Source: Pestalotiopsis fici W106-1 (taxonomy: Eukaryota; Ascomycota; Sordariomycetes; Amphisphaeriales; Sporocadaceae). Taken from it: a DNA stretch of 64,000 nucleotides. The notes beneath the pieces are model-generated. The model worked only from the letters and a program-made list of their open reading frames with translations, was not told the origin of the DNA and ran no database searches. The position numbers were made by a program, and so were the translations under genes. Shown here in pieces: positions 1-64,000 of the stretch. Within the stretch, counting starts at the first letter, position 1. The number at the start of each line of letters is the position of its first letter. The stretch lies in the NCBI RefSeq assembly GCF_000516985.1, contig NW_006917096.1, forward strand, positions 3,705,606-3,769,605, read 5' to 3'.

Positions 1-891
1 CTTGGAAAAGGCCGGCACGATTACTCTTTCGGCATCGACCTTTCTTTGTTGCTATGTTACGTGGACAGAGAGCTGCTAGACTCGGATCTCAACACGAGGC
101 AATCCCTGGATCCGACACGTGTATTTTACACCGTTCGTGCCACGGTTCGAGGACTGGGTTGCCTCAGATTGCAGCGCTCCAAGACAATGAATCTTACGTC
201 TGTCCGACTTGATGCACCCAATATTCCCTGGTTATCGACGGGGACACGGCCGCCCTGGCAATCCTGTCACGTTCTCCCCTTTGATATAAAGGAGCAGAAA
301 CTTGAGTTGCCTCCAGGAAAAGGCGATTTCCTCCCCGTGTACAGACCGGCGCTGGTGGTCAGAGCGGCCATTGATGATGGATTTCGCCCCCTCCATTTTG
401 GAGACTGTCTAGGTCTTAGACTATGGATTTCATCATCGGCCTGCCTCACCGACCAATTGGATATTCGCTTGAGAAGCATTCGTCTGTCGTTGATTGACTT
501 GACAATCCCTAGAGCTCGCGAGTCGATACCATTGGATCACAGCAGTATGGAATTTGCAACAAGACGGATGGACTTTCCCCTGAAACCAAAATCTGGTTGG
601 GATCATGTTGAAATTGACTCGTGCACATGGCGATCGTGTGAATTGCCTGGATTTGCAGCTATAGGCGACCCAAAAGCCACAGAGGGCCACGAACACCTGC
701 TGCAAGTGCTGTGCGAGTTTTCATGGAAGAAAGCATTAGGCAACACGGTGAGTGGACTTGATGGATAAATGCGTACTTGGCAAATGCTGATAATAGAACT
801 GAAGTTTGCAAGCGTATTAATACCCGTGTCTATTGTCATCGGGGACAATGACGGAAAGAATATGGCTGCCGAGGATTTGCTTAGTACATGA
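1..891 (+). CDS. arrestin-like protein, 3' part (5' end outside window)
   Basis: The reading frame is open from base 1, so the gene begins upstream of the window. Exons are 1-747 and 805-891, with stop TGA at 889-891. The intron 748-804 has donor GTGAGT, branch CTGAT and acceptor GAAG. The protein has beta-rich stretches typical of fungal arrestin-like (ART/PalF-type) proteins: an LGKGRHDYSFGIDL strand near the start, a VFYTVRATV strand, and later LRSIRLSLIDLTI, which resembles the arrestin C-lobe 'hsI.l.L...T..R' strand. Family members act as adaptors for ubiquitin ligases in transporter endocytosis. No PY motif is visible in the part present. The family assignment rests on pattern resemblance, so a related beta-sandwich protein remains possible. 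Confidence 0.6.
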
Positions 892-1383
892 CAATGGATA
901 CATAATTTACGTGTCATATTCTTTACGCGTAAACCTAATTATTACGAATATCCGTCTACTCATGGGTTATTTCATTGGGCAACGATTAATCATGTTCGAT
1001 GATCCAAAGATGGAGTGACGCTCATCAACGCAGGGTCCTCAGCCCCAGGAATCATGTCTCGCTTTGGTACTTTTCAGATTGAATTTCTTATATTTTGAGA
1101 ATTATGGCTGGTTTTGACTATTAAAGAGCCCGAGAGCCTTCACATAGTGGGAGAGTTGACACGGTAGGTAGTATGAACGTGAAACTTTGGGGTCGCTCAG
1201 GAAGTCGATTTATGGCGTGGGGCCAGTCCGGGTTAGGGTTGTATGAGTGCTCGGTCGAGATAAGTGGCAGAAACCCCGTGTCCCCCCTAGAGTCGCGCCC
1301 TGTAATTTCGGCCACTGACTTGGCGTTTCGCGCCATAATTCCGACTTTGGTAAACAACCACCCGTCCGACCCACGTATCTTGT
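892..1383. other. intergenic, convergent 3' ends
   Basis: Lies between the arrestin-like gene and the SDR gene, which converge. I see no gene. Short open frames here overlap the SDR 3' side and show no domain. Confidence 0.6.
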
Positions 1384-2208
1384 TTACGTGGGGCCAGTTG
1401 AGGATGTGATGCCACCATCCACCACTAGCTTCTGGCCCGTGATATATCGAGCTTCGTCCGATACAAGGAAGACTACGGCATTCGCCACGTCCCAAGCATC
1501 TCCCATTTTGCCCATAGGAACCTGGTCGTCTCTCATCTTCTTGAACTGTTCGTATCCACCCTCGACAGCAAAGCGGGTGGACAGACTCTTGGTGTATGGC
1601 GTCTCCATCAAACCCGGAACGACACTGTTCAGGCGCACCCCTCGTTTGGCATATATGACCGCTGTGGCCTTCACAAACTGGTTGATCGCCGCCTTGGCCG
1701 TGTTGTACGCGATCTGGGGTTTGCCAATGTATCGCAAGCCTGCAATGCTCGACACGCACACAATAGCGCCGCCGTTCGGCTGTTGTTCCATCACGGGCAA
1801 TACGTGATGGCAGGCCAGGTAGACACTCTTCAGATTGATATCCATTTGCGAGTCCCACGTCGACTCGGACATTGTAGCCGGGCATCCTGGCTGAGACTGT
1901 CCAACGTTGGCGATGAGGATATCTATGCGCCCGTGTTTCGTCACGCAAGCATCGACAAGCGCCTTTACAGAATCCGACGAGGTCGCGTCGACAACCATGA
2001 CATCGCATTGTCCGCCTTTGCTCGCGATAGTTTCTGTTGTCTTGGCCGTGGATGGCAGCGATCTATTGCCACCGAAGATAACAGCCCCTTGCTGCGCAAG
2101 AGCGACCGCACATGCAGCGCCGATGCCCCAGCCGTCCGTGCCGGTTTGGCCAAGACCAATGACTACTGCGACTTTTCCTTTGAGATTCAGCATAATGTCG
2201 AAATTCAC
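1384..2208 (-). CDS. SDR-family NAD(P)-dependent oxidoreductase
   Basis: Intronless, 274 aa, a usual length for a classical short-chain dehydrogenase. The cofactor loop lies at residues 18-30 (G-L-G-Q-T-G-T-D-G-W-G-I-G), a glycine-rich motif with a small insertion. N101-V-G103 replaces NNAG, and catalytic Ser153/154, Tyr168 and Lys172 (YNTAK) are present. The C-terminal VVDGG is typical of the family. Translation can start at M1 or M6 (MLNLKGK); M1 is taken. It is divergently transcribed from the IlvD/Edd dehydratase across a 596-bp shared promoter and lies near a lactonase, so oxidation of a free sugar to a sugar lactone is the inferred role. Substrate and NAD/NADP preference cannot be read from the sequence. 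Confidence 0.9.
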   Translation of the reverse strand: MNFDIMLNLKGKVAVVIGLGQTGTDGWGIGAACAVALAQQGAVIFGGNRSLPSTAKTTETIASKGGQCDVMVVDATSSDSVKALVDACVTKHGRIDILIANVGQSQPGCPATMSESTWDSQMDINLKSVYLACHHVLPVMEQQPNGGAIVCVSSIAGLRYIGKPQIAYNTAKAAINQFVKATAVIYAKRGVRLNSVVPGLMETPYTKSLSTRFAVEGGYEQFKKMRDDQVPMGKMGDAWDVANAVVFLVSDEARYITGQKLVVDGGITSSTGPT

Positions 2209-2804
2209 ACCCTTTTGAGACCTTGACAGGAGATGAGGAGCTAAATTCAGGGCGACAACCTTCTCTCTCTATCTCTTTTCCCCTTCTGAGGAACGAAAAC
2301 GAAAAGCTGCTGGAATATTTCCGTCAGAAAAAAGACAAAATGCGACTCAAGGTTGATTTGCAATCATTTTTCTATCTGAGAAGTAGATGTCACTTCGCGT
2401 CTTTGCAATGGCCAAAGCTGCTATCATCGGAATATGGAACATTCCGCGTCTGCAGGGCACCAGTTGAGCGAGTCGGAAGACGCAATCACATCCATACTAC
2501 ACATGACGGGCCGTGGTCCGACTAGACGGCAAAACTCCGTCCGCTCCGTCTAGCACCAGCGCCGTCTCGCGGACTTTGTCCGTCTCTCGCCCCCCGCCCT
2601 TTGGTCCCCCACAGGACTACTGGGTTAAGCCTTTATAATGAAATGTCTTTATTCTTATTGGCTACGAATAAATGTTTTGTTTCCGTTTCGCCTGGACCGT
2701 CAAATGTGCGTTCCTTCATATCATTCAACAGTTGCCATAATTGGCTGTTCACTCACGCGACACTTATTGCCTTATTGACCTCTGGACCGCAGAGTCTTAC
2801 AGAA
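2209..2804. promoter_or_regulatory. bidirectional promoter between SDR and dehydratase
   Basis: This is the only spacer between two divergently transcribed genes of an inferred shared pathway. It holds a dense cluster of CCGTC/GACGG pentamers at 2505-2584, listed separately. A CT-rich stretch lies near the SDR start at about 2258-2285. Confidence 0.6.
2505..2584. promoter_or_regulatory. six CCGTC/GACGG pentamers in 80 bp
   Basis: CCGTC occurs at 2537, 2546, 2562 and 2580, and its complement GACGG at 2505 and 2525. CCG at 2518-2520 and CGG at 2527-2529 also form an everted CCG-N6-CGG pair. Zn2Cys6 regulators commonly bind CGG/CCG triplets, so these are candidate operator sites for co-regulating the flanking SDR and dehydratase genes. 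Binding is inferred. Confidence 0.45.
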
Positions 2805-4935
2805 ATGTCCGAGAACGAGCAACAGCAAGGTGACACCAGCGAGTCCCGTCATACAGATTATGACATTTCCAAGGCGATACAGTCGACCCACGGTCTGCGC
2901 CAAGGCCTGACATCATACGGAGATGCACACTTTTCCTTGTTCCTTCGCAAGGTCTTTATCAAGGCGCTTGGGTACAGCGAAGATGCATTGAGCCGACCTA
3001 TTATCGGTGTTATCAATACGTATTCGGGATTCAATCCGTGCCATGCCAATGTCCCCCAATTGATAGATGCTGTCAAGCGTGGTGTTCAGCTCTCTGGTGG
3101 CCTTGCTATCGACTTTCCGACGATCAGTATACACGAGTCGTTTTCATCGCCCACCAGCATGTTCCTGCGTAACCTCATGAGTATGGACACGGAGGAGATG
3201 ATCAAGGCGCAACCTTGCGATTCTGTTATCCTCATTGGCGGTACGCTCGATCCTGGACCCTTCCAATCTCCTTGTCTTGCTTGCGCACTGCCTGCCTCAG
3301 CATCTCTTGGGTCTCCTACTAACAAGAGGGCTTGGCCCTATGCTATAGGCTGTGACAAGACGACACCTGCCCAGCTCATGGGAGCTCTGTCCGCCAACAA
3401 GCCAGCTGTGCACCTCGTAACGGGGCCAATGATGCCCGGCAGCCACCGCGGAGTTCGCGTCGGCGCCTGCACCGATTGCCGCAATAACTGGGCAGCATTC
3501 CGGGCTGGCAAGATTGACATTGAAGATATTTCAGCGATCAATGATGAGCTGGCACCAACAGCCGGTACTGTAAGCAACTTCCGATGTCATATCTCTCCCT
3601 TTCCGAGTTGTCTCATGAGCAAGCATTGCCCAAATTGGTGCTGCAAAAGAGCATACTCAGACAAATTGCTCAAAAGAGTTGCTTCAAACTCATTTATCTA
3701 CCCGAATAGGCAATTGCTAACACATGATGTTGTAGTGTGGCGTTATGGGCACCGCCAGTACTATGGCTTGCATCCTCGTTGCCCTGGGTCTCATGCCATT
3801 CGCTGGCGCCTCAGCACCGGCCGTCTCGTCGTCGCGACTACGCATAGCCGAGGAAACCGGTCGCATTGCAGTGCAGCTGGCCACTAACAAAAAGCTAAAT
3901 CCACAATCGCTACTTTCGCGAGATTCTTTTCTAAATGCCATCACCGTATTGCAGGCTATTGGTGGCTCGACCAATGCTGTTGTACATTTAATGGCTATAA
4001 TTGGTCGTCACCCCAACGTTGCAGGCACTATTACACTGGATACAATCGACGAGATCGGCCGCAAAACACCATTGCTAGTCGACCTCAAGCCGAGCGGCGA
4101 TAACTACATGACTGATTTCCATAACTCTGGAGGCATGTTGTCGCTTTTATACAAGCTTAAGCCGCTATTGCACCTTGGTGCTTTAACATATACTGGTTCT
4201 ACGTTGGGCGAAGAGATGGCTCGGTTTGCGCCGATGAAGATTCCCCAACAGCTCAGCCACATCCAACCTTTTGATAACCCGTTGTATCCAGCCTCATCAT
4301 TGGTAGTATTACGTGGTAATCTAGCACCGAATGGTGCTATTATGAAGGCGAGCGCATCCAAAGACCGCCGCCTTTTACAACACAAGGGCCAGGCCGTTGT
4401 ATTTCGGAATTCAGAAGATATGGCGCGGCGGCTGGATGACCCAGCACTGCCCGTGACAGCCGACAGTGTACTCGTTTTACAGCATATCGGTCCTAAAGGG
4501 AACCCTGGTATGCCCGAGGCTGGTCTCACTCCTATCCCGACCAAGCTTGCTTCGCAAGGAGTTATGGATATGCTACGATTATCGGATGGTCGTATGAGCG
4601 GTACTGCTGGCGGCACCATTGTCTTGCACATCTCCCCCGAATCGGCCCATCCCACCTCGGTCTTGGGAATTGTTCGTGATGGCGATACTATCATTTGCGA
4701 TGTGGCGAATCGCATACTACGGGTCGAGATTTCCGACGTTGAGATTGCAGCTCGTCAAAAACAGAGAATGGAGACTCCCGAGGACGCTGCCGGTCTAATC
4801 ATGCCCGATGGACCTGTTGCTACAGAGAGAGGCTACCGCGGATTGTACAAACGAACTGTGTTGCAGGCTGACAAGGGTGCTGACTTTGACTTCTTGACTG
4901 CGCAGGGTCCTGAACCCCAGAGGCAACGGGATTAG
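2805..4935 (+). CDS. IlvD/Edd-family dehydratase (dihydroxy-acid or sugar-acid dehydratase)
   Basis: Exons 2805-3240, 3349-3569 and 3736-4935 total 1857 nt, or 618 aa. The start is the ATG of MSENEQQQ; upstream in-frame sequence is not family-like. The three expected Fe-S ligand cysteines are present: Cys79 (NPCH), Cys147 (GGCDKTTPA) and Cys220 (TCGVMGTAST). The C-terminal domain carries the DGRMSG motif. The family dehydrates 2,3-dihydroxy acids to 2-keto acids, either in branched-chain amino acid synthesis or in sugar-acid (arabonate, xylonate, gluconate) breakdown. No mitochondrial presequence is evident, and neighbours are an SDR, a lactonase and two carriers, so sugar-acid catabolism is preferred over ILV3 function. 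Intron 1 is a stop-free multiple of three. Intron 2 is an introner-like element. Confidence 0.88.
3570..3735 (+). mobile_element. introner-like element, copy A (intron 2 of the dehydratase)
   Basis: A 166-nt intron with donor GTAAGC, branch TGCTAACAC and acceptor TTGTAG, nearly identical to the intron at 63282-63447. Gapless alignment by eye gives 22 differences. Nucleotides 3-10 (AAGCAACT) are perfectly complementary to nucleotides 108-115 (AGTTGCTT). Just 5' of the branch site is a degenerate hairpin with loop CCCGAA. Insertion is phase 0, between Thr219 and the TGT codon of Cys220. The sequence also reads through without a stop in the preceding frame for many codons before shifting. Confidence 0.8.
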
Positions 4936-5802
4936 CTACAATCCAGTGCAGCATATGTAGAAGAATTCAAAATGTCGAGTTTCTTGTGCCGATGAGTGGA
5001 AACTTCACTCCTTGTCGAATCAATGGATGAGAGAGATTTGGCCCGTGAGGTGGCCAGGTCATGTCTAGCACGTATGCCATGAATGACATTACTGGAATTT
5101 ATCTAGCTATGAGGTTTAACTACATATCCATCATGAAGTTTCTCAGCAGCTGCACTCCTACAGCAGAGTCCTTGTCGTTGAAAGCGGCCTTTAACTCACT
5201 CATGTTGTTCCGTTGGATCCTGCAAAGAGGTCCAGAGAGCGGACAAGCTCCGTCCCGCATCCGGGTTTCTTTTCGCTGTATCATCCAGCGTGGAAGACAC
5301 CAGCCCCATCAGAATTAGAGTTTTTTTCTTCTTCTTCGCCCTGTGAAAGATACTCGTCAGTCAGGAGTGTAATCATGCCATCCAATGCTTACTCTTAAGC
5401 ATTACAGACTCGTAATGGTCCATGACTGAAACGAAGCCATAGTGGCTCGAAGCGTCGTATGCCATGTTCAAATGATACGCAATTGTTCAAAATGAAGAGT
5501 CGAAGGTTTGGAAGATGCTCTTTTGATACAAAGACTACATGTGCACGAACAAAGGAAGTAGAAATTCTTTTTATTCATACTCGTAGCATCCATGAGGGTC
5601 TATATGTACCTATGTAGGTTAGTGCTTTAAGCCACAAGCATCTGCCATACTGCGGTGTACCACCTGATTGCGGCTCACGGCGTATTATTTCTATCATACT
5701 ACCAAGAAAACAAATATGAAATTCTAAGTTGCTATCTAGTAATTGGTAGGGGAAGCTGATTGACAAAATAAAACTATCCTGAAAAGAGTGCGCTTGGCTA
5801 CC
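4936..5802. other. intergenic, convergent 3' ends
   Basis: Separates the dehydratase and MFS genes, which converge. No gene, RNA gene or clear repeat is recognised. Presumably it holds both 3' UTRs. Confidence 0.6.
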
Positions 5803-7458
5803 CTAGAGCTCGTATCGGTAATCCCGGGCCATGTCGGCGTCGCCGCCCATGTCAATCGGAATACCAATTTCGGGGCGTCCATACTTCTTGTCCCTCGACC
5901 TGTTTTCTCTAAATAACAAAAAGCTCATTAAAATTGCAGCAACTGCCGTGGTAAGCGTCAGAGCACCAGAAACGGCGTTGCCCATCAGGTAGTGGGGAGC
6001 ATCCTCGGCAGGGTAAATGGTGGACGCTGCAACACCAACAGCATGAGTGACAGCAATCACAACACCAATACCAGTGCCAGCTTTGCTATCTCCCGCAAAT
6101 GTAGATGAGATCCAGGCTAGGGTTAGAGGAAATGCCATGTACGTTCCCTGAGGACACAAGAGTCAGCGATGCTCCTTGGCCAGGGGTGTCAGCCTTAGAA
6201 AAGTTCTTACAGCAATGGCTAATATGCAGACACCATAACGGGACTTTTGGTCGCTGAGGGTGCCCAGTAGTATGTAGCCAATACCAGCAATCAATCCCCC
6301 AAGCGCGATAAAGGGTCCTCTCATACGGAAACGGTCCGACAACCAGGCAGTAACGAGCAGGACAAAGTATGCAACGCCGTACACAGGGGCTGTCATCAAG
6401 TTGGCCTCGACTGATTTATAGCCCAGTGTGCCCACAATGGTTGGTAGGAACACCGCACTGACAGCAAGAGACAAGGATAGCCCAGAGTAGATGAAGACGA
6501 AAAGATACAGGCGGTAGTCTTTGAAAGCGCTTTTATCAAATGTGAGTCAAGATCATTTAGTCCAGTCCGCCCAGGGAATTGACTCACCCTCTTATCTGAA
6601 CCCAGTTGATTCCATCGTCCGAGTTCTTGGTAAATCGAGTCCGACGGCTCAAAATGATCAAGTGCTCTTCATCTGTGAACCAGTGTGATTTGCCCATCTC
6701 AGGGCGGCCGGGAGGAACCCAAAATGTCAGCAGACCAAACACAATAGTGGGTAAACCCTCAACCATGAACAATACCTGCCACGCAGCAGGTTTGTGGAAT
6801 CCAGCATTGCCAACACCGTACGCAATGAGACCCGATATCACGCCGCTTGCGGCGCTCATTCCCGCGTATGCTGCGATGCGTAGGGAGAGCTCGGACTTGA
6901 GATACCAGAAACTCAAATACAGGGCACAGCCTGGTGCGAATGATGCTTCAAAAAACTCCCAAGAAGAAGCGAATGGCTATTAGGCCACCGGGATTTGTGC
7001 ATGCAGCCTGTAGACAACTGACGGAGCCCCATCCGATGGCGCAAAGACCGAGCCAAGTAGAAGGCTTGATGACCTTGAGCATGAGGCCCCCGATCGTGCC
7101 AAAGAGGAATGTCCCAATATAAAATGAGGCCGACGCGAGTTGGTACATGGAGCTGTTGAGATGCAAATCGGTGGCGAGGCCAATGTTACGGGCGTTTCCG
7201 ATGTTGCTCCTAGACGACGGAGAAGAAGAATTAGCATTTCCAGTCCAGTGAGGTGAGGAAGGCTTTCGAATCAATCACAACGCACCGGTCAAGATATGAG
7301 AGCAGATACAATATCATTATCCAGACGAGGATGGTCCGGTCGAGCTTGCGAACAAGGCGGCGCTCCTTTTCGGCATCGGAGGACAGAGGCTGCGAAGAGG
7401 ACGCAATGACCTTGGCACTCTCAATGTGGTCACACTCGTTTTTGGAAGAGGGCTGCAT
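5803..7458 (-). CDS. MFS transporter, anion:cation symporter (Dal5-like) family, one apparent frameshift
   Basis: Exons 7458-7286, 7209-6588, 6529-6211 and 6147-5803; introns of 76, 58 and 63 nt. The protein starts MQPSSKNE and has the family's first helix (ILVWIMILYLLSYLDRSNIGNAR), RFFLGVFEASFAPG, FWYLKSELSLR and a hydrophilic C-tail. Twelve helices are expected from the family, which imports carboxylate-like solutes such as nicotinate, allantoate or sugar acids. Exon 2 does not stay in frame: a run of six T (minus strand, 6950-6955) where five are needed turns GVFEAS into GVF-stop. The rest of the protein is conserved in the shifted frame, so this is either a recent one-base lesion or a sequencing/assembly indel. 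It sits between the dehydratase and the lactonase. Confidence 0.8.
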
Positions 7459-8184
7459 TGTCGAATGGTCTCTATCTCTTGCGGACCTGAATTGGTCAAT
7501 CTATCAACTAGACGAATTGTACTTTATGATGGCTTGTTTGAATTATAATAGTAAAAGCATTGAACTGTAATATTGAAAGAAATCACAGAAAACATAACCC
7601 GCTGGGGACTTGGCACACTCTAGTTGATCAAGTATGTATCCTCCTCGCCCCAGGCATCTCATAAGCTTCCGTCAAGCAAGTGGAACCAAACGGCCAAGAT
7701 CCGGGGTCCCCGCAAGGTGAACTGATGGCGTTGGCTTGGCTTCTGGAGTCCACTGAGCATAGAATACCTTGTATTTCGTACCATCTGGAGACTGATACGA
7801 GGTAGCGTCGGTCGTGGAGATTACGGCGGTGTGGGCAGATATCCCCTCCTGAATATCCAACCCATGCTTGAGTACGAAGGAGAAACTCCGCGCTTCGGAC
7901 TATTCCGATATGCCATCAACACCAGACCACCCGGGCTCCACCATGGTAGAAGCCGCCGCTAAATGTACGTTGATGGGGGTCTTTAACGATCGCGACAAGA
8001 AGAGGACTTGCGCGGAAATGGCGTATGGAGATGTTTGACTGCATTCGAAATATCTTCCCTCGAGCCGACCCCGAGCCTGATTGCTCCCGAATGCCGGTCT
8101 ACAGCACAGAGAGACATATGACGGCCATCCCTTGACTGCCTATCGCTGTATCGAGCTCAATTCCGCCTCCCTGTCAACTCTGCC
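7459..8184. other. divergent intergenic region, MFS and lactonase
   Basis: Shared upstream region of two divergent genes. A 62-codon minus-strand frame at 7672-7860 has no recognisable domain and is not called. One CCGTC pentamer occurs near 7667. Confidence 0.5.
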
Positions 8185-9099
8185 ATGCTTTCTTCACTCT
8201 GGGAACAGCCTGAAAAAGTGCAGGCAGAGATTTTCTCGGCGTTGCCAGACTCCTTTCGACAGCTTGGTCAGTCTGAGCACTCTCGCAACCAAAAGCGCGG
8301 CCGGCCGCTGGACTCTTTTCTTGAAGGTCCATTGGTACGAAATGGCATCCTGTACTTGACCGATATCCCCTACGGACGTATCTTTGCGCTGGATCTTTCC
8401 ACCAGGGTATGGACATTGGTGGTCCAGTATGACGGCGAGCCAAATGGGCTCGCGTGGCACGAAGGCCGCCAAAAGATTCTCATTGCCGATTTCAAGTGCG
8501 GTATTCTGGAGCTTGATCTCAATGACCGAAAAGTCACAACGCTCATGGATCGCTTCAACGGCGAAAGGCTCAAGGGTCCAAATGACCTTGTTGTAGCCCG
8601 CGATGGGACAATTATTTTCACCGATCAGGGCATGAGCGGACTTCAAGATCCGAGTGGCAGGGTCTACCGCATAGGTACCGACTGCCGGGTTGATGTTTTG
8701 CTCCGAAACTGCCCTTCACCCAATGGCCTAGTGCTTGACGTCAGCCAGACGTCTCTGTTTGTCGCAATGACCCGGGATAACAGCATATGGCTCGCGCCAC
8801 TGTATCCTGATGGCAGTGTCCAACGCACTGGCCGCTTTTCAAGTTATTTCGGCGTCGGAGGACCCGATGGAATGGCCACTGATATTGAAGGCAATATCTT
8901 CGTAGCTCATTCTACCCTTGGCACGGTCTTTGTGCATCGCAAAGATGGCACATTGCGGACTAGGATTCTGACTGGGCATCTCGGACAAGGCACCACAAAT
9001 CTCACCTGGGGCGGCGATGACGGAAGGCTCTTGTATATAGTGGAGAGTGAAAGTGGCTCTGTACTGACGGTGACATGGCACTGTGCTGGAGTTTGCTAG
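8185..9099 (+). CDS. SMP-30/gluconolactonase-family protein
   Basis: Intronless, 304 aa, normal for an SMP-30/LRE six-bladed propeller. Family features include an acidic metal-ligand start region (FLEGPLVRNGILYLTDI, with the Glu of EGP), NGLAWH, GPNDLVVARDGTIIFTD (Asn and Asp ligands), SPNGLVLD, GGPDGMATDIEGN and the late GTTNLTWGG. These proteins hydrolyse sugar lactones in a divalent-metal-dependent way. Beside an SDR and a sugar-acid dehydratase, it would supply the free aldonic acid. There is no signal peptide, so it is likely cytosolic. The final residues (TWHCAGVC) are atypical and could reflect a missed 3' intron. Confidence 0.88.
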   Translation: MLSSLWEQPEKVQAEIFSALPDSFRQLGQSEHSRNQKRGRPLDSFLEGPLVRNGILYLTDIPYGRIFALDLSTRVWTLVVQYDGEPNGLAWHEGRQKILIADFKCGILELDLNDRKVTTLMDRFNGERLKGPNDLVVARDGTIIFTDQGMSGLQDPSGRVYRIGTDCRVDVLLRNCPSPNGLVLDVSQTSLFVAMTRDNSIWLAPLYPDGSVQRTGRFSSYFGVGGPDGMATDIEGNIFVAHSTLGTVFVHRKDGTLRTRILTGHLGQGTTNLTWGGDDGRLLYIVESESGSVLTVTWHCAGVC

Positions 9100-9223
9100 G
9101 TCATGCCTGCTTTTTCTCACCACCACCCCTCCCTTTCCCCCTTTTGGCGTCTCTCTTCTTTTGCGTAATTTTTTGTAAATATTTTCTGGTAGTTTTTCTG
9201 CTCAAGCTGTGGAAGTATGATCA

Positions 9224-10925
9224 TCAATCTTTCTTAAGTCCGACCTTTCCAACAGATCGGAGGCCCCAGCTGCATATTCCAACCGAAAGGCCACAAAGTG
9301 CCATGCAGAACCAGAATGCTGCCTGGTATCCATATACTAACCTTTGCGACTGCTCGATATCCTCGGACGCTCGTGCAGAGACCGCACCAGCGATCAAGGT
9401 TCCCACGGCGAGACCAAGAGTTTTTCCTATCTGTGCAACAGTGTTGAAAACACCGCCTGCTGTTCCCTGCATATTCGGCTCGAACAGTGACGAGATTATC
9501 AGGTTGGAGACTGTATACAGACAATCTGCACCAATTGCGTTGAGGGTGAGAGCCGGAAATGCCGCGGACCAGTAGCTTTGTTGGGGGCTAGCAAGTGCCA
9601 TAAGCAATGGCGCCACTGTGCTGACCACGGTCGATATAAGAATAATGTAGTTTGCTCTAACTCGATGCACCAGGAAGCCAATGGAGAATCCTATTGCGGC
9701 GCCGGCGACGGGCTGAGGTAGGAATCGAAGCGATGTGTCAAGAAGCGAGACTTGCTCTACCAACTGAAACCACAATGACATGAATTGTTCAAACGAGTTG
9801 AATGCACCCCATATCAGAAGAACACTGGCACAAATGCAGCTGAATTTAGTTTGTCGCCAGAGGGAATTTGGGATCAAGGCTGATCGTCCAAGTTTCACTT
9901 GACGGCCTTGCCACCAAACAAAGACTGGACATAAAGCTGCTGCAATGGAAAGCATGGTGATATTGGATTTGTATGAGACGGACCATCCTTCTGCAGTGAT
10001 TATGCTATATCGAGATTAGTAAATACTTTATGAGGCCCAGGCGGAATCATCAACTCACGTCAAGACATAGGATATCAATGCCAGTAATGTGGTCATGACC
10101 GAGGTGCCCACCCAGTCGATAGATTCCCGGAGGGATCGCCACTCAACTGGTGCTTCTCGAGATGGGCCGGCAAGACTGAATACTGCAAGGATGCACACAA
10201 ACAGATTGATGCCGGCGGCGACATAAAAGCCGGATCGCCAACCAAGCGACTCGATGAGACCACCAGCCATTACAAGGCCGATAGAAAAGCCTAGGGGTTG
10301 GCCGCTACCCATGGACGCAAAAGCAATGTTCCTAATCCTGCCTTCGGGACATGTCCGCACAATTAATCCCACAGATGAGGGTAGGATTGCAGCTTGTGCT
10401 AGTCCAGCCAGAGCTCGGCATGCTAGCAACTGGCCACTCGTACGCACGAGGCCAGTACCCAATGTAAAGGCAGTCTGCAAAACAATGCCGAGTAAGTATA
10501 CTCTATGGCTTCCCAGAGCGTCCGCCAATGATCCGAAAAGCAGTAATGTGCACGCACACACTAAAGATGATATCGACTGCGGCCTGGTGCAAGACGTTAG
10601 CAACATCAATGCATGTAGGACCAAGTTGGAAGATATCAGCGAATACATGTCTATGAGTATTGCCAACACCACACGGTGTCAACTCTCCGACTTACCACAA
10701 CAGTAGACTAGAGTCCAAACCAACATCTTCGGCGACAGAAGGGATGGCAATAGTCAGCATGCCCACATTGATAGAGCCGACGAAGGTTGCACAAGTCACA
10801 GACGTGATAGTTGTAGCTAATATCAGCCGGCCAGGTCCTCCTACAAAGTCACGAGGCTCTTGCACCCTTGCCATTGTAGACGCTTGGCTAGACCGTTGCG
10901 TGGGCCCTTGGGGGGAGCTCATCAT
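9224..10925 (-). CDS. MFS transporter, DHA2-like
   Basis: Exons 10925-10696, 10583-10059 and 10004-9224 total 1536 nt, or 511 aa. Introns are 112 and 54 nt with GTAAGT and GTGAGT donors. A hydrophilic N-terminus of about 35 residues precedes the first helix. LLLWPQSISSLVCACTLLLFGSLAD matches the DHA2 helix-2/loop motif, followed by GRIRNIAFASMGSGQPLGFSIG and a long C-terminal hydrophobic half; 12-14 helices are expected. The family exports drugs, metabolites or organic acids by proton antiport. The gene converges on the lactonase with 124 bp between stops, the tightest spacing in this part of the window. Whether it serves the same pathway is inference. Tandem ATGs lie at 10925 and 10922. Confidence 0.88.
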
Positions 10926-12505
10926 GGCACCCTTTGGCGCAAGGCAAGTTGCTGTTCAATAGTCCCGTTGCTGTAATGAACTTGTTGGTTTGAGATTCTA
11001 CGAAACATTAGAACAGAGTGATTGGAATTGCCATATGGGGTGCACAGAATAGTAAATTTGTGTGCATGAGTCAGAAATTGCGCGGCATCGGAGATTTCGG
11101 CGTTTATCAGAGTAATTGACATTTAATCGTCAAACATATTTGTATAAAGGCTAACTTTTTAGCCTGACCCGCCCAGAGCAGGATATGAATGGGACGCCAC
11201 GTAAGCCGACCTAGTACCTAGCACCTAAGTGGTCTGTCTGCGGATCATTGAATTTGCAGCAGTCATTACGTTGTGCTCCAACCAGAGCATCCAAGTCGTC
11301 GCTTTAGTCTATATACCTAGTAAGCAGCTGGCAACATGATCCATTCGTGAAGACGTATTGCGCGAGTCATGGCCATATACAACAAGTTCTCTAGGTTGAT
11401 ACTCAGTAATGAGTGATACAAGTGGCAGTCGGGTTGGCGTTGCAATTCGAGGCTTTGCAACAATATCATAGCGCTTCAACTACTGCAGCTTCCATAGGGA
11501 TCAATAACTCCAATGAAAGCAAGCTGGTAGAGTGCACACTGAGTGCCTTTTTCACTTTCTAAACTGAGCTCTTGGCAGTGTGGTTTGTGCTGTTAACAAG
11601 CCTGTATGAGCTGTTGCTGAAGTGACTGGAATTATCTCAAGCCTCAATGGCTGGTACATGTTTCACCAGCGCTATATTGAACATCTTCGTAATTGGCTCG
11701 CTCATAGAGCCAACATCATTCTGTGCTTCCGTTCCGCCCGCAGCTTCGTCCAGTTTGACTCTGGTCGGCATTGGAATGATCGACTTGAAGGGGGCAGTGC
11801 TCCTTGGCAATCCCGACCAGTCAGATGCCCGGGAAAAGGTGGCAGGCCCAGTCCGGCGATGCACCAACTGCTCACAAGTCTACTTCCGGGTTGAAACTGG
11901 CTCTAAAACACCCCTTGCCGATGGTTGCTTCCCCTATCCGGCCTCCGTGAACTGCGTCCGTTTTCCCTGTCCAATGCCGCCCCCCTTGCGCGGTTGCCTG
12001 GCCTGTAGCTATGGACCAATCAGATTCGTAGTTTGTAACTTCCAAGCTCATTTGGATTGGAACGCATCGTTTGTTTTCTTTTCCTTTCTCCATGTCACAT
12101 CTTTGCGCTCCGTTGGTTGTACTCGATTTATGCCTTGGAATTTTATATCTGAAAGCAGTCAACCTATGCCTCGAGGTGCGACCCCAGATGTCCTTCCATG
12201 CAATCCAAGAGGTAGCAAGAGAAAGAGGACTACTGTCATAAGTAATAGAAGTACGGCCGTCTGCGAACCCAGTTCGTGATCAGATTAAACAGCAGAGACT
12301 CATTCACCGCACCCTTTCATCAAGGCCCTATCAATTACGACATACCAAAATCACAATGTCTTCCGTAGGCTCTCTCCCTATTTCTTTGCAGGGCTGAGCA
12401 ATACTCTACACTCATCCAAAAAGCAAAGTCTAATAGCAAAGACAGACAAGTCCTGATACCGTTTCACGAGATGATCAGACATATCCTTCGTCCTCCATCA
12501 ACACG
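10926..12505. other. intergenic, 1.6 kb
   Basis: No supported gene. A plus-strand frame at 11647-12279 and minus-strand frames at 11637-11867 and 11872-12162 overlap each other and show no domain, signal or codon pattern that favours one. The 3' part (12290-12500) is pyrimidine-rich and likely the 5' UTR/promoter of the next gene. Confidence 0.5.
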
Positions 12506-13111
12506 ATGATCACTCGTTTCAACCAGTCAGTTGCGCTGCTTCCATCGTTGACTCAAGAGGTTGGCGCTCTTGTTGCTCAGCCCGAGAAGTTCATGCATGT
12601 ATCGGAAGAGATTATTGAGCGATTCAGAAACATGGGAAGCAGTGGCGCAAAACAACCCATTACATCGGCGGATCTCGATTCCTGCATTACTCTGTTGCGC
12701 GAATTCCAAGAGCTCACCAGGGCGCCGATGGAGCAGGCCGGTGAGACACGGGCCCTAGTCGTCCGAGATCCGAAGATCGAAAAGATACGTGGTGGAGTGA
12801 ATGAGGGGATGTTCTTTGTCGCGACACAAGCATTGCAGACGAGCATCAACGACACTAATGCTCTTGACCTTAGGAACGTTCAAGCCTTTAAGATGATAAT
12901 GAAACCTGCACAAATTCTGATAGAGCAGTCAAACGTTGGCATGTTGGAGGATGCGGTTGCTCGAGGCGAGGACCTGGATTCGTTTGTGGATTCCAGTCTG
13001 GATCCTGCCCAGTTCATCAATGGAGGCCGCGCATACAGAGGCATTGATGACGTCGACAGGAACCCTTTGGAGACTCAAGGACGGGGTAAACGCTTCGCTG
13101 GTCAGCCTTGA
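12506..13111 (+). CDS. hypothetical protein, helical, 201 aa
   Basis: A single-exon frame from ATG (MITRFNQSVALLPSL) to TGA. I do not recognise the family. The protein is predicted largely helical and soluble: leucine/isoleucine-rich amphipathic stretches (VSEEIIERFRNM; DLDSCITLLREFQEL; NVGMLEDAVARGEDLDSF) and a polar, Gly/Arg-rich C-terminus. No signal peptide, transmembrane segment or catalytic motif is visible. The upstream region is CT-rich, as is usual before fungal starts. Spurious translation is less likely than for other frames here because composition is protein-like throughout. Confidence 0.55.
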   Translation: MITRFNQSVALLPSLTQEVGALVAQPEKFMHVSEEIIERFRNMGSSGAKQPITSADLDSCITLLREFQELTRAPMEQAGETRALVVRDPKIEKIRGGVNEGMFFVATQALQTSINDTNALDLRNVQAFKMIMKPAQILIEQSNVGMLEDAVARGEDLDSFVDSSLDPAQFINGGRAYRGIDDVDRNPLETQGRGKRFAGQP

Positions 13112-13536
13112 CTGCTGCCGTTGTGCCTAGACCCTCGACATCGCTTTCTTCATTGCAAGCATAGAGAGCATCTGTGGCTCGGGGTCTGATTTCGCGATTC
13201 TTGCGTTACCTAGGTAGTCATAAAACACACACATTCACTTACTTTCCATCATATGAATATGAGTGCTCTCCATATTTGTTTTGATGACCCCGAAATTGAG
13301 TGCTTTGCCAGTTTAGAGTTTTATTTTCACTGTTATTCTGAACATTGCTCTTCTTAATTGACAAAGTATAAAATGAATGAATAGCTGCCGCGGTTGCCTG
13401 GCATGTCTCAGTCCTCCGTATGCTTACCGCCCCGGAGTGGGGTGGTTCTGAAGAATGATCATCGACGTTAATAATGCTTGTCCCATATACTATAACTGTT
13501 TCCTAGAACAATGATTGTCAGCCAAACAATCATTGT
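13112..13536. other. intergenic, convergent 3' ends
   Basis: Lies between the 3' ends of the hypothetical gene and the PAN-like gene. Apart from the hairpin at 13506-13538, nothing is recognised. Confidence 0.55.
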
Positions 13537-13538
13537 TC
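13506..13538. repeat. perfect 13-bp inverted repeat at the PAN-gene stop codon
   Basis: Left arm 13506-13518 (GAACAATGATTGT), 7-nt spacer, right arm 13526-13538, its exact reverse complement. It overlaps the minus-strand stop codon (13537-13539) and so forms the start of that gene's 3' UTR. It could be an mRNA hairpin or the remnant of a palindromic element. Confidence 0.75.
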
Positions 13539-14134
13539 AGAACAGGGTTTTTCCCGCTGCGGCATTGACTAGAGTGCCTAGCGCTCTATGGAAGTCGGAG
13601 GTATCTTCATAGCCTTCAACAAAAGACAACAATGTACACTGCCGTTCCTCTTCCCAAAAGACTAGAGCGACGCATTCGGAATAGGTAGAGCACCTTTTAA
13701 CGCAGTTCTGGAAGTTTTCAGCCGGATCGGTCAAAATTTCGTTGGTACCTCTGCCAAAATCAGGATTGCATTCTATATTGAATATCTGGCCACTTGTGTC
13801 TTCCCACGACGGGATGAGACCTAGGCAGTACGCGTCACTCCTCTTTTTTGCAGTGTTGAGTCAGCCCTTTGTCTCTTGGATAGATCAAATTTGCACAACT
13901 GTATTGCGGGGGAAAGAAAAAAAAACCAAGAATCTCAGAGAATACACGTACTGGGATCAGGGTTTTCAGCGTCGCATCGCTCGCTGCAACGGCACTGGAA
14001 TTCTTTGTGCTGGTTAACTCTGGAGTTGTTGGCACTTTTACAGTTGTAGTCGTCGTGGGAACAGGAGTCGAGATTGCACCATGACAGAACATGGCCGAGG
14101 CGCCGAGACTTTTGATGAGGCTGGAGGATTTCAT
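13537..14134 (-). CDS. putative secreted PAN/apple-like protein
   Basis: Model: exons 14134-13952 and 13842-13537, 162 aa, with a 109-nt intron (donor GTACGT, branch CTGAC, acceptor AAAAAG). The N-terminus MKSSSLIKSLGASAMFCHGAIS is weakly signal-peptide-like. A Ser/Thr/Pro-rich linker (TPVPTTTTTVKV) follows. The C-terminal exon carries Cys residues in a PAN/apple-like pattern (DAYC, IEC, FQNCVKRCSTYSEC, RQC), with the typical 'C...C....C' step after a helix. Such domains bind protein or carbohydrate ligands on secreted fungal proteins. The intron acceptor is chosen because the frame upstream of it has a stop. An alternative start exists at 14158. Confidence 0.5.
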
Positions 14135-15507
14135 TTGACATGCGCCAGAAGAAGACAAAATGGTGTTGCTTAAAGAAAGTGTTAGGAAGAAAGGAGTTCG
14201 AATGCGGGAGTACCAACTGTATTTATAATCCAGATGGAATCACCCAATTTTATCAATTCCTGACGCGACATGTCAAGAAAGTTTATAGAGTTAGGCACAT
14301 TCTTGGCGAGACTGTGAACTAAACGAAAATTTTGTGATAATCTCTTGACTTCGACTGATACCTAAGCCGTGGTCAAACGTTGCCGAAAAGGACATCCTAT
14401 ACCTAACGCAAAAGTGGTCTCAATATTCGAACCCTATATCCCCCCTTGGATGCGGACTGCCCAGACAGGTACAATCGGTCCGAACATCAGCGGACGCCCG
14501 CGCCTTAGCGAACCTTCTTCAGTCGGATCCAGAGACACTGAAAATGGTTCTTTCTGTCCTCAAGGTAACTTTCGATGAGTTTCTATTTTCGCTAACTGTC
14601 TCCTCGACCTGATTTCCACGTATATAAATGAGTCTAGCTGGGCAGTGACGAATGTGAAAGTCTAGGCCTCCATCAGCGCGACCGATAGCACCAGAGAATT
14701 AGATAGCATTTGGGCTTGGGGGAAAACAATTACAGCGTGAAGCACGATGCAACGTCAAGTGTCTGTCACACCTTGTTTGTCTCTTAGTATACATTGGAGT
14801 TGGCCAAATAGGCTCCGGCTAAATGCTATTGTGGACGCTAACTTTGACATCGCCCCAGATGATAAAACGCCTGGGCTAGAGCATGGGTGCATCCCAATAC
14901 AGATATGTATCGAGACTCCTCAGAGTCTATAGGCTAGAAATAATGCACTGCGCACCGTCGCTTATTGTATCACCCAGAGGAGCTAATCCATGAGACTATC
15001 TCATATCAGCGCTTGGCATGATTTTGAAGTCTACAAGGCCATACGGGGAAAGGGGAAAGAAGGTGGAGAGAAAAAGGCTTACAGCAGATCCACATGTGAT
15101 TAGGCGTAGAAGGCCTTCAGTAGGCGGGTGTTGAGCCGTAAGATGGACATATTGGTTCAAATTATCAACGACCTTTGCGTTTGCCTGGATAATCGCTTTT
15201 ATCTCCTCGGGATGAGTTTAATTCTTAAGCCACCATGACTTAGTTTCACAGATGCCCCTTGGATCGAATTCTTTGGAATAGACAAGATATCGCACAAACG
15301 TTATGGAATCATGAGGCTCATTCAGAATGTTTGATAAGGCAAAGATCTTGGGCTTCCAGTTGAGCTGCTGCAACGCATCATGGGGCGTGATAATCTAGCT
15401 GGCAGAGCCGAAAAGCAGACAGATAAGCAAAATGAGTAGTGATTTGCGAAAGTTTCGCGGAGTCATGGTGACTATTTTCTGTTCGATGTCTACCCTAAAG
15501 ATGCTCT
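14135..15507. other. intergenic, 1.4 kb
   Basis: No gene seen. Frames at 14369-14578 and 14747-14932 lack any recognisable feature. Confidence 0.5.
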
Positions 15508-17799
15508 CTATCCTAGAACGATATTTCTCTTCTGAACCTCTACTTTCGCCCAATCATCTTTGTTGATAGAACCAAGCGCCCGTCTATAGGCAATGTTTCC
15601 TTGCCACTCAATTAGCATGACGTTGTGACTAATGACATGATCACAATCTTGAACGTGGATAATGTTGCCACAGTCCAAATGCGAGGAAGACTTGATGCAG
15701 CGGTCATCTGCCTTGTTCTCTGTATTCGAGGAGAGCAGAACAAATTGTCCTAATCTCTTCGAAGCACGCCTCATATAGTCTTCTGGAATCCTCAGACGGC
15801 CAATCCTTTTTCCTGCCAAGATAATAGAGGCCTGTATGATGAGTGTTCTCCGTGGATTGTCCTCTCGAGATTTCCCAGGGTGCCAAAGCGCAAAAGTCAC
15901 CTGTTGAAGAATGTCGAAGCTGAACAATCGTTTCCACCATAGGCCAAGCAGACTTGAAGTTCCATCTTTTACTCGTGGTAATTCGTCACTGCATCTTGCA
16001 TTTTCATCGACATGCACCACCAAGTCCGCCGTGTTTGCAGAGAAGTGTAGATGTTGAAAGATCATTCCATGTTTTGTCGTGGCAGGCTTGGCTTTTGTAG
16101 GCGATTCAAGTTTTTTCAGTATTTTGAAAACTTGTCTCCACGCACATGCGCGTATCGAAATACTGTAAGAATATTTCAAGTCGACTGGAGAGAGCCAGGA
16201 GACTTCAGAAACTAGATTCCCACAAAGTGTCCGAAATGTAACACTGTGTGTACTGGAGAGCCATGCCCAAGATGGCACAGGATATGGTAGTGCATCGGCT
16301 GTCAATCCTCTCGTCAATTGGCGTTCCGTATTATCCTGGTAGGTGCCACCACAGCTGTGTTGCCATAGAAGTGCCGCATCTAATATTTCGAAGGGAACAC
16401 CCCAAATATATCCTTGCGGAAACGACCCTTCTTGGGCTTCTAGGATCCCAGTATATGCCCATAGAGAATCGTTTTTGTCCTTGAAGCTTCTCTGTGAGAA
16501 TATCTCAACGTTTCGACAATACTCTTTCGTACGGCACCTGCGGCTGAATACGTATTTATCATATCCATCTGCAGATCCCCATAAAGATTCCGGACCACTG
16601 CTCTCAGATGATATTGGTTGTAATTCGAGATGCGTGTCCTCCCGCCAGGTCATGCTTTGGCAGATCCAGAAAACTTGGGTTTTTGAAAAGAACAGAATTC
16701 TTCGTGCAAGATATGCCTCTTGGAATGTCCAACCTCGAGTGTTCCAGTGAGTTTTCTTTACCACCCAAGAGACCTTTGGATCAATTGTGATAAGTTCCCA
16801 TGGCCCAAGGCGCTCGACCTGCTGCCACCTCTTCCTCACGTTTCCCCCAACGCCAGGTAAGCCAGCATGCGCAGAGTCCCCTGCGGCTGCGACAATAACC
16901 AAGTCGGCGTCGCCATAGATCTTACCCATGATTGGGAGTTGCATCTTTTTATCGTTCGCATCATCCTGTACTATACAAATTGAATCAACCCACATGTAGC
17001 GGTACCCTATGGCTTTTGAGAACTGCATTGCGTCCATGATAGTTCGTGGAACATCTACCTGTCGAATCCCGCCATTGAGCAGAAACTTGGGCAGTCGCTC
17101 CCGGGTCAACAAAGGTTCCGTATCTTTACCCCATACATAGGACAATGCTATGTACCTATGATTGGAAGCAGATTCAACGACTTTGAAATTTTCCAAATCG
17201 ATCAAGCGTAAGGGCACAGATGCCTGTCTGTGCAGAGAACTGCATTGTTGATGATTCGAGCTGCAGGACTGTATCCAGCCTTTTACGAGATCGACATTGA
17301 CTGTTGGAGGCACTATCCGGCCTTGAGGATACTCGACATCCACAGGGGGCAAGGAAGCATGCTTCCTACAGGCCACAGTCATTCGTGGACATCCATTTGC
17401 TAATATTCTGCCAATCGGTGTTTTCTGTTGTTGACGATCAACTAAAACAACAAGACCACCACCGCACAGAACAAAGCTATCGGCGTCTAGTTTCTTAAAT
17501 AGGCCGAAGTTCCTTGCCTGGATACGAAGATTTCTTGCAGGCGTCTTACTGAGATTTCGTTTGTCAGAGCGGAAGAACGAGCTGATTAGACGGCAGCCTA
17601 GGCATGTTGATATGTTGGCATGGTATTGATCTCGGGTATGCAGGTGGGGCTCTGGCTGTCGTAGACAATCCTCACATTTTCCCCCGTCGCTCTTCATGAT
17701 AAACTCAAACATTGGTTGGCAGGCCGGGCACAAGCCATTTGGCTGACTTTGAGGTCCTTGCTCGAGGACATGATTCAACTTAAGGCACGCCATTTCCAC
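15508..17799 (-). CDS. heterokaryon incompatibility (HET) domain protein
   Basis: Intronless, 763 aa. The HET domain spans about residues 215-372, with its three conserved blocks: RYIALSYVWG (215-224), YMWVDSICIVQDD (268-280) and RGWTFQEAYLARRILFF (355-371). The N-terminus has three CxxC pairs (C24/C27, C42/C45, C66/C69), suggesting a small metal-binding module often seen in front of HET domains. The long C-terminal region has no recognised domain; no WD, ankyrin or NACHT repeats are seen. HET proteins trigger cell death on contact between unlike individuals; partner and specificity cannot be inferred. The open frame is intact over 2.3 kb, arguing for a functional gene. Confidence 0.95.
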   Translation of the reverse strand: MEMACLKLNHVLEQGPQSQPNGLCPACQPMFEFIMKSDGGKCEDCLRQPEPHLHTRDQYHANISTCLGCRLISSFFRSDKRNLSKTPARNLRIQARNFGLFKKLDADSFVLCGGGLVVLVDRQQQKTPIGRILANGCPRMTVACRKHASLPPVDVEYPQGRIVPPTVNVDLVKGWIQSCSSNHQQCSSLHRQASVPLRLIDLENFKVVESASNHRYIALSYVWGKDTEPLLTRERLPKFLLNGGIRQVDVPRTIMDAMQFSKAIGYRYMWVDSICIVQDDANDKKMQLPIMGKIYGDADLVIVAAAGDSAHAGLPGVGGNVRKRWQQVERLGPWELITIDPKVSWVVKKTHWNTRGWTFQEAYLARRILFFSKTQVFWICQSMTWREDTHLELQPISSESSGPESLWGSADGYDKYVFSRRCRTKEYCRNVEIFSQRSFKDKNDSLWAYTGILEAQEGSFPQGYIWGVPFEILDAALLWQHSCGGTYQDNTERQLTRGLTADALPYPVPSWAWLSSTHSVTFRTLCGNLVSEVSWLSPVDLKYSYSISIRACAWRQVFKILKKLESPTKAKPATTKHGMIFQHLHFSANTADLVVHVDENARCSDELPRVKDGTSSLLGLWWKRLFSFDILQQVTFALWHPGKSREDNPRRTLIIQASIILAGKRIGRLRIPEDYMRRASKRLGQFVLLSSNTENKADDRCIKSSSHLDCGNIIHVQDCDHVISHNVMLIEWQGNIAYRRALGSINKDDWAKVEVQKRNIVLG

Positions 17800-18833
17800 G
17801 AGAGAGGCGCAGTTGGGAAAAGCCTAGATGGTCCCCCATCCAATGAAGATGGGAAATCTTGCAACGGGGACTCGCCACGAGACCTTGACTGCTGGCTATC
17901 GGAGCATATTTAGCAGCATTTGGTTAGAGGTGAGAAGTAACAGGTTGATCGACAAGTGGAATCCGAACTACCTAAAAAGAAAAGAGTTACTCACACTTGA
18001 GTCTCTGGTTGCAATGTCCGTGTAACAGACACCCTCTGGATTGAACCGTGTCTAATGTAGATTGCCAATTGCAGCTTCACTAGGAAGAAATAGTGTCTGA
18101 GGAGAGATGTAAATGTTGTACTACCACTTGTGAGGATGCAGAATGAAAATAAAGTCATTGATTGCAGGAAAATGGATGAGGGTCCCATTCGTTGATCGGG
18201 CGTCACTGCTGCGCCGCGAACCCCTTGTTTTTCTACATTGTATGCAGGACTTTGATGACCCCGCACCAGAAATCAAATCAGTCAGTAAACCTTACCAGAG
18301 TATGATTTGTGGAAGAGGCAGCACACTTTTGCTTTTCTGATCGGGTTCACTCATTTGGAAGCCACAACATGTATGGGGACGAGAATCAGACTTGAAATCT
18401 ATAAGTCTGCGCGCCTGTTTGTCGTCTGTTCCATCGCATGTAGGTCTCCAAATGTAATTGACCCACTTGATATACTCGCTCTGGCCCATGACCACGTACT
18501 CAAGAATGTTGTCTGGGAAAAGGTTTTGGAGGTCACCGTCTGCTGGCTTTGACTTGCTTTGACTGGAACATAGTGCTTCAACACGCACCTAAACCTAGAA
18601 TTCCGGATGCACTTGGGCTTGTAATAAATAATGCGGTGCGAAAGGCAGGATTACAGCAACCGATTGGTAGTCTGCTGGACCGTACACAGAATGAGTATAT
18701 CAATCGATACATATCACATCACTGTTCCTCAGGATTTTGCTTTCGTATCACTAAACTTGTATACATATGTTTCCACTGAACTTCAGTTGCAGGGTTTGCT
18801 CAGTCTTTCGCTCTGTTTTACTATATTCTCGCC
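17800..18833. other. intergenic, 1.0 kb
   Basis: Divergent region between the HET gene and the secreted-protein gene. A minus-strand frame at 18292-18588 ends beside a GTAAGG donor-like site but has no recognisable domain and is not called. Confidence 0.45.
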
Positions 18834-19610
18834 ATGATGAAAATCCCCATCGTTTTCAAATGGCTAGCTGCCTTGCCATTTTGTCAAACCGTCACTGTAT
18901 CAGCAGCTGGAAGTCATTTATGCCAAAAGGCGGCATACTCCCAATTTGCACCTTTGTCGACCATTCCGGCAGCCCAGTCATTCTGTTGGGAACGATATCA
19001 CCGTGCTACTGTGACAATAACAAGGACGGTAACATCAGTTGGTGGAGCTGGAGAGACCGATTCTGTCACCGACTCGACGATTGCGAATCCAACTCCATCA
19101 ATCACTTCTCTGGCAAACTCTATTACAGCAACCAACAAAATCGCTCGCCCGAAAATGGAATGTTCTGTTCCACCCGAGATTGCGACCTTGGAATTGTCCG
19201 CTACGACTGAGGACCTAGAAAGGCGAACTATAAGCTACGAGGCAGTCTCTACATCTCAAGACACACAATCTTGTTTTGCATCCGATTCAAAAGTTTCCGT
19301 TGCTGAAATTAAAAACACCCTAAGTCGGTCAGCTTTCGAAGTTTCCACGAGCTCGGGTCCCGATACAAACACAAGACACAGTGAATTTCCAATACTTCTA
19401 GCAACCCCGAGCCATAGCGTCATAGTTCCACCAGATTTGACAGAGTTATTGCACGACTTGCAATCTGCCGCACCAAAGACTATCAGGAAAATCTGCTCTT
19501 GCATTCGCGCAATTCACGTCCCAGTGGCAACAACCAAGACTTTGACAGTGCTTGCCACTTTGGCCAGGGTGGCTGATAGTCCGACCACTCTAGCAAGGCT
19601 GAAACGCTGA
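18834..19610 (+). CDS. putative secreted Ser/Thr-rich protein
   Basis: Single exon, 258 aa, starting MMKIPIVFKWLAALPFC; the second ATG may be used. Residues 1-25 form a plausible signal peptide with cleavage near VSAAG. The mature N-terminus has a Cys-x(20)-Cys spacing (LCQKAA...QSFC), followed by an ATVTITRTVTS stretch. This 'FC......ATVT.T' arrangement recurs at the start of many small secreted proteins of filamentous ascomycetes. The rest is rich in Ser, Thr and Ala, consistent with O-glycosylation. No catalytic domain is recognised. It could be a cell-wall or effector-type protein; function is unknown. Confidence 0.6.
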   Translation: MMKIPIVFKWLAALPFCQTVTVSAAGSHLCQKAAYSQFAPLSTIPAAQSFCWERYHRATVTITRTVTSVGGAGETDSVTDSTIANPTPSITSLANSITATNKIARPKMECSVPPEIATLELSATTEDLERRTISYEAVSTSQDTQSCFASDSKVSVAEIKNTLSRSAFEVSTSSGPDTNTRHSEFPILLATPSHSVIVPPDLTELLHDLQSAAPKTIRKICSCIRAIHVPVATTKTLTVLATLARVADSPTTLARLKR

Positions 19611-20416
19611 CCGCGTCTGCGGTGTTGATTAGCTGGGCAAATCTACACAGTCATATACAACGCGACACGCGATACAAACTTGATGGACAGTGAATATGGA
19701 ATGAACAAGTTAATATGATTATGGGTAGTGAATGAGACACACGGGGCGGCCAAATTGTTATTGCTAATATTTCTGTCCCATTAGACTGCAAGAGTGCAAC
19801 ATATGTTACTGTTAGGTTAAGCGAGACCTGTCCACAAACCCTGCTCTGCCCTAATTGCGCCGTGAGGCCAAAGGGTCAATTTTAAAGTTCCGCAAAGCCC
19901 CGAGATATCAAGGTAGTTGTTGACCTTGAATTATTAGATGACCGCAAGGTTGGGCAAAGCCAGTCAAGCAAGCAAGTAGGAACGTCGAACTTGGTATCAT
20001 ATTTGGTTGGAAGTTAAAGTTAATCGGGGGGAGAAATCGGCCCATGGTACAGGGCCAAGATGCTGCGACACAGTTCAATACAAAGAAAGCACTTGCCGGT
20101 GATACAAAGCGGGACGGACTAATGCAAGAAGCCCAATGGCACTGGGCGACCTAATGGAGAACACCTGGAGGCTCCAGGGCACTCCAATGTTAGTTACACC
20201 ATACTGTATAATCCTGTAGCCCCCCCCCCCCCCCTTATTTAGGTGCTGACCTATACCGTATGTACCTGTTTTACCCCTCTTTCAGCTCACTAGAAACGGA
20301 CTGAGAGGCGTACACCAACCAAAATAGGATTATGATCATTCAAGTCAAACCCATGCACATCGACTTTGTACCCGAATAAGTTGTTTGCCTCGGACTTACC
20401 ACGACGTGCTGATCCA
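19611..20416. other. intergenic with a poly-C tract
   Basis: No gene seen. A run of 15 C occurs at 20220-20234. The last 100 bases are the probable 5' UTR of the hydrolase. Confidence 0.5.
20220..20234 (+). repeat. poly-C homopolymer (15 nt)
   Basis: Fifteen consecutive C, followed by TTATTTAGGTGCTGAC. A second long poly-C tract in the window borders the assembly gap at 50570-50669. Confidence 0.95.
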
Positions 20417-21534
20417 ATGGCAACCTTGCATGAACGAGAGACCTTTTTCGTAGGCGGCTCCTACACCCAAGGAGAAGATGGTAACCATAGGCTGTCTGGG
20501 CAGATGTACGTCGAGCATCTCTCACCGAGTCGGACCGAGGAAACCAAACCTTTTCCTCTCGTATTTATACACGGCGCAACGAGGACTGCCAATGTCGGTC
20601 TATCATCTTCTTGCGGTGTGGGCACACGCTAAATGAATACCAGGACTGGATCACCAAACCCGACGGCAAACCTGGTTGGGCTTCGTTCTTCTTGTCGCGT
20701 GGGTACGAGCTCTATCTAGTTGATCAACCGTATCGCGGTCGAAGTGCATGGCCCCCGGGTCATGGAACTATCATCGCCTACACTGCCGAGCAGATCCAGC
20801 AGATATTCACAGCGTGCAAGCAGTACGAGATATGGCCGCAGGCAGCTCTGCACACACAGTGGCCTGGTACCGGCGTGATGGGTGATCCCATTTTTGACCA
20901 GCTGTTCGCTTCGACTCTCCAGATGGTCGGCGATACAGACCTCCAGGAGCGAGCAACGCAGGCGGCGTGCGCAGCATTATTAGATAGGATCAACCGACCG
21001 GTGATTCTGGTCGGCCACTCTCAAGGTGGTTCGACTCCGTTGCTTGTGGCCGACGTGCGACCAAGCCAGGTCAAAATGATTGTGACAATTGAGCCGGTCG
21101 GGCCTCCCTTTTCCAAGGCCTCGTTTATCAAGGGTCCGGGGGCGCGTTACGGCGTCTCCTTTGCCCCCATCACCTACGACCCGCCAGTCTCGGATCCCGA
21201 CACAGACTTTGTCAAGGTGGATTTGAAGGCAAACTCGCCATCGCGGGTGGATTGTCTGCAGCAGGCTGAATCGCCTCCGCCGCGACAGCTGATCAATCTC
21301 AAGGGCATTCCGGTACTACTCATGACGTCCCAGGCCTCGTATCACGCACAGTACGATTGGGCAATAGTGCGGTATCTACGGCAAGCCGGTGTCGAGGCGG
21401 AACACATGGAGTTGCAAGGCGTTGGCTTGCTCGGCAATGGACACATGATGTTTCTTGAGGAGAACAGCGACGAGATTGCCGCTGCGCTTGAGGGACGAAT
21501 CGATGAAATTGTGCAGCGTAGAGCGGCAGCCTAG
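20417..21534 (+). CDS. alpha/beta hydrolase family protein
   Basis: Exons 20417-20593 and 20644-21534, 355 aa. The 50-nt intron (GTCGGT donor, GCTAAAT branch, CAG acceptor) restores FIHGATRTAN-DWITKPDGKPGW, matching the family's 'HGGGQTG.NW..TPDGRPGW' block with the oxyanion HG. Nucleophile elbow GHSQGG has Ser185. The acid and base are presumably in the C-terminal third, with His in GNGHMM. It resembles fungal hydrolases with a VDQPxRGRSAW block, whose substrates are mostly unknown esters. No signal peptide, so likely cytosolic. The ATG at 20417 is the first in frame. The weak donor leaves some doubt on the exact junction. Confidence 0.85.
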
Positions 21535-22030
21535 CGGCTGCTCTCGTAGCCGACTGGCTATTGACGCGCAGAGATTATCCATGCCTTCGTGTTCCTAGCT
21601 GGTCAAGTATTCGAATGAGTATTTCAATCAATTCATTACTCAGAGAGTCACCACACCAACGTGAGGGTACGTGCAGAGCATTTGCGTGCATGTCCACCTC
21701 GATATAATACACCTTCATTTCCAGTCTCCAGGGTCGTTGGGTACTATGGGGCAGCTCATCTTCCTTGTATCTCTATACGACCCTAGGCGGTGCCCCGCAG
21801 TTTTGGGATCTTTTGACTGTTACAACGTGCGCCCGAAAGCGGCCATGACTTCAGTGACTCATGTTTCGAATTCGTTGTATAATAGGAACTCGAGAAGAGA
21901 CCGCTCTTCCAACAACGAAATCTCAGTATAATATCCAGCGAACTGCAGCCCAAGTTTCAGTCGTCGAGACCTACAGAAAACTGCACCGTTCACAGCTCGT
22001 CATCGCCCCAATTTGCACAAACTATCCAGA
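21535..22030. other. intergenic
   Basis: No gene recognised. A short frame at 21671-21931 has no domain. The 3' part is the likely promoter of the PNPOx-like gene. Confidence 0.5.
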
Positions 22031-22696
22031 ATGACACCAGAGCCGAATACAATAAGGGCAAAATTGCGAGGCCTGTCCTCACTCAAGGGCCCTCTGCCAG
22101 ATATTGATCCTGCGACGCTGCCTGACACCCCACAGGCGGCCTTTGAAGTCTGGCTTGACGAGGCCATTGCCCAAGGCATCACCGAACCTCATGCTATGAC
22201 TCTATCGACGGTCGACAAACAGGGAGGACCGGATGCTCGTGTCCTAATCTTGAAAGACCTTGATGAGCGCGGTTGGCATTTCGCGGCAAAGGGTACTAGT
22301 CCAAAGGGTAGGCAGATTGAGCAAAACGCCGAGGTGGCCCTGACCTTCTACTGGCCAAAATTGGGACGCCAGGTGCGCATTCGGGGCGTTGCTCATGCAC
22401 AATCCGTTGACGATTGTGCACGAGACTTCTCTGAGCGACCCGTCAGCTCCAAGATCAGCGCTGCAGCCTCCAAGCAGAGCGACATCTTGTCATCAACGGA
22501 TGAGCTGAGACAGGCACTGAAGAGCGCGGAAGCACTTTTTACGGAGAATCCAGATCAGGTCATGCCTGCCTGGAAAGTTTACGCTGTAGCGCCGACTGCG
22601 GTTGAGTTCTGGCAAGGTGCAACAGATCGGATGCATAGGCGCATACTATACCAACGTGAGGGTGAAGCCTGGAAGAAGCAAGCGCTTTGGCCCTAG
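22031..22696 (+). CDS. pyridoxamine 5'-phosphate oxidase-like flavoprotein
   Basis: Single exon, 221 aa, starting MTPEPNTIRAKLRGL. It contains an FMN-binding split-barrel (MTLSTVDKQGGPDARVLILKDLDERGWHFA; GRQIEQNAEVALTFYWPKLGRQVRIRG) and the PNPOx C-terminal dimerisation/active-site end (VEFWQGATDRMHRRILYQREG, then WKKQALWP). Length and end-to-end match agree with PdxH-type enzymes that oxidise pyridoxamine- or pyridoxine-phosphate to PLP. In the substrate-site segment, EFWQG..DRMH replaces the usual EFWQG..SRLH. Fungi often carry several such paralogues, so it may be a secondary family member rather than the housekeeping enzyme. Confidence 0.88.
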   Translation: MTPEPNTIRAKLRGLSSLKGPLPDIDPATLPDTPQAAFEVWLDEAIAQGITEPHAMTLSTVDKQGGPDARVLILKDLDERGWHFAAKGTSPKGRQIEQNAEVALTFYWPKLGRQVRIRGVAHAQSVDDCARDFSERPVSSKISAAASKQSDILSSTDELRQALKSAEALFTENPDQVMPAWKVYAVAPTAVEFWQGATDRMHRRILYQREGEAWKKQALWP

Positions 22697-23854
22697 AAGT
22701 GCTGAACCTGTATCGCTAGTTGCGAATACCTGCTCTTGTTGAAACGTTTCAACTGAGTTGGTAAAGAAAATGGCTGCGTGAAGGATTAATCTCAACTTGA
22801 GTTACATCTCTGTTCCGATAGGTGTAGGTCAAACTCGAGAGCATAGGCACAGAGACATTTGCTATACACCAATTAAGACCGTGATTTTTTATTGCAGTTG
22901 GACCACTGGATGTCGCAGCTTCAAAAGGGAACGAGAAAACATGCATGGCGAATAAAATACCACCATTATTCCATGCTGACTGATTTTAGAGTAGTTAGGG
23001 TGTCTTTAAGGGTTTGTTAATCGCGGCGCTCTACCTCAACACTGTTCACCCATGCAAATAGTTGAAGGAGATATTCATCGAGAGCTTTTGCTTGAACTTT
23101 TCAAATACAATCCCACCAGGAAATGGTCTGTGGTGTATAGAGACCTGGTGATTGTATTACATATGTACTGTTTGGAGTCTCAACCCCAGACTACATTCTA
23201 CTTGGCTTTCCTTGGCACCCCACGCGATTGACACTGCATTCGGGTCGATCCCGCCAGAAACTTCCCTGTCAGCTTGACACTTCAAACAAGCTTATTCTCA
23301 AGACGGCAATATGACACGCGACCACACTTGGCAGACGGCCAAGGCTGTTATTCAGATAGTAGGTGTGGTTAGATTGGGACGACAGCTTGTGTCAAGGTCG
23401 ACAAGCTTCACTGTCCTGACACGGCACGAGTTGCATTTTCTACCATATACGCCAAAACCGAACAGAGTAAAGCCGGCTGAACGGCACGCATCAACCAGAC
23501 CATGGGTTCGAACGGCCTGATCATTATCAAAAGAGTAAGCTCTATTGGTTGAAAATCTGTTCAATTTGTGTTGGAATAGTTTCGCGACTATTGAATGACC
23601 GACTTTGTTCAAACACTGGCCATGTCTATCTACCAAGGCATGGATGGTATGTAGAGTACTGTGGGAATACCTTATAATGATTAGTCCGCACTTCCATCAA
23701 CTGTTGCACTCATCTCATATATCATGAATTCGGAAGAACTCATCTCTTTTAGACTGCACATTGACTCATTGTGTTCATTCAAGATCCCCAATTCTATATA
23801 GATACACATAGCTCTTTCCAGCATCAAAATACGAGCAGCAAACACTTGATCAAG
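22697..23854. other. intergenic, 1.2 kb
   Basis: No gene seen. Frames at 23311-23520 and 23352-23636 overlap on opposite strands without recognisable features. Confidence 0.5.
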
Positions 23855-24658
23855 ATGAAGCTCAGTCTTTCGACCGCCTTGTCGTCTCTTCGACCGACTT
23901 TACGCTATCTTTTCATTCTCATGATTGCTCAACATGTCGCGGCAGACGATGACGACGATTCGACAAAGATTACTGCCAACTTTACGGAGCCCGCGACCGG
24001 TATACTGATGCAGAGATTCTTTGGCGCAAAGTCGGGCTTTGGCTTTGCCATCGCCGTCCCAGACACCCCGAGCACTGCCAACGCAACCTCGTTCATCGGC
24101 CACATGACCTTTCCACTCGCAAACGGTGCGGGTTGGGGTGGCTGGTCCTTGACGGGAGACATGGAAGGGCCGCTCCTCATGGCCGCCTGGCTTGGCCCCG
24201 ATGGTGGTAGTGTGGTATCTTCGTTTCGACAGGCCGACAACGAGGACGATAATCCTCCCGAGGTCACCGGAGCTTTTACGGTGCTGCCGATTGCCGAGGC
24301 CACGTCGGCCAACTCTTCATTCTTGACATATACATTCCTGTGCGAGGGGTGTCTAGCCTCTACCTTTGGTCTAGGACCAGACCAGACCGCAGCGACGGTC
24401 GAAATGGGTTGGGCCCTTGGAAGCAAAGCTGTCGGGAATCCCGAGTCAAGCGCTGCCGTCCTCAACTTTCACAATGTAGGCTTTGGTGGCTTTCAGGCAC
24501 AGCTTGGTCTGGCTCGATTACCTCAAGCCGATTTTGATAGAGTCGCAGCCCTGGCTGGACCACCTGCCCAACCAGCTGCGGGAGCAGTCCAATTTGCCGG
24601 CGACAATGGAGGCGAAGGTGATGATAGCGATGACAGTGAGGATGAAGACGATGACTAA
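23855..24658 (+). CDS. secreted AA8-type cytochrome domain protein (CDH cytochrome-like)
   Basis: Single exon, 267 aa, starting MKLSLSTALSSL. Residues 1-30 are a signal peptide with core YLFILMIAQHVAA. Residues 38-225 match the cytochrome b (AA8/DOMON) domain of cellobiose dehydrogenase: FTEPATGI, FGFAIAVP, GAGWGGWSLTGDMEGPLLMAAW. Candidate heme ligands are Met103 (GDM) and His206 (NFHN); Cys163/Cys166 may form a disulfide. There is no FAD dehydrogenase domain, CBM or membrane anchor. The protein ends in an acidic tail (residues 250-267, nearly all D/E/S/G). AA8 proteins transfer electrons to LPMOs or iron; this one would be a free extracellular electron carrier. Confidence 0.88.
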   Translation: MKLSLSTALSSLRPTLRYLFILMIAQHVAADDDDDSTKITANFTEPATGILMQRFFGAKSGFGFAIAVPDTPSTANATSFIGHMTFPLANGAGWGGWSLTGDMEGPLLMAAWLGPDGGSVVSSFRQADNEDDNPPEVTGAFTVLPIAEATSANSSFLTYTFLCEGCLASTFGLGPDQTAATVEMGWALGSKAVGNPESSAAVLNFHNVGFGGFQAQLGLARLPQADFDRVAALAGPPAQPAAGAVQFAGDNGGEGDDSDDSEDEDDD

Positions 24659-24849
24659 AAACTAAAGGCGATCGATGGAACATTATGGTTTGCAATGTAG
24701 TAGGTATAGCACGTTGAACAGTACGAATTGAGTGTTCAAACTCAGGCTCTTAAGAAATACAGATTATTCGTCCAAGGGTGCTGGAGCTGCAATGGGCACC
24801 GTTTAACAGTAAAGGCTTGATACTCAATATTCACAGGCCTTATGGTTTG

Positions 24850-26085
24850 CTAGTTACCAAGCGCCATGATGTCCATCTTCCGTTGTGCTTGATTCACAGT
24901 CCCGACAGCAATCGCCGTTCTGGTCCCATCCTGTTGCTCAATCCATCGCATAGGCCCCAGAGGCAATTCCTCAAAGACTTGTCCATTCTCATCTTTTAGC
25001 CATTTCATCCTCTCCATGATCTCTGAATCAAGGTCCGGAACCATGCCAAAGTCAAAATCGAATTGACCACCATATCTATGAGGTATGTTGATGGGATCTA
25101 TAAGCTCAGACAGCATGGAATACTCCTGCCCAGGAGGAACTATGAAAATCTTCGACACCGTGTTCTGGTCGAACCATTTGTTGATCCAGGACCAGACTGT
25201 GGGAAAGAAGGATGGCGCACCAATGATCTGGAAGGTGAAGTTTCATTAGTCAACGATGATGATTTAGGACTTGACTCAATCCGGCGATGCAACGGTACTC
25301 ACATAGGTTCTTCCAAGCGTCTCTGGGTAGTGTGCAGTAGCCAATGAGCTGGCAGCTTGCATATGGGTTTTCAGCCGCCAGAACTGAAGTAAGCCCACCC
25401 CTGATATGTCTACAATACAGGTAGCCTGCGTTATGGGTATACCTGGATTGGGTCGGGATTGAACCGTGGAGCAAAGAGGAAACACAAATCGTATTAGGTT
25501 TTCGTACGTGCAGAACAACCGTAGCATGGCCTGAGACTCTGTCCCTGTCACCGTATCGGTCGTTGATGAGCAGGAGGCCTTGTACGCGGCCATGAGACTT
25601 GGGCTCAGCTGTCCAATCTCGAAAAGAAATAACGGAACGCCGTTGCGATCTCTGCGACCAGTCCAGTGGGTATACTATATCATGACCGCATGGGTTAACA
25701 TTGAAAGTGCAAGTCCCCAACGTCAGCAACACATCTAGGTAGGGGTCAACGAACCAATTTTCGCGTTTCTTCGTACTTTGACACGTCGATTGTCTCGTAC
25801 AATTCTATGAGCTGATTTTCATCCCGCCACTTTCGTGTCGCCTGGTATTGTTGAAAGGCCTTTTCCACATCATAGTTACGTGCCCTAAGAAATCGGCTTT
25901 TAGAGATCTATCAGCTTTCACTTCATTCAATAATGAGCCATTCTAAATAGCGGGTCGTACAACAATGTTCCGTCATCAACAATACCGGATCGAATGTCAT
26001 CGCCATTGGGATTGGCTGCGTCTTTTATCAAGTCGTTAGTAACGCAAAGTTTCTTGAACTTTGCAAGTGCCGCAATTCCGGACAT
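24850..26085 (-). CDS. Sec14-like CRAL-TRIO domain protein
   Basis: Exons 26085-25961, 25896-25755, 25674-25303 and 25227-24850 total 1017 nt, or 338 aa; introns 64, 80 and 75 nt. CRAL-TRIO N-terminal region: DDGTLFRFLRARNYDVEKAF. Lipid-binding lobe: YTHWTGRRDRNGVPLFLFEIGQL, CIVDISGVGLLQFW, ...HYPETLGRTYIIGAPSFFPTVWSWINKWFD, KIFIVPPGQE and the closing IPHRYGGQFDF. Sec14-type proteins exchange phosphatidylinositol and phosphatidylcholine between membranes. The motif 'YPETLGR.YIINAP' is nearly complete. Intron 2 uses a weaker GTTCGT donor. It is one of four co-oriented minus-strand genes. The substrate lipid is not inferable. Confidence 0.88.
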
Positions 26086-26523
26086 TGGGGGCCTCAATTA
26101 TTAGTAGATATTGAATGAAGATTGCCAATGTCACAGGGCAGGTATATGGACAGTCGTTCCACTTTATATAATCACAGGCGTTTGCAGATCTGATTTTCCT
26201 GTTTGGCATCTATTTGCACTGCCTCAGCAGTACACGTATTGTTGCATCCCATTAAAGATGTAGCATGAAATTTAGCGGCACTAGTTCAGGCTACCTACTC
26301 TTTGCAACGTACGATATACGGTGTGAGCAGCAGGTAGTGACCTCGACGTCACTTTGATCTGTCATCACCATCGCCTAGTCAGTTTGCTTGACTTTTTATT
26401 GGGAACCCTTTGCTCGTGTCTTGAGATGATAGTATTATTTCACTCACTCCAGTTTGCAGGTTTTATTGGGTATCTAAGTATCTAGATGCTTTCCACGCTT
26501 AATGGCCGCGTAGAATACTACGG
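26086..26523. other. intergenic
   Basis: Upstream of the Sec14-like gene and downstream of the Zn2Cys6 gene. Nothing recognised. Confidence 0.5.
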
Positions 26524-27829
26524 TCAAGTGACTTCCAAGTCAATGCCAATTTCTTGGCACGGCCATGTAATTAAATATCTCCAATGAAGATCAAGGTAAC
26601 GGATAATCAATAGTAATAGACGAGACGCATTGCCTTCCATGAACCACACAGTTTCAAGGCGTTTGACCAAGACACAGAAATGTGCCAAGATGACCAGCGC
26701 CCAGGGCTCTTTCAGATGTAGCAGTCTCATAAACGCATCAGGTACCTGGCTCACCCAAAAGTTCATTGCGTTCCTCACCGGCGTGTTGTGATGGGATACA
26801 GAGGCCCTCGCAAAAGAGGCCCGAAGAGTTGTGAGGACAGTTTTACAAAGCGGTGAATTGGAAGTCAAATGTAGCAGCTGTCTCATGAGGATGGAAAGAT
26901 GATGGTCGTCCGAAAGGCTACCCGAAATGTCGACGGTCTTGTCAAATATTTGAAGAACGTGCGGACCCTCTTTAATCCAGGGCCTGGCAATCTCAACAAG
27001 ATGACATGAACCATGCATAAGGCGAAACCATTCAGGAAACCACGTCTGGCCAAATTCATGTTCCGGCTTTGAGGAAGGCAAGTATTTGTATCCAGCGAAT
27101 GAACACCATAGGATGCTTTTGGCATAGGCTATGAGAGCGTGGCAGTTTTGCTCATTGATGTTCTGCAAGGCTGAGCGGAACTCTGGTAGGGCAGCATGGT
27201 TATTCCTCGCCGCGACCATTGCATAATGGTTTTGCTGTAAAGGTTTGAGCCAGGAGAGGTGAGTAGCTGCCATGGCAAGAATGCCGCGCATAACAAAGGG
27301 GTACTCCTGACCGAGTCTGGGCATGGTCGTCTGGTGATGGGCGATCATGTCGGGGCGGTGTCCTACTGCTATAGAGCATGTGGACGTGAGGTATTGATGC
27401 ATCAGTTCAAGATCGCCAAGGTTTAATTCTGGCGGTGGAAGGATCCCTAGCTCCGACGCTTGCGGCGCTTTCAAAGTGTTCTCGTCGGTTGAGTCTACAC
27501 TGGAAGCCGCCTGCGCCTGGGGCTTGGACTGACGACGGCGACTCTCCTTGTTTTGGTAAATGCATGGCGTTGAATGTCTATCACAGCCAGAACAGACGGG
27601 TCTTCGTTCATCACACTATTGAAAACAAGGTTGGCACTCGCGGTTTAAAGGAGAGTACAGATAAAATTTGACACGGCTGGGAGACATTTACCTTCTGGCG
27701 GCGGCTCTTGCAGGACTGACATCCAGTCTTGACCTTGTGGTGTGCCTTCCTTCGTCTGCGGTCACGATGGTCGGTACCTTGGAACTGGCCTAAGGTTGAG
27801 GACTGGGCATCTGGAGGTGGGTGATTCAT
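26524..27829 (-). CDS. Zn2Cys6 transcription factor
   Basis: Exons 27829-27692 and 27615-26524, 409 aa, with a 76-nt intron (GTAAAT...CAATAG) inside the zinc cluster. Cys37, 40, 47, 54, 57 and 64 form the binuclear cluster (CxxCx6Cx6CxxCx6C), preceded by a basic run (HRDRRRRKAHHKVK). The C-terminal region begins NLGDLELMHQYLTST and continues FVMRGILAMAATHLSWL, as in UPC2/ECM22-like fungal regulators. Short length and absence of a full fungal-TF middle homology region also fit that group. The start at 27829 is preferred; an in-frame ATG 39 codons upstream (27946) would add a hydrophobic extension. Likely a nuclear activator of nearby or lipid-related genes, by inference only. Confidence 0.88.
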
Positions 27830-28861
27830 CACGGCAATGACCAGGCTAGATATGATGCTTATTTGTCCAAGCGCGCACACGAGTACGGTATGCGATATAC
27901 GACCAGGGGGGAGAGCAATAAAGGAATGAGGAAGGGATCTGGTCATGCTTGCCTGTAGATTATGGACGTTTTGCCAGCGAAACCTCCTGTAAGCGCCAGC
28001 GTGGTTCAGGCTAGGGCATCAACCAGGCAGCTGTGCTTAGACACTTCATTAGCAGGCATTGATGTAATCAGTCACTAATGCAGCACTACCTCCAAGCATT
28101 CGTGTCTAAGGTAGGTGCCCACACACTCTAATAGCCATAATCCAAACTCGATTGAATTCAAAAGTGGGATTTGGAGTACGGGCAGGTTAAAAAATGATGA
28201 ATTACTTAGTAAACCTAGGCGGACAAGCGCCTTAATGACACGAGTCCGCGTATGGTGTGCTGACTGACACCTTGGGCAGCTACTTGGTCTGTGAAAATCG
28301 AGTCTGTATACCATTCAAGGTTACGGTTTATCTTGATGCAATACTGGGATTCGCAACATTGGCCGTCAAGTTGCTTGATGAATACTAGGTCCTTCGTGAC
28401 TGTGGTGGCCGCTAAAGATATGGCGGCCTCGCTACTCGAATGGGAGGCTTTCAATGTCATTCCGTTCAAGATCGAAAGAGATAACGGAACATGGAGATGA
28501 GCCACAGTTTTCGCAAGGATATTGAGCATTCTCACCGCTGAATTGGAAGGAAATCCCCATTTTGAACATGGCAGCTTCTGGACGAGCCATGAACGCCTGG
28601 ATCCATGGGTAGTTGTGGGCATGTCGAGCTAGCTTTGAGGACGAGAAATTCTTCTCCGACTTTTTTTCTGGAGATAAGACATCATTCTTGCAGCGCGGCA
28701 GTGTAATATTCTAGTACTATATCCACCAACACCAACCGTTGAGCTTCAACATAGTCTCAAACAGATAGGATGTTCTGCCGTTATCTCCAGTCACTGCTCT
28801 TCCCATACCAATCCCCTGTTCGCCGGCCCGTTCATTTCAACAACTGAACAGCCTCGATGGT
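27830..28861. other. intergenic, 1.0 kb
   Basis: No supported gene. A 135-codon minus-strand frame at 28215-28622 has no recognisable domain. It may be a decayed coding remnant but this cannot be shown. Confidence 0.45.
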
Positions 28862-30029
28862 CTACAACGTAATATTGAGTGACGCCAGAATCCCAAAGAG
28901 GTCCAAATTCACTCGCATACCAACAATCTTTCCCTCTTTCCACCGAGCAATCGTGAAGTGAAGTAGACTGAAGTTCTCCCCGGTGGGTTTGACAGGCGCG
29001 TCCGATATGTACAAAGGAAGAGAAAGATTACCCTGGTGAGTACCACTGAGAAAAGCTACCGTAGCAGTCCAATCCCCTTGGCCAATGACTGGTCGGAAAT
29101 ACGGATCATTCTCGAGCCGAAGATTGGGAAACGCGGTCTTCATGCCTTGAAGCCAATTGATGTAGCCCTGTGCGTTTAGCGGCTTGTCCGTAAGTCCGTA
29201 GACTGCCACATCTGGTGATAGGTTGAGGCTCTCGAGAGTAAAGTTACCATTATTCAGTGCATCGTCCCCACGCAAAATGGCAGCCTTGTTGATTGCTGAG
29301 TTGTCCTGGCCAGGCACAGACGACAAGGGAGTCGCAAGATTGAGCTCAAGGTCGGGAAGACCATCAGAGGGCGGGCTTGGTAGCACTCCGAGGCTTCGAT
29401 ACATGGCTGGGCTATCAGACCAGAGAAACTCCTCCATCATCCCCATTGTTCCATCGAGCAACGGTCATGAGGTCCATCTTGTACTGCTTGTTGGTAGGCG
29501 GCAGCAGAGTCCCGCTCAGACTCGGAAGTGGACCATTTTGGAGACCAGACACTTCCGCCAAGGCAACAGTCCAGTCACCTTCTCCAAAAAGAATCTTGTA
29601 GTCGTGGTTGTGTATGGTGATATCAGTTGTCGAATAAGTCAAACGCATGTCCTCTAAATGTTCCGTCAAATTCATTGTCACACCGCCAGTGTAGTAGACG
29701 GTGATATTCGGGTGGTGATTGAATCGCGGCATATCCCGAGCAATGAATGCATCGTCGGTAACCTGCATCTGTCTCATATTCTGGGCAACGGACCAATGTG
29801 TTACGTTGTCCTGATTCGTTGTCATCTCTTGTGGGGTGGTCTCTAGGAGTGAAGTTAATGACCGTTTCCGGATTCGATTTGCCAAGAAGTATGCCTACAC
29901 ACCTCGTTTCTGAAAATTGTTCTTCAAAGTAGATCGCATCTGATGAAGAGGCTGCATGTTGCCTGGAGCGCAAGTAACGGCACTCTGGCCGAGAGACAGC
30001 AGTACCGCGATAGAAGTAAGCTTCATCAT
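28862..30029 (-). CDS. secreted protein with two SnoaL/NTF2-like domains, one apparent frameshift
   Basis: Exons 30029-29903 and 29842-28862 with a 60-nt intron (GTGTGT...CCTAG). The N-terminus MMKLTSIAVLLSLGQSAVTCAPGN is a signal peptide. Two SnoaL-like units follow: the first with NITVYYTGG, ILFGEGDWTVALAEVSG and MTVARWNNG; the second with VAVYGLTD, YINWLQGMKTAFPNL, IGQGDWTATVAFLSGTHQG and FTIARWKEGKIV. The frame breaks at a CCCC run (plus strand 29441-29444): one base fewer gives ARWNNG followed directly by MMEEFLWSDSP, the normal continuation of the fold. The total is one base over a multiple of three. It is a lesion or a sequencing indel. Fungal secreted members have no known substrate. 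The protein is next to a P450 gene. Confidence 0.75.
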
Positions 30030-31160
30030 GCTGGAACGTTCTTGGAATGTTAAATTTGTGATTTGATGGTGTGTGTATCTCAGAGTTTTTGGTAGAGACT
30101 ACCAGGCATAATATAGGTTTTCTTTCTTTCTTTCCTTGAGTTTTCAACAAGTCTACAAGCTTTGATTTCAAAGCCATTCTGCACCGCCTACAGCAGCAGA
30201 GACGATAGTCCGAAGGCCGAAATCGTCGCAGGATCCAATGAAGAATGAATCGCACTTCTTTTTTCCGCAATTATTTGCAGATCGCGGCTTGGTGACATGG
30301 CCAAACATATTTTTAAGCACGAAAAGACTAGACTGCTTAGTATCAAGCATTGTGGTTGAAGCGCATCAACTCTGTGAATTACAGTATGTCGCGATTTGCC
30401 GGACATGATCTACGAGCGCGAGCCGAGTAAGTTGTGCTGGTAAGAAGTCATCATACATGCATTTGTCATACTAAAAAGGTTGACACTGCTAAAGTACTGA
30501 CACCCTACATCGCAAGCCCACAGGGGGAGGTCGGTGTCGATCTCCTCGATATTATACGGTATACGGTATACGGGACGAGCTAACCTATCCCTGGACTTAG
30601 CGAGAAGCCACCAACTTGCTCAGCCAGCACTTAACTTTCACTGCCCAATTAGTTGATGGGTGGCAGCCAAACGAATAAGCAGCTGGTTTCCAGCCAGCCA
30701 GTCGCTTCAATATGATTTTGCCGCACGCATTAGTTGAAATGGAATTTCTTCTAGTTAATCGTAGCTTCTCAGATCCGTTTGTGTGGTCTGCTCTTTTTGT
30801 CACGCAGATGTTGTCACGTCCACATGGCTGACTCGGCACATGAGACTACGTTGGCGCAAGCGAGACAGTAGTACGGTAAATTTCTAAATGAGCAGAAGCC
30901 CAAGGACAATGGGTAGAGTATTCGTAGCTTATGAGTGACTTAAACCCAAATAAATGGGGAGAATATAGATCCCATTTCGATTTCCCTTTCCAGAGGATAT
31001 CTTCAGGCGGCGAGTTACTTCAATCAATAGTGTAGTGAGTCCATGAATAGACATCATATTCTTTTCCATCCGGCCATCTCGAGAGATGAACATTCTCAGA
31101 GGACGTAGCATGGTTACAAACGGTCCAAGGATCCATCTTCTCCGTTAGCTATCAGCTATC
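30030..31160. other. intergenic, 1.1 kb
   Basis: No gene seen. A short triple repeat of TATACGG occurs near 30554-30575. Frames at 30597-30839 and 30929-31111 have no recognisable features. Confidence 0.5.
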
Positions 31161-32943
31161 CTAGTCATGTAACCCTCTCAAAGTCAAAGTGCCCTGAAAT
31201 TCACTCTGTTTCACGAAGAAATAGTTCTTCGCTTTCATGAATCTGCTATCCTCTGCTGTGCCACCTCGGATCTGTAGATCAAAGTTCTGCACAATCCATG
31301 GTACGACCTTGTTTATTTCCAAATAAGAAATGTTCTTGCCTAGGCATGTTCGTGCTCCATGACCAAACTATGCAATTTTATCAGTTCCCAAGGAAGAGCA
31401 TGAAGGAGGATATTCAACGCACTGGCATAAAATAGCGATCGAGTGTAGAGATCCTATCCTTATCTTCTGCATTGGTAGCAATCCATCGCTCAGGTCGAAA
31501 GACACCCGGATCGGGGCCAAAGACGTCGCTGTCATGATGCGCGACCCAAGAATTGATGCCCACGACGGCCTTGGGAAGGAGATGATATCACAGTCAGTAA
31601 GCGCTTCATCATGTGTGGAATCTTGATATAGATGGACCTACACCGGCAGGAAAGTTGACGCCAGCAATGGTAGCTCCGCCCGGAGGAACCAATCTGAACA
31701 GCGGGAGACCGGTCGCCGGGTGTATTCTCAGACCTTCTTTGATACAGGCCTGTAGATATGGCATTTGCAAACTTTCTTTGTAGCTAATGGGTTGTGTCAT
31801 GCCACCTTGCTTTGGAAATTGATCAATCTCATCACGAAGTCGTTGTAGGCAACTTGAGTCACCGTAGATGCGAAACAGGATGGAGTTCAACGTAGCAGAC
31901 GTCGTGTCGCTTCCCGCAATGATGTTTGCCATGCATCCTCGTAGCGTATTCAAGTCGGTGAACTTGGAACTTTCTGCGCTGGCCTCCATGAATTTGGTTG
32001 CAAAATCGCTGGGGCCATCCTGCCTATCGCTATCTTGCTTGCGCTCCTTGATAGCGGCTCGTCCAAACTCAAAGAGGTACCGAAGCCCAGTCTTCTGCTT
32101 GAAGAAATTGATCAAAGGAAAGAGGAATCTATGCCACTCAGGTATGATGCCCACAAGAGAGCCATAGAAGTTGAAAGCGTCCAATGAACTTATCAAGTTC
32201 TCAATATCATGGCCGCGATCAAGGAACCCAAAGCGTTTCGAAAACTGTGGAATCTATCAGTCATGGTATATACAAAAGCAATAGGCAAGTTTGATATCAC
32301 CGTTATCTTCCCAATCACATCAAAAGCATAACACTGCATCCAGTGGCCGAAGTTGATAAGCTCCTTGGTAGAAGAAAATTCGCGAAATCTCTGATCCAAG
32401 ATCTCAATGCATTGATCGACGTGCATCTCATAAGACAACATTGTCGACATGGAATACGCAGTAGCGTACTTTCGCCTCTCCTGGCCATGGGCTTTGATAT
32501 CCTTCATCGAAAATATGGTGGAATGGGGAGCGCTGGGCTCATCGAACGCAGAGTACCATGGAGCCTTGATGAACCGAGTTGCGGGGCCATAAATGGTCCT
32601 CAGAGCGTCGACATCATTAATGCTATACTCGTTCGGGCCGAGCCTGACGACTTTGCCTGTATCGACTTGGAGATGAGTCTCATGCATTATAGCATTCAGT
32701 TTACCGGAGGAACGACATACCATACTTGCGGTGTAACTGGATGTTGGTTTGCTCAAACTGTTCCCTGGAAAGCTGTCGCAAAAGCCACAACCTTGTGAAG
32801 CGTGCTAGAAATGGACCGGGTATGGAGCGCAGCGGAGAAAACCCAAAAGTTATGAGCGTGTGTAGTAAATAGAGTACTGAGGCAGCTAGAAGTGTGGTGA
32901 ACAAAAACTGTATAGACACGGGGGCTTCAGATTTCGTCTCCAT
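31161..32943 (-). CDS. cytochrome P450 monooxygenase
   Basis: Exons 32943-32721, 32656-32301, 32244-31642, 31569-31423 and 31367-31161 total 1536 nt, or 511 aa. Introns are 64, 56, 72 and 55 nt. The start METKSEAPVSIQ is chosen because it is followed by one membrane anchor (FLFTTLLAASVLYLLHTLI) and the proline-rich IPGPFLARFTR. An upstream in-frame ATG would add an (ATT)8-encoded Ile run. I-helix AGSDTT lies at 303-308, EGLR (ExxR) at 363-366, FRPERW near the end of exon 4, and heme loop FGHGARTCLG with Cys451 opening exon 5. The overall pattern resembles pisatin-demethylase-like P450s. It is ER-anchored, and the substrate is unknown. Neighbour of the SnoaL-like gene on the same strand. Confidence 0.95.
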
Positions 32944-34246
32944 CTTGTGGTGGCAGGATCCCAAAGTTGCAAATATGCTAGGTACGTTGTGATTTCTGGC
33001 TGACATGCGTATTATTATTATTATTATTATTATTTTCCAAATAATATCAATCAAAATGCATCTCTTAACTCGCTACTTTATACTATAGACTCTTGATTTA
33101 CTATCATATTCTTGCATGGCCGTATTACTTAAGCGGTCTTTCGGAAAACGAAACCATGTGTGCAAGTCTGTACTAAGGGAAGCTTATTGACTCAGCGATG
33201 CACCTGATCTCTAGCAGCATGGATACACAAACATTATTACCGCGCGCATATTATAAATTTGCAAAGCTAGAGACTTTATGATGCCCATGATCGCCGCACA
33301 ATCGGCAACAAGAGCAAAGGTCCGATAAAAGCGAAGTTAGGTTCAAGTGACTAAGTTTGAGCTTCGGGACCGACATAGAGATTCGGTGCCGTCGGGTTTC
33401 TTTTGTGACGTAGTACGAGCTGCCCTGAGTATAATAGGTACCTATGTAGGGACTGACCTAGGTTAGCAAACAGCATATGTACTATATAATGTACTTGCTA
33501 AGGTCATGAGGTTTCTCCTCAGGAGCCAACGTCATCATGATGGCAGATTTCTTTTGACAAACAAGAATCTTTTTGTTCTTTATAGATCATTTGTTGTTTC
33601 ATTTCGCATACGCGATAGTATATGGCCATTGGTACCATAGAGCAGTGTCATAGAAAGCAAGTCGTTCAATGAATGTATGGTCCAGCGACGTCCTCCGCTG
33701 TGATTAGGAACATCTTTGGCTACATATCTTGGGGAGACATCGTTCGCCTTTGTTCAGTAATTATAAATACTGTTATTCTTGCTTTCGTTAGACTACGTTT
33801 CACAATTTCAGTTCCCAGTTATCAAGGAAATTTCTATTTTCGCATTGTGAATAGGCATCAATCCATCTACCAACAGGACCTATTCTGTCAGCACCGGATG
33901 CTGGGTACGTCTAAGAACTGCAGGGGATTGGCCCCAGTAACATGGTGGTGTTCGTGGGGAAGAGACAGCGGAAATGCGGGCAAGGTTAAGGAACCCAGCG
34001 CACCTGTTATCGCTATCTATGCCGATTGAACCTCCCCCAGTCGCAGATCAAATCTTGCCCCACCTCGGCCATGTTCTTGTGTGAAATTTTTGGAACTCTG
34101 GCGGATGGACAACAAGAAGCTACAGTTTTTCCTGATATCTGTGACTCGCCATTGAGACAAACCTGTACCACCAAAACCACACCCGTCACTACCTATTGGG
34201 TAACATATTCTCGCGCTCCCCGGTACAAGCTCATGGAGACTTCATA
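32944..34246. other. divergent intergenic region, P450 and TRM61
   Basis: Contains an (ATT)8 microsatellite at 33011-33034 just upstream of the P450 start. The rest holds no recognised gene; a plus-strand frame at 33673-34029 is not protein-like. Confidence 0.5.
33011..33034 (+). repeat. (ATT)8 microsatellite
   Basis: Eight ATT units in the P450 5' flank. On the minus strand it would encode eight Ile if translation began upstream. Confidence 0.95.
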
Positions 34247-35719
34247 ATGAGCACCGTGTCGCCATTTCTTCATTCTGGTCCTCGCACCAAGAAAGACTCG
34301 ATCGCCATTGTACATCTGTCCCGCGATAACCTGGTGCCAACCATTCTCAATGGCACTGTAGGTGCAGTCGACGGTTATGCCGAGGGCAATGTCATCAACA
34401 CGAGATTCGGATCCTTCCCCCACTCGACCTTGATCAACCAACCATGGGGTTCGCAAGTACGTGCCTCCATTGTCGACACCGGATCGCGAGGCCGGAAGCG
34501 CAAGGCCCGCGAAGAGACCGACGAACCTAGCAATGACACCGAAGAGCCCACTACCTCTGCAAAGAAGCCCACGGCCGCCGCAAGTGGCTTTGTCCATGTG
34601 CTACCGCCTACTCCCGAGTTGTGGACTATGGGTCTACCTCACCGAACACAGGTTGTATACACCCCCGACTACAGCTACATATTACACCGTATCCGCGCCA
34701 GACCGGGCATGAGGATAATAGAGGCTGGTGCTGGAAGCGGAAGCTTTACCCATGCCTCGGTAAGAGCAGTGTATAATGGATATCCGACTGAATCTGGCAG
34801 CCAGAAAGGCAAGGTCTTCAGTTTCGAATTCAACGAGGCGCGGTTTCACCAGATGGCAAAGGAAATCGATGCCCATGGGCTCAAGGAACTTGTCCAAATG
34901 ACGCACCGGGATGTCTACAATGACGGCTTCTTGGTCAATGGAGAGAGTCCAGCGGCCGAGTCTGTCTTTCTCGATCTTCCCGCCCCATGGAAAGCACTGC
35001 CACATCTCTCACGAAGCCGACCAGCCACCCTGTCCGCAGAGCAACCTTGGGTATCGCCTTTACGACCAGACCGCCCAGTACATCTTTGCACATTCTCACC
35101 TTGCATCGAACAAGTCACACGTACTGTGGATTCGATGCGCAGGCTCGGTTGGATGGACATTGAAATGGTCGAGGTAGCCCATCGGCGGATAAATGTCGTT
35201 CGCGAGCGCATCGGCTCAAACTTACCTGGCGACCGATCTTCGAATCAGAACCCCGCCGATGTTTCTGAAGCTCTCGATCGTCTGCGGGAAGTTGAGGGCA
35301 GATTCAAGGAGTTCCACGGACGGGGACAAAAGGCCACGCAGACTGCCGATGCCGATGCCGATGGTGATCTTGATATGGGCGATGCAAGCGAGGCCAAGGA
35401 CTCCAAGACCAACGGCTCGACAGAACAGTCTTCCCCCAAGAAAGATACTGATTCCTCACTGCCCCCATTCATGCTCGGCAATCTTGTGCATCGTACGGAG
35501 CCTGAGATTAAAACACATACATCATACCTTGTCTTTGCCGTATTACCGCAAGAATGGACCGAAGAGCAGGAAGCCGAAGTGTACCAAAAATGGCCATGTG
35601 GACAGGAGAAGAAGGTGATTGGGAGCCTGGATAAGGCAACTCGGAAGCAGGAGAAGCGTGAGCTACTCAAGGGCAAGGGGAAGAGTAACAAGAAGCAGCG
35701 GCATGGGAAAGCTGCTTAG
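34247..35719 (+). CDS. TRM61: tRNA (adenine(58)-N1)-methyltransferase catalytic subunit
   Basis: Intronless, 490 aa, starting MSTVSPFLHSGP. The N-terminal domain has DSIAIVHLSRDNLVP and the family's RFGSFPH block. Rossmann methyltransferase motif I (IIEAGAGSGSFTHA, about 157-169) and motif IV (DLPAPW, 245-250) are present, followed by VHLCTFSPCIEQV. A large low-complexity insertion (about 340-415, D/A/S/K-rich) lies before the last strands (HTSYLVFAVLP), as in fungal orthologues, and the tail is Lys-rich. With TRM6 the protein forms the nuclear m1A58 methyltransferase needed for initiator tRNA stability. It uses SAM. Conserved single-copy gene in fungi. Confidence 0.93.
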   Translation: MSTVSPFLHSGPRTKKDSIAIVHLSRDNLVPTILNGTVGAVDGYAEGNVINTRFGSFPHSTLINQPWGSQVRASIVDTGSRGRKRKAREETDEPSNDTEEPTTSAKKPTAAASGFVHVLPPTPELWTMGLPHRTQVVYTPDYSYILHRIRARPGMRIIEAGAGSGSFTHASVRAVYNGYPTESGSQKGKVFSFEFNEARFHQMAKEIDAHGLKELVQMTHRDVYNDGFLVNGESPAAESVFLDLPAPWKALPHLSRSRPATLSAEQPWVSPLRPDRPVHLCTFSPCIEQVTRTVDSMRRLGWMDIEMVEVAHRRINVVRERIGSNLPGDRSSNQNPADVSEALDRLREVEGRFKEFHGRGQKATQTADADADGDLDMGDASEAKDSKTNGSTEQSSPKKDTDSSLPPFMLGNLVHRTEPEIKTHTSYLVFAVLPQEWTEEQEAEVYQKWPCGQEKKVIGSLDKATRKQEKRELLKGKGKSNKKQRHGKAA

Positions 35720-36890
35720 AAAAAGACGCAATTCGGAGCGCTCACGTGCATAGATACGGCGCAAGGTAGAATGCTTGCTTTTGATACCCCCACAAAAAAA
35801 TACTCGACACAATAAAAAGGATCACATTTGCAATAGCGATGAATTCTCGTAGACTTTAGCTGCATGTGATGATTTTCGCTGTTGACCTCATCAATCAGGT
35901 GCGTCAAATACACAGCGCCGGATATCACGATAACACTGCTGGAATGAAGGGAGAGGAATGAGCTCGCCAGACCTGCGCGGATTTGAACTGAACACTAGGC
36001 GATACTCGTTTCTAGACAGCCAAAGGAAGACTTGGAACTGTTCCAGTAGCTCCTGCTCAGATTGCATATATCAATCTAGGATATATTGATCTGGAAATTG
36101 GATTAGCGCGAGATGAGGTTCTGCAACTGGGCATATTCCTGATTTCGTAACCAGTAATATTTGTGAACAGAACGTCTCAAGACTTAGTAGTGGCAAATTG
36201 ACCTCGTGGTACACACTCTGTGCCTATAAAACCACGGGTGGACTGCGGTTTATCGAATGCCAATATAATCAGTCGCATATCCGGGAATGACTCGACTTGG
36301 AGAATTTACGGGTAGAGCACTTTGTGCTGCTCTCTTCTGCCAGATCAACTAGGCGTGCTCGGGTCGGTACAGTTGGATTATAGAAAGACATATTGGTCTC
36401 GAAAGTATCACAGTGGTTGGAGTTGCCAAAAACATGAGCTCGAATTCAAATCGCAAAGCAATAATATCTACAAGCCTGTACAAGTAGGACCTCAAGGAAA
36501 GATTGTGAACTGACCGTCTTTACTAGGTGAACAACCATCGCCTCTACCCCTTCCACTCATGCAGGTGCGAACTCAATCGTTTTCATGTCATGTGGTCAAG
36601 TATACTTGGTTTATAGGTTGGCTGCCGAAACAGAAAGACGGTTGCGCAGAAAAATGTAAATGGAGGTTCTGTCATACTAGCTCGGGTTCGTAAGCATGCT
36701 ACTCGCAACATGTAGCCATAATTCGACATCTGAGATTCATGTTTTGATAGTCATTGTTTACGAAGAAGAAAATCCAAGAATACATGGCATCGCTTCATCC
36801 AAATTACTTCAGTCAAGATGGAAATATGATCATTTAACTGTCTTTATTGATTGATGATGGGTATTCTATCGTTTATCCCTCTCTGAACAT
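35720..36890. other. intergenic, 1.2 kb
   Basis: Between the convergent TRM61 and CipC-like genes. No gene or structured element recognised. Confidence 0.5.
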
Positions 36891-37452
36891 CTAGTAGTCC
36901 AGGGTGGGGTGACGGCCCTGCTCGTTACTGTAGTAAAGTTAGCAATGGAAAGAAGGTATTGATTTAATCCATCACTTACGGGTTGTACTCGTCATATTGA
37001 CCGTAGTGCTCCTCGTAGAGGTGCTCGGCCTGCTTCTTGGCCTTGTGCTTGGCCTCCTCTCGGTCGAGGAAGTCGAGGCCCTTGGTCTCAAAGAGCTTGT
37101 CGACCTCGGCACCGGCAATGCCAGCAAGAGCCTCCTTGGCAAAGGCGTGCTTGACGGGCTCGCCTGTGGTGTATATATCAGTATATGGAACTCGGCCGGT
37201 AAAGGGTGTTGGGATGACGAATAGTCTCGGGGCGTATATGACGTACCACTGGCGCGCTGGCGGTCCTCGAAGAGCTTCATGGCCTCAAAGGCAGCACCTC
37301 CGGCCACAAGCTCGTGGCTGACCTTGGACTGGTGAGGCTCACCGTCGTAGATCTCATCGCGAGAAGCCTTGGCGTCACCTGTTGCCATTGGAGTTAGCCA
37401 ATTGCCAAATATGGGCAATAGTATGGTATGATCACGAACCGAATCCGAACAT
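36891..37452 (-). CDS. CipC-like stress-response protein (DUF3759)
   Basis: Exons 37452-37440, 37378-37247, 37163-36980 and 36927-36891 total 366 nt, or 121 aa. Introns of 61, 83 and 52 nt all have clear CTAAC or CTGAT branches. The protein starts MFGFGDAKASRDEIYD, continues KVSHELVAGGAAFEAMKLFEDRQRASGEPVKHAFAKEALAGIAGAEVDKLFE and ends in a His/Asp/Tyr-rich tail, matching the concanamycin-induced protein C family of Aspergillus. These small cytosolic proteins are induced by antibiotics and stress; their biochemical role is unknown. The first coding exon is only 13 nt, ending within codon 5. A (TG)n repeat lies just upstream. Confidence 0.92.
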
Positions 37453-40400
37453 TTTGGCTGATGTTTGTGTGTGTGTGTGTGTGTGTTTGTGTGTGCGATT
37501 GAAGAGGGGAAGAATGAGTTTCGTTGTTTGAGTGATTGTAACTTGAAGCTTGTCTGATGAAGAATAAAGAAAAGTTGTTGACAAGTCGGCAGAAGTGGCA
37601 GCTTAAGTATACTTGAGCCTTCGGACCCCTCGTCCAGCACCGCCACTTCTGACGCACACCTGAATCTCGTCCATCAAGTTGATTGTTGACTTGTCAAGCA
37701 CATGATAGCGTCATGCAGGGTTCTCTGGCTTGTCTGGCATGACATGTTTAGTTCGAGCTGAAAACTAATAGACGCTGATCTACAACAATGTGGGCTATGC
37801 TTGTATCAGACCGGGTTCCTAGAATCAAGCGCCGGGAGACTTGTTGACCACTCAAGAGACGCCAGCGCGACATGCCATTGCCGGCTCCCTCACAAGGCCC
37901 CTCTATTCAGATTGATGCATTACGGTCAGTTCCGGCACTCGAAGCTTCAATACGTAATGTGGGTTTGCGAAACGCCGTAAACGTCGGCTATGCGGCAAGG
38001 CGCTCATGAGTGGGTCGACGTCGAGCTTCGTAAAGCTTGTTCTGCTCCACCTTGGTCTTTTCCCCTGGATATTCCGGGATCATCTTTGCAGCCTCTTTGT
38101 CAATGGCAACATGGAATGGGAGAACCACATTGGAGGGGTGCCAATTGAGCTTCACGAACAGCACATTGACTTTTTACCCCTGACTTGGGATGATGCCATG
38201 GCTAAAGCGTATCGGAATAACAGTATCGATATAGGCAGTTGTGGCCGAGTTAGTTGTCCAAGGTACGTTGGTTGGACATTGTCGAGCTATGTCGAGCTTA
38301 AACTGATCGATCCAGGCCCAAAGTATACTAAGCAGGTACTAGTCATGGCGACAGTTTACCCCGCCCCTGAGCTGGCAGTCGGCGAAAATTGATGGCGAGA
38401 TGGCGAGATATCCCACGCAAGGTATATTACCTACCTACACTAGTATACCTCCATAGGTAGCAGCAGGCAGCTTAGGAGGCAAGTTGGCAGGCAAGAAAAG
38501 TTGGCAATCGGCAGAGTAAAGCAGGTTCAAGTCGTGGATCATAGCCTATCGATCCAGGAGTAAGGACCCTGGATCAGCGCCACTCTCGCGGCAAGCTACG
38601 TCGATGAGCCTCACCAGTGGTTCCATCAAGGTCGCCATCCTGAAGACCCTGGAAGGATACGTGTCCTGCTCGACCGTTCCGGCCCTGAATTGGTCTCCAT
38701 GCAGAGGCAGCTGCGCCGCGAAATGGGGGACGGGTTGACATCATTAGGATGAGGGGACTAGGAGAAGCTTTAATCACAAACCGGAACTCGATAGTCGTAG
38801 CTGGGATGGGGCTGGAGTCCTGGGTGGGCGTTGTTCAGCTTGTGTTGTAGTTTCATGCAATGCAGGGTCAAATCTGGATCTAGCGAGGCGGTGTCGGGAG
38901 ATAGGGAAAGACAGTTCTGTGTCTGTTATACACATGGAATTGACTCGTAGTCGCCTACCGTGTCATGAGATGTTTCTCCAATGAGCCCAGAGCACCCACG
39001 TAAATGTGGGCGGTTATTGCAGAGTTGGATGATTGGTATTGATTGAGACTGGACCGCCATGTTTCATCATGAGATCATCGGGTGGAAAGCAAGCCTTGTG
39101 GATGTGGATAGAAACGTGCTCATTGTGTGTCTACTGTCCATTCGCCTGCCTGGCATGTGCGTGCAAATAATATTGAAGAACGGAATATATCGCTCTTTCA
39201 ATTGACTACTAGTGATTGAAAAGGAATATCGCCAGTAGCTCGAATCAGATAAACCAAGCATGGATAGGTAGATTGATGGACTGAAGTTGGCTCGCCAGCT
39301 TGACCTGCATCGCCAAGAATACTGCCCGTGGCTTGGCGATGCTTGTTTTCCACCTTGTGCCAGATGCAATCTCGCCTTGGCGCGGGGATCCCTGCCGATC
39401 ACGCTCAGCGCAGCCCAGCGCTGGTGGCCCTACCTCAATTGCACCCAAGCTTTTTTAAAGCTTCATAAACACCATCGTCAACTACTCGGTCACTACGTAC
39501 CGAACCATGGAAAATTTCATGCATCCGCCTAATAATATCTAGGTAGACAAGATTTCCAAAAGAATTATGCATTTTATTGATAGTGTAATGATTCACCGAA
39601 CATACACAGTAACATCAATAGATTGATTTGGTCGTTCTTCCACAGTGCGTGGACTAGAGATAAAGCTGCTGATCTGTTTTCCTGGCCAGCTTGGAAGTCT
39701 CAGGTATATCGCAGAAACATTTGGAACCCATAGAGTGCGGAACGAGATCCTCAGCTACTCTCAACGTCCGGCCGATATATCGTACAGAGGGTACAACTGG
39801 GTTTGTGGTGCACTTGTACCATACATCCCTCCTTGGTACTTTCACATTAACTACCTACAAAGATCATCCGCTCCACTTCGCCAGTGGGCCGCGATTCTCT
39901 CAGCTGGAGGCCTAGTACATCATCCAGGAGGGATCTGAACTCTGAGATAGACGCCAGCCAGATGTAGCATGCCACTCTTATCAGTAAATGGTCAATCAGA
40001 ATCGCATTCACGGGCAAGATCTAGTGAGGAAAAGTGTGTGTGCGGATGTGTCTCTTAGAAGAAGTCTATTCTTTATACTCACATGTCATCGGAATATGAG
40101 AACATTTAATCCCAATGCTCTACAGAATCAAACTGCTTCAATCTTTTGATAGTGCGTGGGGTTTATCCTTATTCCACAAAGGGTCCTGCAGGGCCCCGGG
40201 CACAAACTACATCAGCATTGGCGTGACCGCTTGAGGCGGGGGTGGAAAGGGAGATCACACCTGCTCCGACTTCACTTTATTCCGCGGTCATATAGTGTAC
40301 AAGTCCGAAAAAGGGCAGGTTGTTGGGTTTTCATTCACAATTGAAGCTTGCACGTTGATGATGGCTACAAGTCAACATACGTATATCCTGCAGCTTTGAG

Positions 40401-40801
40401 GACCCATGATTAGGATGAATTCACAAATAATACAACCTGGCAGTGGCAAGTTGTCATTACAAGTCTTCCGGCCAACGATGGCAGAGGCGGTTGTGAAACC
40501 AAGTACATGTTCATGTTCGGTTGCACGTTTGAGATGACCGGTAACACAAAACGTCGACACAGGATGCGGAGTTTGATATGCATAAATGTCATTATTCGAT
40601 ATATATTTAGTTGTTTGGCCCCCGTTATAGCCTCTAACATGGTATCCAAGGAACGCCGATGCGCCGTTTGCTATTTACACTAATTGATCACAACAGAGTC
40701 ATAGAAGAATACAACGCCTTTTCCCCGATAAAGACATCTTGTGTAAGCTTGGCAGGAGCTCAGCCATGTGGAAAGACGTACTTGGCATGAGTATCGATCG
40801 C
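37453..40801. other. 3.3-kb stretch without recognised genes
   Basis: The longest gene-free stretch of the window. Frames at 38006-38392 (plus), 39067-39402 (minus) and 39645-39938 (plus) lack domain, signal or consistent codon pattern. No terminal inverted repeats, tRNA or transposase fragment was found. A (TG)n tract lies at 37465-37496. Confidence 0.45.
37465..37496 (+). repeat. (TG)n microsatellite
   Basis: An interrupted TG run immediately upstream of the CipC-like start codon, so on the minus strand it is a CA-rich 5' UTR/promoter tract. Confidence 0.9.
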
Positions 40802-42540
40802 CTACGTGGCGGTAGCTACTACCGTCTTGATAGCTTCACCTTCCGACACCTGTGGTTCCATTTCCGCGGCCATCTCAGGTTCCTGAGCTTCGGCAGCCGC
40901 CTTCTCGTCTTCGGTATTTCCAGAGCCAACGGCCTCGTCGCCCATGCCAATGATGTCGATCCAACTCCATGCCTCGACGCCGCTGCTGCCACTCCGGTCT
41001 AATATTGCCTTGTCATCATGGATCCCGTCGTCTAGTCCTTCGCCTTCTGCCATCTTGGTTTCCGGCGCACCATCTACCAGATCGACGCTGGATGTTCTCC
41101 CGATAGGCACGTTGTGGACTCTTAGAATCTGTAAAATCGCCCGCATATTCAGGCGCAGGACACGTTCAGGCTCTGCCGAGCCGAAAATTTTCTTTGTGAG
41201 CCAGGGAAACAGGACACCAAAGTCTGACTGGTTTAGGTGGGCCGAGTTGTGCACGTAGAAAAAGTTGGGCTCCTGCAGCTTGATACCGCTCGGCCTCTCA
41301 AACGCCTGCGCCTCGACTACTGGTGCAGCGGGATTTGGAGATAACACACGGGCCGTGACGTGAAAATGCTCCTTCCACTTGACGAACGCATCGGACTCGA
41401 CGGCGAGCAGCCCGTTGCCCCCGGGCGCCGACGGATCATCAGCAAAGACGGGTAAGGGAAGGTTGAATAGGGCGCTCGTAGCTTTTGCCGTCAGGGGAAA
41501 GCACCACATGTCGAGCAAAATCGTAATCGTCTTTGGCGTGACCTGAGCGCATATAGCAGAGTCCTGAGATGGCGTAAAGAGAGGCTCCTTCATCGCGGCT
41601 ACGGCCGGTGATCCTGCGTAGTACACGGATTTCAGAAACTGGACCGTTGTCGTAGCGCCAAAGCTATGCCCCCCAAATATGATGCTGCCGGGCTCGTGGA
41701 TGTTCAGGCCGCTGACAAACTGGTCAAGCGAAGGTGTGCTCGTGTTGAGATTTGTAACTGCTGCGCCCTGATCGATCCTAAGTACGGCGTCATGAATCAA
41801 GCCCAACTCCCACAATCTGATCCGCAGCTGTGCGCTTCTCGCTTCGCGCACCTCTTCTGTTGCGTCGTGGGGGATGCGTTTGTAGGGTATCTCGCGCCGC
41901 CGGTCTCGCATAAAGTACCGGTGCTGTTCCGCGGGAAGACGGACAAACGTCGCGGCCGCACTTCCATCGCGATGCTCGGGACAAACAACCACTACTCCAT
42001 GCGATGCCAACTGTCCGGTTATCTGGGAATATGCGTTGCGATTTCCACCGAGGCCGTGGGAAAAGATGGCGGTCGGCCAGCGTTGGTTCGGCGCATTCGG
42101 CTCAAGGAGTGGCGCATTCTTGATCGCGGGTATCGTTGTATAGTGGAGGTGTCGTGGCAGGAGACTAGATGCTGTCCATCAGTACAGTGAACGACGAGGA
42201 CCCCCAGTAGGTGTATGGCATTCCTAGAATGAAACAAGGGGAGCACGTACGAAATGGCGTCTGCCAGTAGGGGGCCGGCCCCGAGAAACTTGACGTAGGC
42301 CGCAAGATTCGGCCGTTGCGGCGCAGGGAGCCAAGTGATATTCTTGCCTGTCGACTCTGGGGCAGTTGGGTAAAAGATTCGGAATTGTACAGTTTCAATG
42401 TCACAGCCCTCGGGTGCTGGTGCTGGCGAATCCAGTTCATCGACGGGGATTTCAACATCCACGGTGCCGACCTTGTAGGGGCCCGTAAATGATGCAAAAC
42501 TCGGCACCGGATTCAGCTTGGACAGATAAGACGCCGCCAT
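40802..42540 (-). CDS. PAF acetylhydrolase-like (isoform II) lipase
   Basis: Exons 42540-42251 and 42164-40802 total 1653 nt, or 550 aa, with an 86-nt intron (GTACGT, branch CTGAT, TCTAG). The start MAASYLSKLNP is chosen; an in-frame ATG lies 71 codons upstream. The family's N-terminal FTGPYKVGTVDVEIPVDE is followed by an oxyanion segment IFSHGLGGNRNAYS, then VVVCPEHRDGSA, and nucleophile elbow GGHSFGA with Ser264. The C-terminal 100 residues are an acidic, low-complexity extension. Family members hydrolyse short or oxidised sn-2 acyl groups of phospholipids. No signal peptide is seen, so it is probably intracellular. The His of the triad is likely in VHNSAHLNQSDF. Confidence 0.88.
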
Positions 42541-43755
42541 GGCGCTGCGGTTGGAGTAGATGTGCGATCCTTCAGCGCTGCTTATTGAGTTTTCTTGCTT
42601 CCGCCGGGAAGTTTTTTTTCGTATTGCCTGTCTCTCGTTGTCGGCCGTCTCCTTGCTAGAGCGAGTGGTCAATTCGTTCAGTCTCGTGGTGTCTGTCACG
42701 AACGTGCGCAATGCCCCTTTTCCACGCTGGGCAGCAACAAAGTAATTGATCAATCAAATCGGAGTTTATTGGGTATCGTATAATCCTTTATATTTTAAGC
42801 AGTACAAGAAATACAAGAGAAAGAGCAGATACGCAATCGATAGAATGAACAGGTTATAAGGGCAAAGAGTCTAGGAAGAAGTGAAAAAACTTTGTGGCCA
42901 AGGGTGAGTGTGAGCAGAACCTCGGCCGGAGTGCGCGGCGCAGTTGCGTGGCTGTTGGCTCTTGGTCTTGTGTCCAGTTACTGGAGTTGGACTAACGTCA
43001 TGATCTCTGAAATTTTGTTCGGTGTCGGATTAGGCATGGTGTTGAATACCCTATGGGCTGTGCAGGGCTGTGACCGTACGTACCTGTAGTTGGCAATGCA
43101 AGCTGCAAAGGTTGGTGCTATTTCTCAAGGCAGAGTAATTATTAATGGTATGTTATCTTTTGTGTATAATTTTAGAGAAAATATCAATCTTTCTTGCTGT
43201 TAATTCTCTGTCCTTGCCGGGCGTCCACTGTGAGAGTTTACGTCTGTTTTCAGGCTCCCGTTACAAGCTAAGGTTAGGTAGGTACATAGGTTAAGGCACC
43301 TAACTTGTGAGCCCAAATCTACGTCAGACCTCGGATCGTGCCGAGAGGGTTTTCGATTTCCAGGTCCCATATCTCCGGCATTAGCGCGTCGAATGCTCCA
43401 GATCTTTCTGCCCTGCACATGATGGATTTGGGCCGTGGATCATGATTATTGGTTTCCGGGATGCTGGAGTACCTACATAGTATTCATGGTAATGGGCAGG
43501 GAGGGAACGAGAGAATATCTTGCCTGTGCATGCATGAGTTCTGCACGTTGGAGCCACATTATATCACGATTTGAAATACAAACATGTTCGGGCGAAACAT
43601 TCCAAGAAATTTGCAGATGTCGTGATACATTTGTAAACTCATGGCCCATGTCTACTACTATACATACGCTCAAAAGTCTAGAAAAACTCCACGTAAATGC
43701 TTCGTCTCAAGATGTAGCTATAAACAACAACAACAACAAAAAGGGATATGCACCT
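42541..43755. other. intergenic with a possible MFS relic
   Basis: Between the PAF-AH-like and M18 genes. Apart from the possible transporter fragment at 42892-43089, no gene is recognised. Confidence 0.45.
42892..43089 (+). pseudogene. possible relic of an MFS transporter
   Basis: A 65-codon frame containing two hydrophobic segments, VAWLLALGLVSSYW and a glycine-patterned ILFGVGLGMVLNTLWAVQ. The second resembles the 'GlGlGllf....aiQ' helix of DHA-type MFS carriers. No flanking transporter sequence is found on either side, so if real it is a short decayed fragment. Chance hydrophobic translation is not excluded. Confidence 0.3.
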
Positions 43756-45393
43756 TTACTGCGTCCATTCTCCATCGACCTTTTCCCAGTGGTCCAAAAA
43801 GCCCTTGAAGAACTTGGCGCCCAGACCAGGGTCCAAAGCACCAGTGGTCGCCCGAACCGAGTGCATGCTAAGCTGAGCCATGCCAGCATCGGCGGCCCTG
43901 ACTCCCATCATGCTGCTCAGAGTTGGGCCGACAGTCCCGCCACTCCTGGAGTCGTTACGAATCATAAAAACCTGCGGCGTGCAGTCGGAAAGCTCGCACA
44001 CTCGGGTCAAAATGGCCGTCGACACGGAATCGGTGGTCATGTGGCCATTGCTGTCAGCGCAAATGGTGATGCCCACATTCAACCGCGGTGCATGGTCAGC
44101 GAGATAACGTTCGAGGAAGTTGGGATTGACAGCATGTGTGACATCAGCCGAGACCAGAAATGAGTTGGCATATGTACGACCAACAGTACTGGGACCGAAA
44201 GCCTTACCCGCCTTCTCGGAAAGGGCCTCCACGGAACGTTCAATGACAAGAGGCATGAAGTTACCCTTGGCACCTTGTCTGAGCAAGGAACCAATCTCTT
44301 CATCGTCAAAGAGCGCTACGAGCTTGACTGTTCCTTCATCCTCTCCTTGTGTTGATGCCAGTAAACCTTCAAAGGCACCCCAGCTGCAGAGCTTATCGTC
44401 GATCCGACCTCCAGTGATGAACTCCTTGTCCAGGCCAGCAACCGTAGCAGGTTGGAGGTCGAAAAGCTCCAATTCCCAGTTGACGATCTGAGAGTAGTCC
44501 GTGAGGCCCAGCTGCTTGGCAATCACTTTGACGAGCTTGGGAGGCTGCGTTGCTACGAATGACCCGGCAGGACCAAGAGCTTCCGCGGGAGCTGAGTTGG
44601 TAGTCGGGTACAGGTCCGAGTTGTCCAGTCCAATAATCGGAACGGCTTGGGTTTCCTTGTTATTTGAACCTAGCATACCAACGCCAAAATGAGGTGCAAG
44701 TGTCGGAACCTTGGCAATGGGCCAGTCTAGCTTTACGAGCTTGCTCGACGTTTTGCCTGACTCCTCACGAACAATGACTCTGCCGCCGATGCTCAAATCA
44801 CGATCCCACCATGTCTCGTTCAGGGCACCAGCATACGGGGCAACGCCGAGCTGGATATAGCCTTGCTTGTTGGGCTTGGAGCTGACGGGCTTCAATTTTG
44901 CCGTCAATGCGTCAATGTGGCCAGCGATCATGGCAACACCATTTCCGGGCTTGTAAGCCTTGCCGACCGTCCAGGCGATAATGGTGCTACCATTGCGCGT
45001 AGAGAAATATTTGCCACCGGGTACAATCTTGCCAGACCAGTCCTCACGAGCCGAAAGCTATGATGCGTTTGCGTCAGTCCCCATAAATTTTCAACGAGCG
45101 GCGCTGTGGTATGTTTCCCTCACCTCGGTATAACCATGCTTGAATGCCTTGGACTTGAAGTAGTCCACAGCGTGGAAGACGGTGGGGTTTTCTTGCAGAA
45201 ATTCACAAAATGGTTTTGTATAGTCCTCAGGCTTGAGATCTCTTGCGGCGACCGTGTTTTGCCTCTCCTGTGCGTCGAATCGTGCTTCAAAGGGGACGGG
45301 CGAGGTCGCACTGGATGCGTTGGCCACGGCGGCCATGCGCAGAGACATGTTGGAGCTGCGCTGTCGGAGGAACTCGGGGGTATGTTGCGTCAT
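43756..45393 (-). CDS. M18 family aminopeptidase (aspartyl/vacuolar aminopeptidase-like)
   Basis: Exons 45393-45124 and 45057-43756, 523 aa, with a 66-nt intron (GTGAGG...CATAG). Family blocks include the Zn-binding GHID, WDRDLSIGGRVIV, GRIDDKLCSW (bridging Asp), ALFDDEEIGS (Glu pair), SADVTHAVNPN and the C-terminal MHSVRATTGALDPGLG with the last His ligand. The HSVRATTG ending resembles yeast Ape1/Lap4 more than cytosolic DNPEP. Length also fits a proenzyme with an N-terminal extension (MTQHTPEFLRQRSS), which could serve vacuolar targeting. It removes N-terminal residues from peptides, likely in the vacuole. The start may be M1 or M16. Confidence 0.93.
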
Positions 45394-46742
45394 GTTGGTG
45401 CCGACGATGTAGGAGGAGGAGGAAGTAGGAGAAGGAGAATATGGGCCCGTGAGCGATGGGGAGGTGAGTGGTAGATATTATGAGATATTATGTTCTGGGT
45501 TTGGTTGCAACCTAGAAACATCAGCGAGGCGTTGTCATGTTGGTTGAGCGCGTGATCGCTGCGCACTGATAAGGTCCCGCGCCGACTCGTTGCTTGCTAT
45601 TGCCAGGGTGTCTTAGCGCCTCTTCTGCCGATCCCAGCCGTCGAGCTGCCCAATTGGTCTGTATGTCTCAAACAACAACATTCAGACTCAACAATGCCGT
45701 TTCTCTGGGGTCTTTTCTCTCCTTGGTTTCTTTTCCCATCCTTTTTTTCTTCTTTTTAATGCTTGATTGCTTTTAATTTTGTATCCCTTCTGTTCTGGCT
45801 TTATTTCTCATCTTTCTGTTGTGCTACTTTGTCTCTATCGCTCAGCAGGAATAAGCCTACTACGGGAGATTTAAAAATTCTACTATGAATCGGCACTTCC
45901 AATATCCAAAACCAATCTTACACTGGCACTATTTCAGAGCAATTGCAGTATATAGAGCCAAATATGTATACAACATGTAGTGGTGGGACGAGACACGTCT
46001 CATCTTGATGCGACCAGTTGATTGAAACCATTGATGTCCAACAGGCAGTACGATTGGTATTCTCTACACAGTGCAGTGTTTATATATCGTGTCAATAAAT
46101 ACGCCAAGCCCGATTCGCTCCAAGTTGTAATATTATGCAACAACAAATCGTTGCCTGGGTATCTAGAATAACACGCCTACCTACACAGCCTGCACGGTAA
46201 TTCCCAGCCATTAATTTGTATTCTCTTCCATGTTTAGACTGCGGATCGTGGTGTCGAGGCATGGACATAGCACGTGGTGTAAAAGTGCTCAACACCAAGA
46301 TCAGTTTCGACCTCTTGGAAATGAAAATGAGATAGCTGCATCTAACCCAGTCGAGGCCGATTATAGAGGTAGGTTGGTTTTCCAAGTCAGTGAAATTCAT
46401 GAGATTGGACCTCCATGTCAAAACTTCGAGATGTTTCAATGAACAGCATTCGCTTGTGGTTTGGCAAGTCCGTTTGCACGCGGGTCGAAGGAGCCTGGAT
46501 GGTGCCGAGTTCCTTTCTTCAAAATTCTTTTGACAGAGTGTATCCATCAAAATCATCGCTGCAGATACCCGCGTCTATTTCTTCGAAGTTTCTCTAGTAC
46601 AACGATCTGAGAGAAGCATTTGGCATAGAGACCCAGCATCACGCCAATTTTACAAAACATCCACATCCCATATGCGCATCTCTCTGCTTGCGGATCTCCT
46701 GCTTTAAGACTGGTCTTTTTTCCATTGGCTTGTTGGCATAAA
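45394..46742. other. divergent intergenic region, M18 and GH76
   Basis: A purine-rich GGA/GAA stretch lies at about 45410-45440 beside the M18 start, and a T-rich stretch at about 45730-45775. No gene is recognised. Confidence 0.5.
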
Positions 46743-48585
46743 ATGCAGCTGCGCAATGCCATCTACTTCAGCGCTGCCGTACTAGCTGCCCTTCAGGTCG
46801 ACCTCGACTCTCCTAGTGAGTCACAATAGGCAACAATTTATCACTTTGCTCTTTGTAATAGCATCACGCAGCTGACCTTTAAAACTACCAGAATCTATCA
46901 AAAATGCAGCCAAACAGGTGGCCGCCGACTTGATGGGATTCTATCACGGCAACGAACCTGGACAAACGCCTGGAATCCTTCCCGGTCCACCCCCAGATGG
47001 CGATTACTACTGGTAGGCTTTTGCTCAGAATCCATTCGACTCCATTGACTTGTTCTTTGCCGCCCCTAATTTTGTTTCTAGGTGGTTAGGCGGTGCTCTC
47101 TGGGGCACAATGCTCGATTATTGGCATTACACTGGCGATGATACGTACAATGCTCTAGTCAACCAGTCTATTCTTCATCAAAGCGGACCCAATCGAGACT
47201 TTCTTGAACCCAATTGGACAGCTTCGACTGGAAATGACGACCAGTCCTTCTGGGGAATGTCAGCGATGCTGGCGGCAGAGATCAACTTCCCGGATCCTCC
47301 TCAGGATCAACCTCAATGGCTAGCCTTAGCACAGGCGGTCTGGAACGAGCAGGCAACTGATGATCGTCGGAACAGCAGTCTATGCGGCATGGGTTTGCGT
47401 TGGCAAATGTACCCCCAGAATAAGGGTTACGACTACAAGAATGGTATGTATTTGCCTTCAACTGCCGGTGTTGAGGAGTTGTAACAAACACTGACGCGCA
47501 ACAATCGCAGCTATTGCAAACGCCGCTTTCCTCAACATTGGAGCACGGCTAGCAAGATATACGAACAACCAGACTTATGTCAAGTGGTGCGAAGATACCT
47601 GGGATTGGCTTACGGAGTACGCCATCATTGACGACCAGTATAATGTGTATGATGGCATCCACTGGACATTCGGCCCGGCACCTCAGAATCAACTGGATTG
47701 CTCCTCGAGAAATAATGCACAGTTCTCATACAGTGCTGCAGCCTTGATCCAAGGCGTTGCAAATCTCTACAACTTCGTAAGTTTACATCGTCGATACTGG
47801 TTAGAAAACAATGGAACGGTAACTGATCTGAGTTTGTGATAGACTAATGGAGATCCCCGGTGGGGAGACCGCCTCGAGGGCCTGGTCAACCAGACTTTTT
47901 CGTACTTTGCTCCCGACGGATATCTAGTCGAGACGAGTTGTGAAGCTTTTAACAAGTGTACTACCGATATGACCAGCTTCAAAGGGTACGTCCACCGATG
48001 GCTCGCGTCGGCAGCGCAGCTAGCCCCTTTTACATTCCCGCAGATATATCCAGTCTTGAAGTCCTCTGCACGCGCCGCGGCCGACCACTGCACAGAAGGC
48101 GACAATGGCAGAATGTGTACATTCGGATGGGCACCTGATTCTGTCGACAAGGCTACCGGCGCCTGCCAGCAGATGAACGTTCTCGGGGCTCTGTCCTCCT
48201 TGCTTGTGGAAGGTGTCAAGGCCCCAGTGACAAACACCACTGGAGGAACCAGTCAAGGTGACGCCAATGCTGGCTCTACACGGTTGCCTCTCCATCCGCA
48301 ACTGCATGACATACACACTCTCGACATAATAGGGGCTGCCTTTGTGACAGCAGTTCTATCATTGGCCGCTGCTGGTACGTTTATTTGGATGAGCTGGGAG
48401 GCAGGTATGTTCATCTGAGTACTCCAGACAAGTGCTCTACTCAAATGCTGATGAAACCAGATCCTTTGAACAAGAGAGGCTCATACGGGCTGCAAGAGTC
48501 GTACGAGCTTGATAAGATAGTCCCTAAACGCAATAAGCTGCTACGACGACCTTTTGGTCAGAGACTGACATCAGAAGGAAAGTGA
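46743..48585 (+). CDS. GH76 family protein, DFG5/DCW1-like
   Basis: Exons 46743-46815, 46892-47012, 47082-47443, 47511-47776, 47843-48404 and 48461-48585 total 1509 nt, or 502 aa. Introns are 76, 69, 67, 66 and 56 nt. The N-terminus MQLRNAIYFSAAVLAALQ is a signal peptide. GH76 signatures are YYWWLGGALWGTMLDYWHYTGDDTYN and the catalytic pair Asp117-Asp118 in GNDDQSFWG, then CGMGLRWQM and Cys-rich C-terminal repeats. DFG5/DCW1 enzymes transglycosylate GPI-protein mannans onto cell-wall glucan. Unusually, the C-terminus is a transmembrane helix (IIGAAFVTAVLSLAAAG) followed by a ~45-residue basic tail rather than a GPI signal. Confidence 0.92.
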
Positions 48586-48767
48586 AACCAATCATCAGCA
48601 CTGCGACAGCAAATAGTTTAGCGAGGAAACTCTTCTGTATCAATCATACGTAGAGGTCAATTCGCACTACGTTGATCAAAGCCTTTCTCAAGACATGAAT
48701 TTCATCGATAAGGACAATGCTTAGTCAAGAAGAAGAAAGTACCTTCCGTTGTGGTTGTAACTTTTAG

Positions 48768-50195
48768 CTACTGCAGACCTCTGTAATCAAAGTATTTGAC
48801 AACATCGGGATCTTTCAAAATCCCTTCAATATCGTGCTCCTCAAACGGGATCAAAAACTCGTATCCTTCGTCGGGGTCAACCTCGACAGTTCTAGGAGGT
48901 GAGACCACCATGATGGTTTCAGCCTCGAAACCATGGTTAGTCAGATGCCGGAAGACGGCTGGCCGGCCGAAACCCCAGTCATCCTCACACATTGGACTAT
49001 TACGCCAATCAGTCACGATGAAGGATAGAGGCGCAAACGAGTCCAGTCGGAACATGAGCGATGCCTTGTCTCGCACATTTGCGACTTTCTTGATATTGTC
49101 GAACAGAAATGCCGGATTTGAGCTGTCCGTTATGCCCCGGACTTCGCTTGCCAGCCGTGACAAGGGGACCTCGTCAGACATGACTTCAGCAAGGGTGAGC
49201 TGTTGCCGTTCTTCTAGTTGGGTGGAGCGGCCGATGTTGAGACAATTCGCCTGTAACTGCTCAGGCAATGGAGGTCTGAGCCGGTGTCTCATGGTCACGG
49301 CCTCAAAGAACAGCGCCTTTGAGGTGAGGTTGGTCTTGGGATAGAAATCCAGTCGTGTTCGGGTCGATATCCGCCACCACAGCGCAATCATGGCATCGTA
49401 CGTCGATACCCATGATCCATCTGTCGGCGTTGCCATGCGCTTAATTTCGGCCACTTTGCTCTTGGCGAGGTGAAAGATCAACTGGTAACAGCTCTTGTGG
49501 TCAGGGTGTTTTTGTGGCATTGGGGGTGGTTCAACGCTGTCCGCAAGGGGCGGTGGCGGCGTGATGAATAAGGATCGGTCCATGAATGCGTCGTCCCAGG
49601 ACGGCGGTGAAGTGCCCTCGAACATAGCTTTACAGTTTGCAGCCAACTGTATGATTAAGCTATGTGTGCCCTTCACGTCAACGGTATAATGGTGGTGGTG
49701 GATACAAAGTATCATGCCTCCTGGAATGAAATTGAGCTTGAAACCACTCACGGCCGGACTGCTGTCAAGATGACAAGGCGCACCAAAGGTCATACCCTCA
49801 ATACCGATGTACGTTTTATCCCCGAATGCTTTTCCGCTAAAGTGAAGCCGGGACATCTCCTCGAACGACTTGGCTTGAGAGTCTGGACCATCCATCCACT
49901 GCACTACGAAGGGGACCACGCTGCTGCGCCTCTTGACAATGGCATATTCGTCGGCCTCGTTTTTCTCGATTGTGCCAACCAGATGCCGGCACTGTCCTAA
50001 CGTAGCTTCAAGCCCTTTTCTGACCAATTGTGCCAGTGCAGTCCTGTCCGTAGACTCGTCCAACTTGAAAACGAAGCCATACTGGTTATATGTGCACACG
50101 CACGTAAGATCAATTGTCGAAAGAGGAAACTCCTCTACTTCTGGGTGGGTTTCGTACCCAACAGGGTGGAGCTGGTAGAATTCTTGTTGAACCAT
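48768..50195 (-). CDS. BAHD-type acyltransferase, trichothecene 3-O-acetyltransferase-like
   Basis: Intronless, 475 aa, the usual length for fungal BAHD enzymes. Catalytic HHxxxD motif is HHYTVD at residues 168-173, with additional His166-167 before it. The structural DFGWG-like motif is DDWGFGRP in the C-terminal lobe. The N-terminal region (FPLSTIDL, LGQCRHLVGTI) matches the fungal subgroup related to trichothecene 3-O-acetyltransferase. These enzymes move acetyl or other acyl groups from CoA to a hydroxyl of a small molecule. No trichothecene synthase or other TRI gene is nearby, so the substrate is unknown and self-protection against a toxin is only one option. The gene is convergent with GH76 at 182 bp. 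Confidence 0.9.
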   Translation of the reverse strand: MVQQEFYQLHPVGYETHPEVEEFPLSTIDLTCVCTYNQYGFVFKLDESTDRTALAQLVRKGLEATLGQCRHLVGTIEKNEADEYAIVKRRSSVVPFVVQWMDGPDSQAKSFEEMSRLHFSGKAFGDKTYIGIEGMTFGAPCHLDSSPAVSGFKLNFIPGGMILCIHHHHYTVDVKGTHSLIIQLAANCKAMFEGTSPPSWDDAFMDRSLFITPPPPLADSVEPPPMPQKHPDHKSCYQLIFHLAKSKVAEIKRMATPTDGSWVSTYDAMIALWWRISTRTRLDFYPKTNLTSKALFFEAVTMRHRLRPPLPEQLQANCLNIGRSTQLEERQQLTLAEVMSDEVPLSRLASEVRGITDSSNPAFLFDNIKKVANVRDKASLMFRLDSFAPLSFIVTDWRNSPMCEDDWGFGRPAVFRHLTNHGFEAETIMVVSPPRTVEVDPDEGYEFLIPFEEHDIEGILKDPDVVKYFDYRGLQ

Positions 50196-51805
50196 TATCT
50201 CAACGGCGAGAGGTATATGTGTCTTGGCTTAGGAGCAGTTCGAAGTCAAAGACACAAACACAAGAGATCCAGAGAGATTTTCCCACTCCCTTATATATAT
50301 CTTTACTTACCTTTTGAACACTCTGAACCGTCTGCTGCCCGTCGTCAGATTCATGACAGATCCGCCGATCAAATACCGTCAAGGAGAAACTAATTGGCAC
50401 TCAAAGTTCCTCAAATCGACCGCGCGGTGTTAGCCCAACTTTGGCTTGTTATAGTCTTACCTGTCAGCAACACAACTGCAAAAATCGCGCTTGATTGGAC
50501 TATGCTATTTAGTTGCTGACTGTGTGAGTATTTATGTAAGGTTTAAGGATTAATTGGGTGCCCCCCCCCNNNNNNNNNNNNNNNNNNNNNNNNNNNNNNN
50601 NNNNNNNNNNNNNNNNNNNNNNNNNNNNNNNNNNNNNNNNNNNNNNNNNNNNNNNNNNNNNNNNNNNNNGGTGCCCCCCCCCCCCCCCCCCCCAAATGAC
50701 TACATTGATAGACGCTACACTGGGTTCTACCGACACACCTATCGCTGTCGTGAATGTCATCGGCCAGCTTCAAAGCTTGCATATTGCTGGATTTCCATTG
50801 AGTAGGTACCGCACGAAGATTATTAGCAAGATTGATGACCCCAGGCGATCTCTTCAATTACGACGGATTATTAGACCCAAGAGACAGCCAGTGATCGATG
50901 GATTAGGCCAAGAGGCTTGTTTTATAGCGCCGCTTGAGAATCGTGCTGATCAAAACAAAACTAAAGCTGCCAAGGATCCAGACAGACAAGATAGTCTTGT
51001 TCCATGTGGATGAAGAAAGGTATGTCCGGCAAGCGTCCGATAGAGAGTTTTTAGGTAGGTAGGTATTTATGCGACCTGTATGCTATATGCATTTTGGGGA
51101 TGCCCACCAAGGTACACACAAACACACACAAACACAAAGAGATTTCCCCTATCTGGGCGACAGTGGGTCTCATTACCTAGTAGCAGTATAGCGAGCTGTG
51201 GTGATCTTGAGTCTAATTTGACACTAGTAAATGCTTATAACCCCAGCTGTAATGGGTTACGCGACAGCTGCTAGTTTATGGAGCGACTGTGGCTTTTCGG
51301 GGGAGAGAGAGAGGATTGCATCATGTCAGATTTAGTCAATCTGAAGTTGGGTATACCCTCATTGTACTCTGTATATCCAGAGTTAAGGACATATTGGCAA
51401 GATATTGTCAATCTTGGGCTCGGCTCCTTCCAGATACGCTCCACTAATTCTGCACGAAGTCAATGGTTTGTGTGCCCGAAACCTCGGGTGCATCTTTCAG
51501 AAAGCGATTACTAATGTAAATATCGGAGTTAATGGTTGTCCCTCTTCTGGCGGGATGAAAGCGCGGGGTTCATCCGTTGCGTCACCATTCATTCAGTGGT
51601 CCCCCTGTAGCTGCCTGTATCGTATTGGAAATGACATAGTACATACATTACATCCTAGTATTGACTGTAGCCAAGGTAGGTACCTACGGTTAACGCTTTG
51701 CCGTACATAAATACCTTATCAACCCGCTGCGAGTGGAGTGCAGAACAATTGCGTGCCCAGAGGTCCAAGACTGAGAAATCACTCATCACCGCTTCTCCCA
51801 CTGGC
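50196..51805. other. intergenic containing an assembly gap
   Basis: No supported gene. Frames running into the N stretch are artefacts. A frame after the gap (about 50695-51013) has no recognisable feature. Confidence 0.55.
50570..50669. other. assembly gap (100 N) inside poly-C
   Basis: Exactly 100 N. The left flank ends in GGGTG followed by 9 C; the right flank starts with GGTG followed by 20 C. Both contig ends therefore carry the same GGTG-polyC sequence. Confidence 0.99.
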
Positions 51806-52975
51806 ATGTATCTACGTGTCCCGCGAATTCTCGGTACTGCTCAGAAAACAACAATAATCTCTTCACTTGCTGCAAGACACTACTCTACCTCATCACCAAC
51901 CTCATCATCTACCAGCAAAATGCCTGCTGTCCGCTCTGCCTATGACCCCAAGGACATGAAGTTCCGCCACCTGGGACCGACTGGTCTCAAGGTGAGCGTC
52001 TTCTCTCTTGGTGGCTGGCTCACCTACGGAGGTACTCAAAAGGGCGAGATTGTGAAAAAGTGCCTGCAGACCGCCTGGGACCATGGCATCAACACCTTTG
52101 ATACCGCCGAGACCTATGCCTCGGGCGAGTCCGAGGTTGAAATGGGCCAGGCGCTGAAGGAGCTCGACTGGCCGAGGGATGAGTACGTTTTGACGACCAA
52201 GATTTTCTTCGGTACCGGCCGCAAGGAGCCCAACACCCGTGGTCTGAGCTGGAAGCACATTGTCGAGGGACTGAAGAGCTCCTTGGAGCGGTTGCAGCAG
52301 CCTTACGTCGACATTGTCTTTGCGCACCGCCCAGACCCCGCCACTCCCATGAAGGAGATTGTCGAAGGCTTCACGCAGGCCATCCGCAATCTCAACCTTG
52401 CCTACTACTGGGGAACCTCGGAGTGGTCCGCCGTCCAGATCATGGAGGCCACCCAGATTGCTGAGAAGTACAACCTTATTGCCCCAGTAGTCGAGCAGCC
52501 CCAGTACAATGCCTTCCACCGCCAGCGTTTCGAAGTTGAATACGCTCCTCTGTACAAGCAGTTCCAGTATGGAACTACAATCTGGTCGCCGCTCGCCTCT
52601 GGTCTGCTGACCGGCAAGTACAACGACGGCATTCCCGAGGACTCGCGCTACGCCACGAACAAGACCTTCTTCGAGAACAGCATCAAGCAGCTGCAGACGG
52701 ACGAGGGAAAGGCCAAGATTGAGAAGGTCAAGAAGTTGACTGCCATTGCGGAAAGACTGGGCGGCAACGTGGGACAGCTTTCACTCGCCTGGTGCCTGAA
52801 GAACCCCAACGTGAGCACCGTCATTCTGGGTGCTACCAAGATTGAGCAGATTGAGGACAACATCAAGGCTCTCAAGCTGTCTGACAAGATTACGCCCGAG
52901 ATCTTGGAGGAGATTGAGTCGATTCTGGACAACAAGCCCGCTGCTGCTCCTACTTATGGTCGTGAGAGACTATAA
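51806..52975 (+). CDS. aldo-keto reductase, potassium channel beta-subunit-like
   Basis: One exon. The conserved domain starts at ATG 51920 ([19 protein letters not shown], 351 aa), but an in-frame ATG at 51806 adds a 38-residue leader ([15 protein letters not shown], then [11 protein letters not shown]) with the Arg/Ser-rich, acid-free make-up of a mitochondrial presequence. The AKR tetrad, numbered from 51920, is Asp61, Tyr66, Lys94 and His136. The GWLTYGG and [16 protein letters not shown] blocks match fungal Kv-beta-like AKRs, with NADPH binding at [14 protein letters not shown] near the C-terminus. These reduce aldehydes or ketones. Two isoforms, mitochondrial and cytosolic, are possible. 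The longer form is given; the frame stays open upstream to 51698. Confidence 0.9.
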
Positions 52976-54053
52976 ACCTGCATCTTTGCCTGCCTAGACA
53001 CGTGTGATTCTAAGCTAGAAGTTTTGCTACATGTAACGCACGCAAGAAAACAGGGGAAAGGACAGTGGATTTAGCGATACATATGACAAAATGGTTCGGG
53101 GGAAATCCAAATAAACAATCATAATATTGAATCACCTTGTCAGTGACTTCATGTATAACAAGGAACTATATGATGGATGTCTATATAAATTCCATGCCAA
53201 TGGTGAGTGTGTGCTCACCCCAGTCAAGTATACTAGAAATGGGCTCAAGCTTGTCAATCCATTTGGCACAACTTCAAATAATGCGAGTCAATATATAGGT
53301 TCGACAAGATCTGTCTCTGGGTTTGCTGCGTGATCAAACGGCAGGTGATGTATATTTCCATAATGAGGCATACATGTAAGCAGGTCTGGCGCATAGGTTG
53401 ACCGTACCTGCAATTGACTTTACCTTAGCAGCGGGGTGGAGGGTTCGTTGTTTAGGGCGCTACCATACCTATAAGGTAAGCTAGCGGCACGGGAGGCTGA
53501 AGTTTGTCCACTAATGATAGAGGAACTTCAATCCCCGTCTTACCCCAGGCCGTACACTCACTCAACTAACCTAGCCTTGTCGAACAGCCACAAACACTTC
53601 TGAAGCTCACATACTTACCTACCTACATTGCCTACGTTCAACGCCGTTGGTAGCTCGCCAACTACCTAAGGACAACCAAACAAACGACGCAACATCAAGA
53701 TTCCACACCACTTTCTTACACCGCAGACTCTCGACTCCAGACTAGGGTCGAAGACACAAATTTGCACTCCTCGGCGGCGCAATCAACACTGCAAAGAAGG
53801 GCCCAGCCAGTGATGCGCGCTTGCCAGTAGCCGTAAATATTGGCCCCTCCAAGTTCCAGCCTCCATCGCCCATTCACATAAGTCGCGGAGCTTTTCGGCG
53901 TGTCTCCTGGGAAGTCAAACTACAAAACACCATATCCGGAGCGATTTCAGACACGGAAAAAGGATTTGTGATCATTCCTTGCCATCTGTTCCTCTCCAGT
54001 TTTCGGCTGCCACATCTCCACATCACCGATAGACAACTCGAGCATCTTGTGCG
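52976..54053. other. intergenic, AKR to TAF6
   Basis: Holds the AKR 3' UTR and a long probable TAF6 5' UTR/promoter. No gene recognised. Confidence 0.5.
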
Positions 54054-55568
54054 ATGGCATCAAACAATGCAGCCCGAGCCCCGGCTCCGCAGGATGCCGC
54101 TTCCAAGCCAAAGGAGACGGCTCTGCTCTGGAATCCGGACAATGTAAAGGATGTCGCAGAGTCCCTTGGGATCGGCAACCTTAACGAGGAGGCCTTGCGC
54201 ACGCTGGCACAGGACGTCGAGTATCGCATCGGGCAGGTCATCATTGAAGCGCTTCGATTCATGAAAGGCGCAAAACGCTCAACGCTTACCACCCAAGATA
54301 TCGCTTCGGCCTTGAAAGTCCTTGACGTCGAGCCGCTCTATGGATACGATAGCACGCGACCTCTCAGATACGGTGAAGCTGGCATTGGCACCGGCCAGCC
54401 CATCTTTTACCTTGAAGACGAAGAAGTCGACTTTGAGAAGCTAATCAACAACCCGTTGCCCAAAGTTCCTCGGGACAGCAACTTTACTGGTATGTCCATC
54501 TGCTGTGTAGCGCAACACCGAGACACTCGCTCATTTCTATCTTCCCTTGTTACAGGTCATTGGCTAGCTATTGAAGGCGTTCAACCTACCATCCCCCAGA
54601 ACCCGAGCACGAATGAGTCGCGATCCCAAGAACTCCTGCCTAAGGGGCCAGGTGCCAATCCAGCCCTGCCTGCTGTTGCCGGCAACCAAGGCGCAAACTT
54701 CCGGCCGGCAGTCAAACACATCATCAGCACCGAGCTCACTCTCTACTTTGAAAAGGTACAATCTGCGCTGTTGGACGACAACCCCGAGCCTGTAGCCCAA
54801 GAATTACGCGCAGCAGCCCTCGAATCAGTCAAGTCGGACCCTGGCATTCACCAACTTGTCCCGTACTTTGTCAACTTCATATGTAACGAAGTGTCTCACC
54901 ATATGGACGACCTCTTCATACTTCGCCGGATGATGGAACTCACAGACGCCCTTGTGGAGAATCCTGAGATCTACTTGGACCCTTATGCCAGTCCACTCTC
55001 AGCACCTGTCCTCACTTGTTTACTAGGGCGTAAACTGGGTAATGAGAACGGCCAAGATTGGCTGAACGAAGTCTACCTACTCCGCGAGTTCAGCGCCAGT
55101 CTCATTGGCCGTATCTGTCAAAAGTATGCTACGTCTAACAAGATGCTTCGGCCCAAGATGACTCGGACGTGTCTCAAGCACTTTCTTGACATCAACATGC
55201 CAGCGTCCGTGTGGTATGGAGCCATTCTGGGCTTGTCAGCTGCTGGTGGGCCTGAATCCATCCGGGTGCTGGCCTTGCAGAACTTCAAGAACTTCTCGGA
55301 TGGCATGCTTCAAAAGCTCAAGGAAGGTGGAAATGACAGCAACCAAATTGAGTTGGAAGCCATCCTGGGTGCCATTATCAAAGCTATAAGGACCTTGCTT
55401 CCCGAACAAAATCTCCTTATGGCCAACGGCGTCAACGGCACCAGCGATCGCGAGACTTCGGAATTGAAGGAGTTCCTTGGCGACTTGATCGGTGAGAGGG
55501 TTGCAAGGCTAGGAGACCACCAGCTCGTCCAGACTGTGCTTGATGCCAGAGCTTTCAGTGCCCACTAA
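54054..55568 (+). CDS. TAF6: transcription initiation factor TFIID subunit 6
   Basis: Exons 54054-54489 and 54556-55568, 482 aa. The 66-nt intron (GTATGT...TTACAG) is a multiple of three without stops, but removing it restores [14 protein letters not shown], the conserved TAF6 continuation. A histone fold lies at about 22-95 ([53 protein letters not shown]). The TAF6 linker is [17 protein letters not shown]. The C-terminal HEAT-repeat domain includes [22 protein letters not shown] and GRKLG. TAF6 pairs with TAF9 in TFIID and, in fungi, SAGA. It is an essential nuclear factor, single copy, of expected length. Confidence 0.95.
54490..54555 (+). other. stop-free 3n intron of TAF6
   Basis: 66 nt with GT-AG ends and no in-frame stop, so a retained form would insert 22 residues between the histone fold and the linker. 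Confidence 0.85.
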
Positions 55569-56456
55569 AGGTGCATTGTACTCCTCATGATCCCGTGACG
55601 GTTTGTGGGACGACAAAAAGTATGAAGAATTTTTCTTTTCTTCATTAGGTGGAAAGTTATGTAATATGCCCAAGCAGGACAACGCCCAGTCACTCGTGGG
55701 TATCTTCCTTTATATACCCCCGGCAGAGAGGATGCATCATTTAGGCGAACGGCGTTCTGGTACAAATATACATGGTCGGGCCCTAGGCATCGATTTGGTT
55801 GAGGTTTTGCCCTTATTTTTGGTAAAGGTTTTCAACTCGAGACAAATTGTTTTAGGTGTCGAGCGCGGAATTCAAGGGGCTGCTTCGATATGGAATCATT
55901 ACACCCTGCTACATTGCTGTGCTTAATGACAGAGAAAATATTTGATTTCAGGCGATTTCAAGTCTTCGAAAGCAGTCAGCTCGTTACCTAGGTAGACGGG
56001 CACTCGTTCCCGAAGAATAGGAATTGTGGCATCATTATATTCCCAGCGCTACCTATATTGTCTCATCACATTAAGGTGGATGTTTTATGGTCCAGAAATG
56101 GAGACAGTCCATGGTTAGCTACCCTGCAGTATATGAATATTGTAGACCTTGTAGAGCATCAGGAGCAGCTCGACATGACCCGATGGACGGATCTGGCTTT
56201 GAAGTAATTTGTAAATTGCACTGCATTTCCACTAAAATTCATACAGTTCTACACATGTACAAGACGCCTTTAATCCACCTCTAGATCCGTGTGCGCCTCA
56301 GCAGCTGTGGTATCTGACCAGCCGTCGTGCAAGTGGTCGCTCAAATTGGCACTCGGATAGTGACGTTTTCTCGACTTTGGTCAGTCGTCCATTGGTTTCC
56401 TGTTCTGTTTTCTCCCTCTCTCTTTTATTATATTCGTCGCTTCTCATGTCTTGTCT
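55569..56456. other. intergenic, convergent 3' ends
   Basis: Between TAF6 and SDHC, which converge. No gene recognised. Confidence 0.5.
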
Positions 56457-57349
56457 TTACAAAAGGAAAGCCAGACCCAGGGCGGAAACCAGAGTGGTGC
56501 CCCAAAGAACGTTGCCGACGGTCTTGATGTTAGACTTGCTGAAGCCCTTGGCAAAGTCAAAGACAAGGTGACGGATGCCGTTCACGCAGTGGCCGACAAA
56601 GGGCCAGGCGAGCAGGAACTTGAGGGCGCCCTTGGCGGCGACGGGGAGAGCACCAAATGCGGCGGCGATGGATGCCGACTCGAGGTGCCAGCCAAGCAGG
56701 GGAGCCACGAGGTAGGCGGCACCAAAGACGTAGAGGCCGCCGGAGAAGATGCTACCCGTGATACGCGTCCAGATGGAGCTGGTGAAGAAGGTCTGGCTGG
56801 GGTCGTAAATCTGCAGATGCGGTGCTACGGGTCGGCTGCGGCGCTGGGAAGCGAGGAGGGATTGGGCATCGGCCTCGGTGAGTTTTGTGGTGGAAGCGGG
56901 TCTAGATGTGAGCAAAGAGGATGCAACGGTTAGCTCGAGAGATCGCAAGGTCAAGCAGTGTCTGGCAGAAGGAACACGGACCTAGCTTGCATGCCCATAG
57001 CCAGACGAGGCAGGTTCTGGGACAGGAAAAGGGCATTGGGGCTCTTTGCGACTGTGGTTTTGATGTTAGCGAATCCCGCTGAATGGTGGTTGCTCGTGAT
57101 CGGGTTGTTTCGATGGCCGAACGGGCTCTTTCTGGCGCTCCCACCCTATCCTGCCATCGTGGAAGCTGCTATATCTCCGGCTGTGGTATTCGTTGATCCC
57201 CTTTGCTTTGCAGCGACTTGCCATGTCTTGTAACAATGCGTGTCTTTGCAGCCGCGCAACTTTCCTCCCTCTTTCTTGGCTTTCGAGCAAGTAATGAACA
57301 GCGACTTACCCTGGCGCACGGCCGAGAGACCGACTCTTTGGCCAATCAT
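56457..57349 (-). CDS. SDHC: succinate dehydrogenase cytochrome b560 subunit (complex II)
   Basis: Exons 57349-57310, 57051-56982 and 56901-56457 total 555 nt, or 184 aa. Introns are 258 and 80 nt. The N-terminal ~45 residues (MIGQRVGLSAVRQ, LPRLAMGMQARPAST) form an Arg-rich mitochondrial presequence. The mature part has RPVAPHLQIY, SSIWTRITGSIFSGG (quinone-site Ser/Arg region, residues 79-92), three membrane helices, and HCVNGIRHLVFD with His141 and His148, of which the first is the usual heme b ligand. The protein anchors the SDHA/SDHB catalytic dimer in the inner membrane and binds ubiquinone. The first intron is the longest in the window. Confidence 0.95.
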
Positions 57350-58886
57350 TTTGAATAGTATCTTCCCTTTATGACCGTTTGGCAAGTTGTTTTGGTCAAT
57401 TGGCTCGATGTCGTCGATGCCGTCAAACGGAGCGAAGCAAGGCAGATCAAATCGACGCACTAGGTAAATGCTAGGTACGCTCAATCCGACGCCTCTCCAA
57501 TCTCTCTCTCTCTCGATGATGTCCTCTAAAGCGGAAGCAGTCGGGTCGGCTCCTCGGTAAATGCCTCGACCAATCAAGTGGCGGCAGAAAGTCAGCCTCT
57601 TTTTGCTTCGACCCAGATGGGTTTCACGCACCGCCACCACAGCCATAGCTCTTTCTATTGCTGTACGTAGCGTGACCATCTGGTCCCGTGCACCGGTTGG
57701 TCCCCACCGTCGCGCCTCGCGGGTCCCTGGCCCCACGCTCCACGAACCTTCAAATTGGCCAAAATTGCGCCGCAATATTTTTGAGCTTCTTCTCTTTTCC
57801 CTTTTCCTCTCCAGATAGCAACGAGCCCTCCAGATCATGCAGCGCCCTCTCTCGATGGGCATTGCGCCTTGGTCATGTATCAAGGAGGAGCTTGGAGAGT
57901 AAACAATCTTGGGAAAGATGGATCCTTCGTTAATCTCGGCATCGTCCTTACACCGTGACGATGTCGTTTCATTCTGTGATCTACATTTCAATTGCGCCCG
58001 ATTTGTGCGTGTGTATCTGGACCAGCCCAGGTCAATGTGACTTGTCCCTGTTGTTTCTTAGTAGTGCAGGTCTTGTCCTGCAGAAACGTCCTCGAGTTTG
58101 AACCTTGGTTTGCACTGGAATGAAATACTACATCTACTGCCCCTGTACGAGTCCGCCGCTTTGACTTAGATTGATCGGATATCAATACCTCCCTTCAAAT
58201 GGTCTTGGCAAGGAGATTTCGATCATCCGAGCTACGATGGCCAGCTCTGGAATAGCAGAACCAGATCTCGCAAGAGTCTAGGAAAAAGGAAAAGAGGAAT
58301 CAAGGAGATGGCAAAGCTAATGCCGGATAGTGTCGGCATCAAATGGGCGGAACCACTCCAATATCCAACCGTCCAGCATCGTACATGCATGCTTCAACAG
58401 CCGTGGCGACAATGACAGAGTGCGAGTACAAGAAGCAAAGTTAGAAAAGTAAAAATGAGATGAAATACTATTTGGACCGGAACGCCGCGGCCCTGGGCGC
58501 GGAGCATCACTGGCAGTCCGCTATAAATGCTCTCCACACATCTTTGCGAGCCGATTCTCCAGCTGCTAGTAGGTAGATTTTTGTCCAATCAACGCATAGT
58601 TGAGATCTCGATTCAACACCGCTGTAGTAGAGCAGCATAGAGAGTACGTACGCCGTCTCTAGCAGACGTTGAACTATCCAACAGTAGGTAAAGGTCGGTT
58701 GCCCACGGCAGAGTTCCCGGTATGGGGTTTCCCCGTGGGGTTGAAAGCCATGGCATTATATTTCTATCATCAGCCCTTGTCTAGCTCGCCATGAGGAGGA
58801 TCCATTATAAGGAGAGACCATGACTACCAACGTGCGATATGCGGTGTAAGCACGAGGCCATATCTAAATGAAGGCATCAAATACTC
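57350..58886. other. divergent intergenic region, SDHC and MFS
   Basis: No gene recognised. A minus-strand open frame at 57146-57991 crosses SDHC exon 1 and intron 1 and is a shadow. CT-rich stretches fit an SDHC promoter. Confidence 0.5.
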
Positions 58887-60717
58887 ATGATTGTACTGAG
58901 TTCCAAGCCTGCCCGCACATTGAACGAACAATACATGATGCCGTCTGAAAACGATTCCGGTTCTACAAAAATGCAAACGCAGCACACGGATCACTGCGAA
59001 ACTGTGCCCAAAGCCAAAGCGAATGAGACCAATTGCATTAATGATGGTCCTATCTTGGACGATCATTGGCACGCCGTCTCGCGCAGTCTCGTACGCAAGC
59101 TGGATCTGACATTGATGCCCATGATATGGGTTTTGTATCTCTTCAATTATCTGGATAGAAACAGTATCTCGTGCGCACCAAGATCCCCCGTTGGAACTGT
59201 ACTGCGTTGGGAAAAGGACTAACTGTGTGTCCAGCTCAGCAAACCTGAATAGCATCAAAGAAGATTTGAGTCTTTCCGGTGAAGATTTCAACACTGTCGT
59301 GTCAATTCTCAATGTCGGGCAAGTTTGATTTTCATATAAGTCCTCTTGTGTAGAACATAAAGATGAAGAAGAAGAAGAAGAAACCCTCTGTTAATACAAA
59401 GCATATTCTAATCCTGAATAGCTACATGGCCATGCAGATTCTGAGCAATATGATCCTTACCCGGGTACGACCATCGCTCTATATACCACTGTGGGCTTGC
59501 GCGTGGTCCATCGTTTCAGCGTCGACCGGAGCAGTTCAGAACTTTGGACAGCTTATTACTGTCCGGTGTCTTCTGGGAATCGCAGAGGCTCCATTCTTTC
59601 CCGGGGTCTATTATCTTTTATCGTGTTGGTACACCAGAAAGGAGTTGGGCTTACGAATGGCATTCATGTACACGGGGCTTATTGTCGCAATTGCCTTTTC
59701 TGGTCTGATTGCTGCCGGTGTTTTCTCCCGTCTCGATCATGCGCTGGGATTGGCCGGCTGGAGGGTAAGTGCGAAGAACCACTCGATGCAGCTTTGCCGA
59801 ATCCCCTTGGTAACCCTGTGATTCTAGTGGCTTTACATCATTGTGGGATCGGTCAATTTTCTCCTTGCCGTTGCTTCAATGTTCTTGTTGCCCGACTTCC
59901 CAGAGGCTGCGACGGGTAGTCAGAGATGGCTTCTGAGCGAAGAGGAGCAAAAAGTGGCACTCGAGCGCATCGCCGCCGACAGTGTCACGCAAGAGTCTAA
60001 TAGATCTCTATTATATGGCTTGCGCTTGGCCGTATCTGACCGTCGGACTTGGGCATTTGTAAGTAGTAGTGCGATTGGAACAATGAAGCGATGATGATTA
60101 AGCTAAATCGTGTGTTCCAGGTTATGCTACTTCTGTGCAACCATGCTGCATTCGGGTTCAGTTACTTCTTTCCTTCAATCGTGAAAGGCTTTGGATTTGG
60201 CTCAACCATTGTGACTTTACTCTGCACCTCTCCCCCTTATCTTGTCGGAGCTGTCATGTCGGTTGTGGTCTCCTGGTCCAGCGACAGCCGCGGTGAACGA
60301 GGATATCATATCGCTGTACCGGCATATATTGCAGCAGCGGGCTTCATCGTCTCTGTAGCCACACTCAATGGTCCAACGAGATATGCGGCCTCATTCCTTT
60401 ACGTGTCGGGTTGTTATGCTGCAAATGGCCTCATATACGGTTGGGCGGCAAATGTGCTCAACCAAACTCCAGAGAAGAAGGCTGTCGCCACCTCCATGCT
60501 AAACGTTCTTGCTCAGCTGGGTAACATCATCAGTCCATATTTCTTTAGGGAACAAGATGAGCCTCGATATCTGTTGGCCATGTTTCTGCTTATTGGTTTC
60601 TCTGCCGCGAGCGGGTGCATCAGTCTGGGCCTCAAGTGGGATCTGCGCCGTGCCAATCGACTGATTACCGATGCAGCTGTGGCCACTGGACAACAACCCC
60701 GATTCTTTGCGACTTAG
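58887..60717 (+). CDS. MFS transporter, anion:cation symporter (Dal5-like) family
   Basis: Exons 58887-59170, 59235-59318, 59422-59764, 59828-60058 and 60121-60717 total 1539 nt, or 512 aa. Introns are 64, 103, 63 and 62 nt; intron 2 is GC-AG (GCAAGT donor). A polar N-terminus of about 70 residues precedes LMPMIWVLYLFNYLDRNSISSANLNS, the family's helix-1 signature. Next come VRCLLGIAEAPFFPGVYYLLSCWYTRKELGLRMA and WLYIIVGSVN; the second half includes CNHAAFGFSYFFPSIVKGFGF. It imports organic anions such as vitamins, allantoate or carboxylates. It converges on the Zn2Cys6 gene at 402 bp, and carrier plus regulator may form a unit. The start could also be M17 or M18. Confidence 0.92.
59319..59421 (+). 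other. GC-AG intron with a (GAA)n tract
   Basis: A 103-nt intron with donor GCAAGT and acceptor ATAG. No GT donor nearby restores the NVGYMAMQ junction. An AAG/GAA microsatellite lies at about 59365-59382. Confidence 0.8.
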
Positions 60718-61119
60718 CGGCATGGCCTAATAGATCTAGAAGTTGCAGGACTTTGTCACCTACTCCGTCAACAGGCAATAAGATGCATAGCTTAAGTAAC
60801 ACTGATAGCAATAACGAGACCATATGATGTGTAATAGCTGCCTGAAGTGCTTCTGAAGTGCTTTGAAGAAATATTTGGTATTTCTGGCTTATGGCAGTTC
60901 TTCTTCTGTCCAATTCAATTAGACAAAGAGGCACACGTCTCAACAGCCAAAACAGCCTCACGCAGATGGAGATCAATGGTTGAATTTGATACCGCTTCCA
61001 CGCACTGATGCATATATGTTTTACTCGTGCATGAAACTGTTTTCTGATTTTATTTACGGTGATTTGAAACAAGAGATGCAGACCAAATCTGATGACAAGG
61101 ACTTTTCGGCTTGTAGATG
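60718..61119. other. intergenic, convergent 3' ends
   Basis: Between the MFS and Zn2Cys6 genes. Nothing recognised. Confidence 0.55.
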
Positions 61120-63522
61120 TCATTCCACTATGTGACTGGAAAGGCTCTCTACCAGTGATAAAGATCCACTTGACCATGTCCTAGTGATATTGGATTGAGC
61201 AAAGCTTTCCGTTTGTGACCTTTCACTCGTTTCGAACTGCCTACTCTGCATTGTCTCAATAGCATGTCTTGCAATCGTGACATCGCCTCTCAGGCTCTCG
61301 AGCAATTTGAAACAAATTTCGTATCCTTGAGAAGACCTTTCTCGAACATGGGAACAACCGTGGACTGCAGATATGGCCAGATCATCGGCAGCCACGGCCA
61401 CAATGTGGACACCATGTATTGGCAGATAACGTTGTATGTCCAACTGGCAGAGTACCTGAATAATGTGGGCGATTTTGATCGATGATTCTCGAATCTTGAT
61501 TTCCGAAAATGAATGGATTTGGCACCGATGCGAGGGGCCACGATGTAGAAATCCCCGGTACAAGCTCGAGACGGCGGAATGGTACAGTATATGAACCATC
61601 GCGCGTTTGATTAGCTGACTTTTATTGTACATATCCGTGGGTCGCCTTGACTGCTCTGGCCAAGAACAGGATACCGGAAGCTGATCATACCAAGTCTCGA
61701 GCGGCAGGTTGTCCAAGAGCACTTGGCTTCTCTGACATTCTTCCAACCCACATCGGGCTCCATTTCCTACATCAGTCTGGTATTGGTTGACAAAGACTGG
61801 ATATTGCAATCTTTTGGCTTTCATGATGCATACACATAGGTTGACTTTTGCGACGCACAGATCCCTATGCTGTGCTAATGAAGTAAATAGGCTTGTTCTT
61901 TCTGATTCGTCTTTAACGATGAAGCCGTCAATTTTCAGCTCACCCGGCTCATACCGGAAATCATCCTCGTCGAGATTGTGGTCCTCTTCAAATATCCGAG
62001 TCGGTCTGCCTGAAATGCATCCTATCTCATAATCAGCCATTAAGCACAACCATGATAGTCTCCGCCCAAGCTTTTCCCTTGATGCGAATAGGCTTGGTGT
62101 GTCACTTGCTTCGCCCTCATAAAAGTGCGGAGAAAAAGCTAGTGAGATAGCATTGCCCGTGTAGTACCAAGCAACCCTGTAATTATCCGCGACGTCCTGG
62201 CCACTGGCTTGCAGTAGTAATGATTGGACGCGGGTCATGTGATCGTTCTCGTAGTTTGAATCATACAATAGCTGTTTTATGTTAGAAAAGATGTGTTCAA
62301 AGGAAAATAGAAGAAGAGAAAAAGGTGCTTTCGCACGTTTATTTTGCTGTTGATGTCATTGCGGGCAGTCTCTCTGCTATCGTAACCAGCCATCTCGAGC
62401 ATGGGGATGTCGAGATATGATAAAGACGAGAAAATGACGGCATAGAATAGTAATAGGCTGACTTGTTCGGATGAAGAGCTTGGTGATGTAACAGCGCGAA
62501 GGAAGTGTCCCAAGTCCAAAACAGGCAGATCTGGATAAACAAAAGTGACAAATAGCTTCAACATGGATTGCTGGACCTCAAATAGGGGCAAATTAAGCAA
62601 TCCGGATGATGAGTAGTCACCAAAAGTTGTCAAATTTGATTCCAGCGGTCGGATGAATGCTGGCAGTCGTGTTGAATCATTGTGAGCCCTGGTCGGTACC
62701 TCCACCAAGAGACTCGACTGCTGATGGGCATTCGGTGAGTTGCACCCGCCGTGATATGCCTCATTTGGCAGAAAGCCATCCGATTGCACTTCTAAAACAT
62801 CGACTATAGATGATTCAACAGCGCCATCGAGATCAAAAGAAACAATTTCGTGTGCAGACTGACCGGCGTCTCCAGAGGCTTCGGTTTGCCTTAGCTGGTT
62901 GAACTTGCATTCTTACAATGAGATAGCTTACAATCGAGAATCCGAATATCCTCATCCAACTCGAGAAGGTTTTCTTCCTGTTGGAGCACTTCTAAGCGGG
63001 AGGTATCTTGTGGAAATGTGTCCATGGGGGTGGTGGCAATGTTAGATGGTGTAGTAATTCGGAACAGCTCATGTGAGTTTTCATCGCTTGCTGGTAACTG
63101 AGGCACACATTCCCGCTCGGCATGTTTCCGGGTTGATAATCTAGACCTAGCACTCGTTTTTGTTAGTTTCTTGGCGAAGCTTTATTAAGTGACCAGGAGA
63201 CATTTTTGTGGTAACTCACCTCCTTCGGTATTTGTACTTCTGTGGTGTACATTTCACCTCATGCCATTTGCAGTTGCTACACTACAACAACATGTGTTAA
63301 CAATTGTCTATTCGGGTAGACAATTGAGTTTGAAGCAACTCTTTTGAGCATTTTGTCCGAGTTTGCTCTCTGGAAGCACTGATTTGGGTAATGCTCGCTC
63401 ATGAGACAACCCAGGGAAGGGGAGAAATGACATCGGAAGTTGCTTACTGGTATCTTTTGAGAAATATCACATCTTACTTTTCGGGCCCGACAAACAGTGC
63501 AAGCTTCCGCGCCACGCTTCAT
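61120..63522 (-). CDS. Zn2Cys6 transcription factor with fungal-specific TF domain
   Basis: Exons 63522-63448, 63281-63220, 63146-62932, 62878-62337 and 62271-61120 total 2046 nt, or 681 aa. The zinc cluster at residues 8-36 (Cys8, 11, 18, 26, 29, 36) is split by intron 1 between Pro25 and Cys26. Introns 2-4 are ordinary (73, 53 and 65 nt). The middle homology region is recognisable: LFVTFVYPDLPVLDLGHFLRA, then YAVIFSSLSYLDIPML and VAWYYTGNAISLAFSPHF, GRRLSWLCLMADYEIGCISGRPTRI. A nuclear regulator binding CGG-type sites; the target is unknown, though the convergent MFS gene and the CCGTC-rich promoter at 2.5 kb are candidates. Intron 1 is the second introner-like copy; the zinc cluster depends on its splicing. 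Confidence 0.92.
63282..63447 (-). mobile_element. introner-like element, copy B (intron 1 of the Zn2Cys6 gene)
   Basis: A 166-nt intron with donor GTAAGC, branch TGTTAACAC and acceptor TTGTAG, aligning without gaps to 3570-3735. Just before the branch site it has a perfect 10-bp stem CAATTGTCTA / TAGACAATTG with loop CCCGAA. In copy A this stem has two mismatches and a wobble, so copy B looks closer to the master element or is under structural constraint. It lies in phase 0 before the TGT codon of zinc ligand Cys26. Confidence 0.8.
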
Positions 63523-64000
63523 TGTGCTTGATTTGTTGGGGGTTGGCTTTGAGATATCGATCAGACAGAGACACAGTCGTCTGCCCTTTTACATGCTTGA
63601 GGGTTGCACAAGCGCTATACTAACAGTTTTCGAATGATCGTAATCGCCACTAAGTCGAGAGGGGCTATAGCATGGACTAACCTAGTCAATTATGTGACGA
63701 ACGACAGAAGGTGTCTCAGTGCTCTCTTAGGGAGTGGGTGCCGAATGTGCCTTATCCTCCAGCAGGGTTTTCTAGGCCGGAGTGCTTCAGAATGCTTCAG
63801 TACCAGTCTGACCCCATGGATATTGTGGAGAAGGAAAAGCGCAGTGGAACGAGTTGCATGAGGGTCCATTTCAGGATGTATAGTACTTACACGCTATACA
63901 ATATATTGTCATCCCCATTTGCAGCAGCCAGGCCACCGATCTACGTACTACCCCAAAGCCGCCGTGTCGCTAAAGGATTCCGAGTCAGGTCCGCCATGTA
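63523..64000. other. right-end intergenic
   Basis: Upstream of the Zn2Cys6 gene. A plus-strand frame at 63604-63861 has no recognisable feature. Confidence 0.5.

Follow-up and report, generated by a model that had tools for sequence, protein, structure and literature searches.

A family of at least 52 related introns in Pestalotiopsis fici, probably spread by RNA-mediated copying to exon sites before TG

The genome of Pestalotiopsis fici W106-1 (Sordariomycetes, Amphisphaeriales, Sporocadaceae) contains at least 52 related introns, which the ordinary spliceosome is predicted to splice out and which probably spread by RNA-mediated copying to exon sites that precede a TG. We regard them as a family of introner-like elements because of the number of copies, their intron signals, the agreement of reading frames across their junctions, and the existence of pairs with 99.4% identity in unrelated flanks. 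An earlier note, made from the sequence, had proposed such elements from two similar introns in the window (the whole 64,000-nucleotide stretch analyzed), and the finding of many introns similar from end to end at unrelated sites of one genome supports that proposal.

These two introns are each exactly 166 nt long; aligned gaplessly, they show 22 differences over the 166 positions, as first noticed by eye, and their similarity (E = 1.7e-52) is far above chance expectation. Both start with GTAAGC and end with TTGTAG. Copy 1 (positions 3570 to 3735, plus strand) lies in phase 0 between codons ACT and TGT of a dihydroxy-acid dehydratase gene (PFICI_09581; 2805 to 4934, plus strand), and copy 2 (63282 to 63447, minus strand) lies, also in phase 0, between codons CCA and TGT of a Zn2Cys6 transcription factor gene. 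The host exons are thus unrelated, in agreement with the earlier note, and the borders which it had drawn for both introns are backed by protein homology. The dehydratase translation from the window equals the P. fici protein PFICI_09581 at every residue outside an ordinary 108-nt intron (3241 to 3348, plus strand), which is in frame, contains no stop, and is spliced out in the database gene model. At the protein level this model excises copy 1 exactly, as one unit, and the junction is gapless in 14 homologues as well as in the model. In the case of copy 2, the zinc-cluster spacing RCDISQKIP/CSNC (the slash marks the junction) was the same in all 11 homologues inspected, 8 of which were aligned. 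The host of copy 2 resembles cutinase transcription factor 1 beta, with 31% identity at best; its gene model (approximately 61123 to 63519, minus strand, with inner introns partly resolved) did not close cleanly, and no identical P. fici protein was found within the length range of the assembled product. This gene may be unannotated or decaying.

Searching the P. fici genome (51.7 Mb, 20 contigs) with copy 1 yielded 40 scored matches among 48 candidates, all with E values of 1.2e-32 or lower, with identities of 77 to 100%, mostly spanning nucleotides 1 to 166, and distributed over 14 contigs and both strands. Queries with two of the divergent copies and with two patterns for the ends added 12 further places, older or internally deleted, among them shortened introns of 61, 63, and 91 nt. 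The resulting total of at least 52 copies is a lower bound, as only the best candidates were scored in the searches; the earlier note had anticipated a larger family in this genome. One member, L075, joined the family once the tests of frame, phase, and background had been run, so these comprise 51 copies. Knowledge of the family guided the placement of borders, which favors TG where two AGs compete nearby; in L032 and L036, the border at the 3' end was corrected by hand. The pattern for short copies found three places, two of them already family members, and a control pattern found one match. The third place (C7:3296942-3296987, plus strand), a short GTAAGCAAC...CTAACAC stretch, is possibly a further shortened family member. 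Rfam, at its gathering threshold, gave no match within the window, and no in-frame retained copy was found in other proteins when the 55-residue translation of copy 1 was searched against length-limited candidates. In PMC4320822, the P. fici genome is given as 52 Mb in 118 scaffolds with heavy RIP, and public RNA-seq (GSE60046) is listed.

As bordered, all 52 copies begin with GTAAG and end with AG, the last three bases being TAG in 45. A branch motif of the CT[A/G]A type was present in 49 copies and TTAAC in the remaining 3, copy 2 included; the branch A stands 15 nt from the intron end in 39 of the 52, as it does in copy 1, whose putative branch site, assigned by resemblance, is CTAAC at 3717 to 3721 (plus strand). 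Just ahead of the final TAG, the copies carry differing numbers of TTG units, mostly one or two and up to four in L006; the variation was also noted in L014, L023, L026, L029, L034, L036, and L040, and it resembles that in the 3' tails of certain retroelements, or simple slippage.

When the longest open frames were chosen separately for each side, 39 of 51 junctions showed agreement (P = 3.5e-10 for an expectation of one in three), and the agreement dropped to 5 to 7 of 51 when the downstream exon was moved by 1 or 2 bases. This independent-frame test was used instead of an earlier one, which asked for open frames over 60 nt on both sides and discriminated poorly (47 of 51 versus 38 to 39 of 51 in shifted frames). 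Retention of the intron would lead to a frameshift or a stop in 48 of 51 cases; frame 0 of the intron itself is free of stops in 26 of 52 copies, a proportion not judged significant. Among 40 joined peptides, Pfam matches crossed the junction above the curated cutoff in 17 and below it in 6, and no match extended across it in 17; this test left out L001, L022, L031, L034, L038, L067, L069, L070, L072, L074, L075, and L076, and the tyrosinase matches reach only 4 residues beyond the junction. Among the 31 copies that were not part of the training set of 21, the sense frame read across the joined exons scored higher than the antisense frame in 26, but the two sides settled on one and the same sense frame in only 13. 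Copies without Pfam support were assigned to genes through open frames and codon use, and the placement of some of them, L031 and L038 above all, is uncertain. These results bear on the earlier expectation that copies would lie mostly in coding genes and in sense.

The copies have probably spread between unrelated genes. The closest pairs, L025/L027 and L007/L019, share 99.4% identity across their 166 nt, and the flanks of the 12 closest pairs are equal at only 4 to 11 of 20 bases, the shared TG being counted in. The nearest paralogue of the dehydratase (on C4, 77% identical) runs continuously through the site, with no intron. It might be argued that the copies were inherited through gene duplication or gene conversion, with no movement of introns, and three tyrosinase paralogues (L024, L032, and L037) do share a copy at a homologous site, before a conserved Trp, with introns 82 to 86% alike; this trio may represent one old shared insertion or parallel insertions. 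As an account of the whole family, duplication has hardly any probability left and was rejected because of the unrelated flanks, with the tyrosinase trio as a possible exception; the hosts, moreover, are spread over many Pfam families. In a tree built from the 48 copies measuring 130 nt or more, several young, well-supported pairs stood beside long old branches, from which copying seems to have continued over time.

At the 3' border of the introns, the downstream exon opens with TG in 48 of 52 copies, with T as the first base in 51 and TGG as the first three in 32; the exceptions to TG are L014 (TT), L033 (TC), L071 (CA), and L076 (TA). The reading frames of the same hosts have TG at 7.1% of 41,463 positions, and against this background a count of 47 of 51 has P = 1.7e-49. 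Ordinary introns of the window and of the fetched loci were followed by TG in 11 of 65 cases (Fisher P = 2.4e-17), a control set that was predicted by rules and surely contains false introns; it superseded a stricter first set of 15, in which TG followed 4 and which included a family member, L066. The value for ordinary introns (17%) compares with 7% in the coding background, and some of these introns may be worn-out members of the TG family or of a similar one. In the window, the TG after copy 1 (3736 to 3737, plus strand) belongs to an invariant Cys codon, TGT, and that after copy 2 (63280 to 63281, minus strand) to a conserved zinc-cluster Cys. Since both are part of Cys codons conserved in the homologues, the TG predates the intron at both sites.

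The target signal is one-sided, as the upstream exon shows little: information amounts to 0.28 bits at position -1, where A or G is preferred, but to 1.86 bits at +1 and 1.49 bits at +2. T is found at +1 in 51 of 52 copies and at -1 in only 3, and A is found at -1 in 23. Insertion was thus seamless, as judged from border composition and from the gapless homologues at both window sites, with no sign of a target-site duplication in the border base composition of the 52 copies. These data bear directly on DNA transposons of the type known in algae, in which an introner arises through target-site duplication and co-option of a splice site. The compact element with constant ends would suit such an origin; however, the T at +1 has no counterpart at -1, the upstream exon is patternless, and the repeated sequence itself contains the two splice sites. 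This origin was ruled out by the border composition and is considered very improbable.

Codon phase 0 was in excess as well. Read from the longest joined frame, phases 0, 1, and 2 at the TG sites were in the proportion 31:14:2, compared with 8.8:16.6:21.7 expected from the TG positions in the same genes (P = 5.8e-17), and in the 17 copies with Pfam support above the cutoff they were 13:3:1. A retained GTAAG in phase 2 produces an immediate TAA, so selection may be partly responsible for the phase bias.

In 35 of 52 copies, nucleotides 5 to 9 could pair with bases -7 to -3 in a 5-bp stem near the intron ends, namely, in 20 of 21 young copies and 15 of 31 older ones; its persistence in young copies is to be expected anyway. 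In copy 1, the possible arms are GCAAC (3574 to 3578, plus strand) and GTTGT (3729 to 3733, plus strand), the latter 2 nt from the intron end. The stem is part of the predicted minimum-energy folds of the consensus, L007, and L025, and is absent from those of copies 1 and 2. No compensatory changes were seen in it, and the predicted folds were not clearly more stable than those of shuffled sequence (z values from -1.9 to +0.1). A consensus RNA structure (-2.79 kcal/mol, with a double change in 1 of 17 pairs) was not used as evidence because it is weak and because some complementarity between the 5' splice site and the branch site occurs in all introns of this sort.

Another explanation, put forward for Xylariales stwintrons in PMC8469720 and PMC12403724, is that excised intron RNA is ligated where double-strand breaks happen to occur; TG would then reflect better survival of the copies that precede it. 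The seamless, duplication-free borders are compatible with this origin, and the near-terminal stem is placed similarly to the NTIRE described in PMC12403724, although it is shorter and lacks compensatory changes. The scarcity of phase 2 (2 of 47 TG sites), where retention leads at once to TAA, also allows a role for selection. Random breaks, however, predict no exon bias, and TG in 48 of 52 copies is extreme; ordinary introns manage without it (TG in 11 of 65), as do four family members. We rate break ligation as unlikely.

A further explanation assigns the spread to DNA. A non-autonomous element, moving without target duplication, would have had its 3' end, GTAG, joined to a T-starting target by an enzyme such as a Helitron-like one. 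Single-strand (HUH) transposition likewise leaves a one-sided target and no duplication, which matches the pattern observed, and the genome contains one Helitron-like frame open over 1290 aa plus nine matches with stops. Helitrons have 5' TC and 3' CTRR ends and insert between A and T. The A found at -1 in 23 copies would agree with this, but the other 29 have a different base there, the 5' end is GT (GTAAG in every copy) where a Helitron would have TC, and at the 3' end most copies have GTAG (TAG in 45) in place of CTRR, with only the T at +1 conforming almost throughout. No longer element with introner ends turned up in the genome searches, which were run for other purposes. In addition, most copies apparently sit in coding exons in the sense orientation; selection could bring this about, but DNA insertion by itself would not. 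The open frame contains the Helitron-like match L078 (C13:98773-99357); the many stops in the nine other matches are such as heavy RIP would presumably leave. The intact-looking frame would allow a DNA route, to which we give a small probability as the source of the family.

What had to be accounted for was an insertion with exact ends and without duplication that reads bases on the 3' side, and the polarity of reverse splicing or target-primed reverse transcription fits this. We infer an RNA-mediated reinsertion polarized by the 3' junction, and RNA-mediated copying is, as stated above, the probable mode of spread. The excised intron RNA would reenter the coding strand at N/TG, through reverse splicing or target-primed reverse transcription; the 3' junction would be fixed first, through recognition of TG, and the inserted RNA would afterwards be copied into DNA. 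The new copy would then behave as an ordinary intron and decay through point changes and inner deletions, the copies of 61 to 91 nt resembling late stages of such decay. Against RNA-mediated copying count the four copies without TG, the choice of borders in favor of TG where AGs compete, the shortness of the near-terminal stem and the unremarkable stability of the folds, the intact-looking Helitron frame, the uncertain placement of some copies in genes, and the fact that the spliceosome is not known to prefer TG. A narrower reading, which we advance tentatively and consider somewhat less probable than its negation, is that of a retrohoming-like spliceosomal intron with a target code of its own: its RNA would be reinserted before TG, at best TGG, in sense exons and preferably at codon boundaries, with sites set by recognition and not by chance breakage.

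The origin of new spliceosomal introns is a long-standing open question, which the P. fici family makes testable, all the more so as the ascomycete introners form, in the survey PMC9860276, a group for which no DNA-transposon signature was found. Copies that are 99% identical, the lack of any sign of duplication, and a near-absolute, one-sided TG together separate the printed models. Thus, random break ligation predicts no bias, co-option from duplication predicts duplications (the splice-site co-option model of PMC9860276), and polar RNA-mediated insertion predicts the pattern observed. If the retrohoming-like reading were true, specific recognition, and not chance breaks, would decide where introns arise in P. 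fici.

The family shares features with several known systems. The introner-like elements of Dothideomycetes are likewise similar canonical U2 introns at unrelated sites, recently and seamlessly gained (PMC4457414). They belong to another fungal class, and the site preference cited for them in PMC8469720 is AG/GY, compared with TG in 48 of 52 P. fici copies. The same paper cites a codon-phase preference for the Dothideomycete elements, so a phase bias alone is not new. Dothideomycetes, which the earlier note had named as the fungal home of such elements, do harbor them, but the present host is a sordariomycete.

Closer in taxonomy are the sister [D1,2] stwintrons and cropped sister introns of Hypoxylaceae and Xylariaceae, which belong to the same subclass. 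According to PMC8469720 and PMC12403724, these are seamless, show no duplication, and also bear a near-terminal inverted repeat able to pair in the intron RNA. They are mostly nested twin introns with repeats of 10 nt (or 45 to 55 nt), whereas each P. fici copy is treated here as one canonical intron, and its arm has 5 bp. The borders are reported to differ as well: the exons bordering 288 stwintrons carry no nucleotide bias (PMC12403724) and stwintrons show neither exon nor phase bias (PMC8469720), in contrast to the biased borders of the P. fici copies. The eukaryote-wide introner survey PMC9860276 describes groups of introns similar up to their ends, the ascomycete families lacking TIRs and TSDs; its main text mentions no dinucleotide-specific 3' flank for ascomycetes, and the P. 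fici family has one. No printed description of this family was found, in agreement with the earlier note, which knew of none; the search covered the subscription literature thinly and found no paper combining Pestalotiopsis and introner, and the family may be listed in the supplementary table of PMC9860276.

Group II introns retrohome through polar, RNA-mediated insertion with recognition of the target, from which the same seamless and target-specific pattern is expected. Unlike them, the P. fici introns encode no reverse transcriptase and carry ordinary spliceosomal signals. Since PMC12403724 and PMC8469720 report no exon bias, the strict TG target appears, within the literature searched, to be the new element of an otherwise known, introner-like kind of intron.
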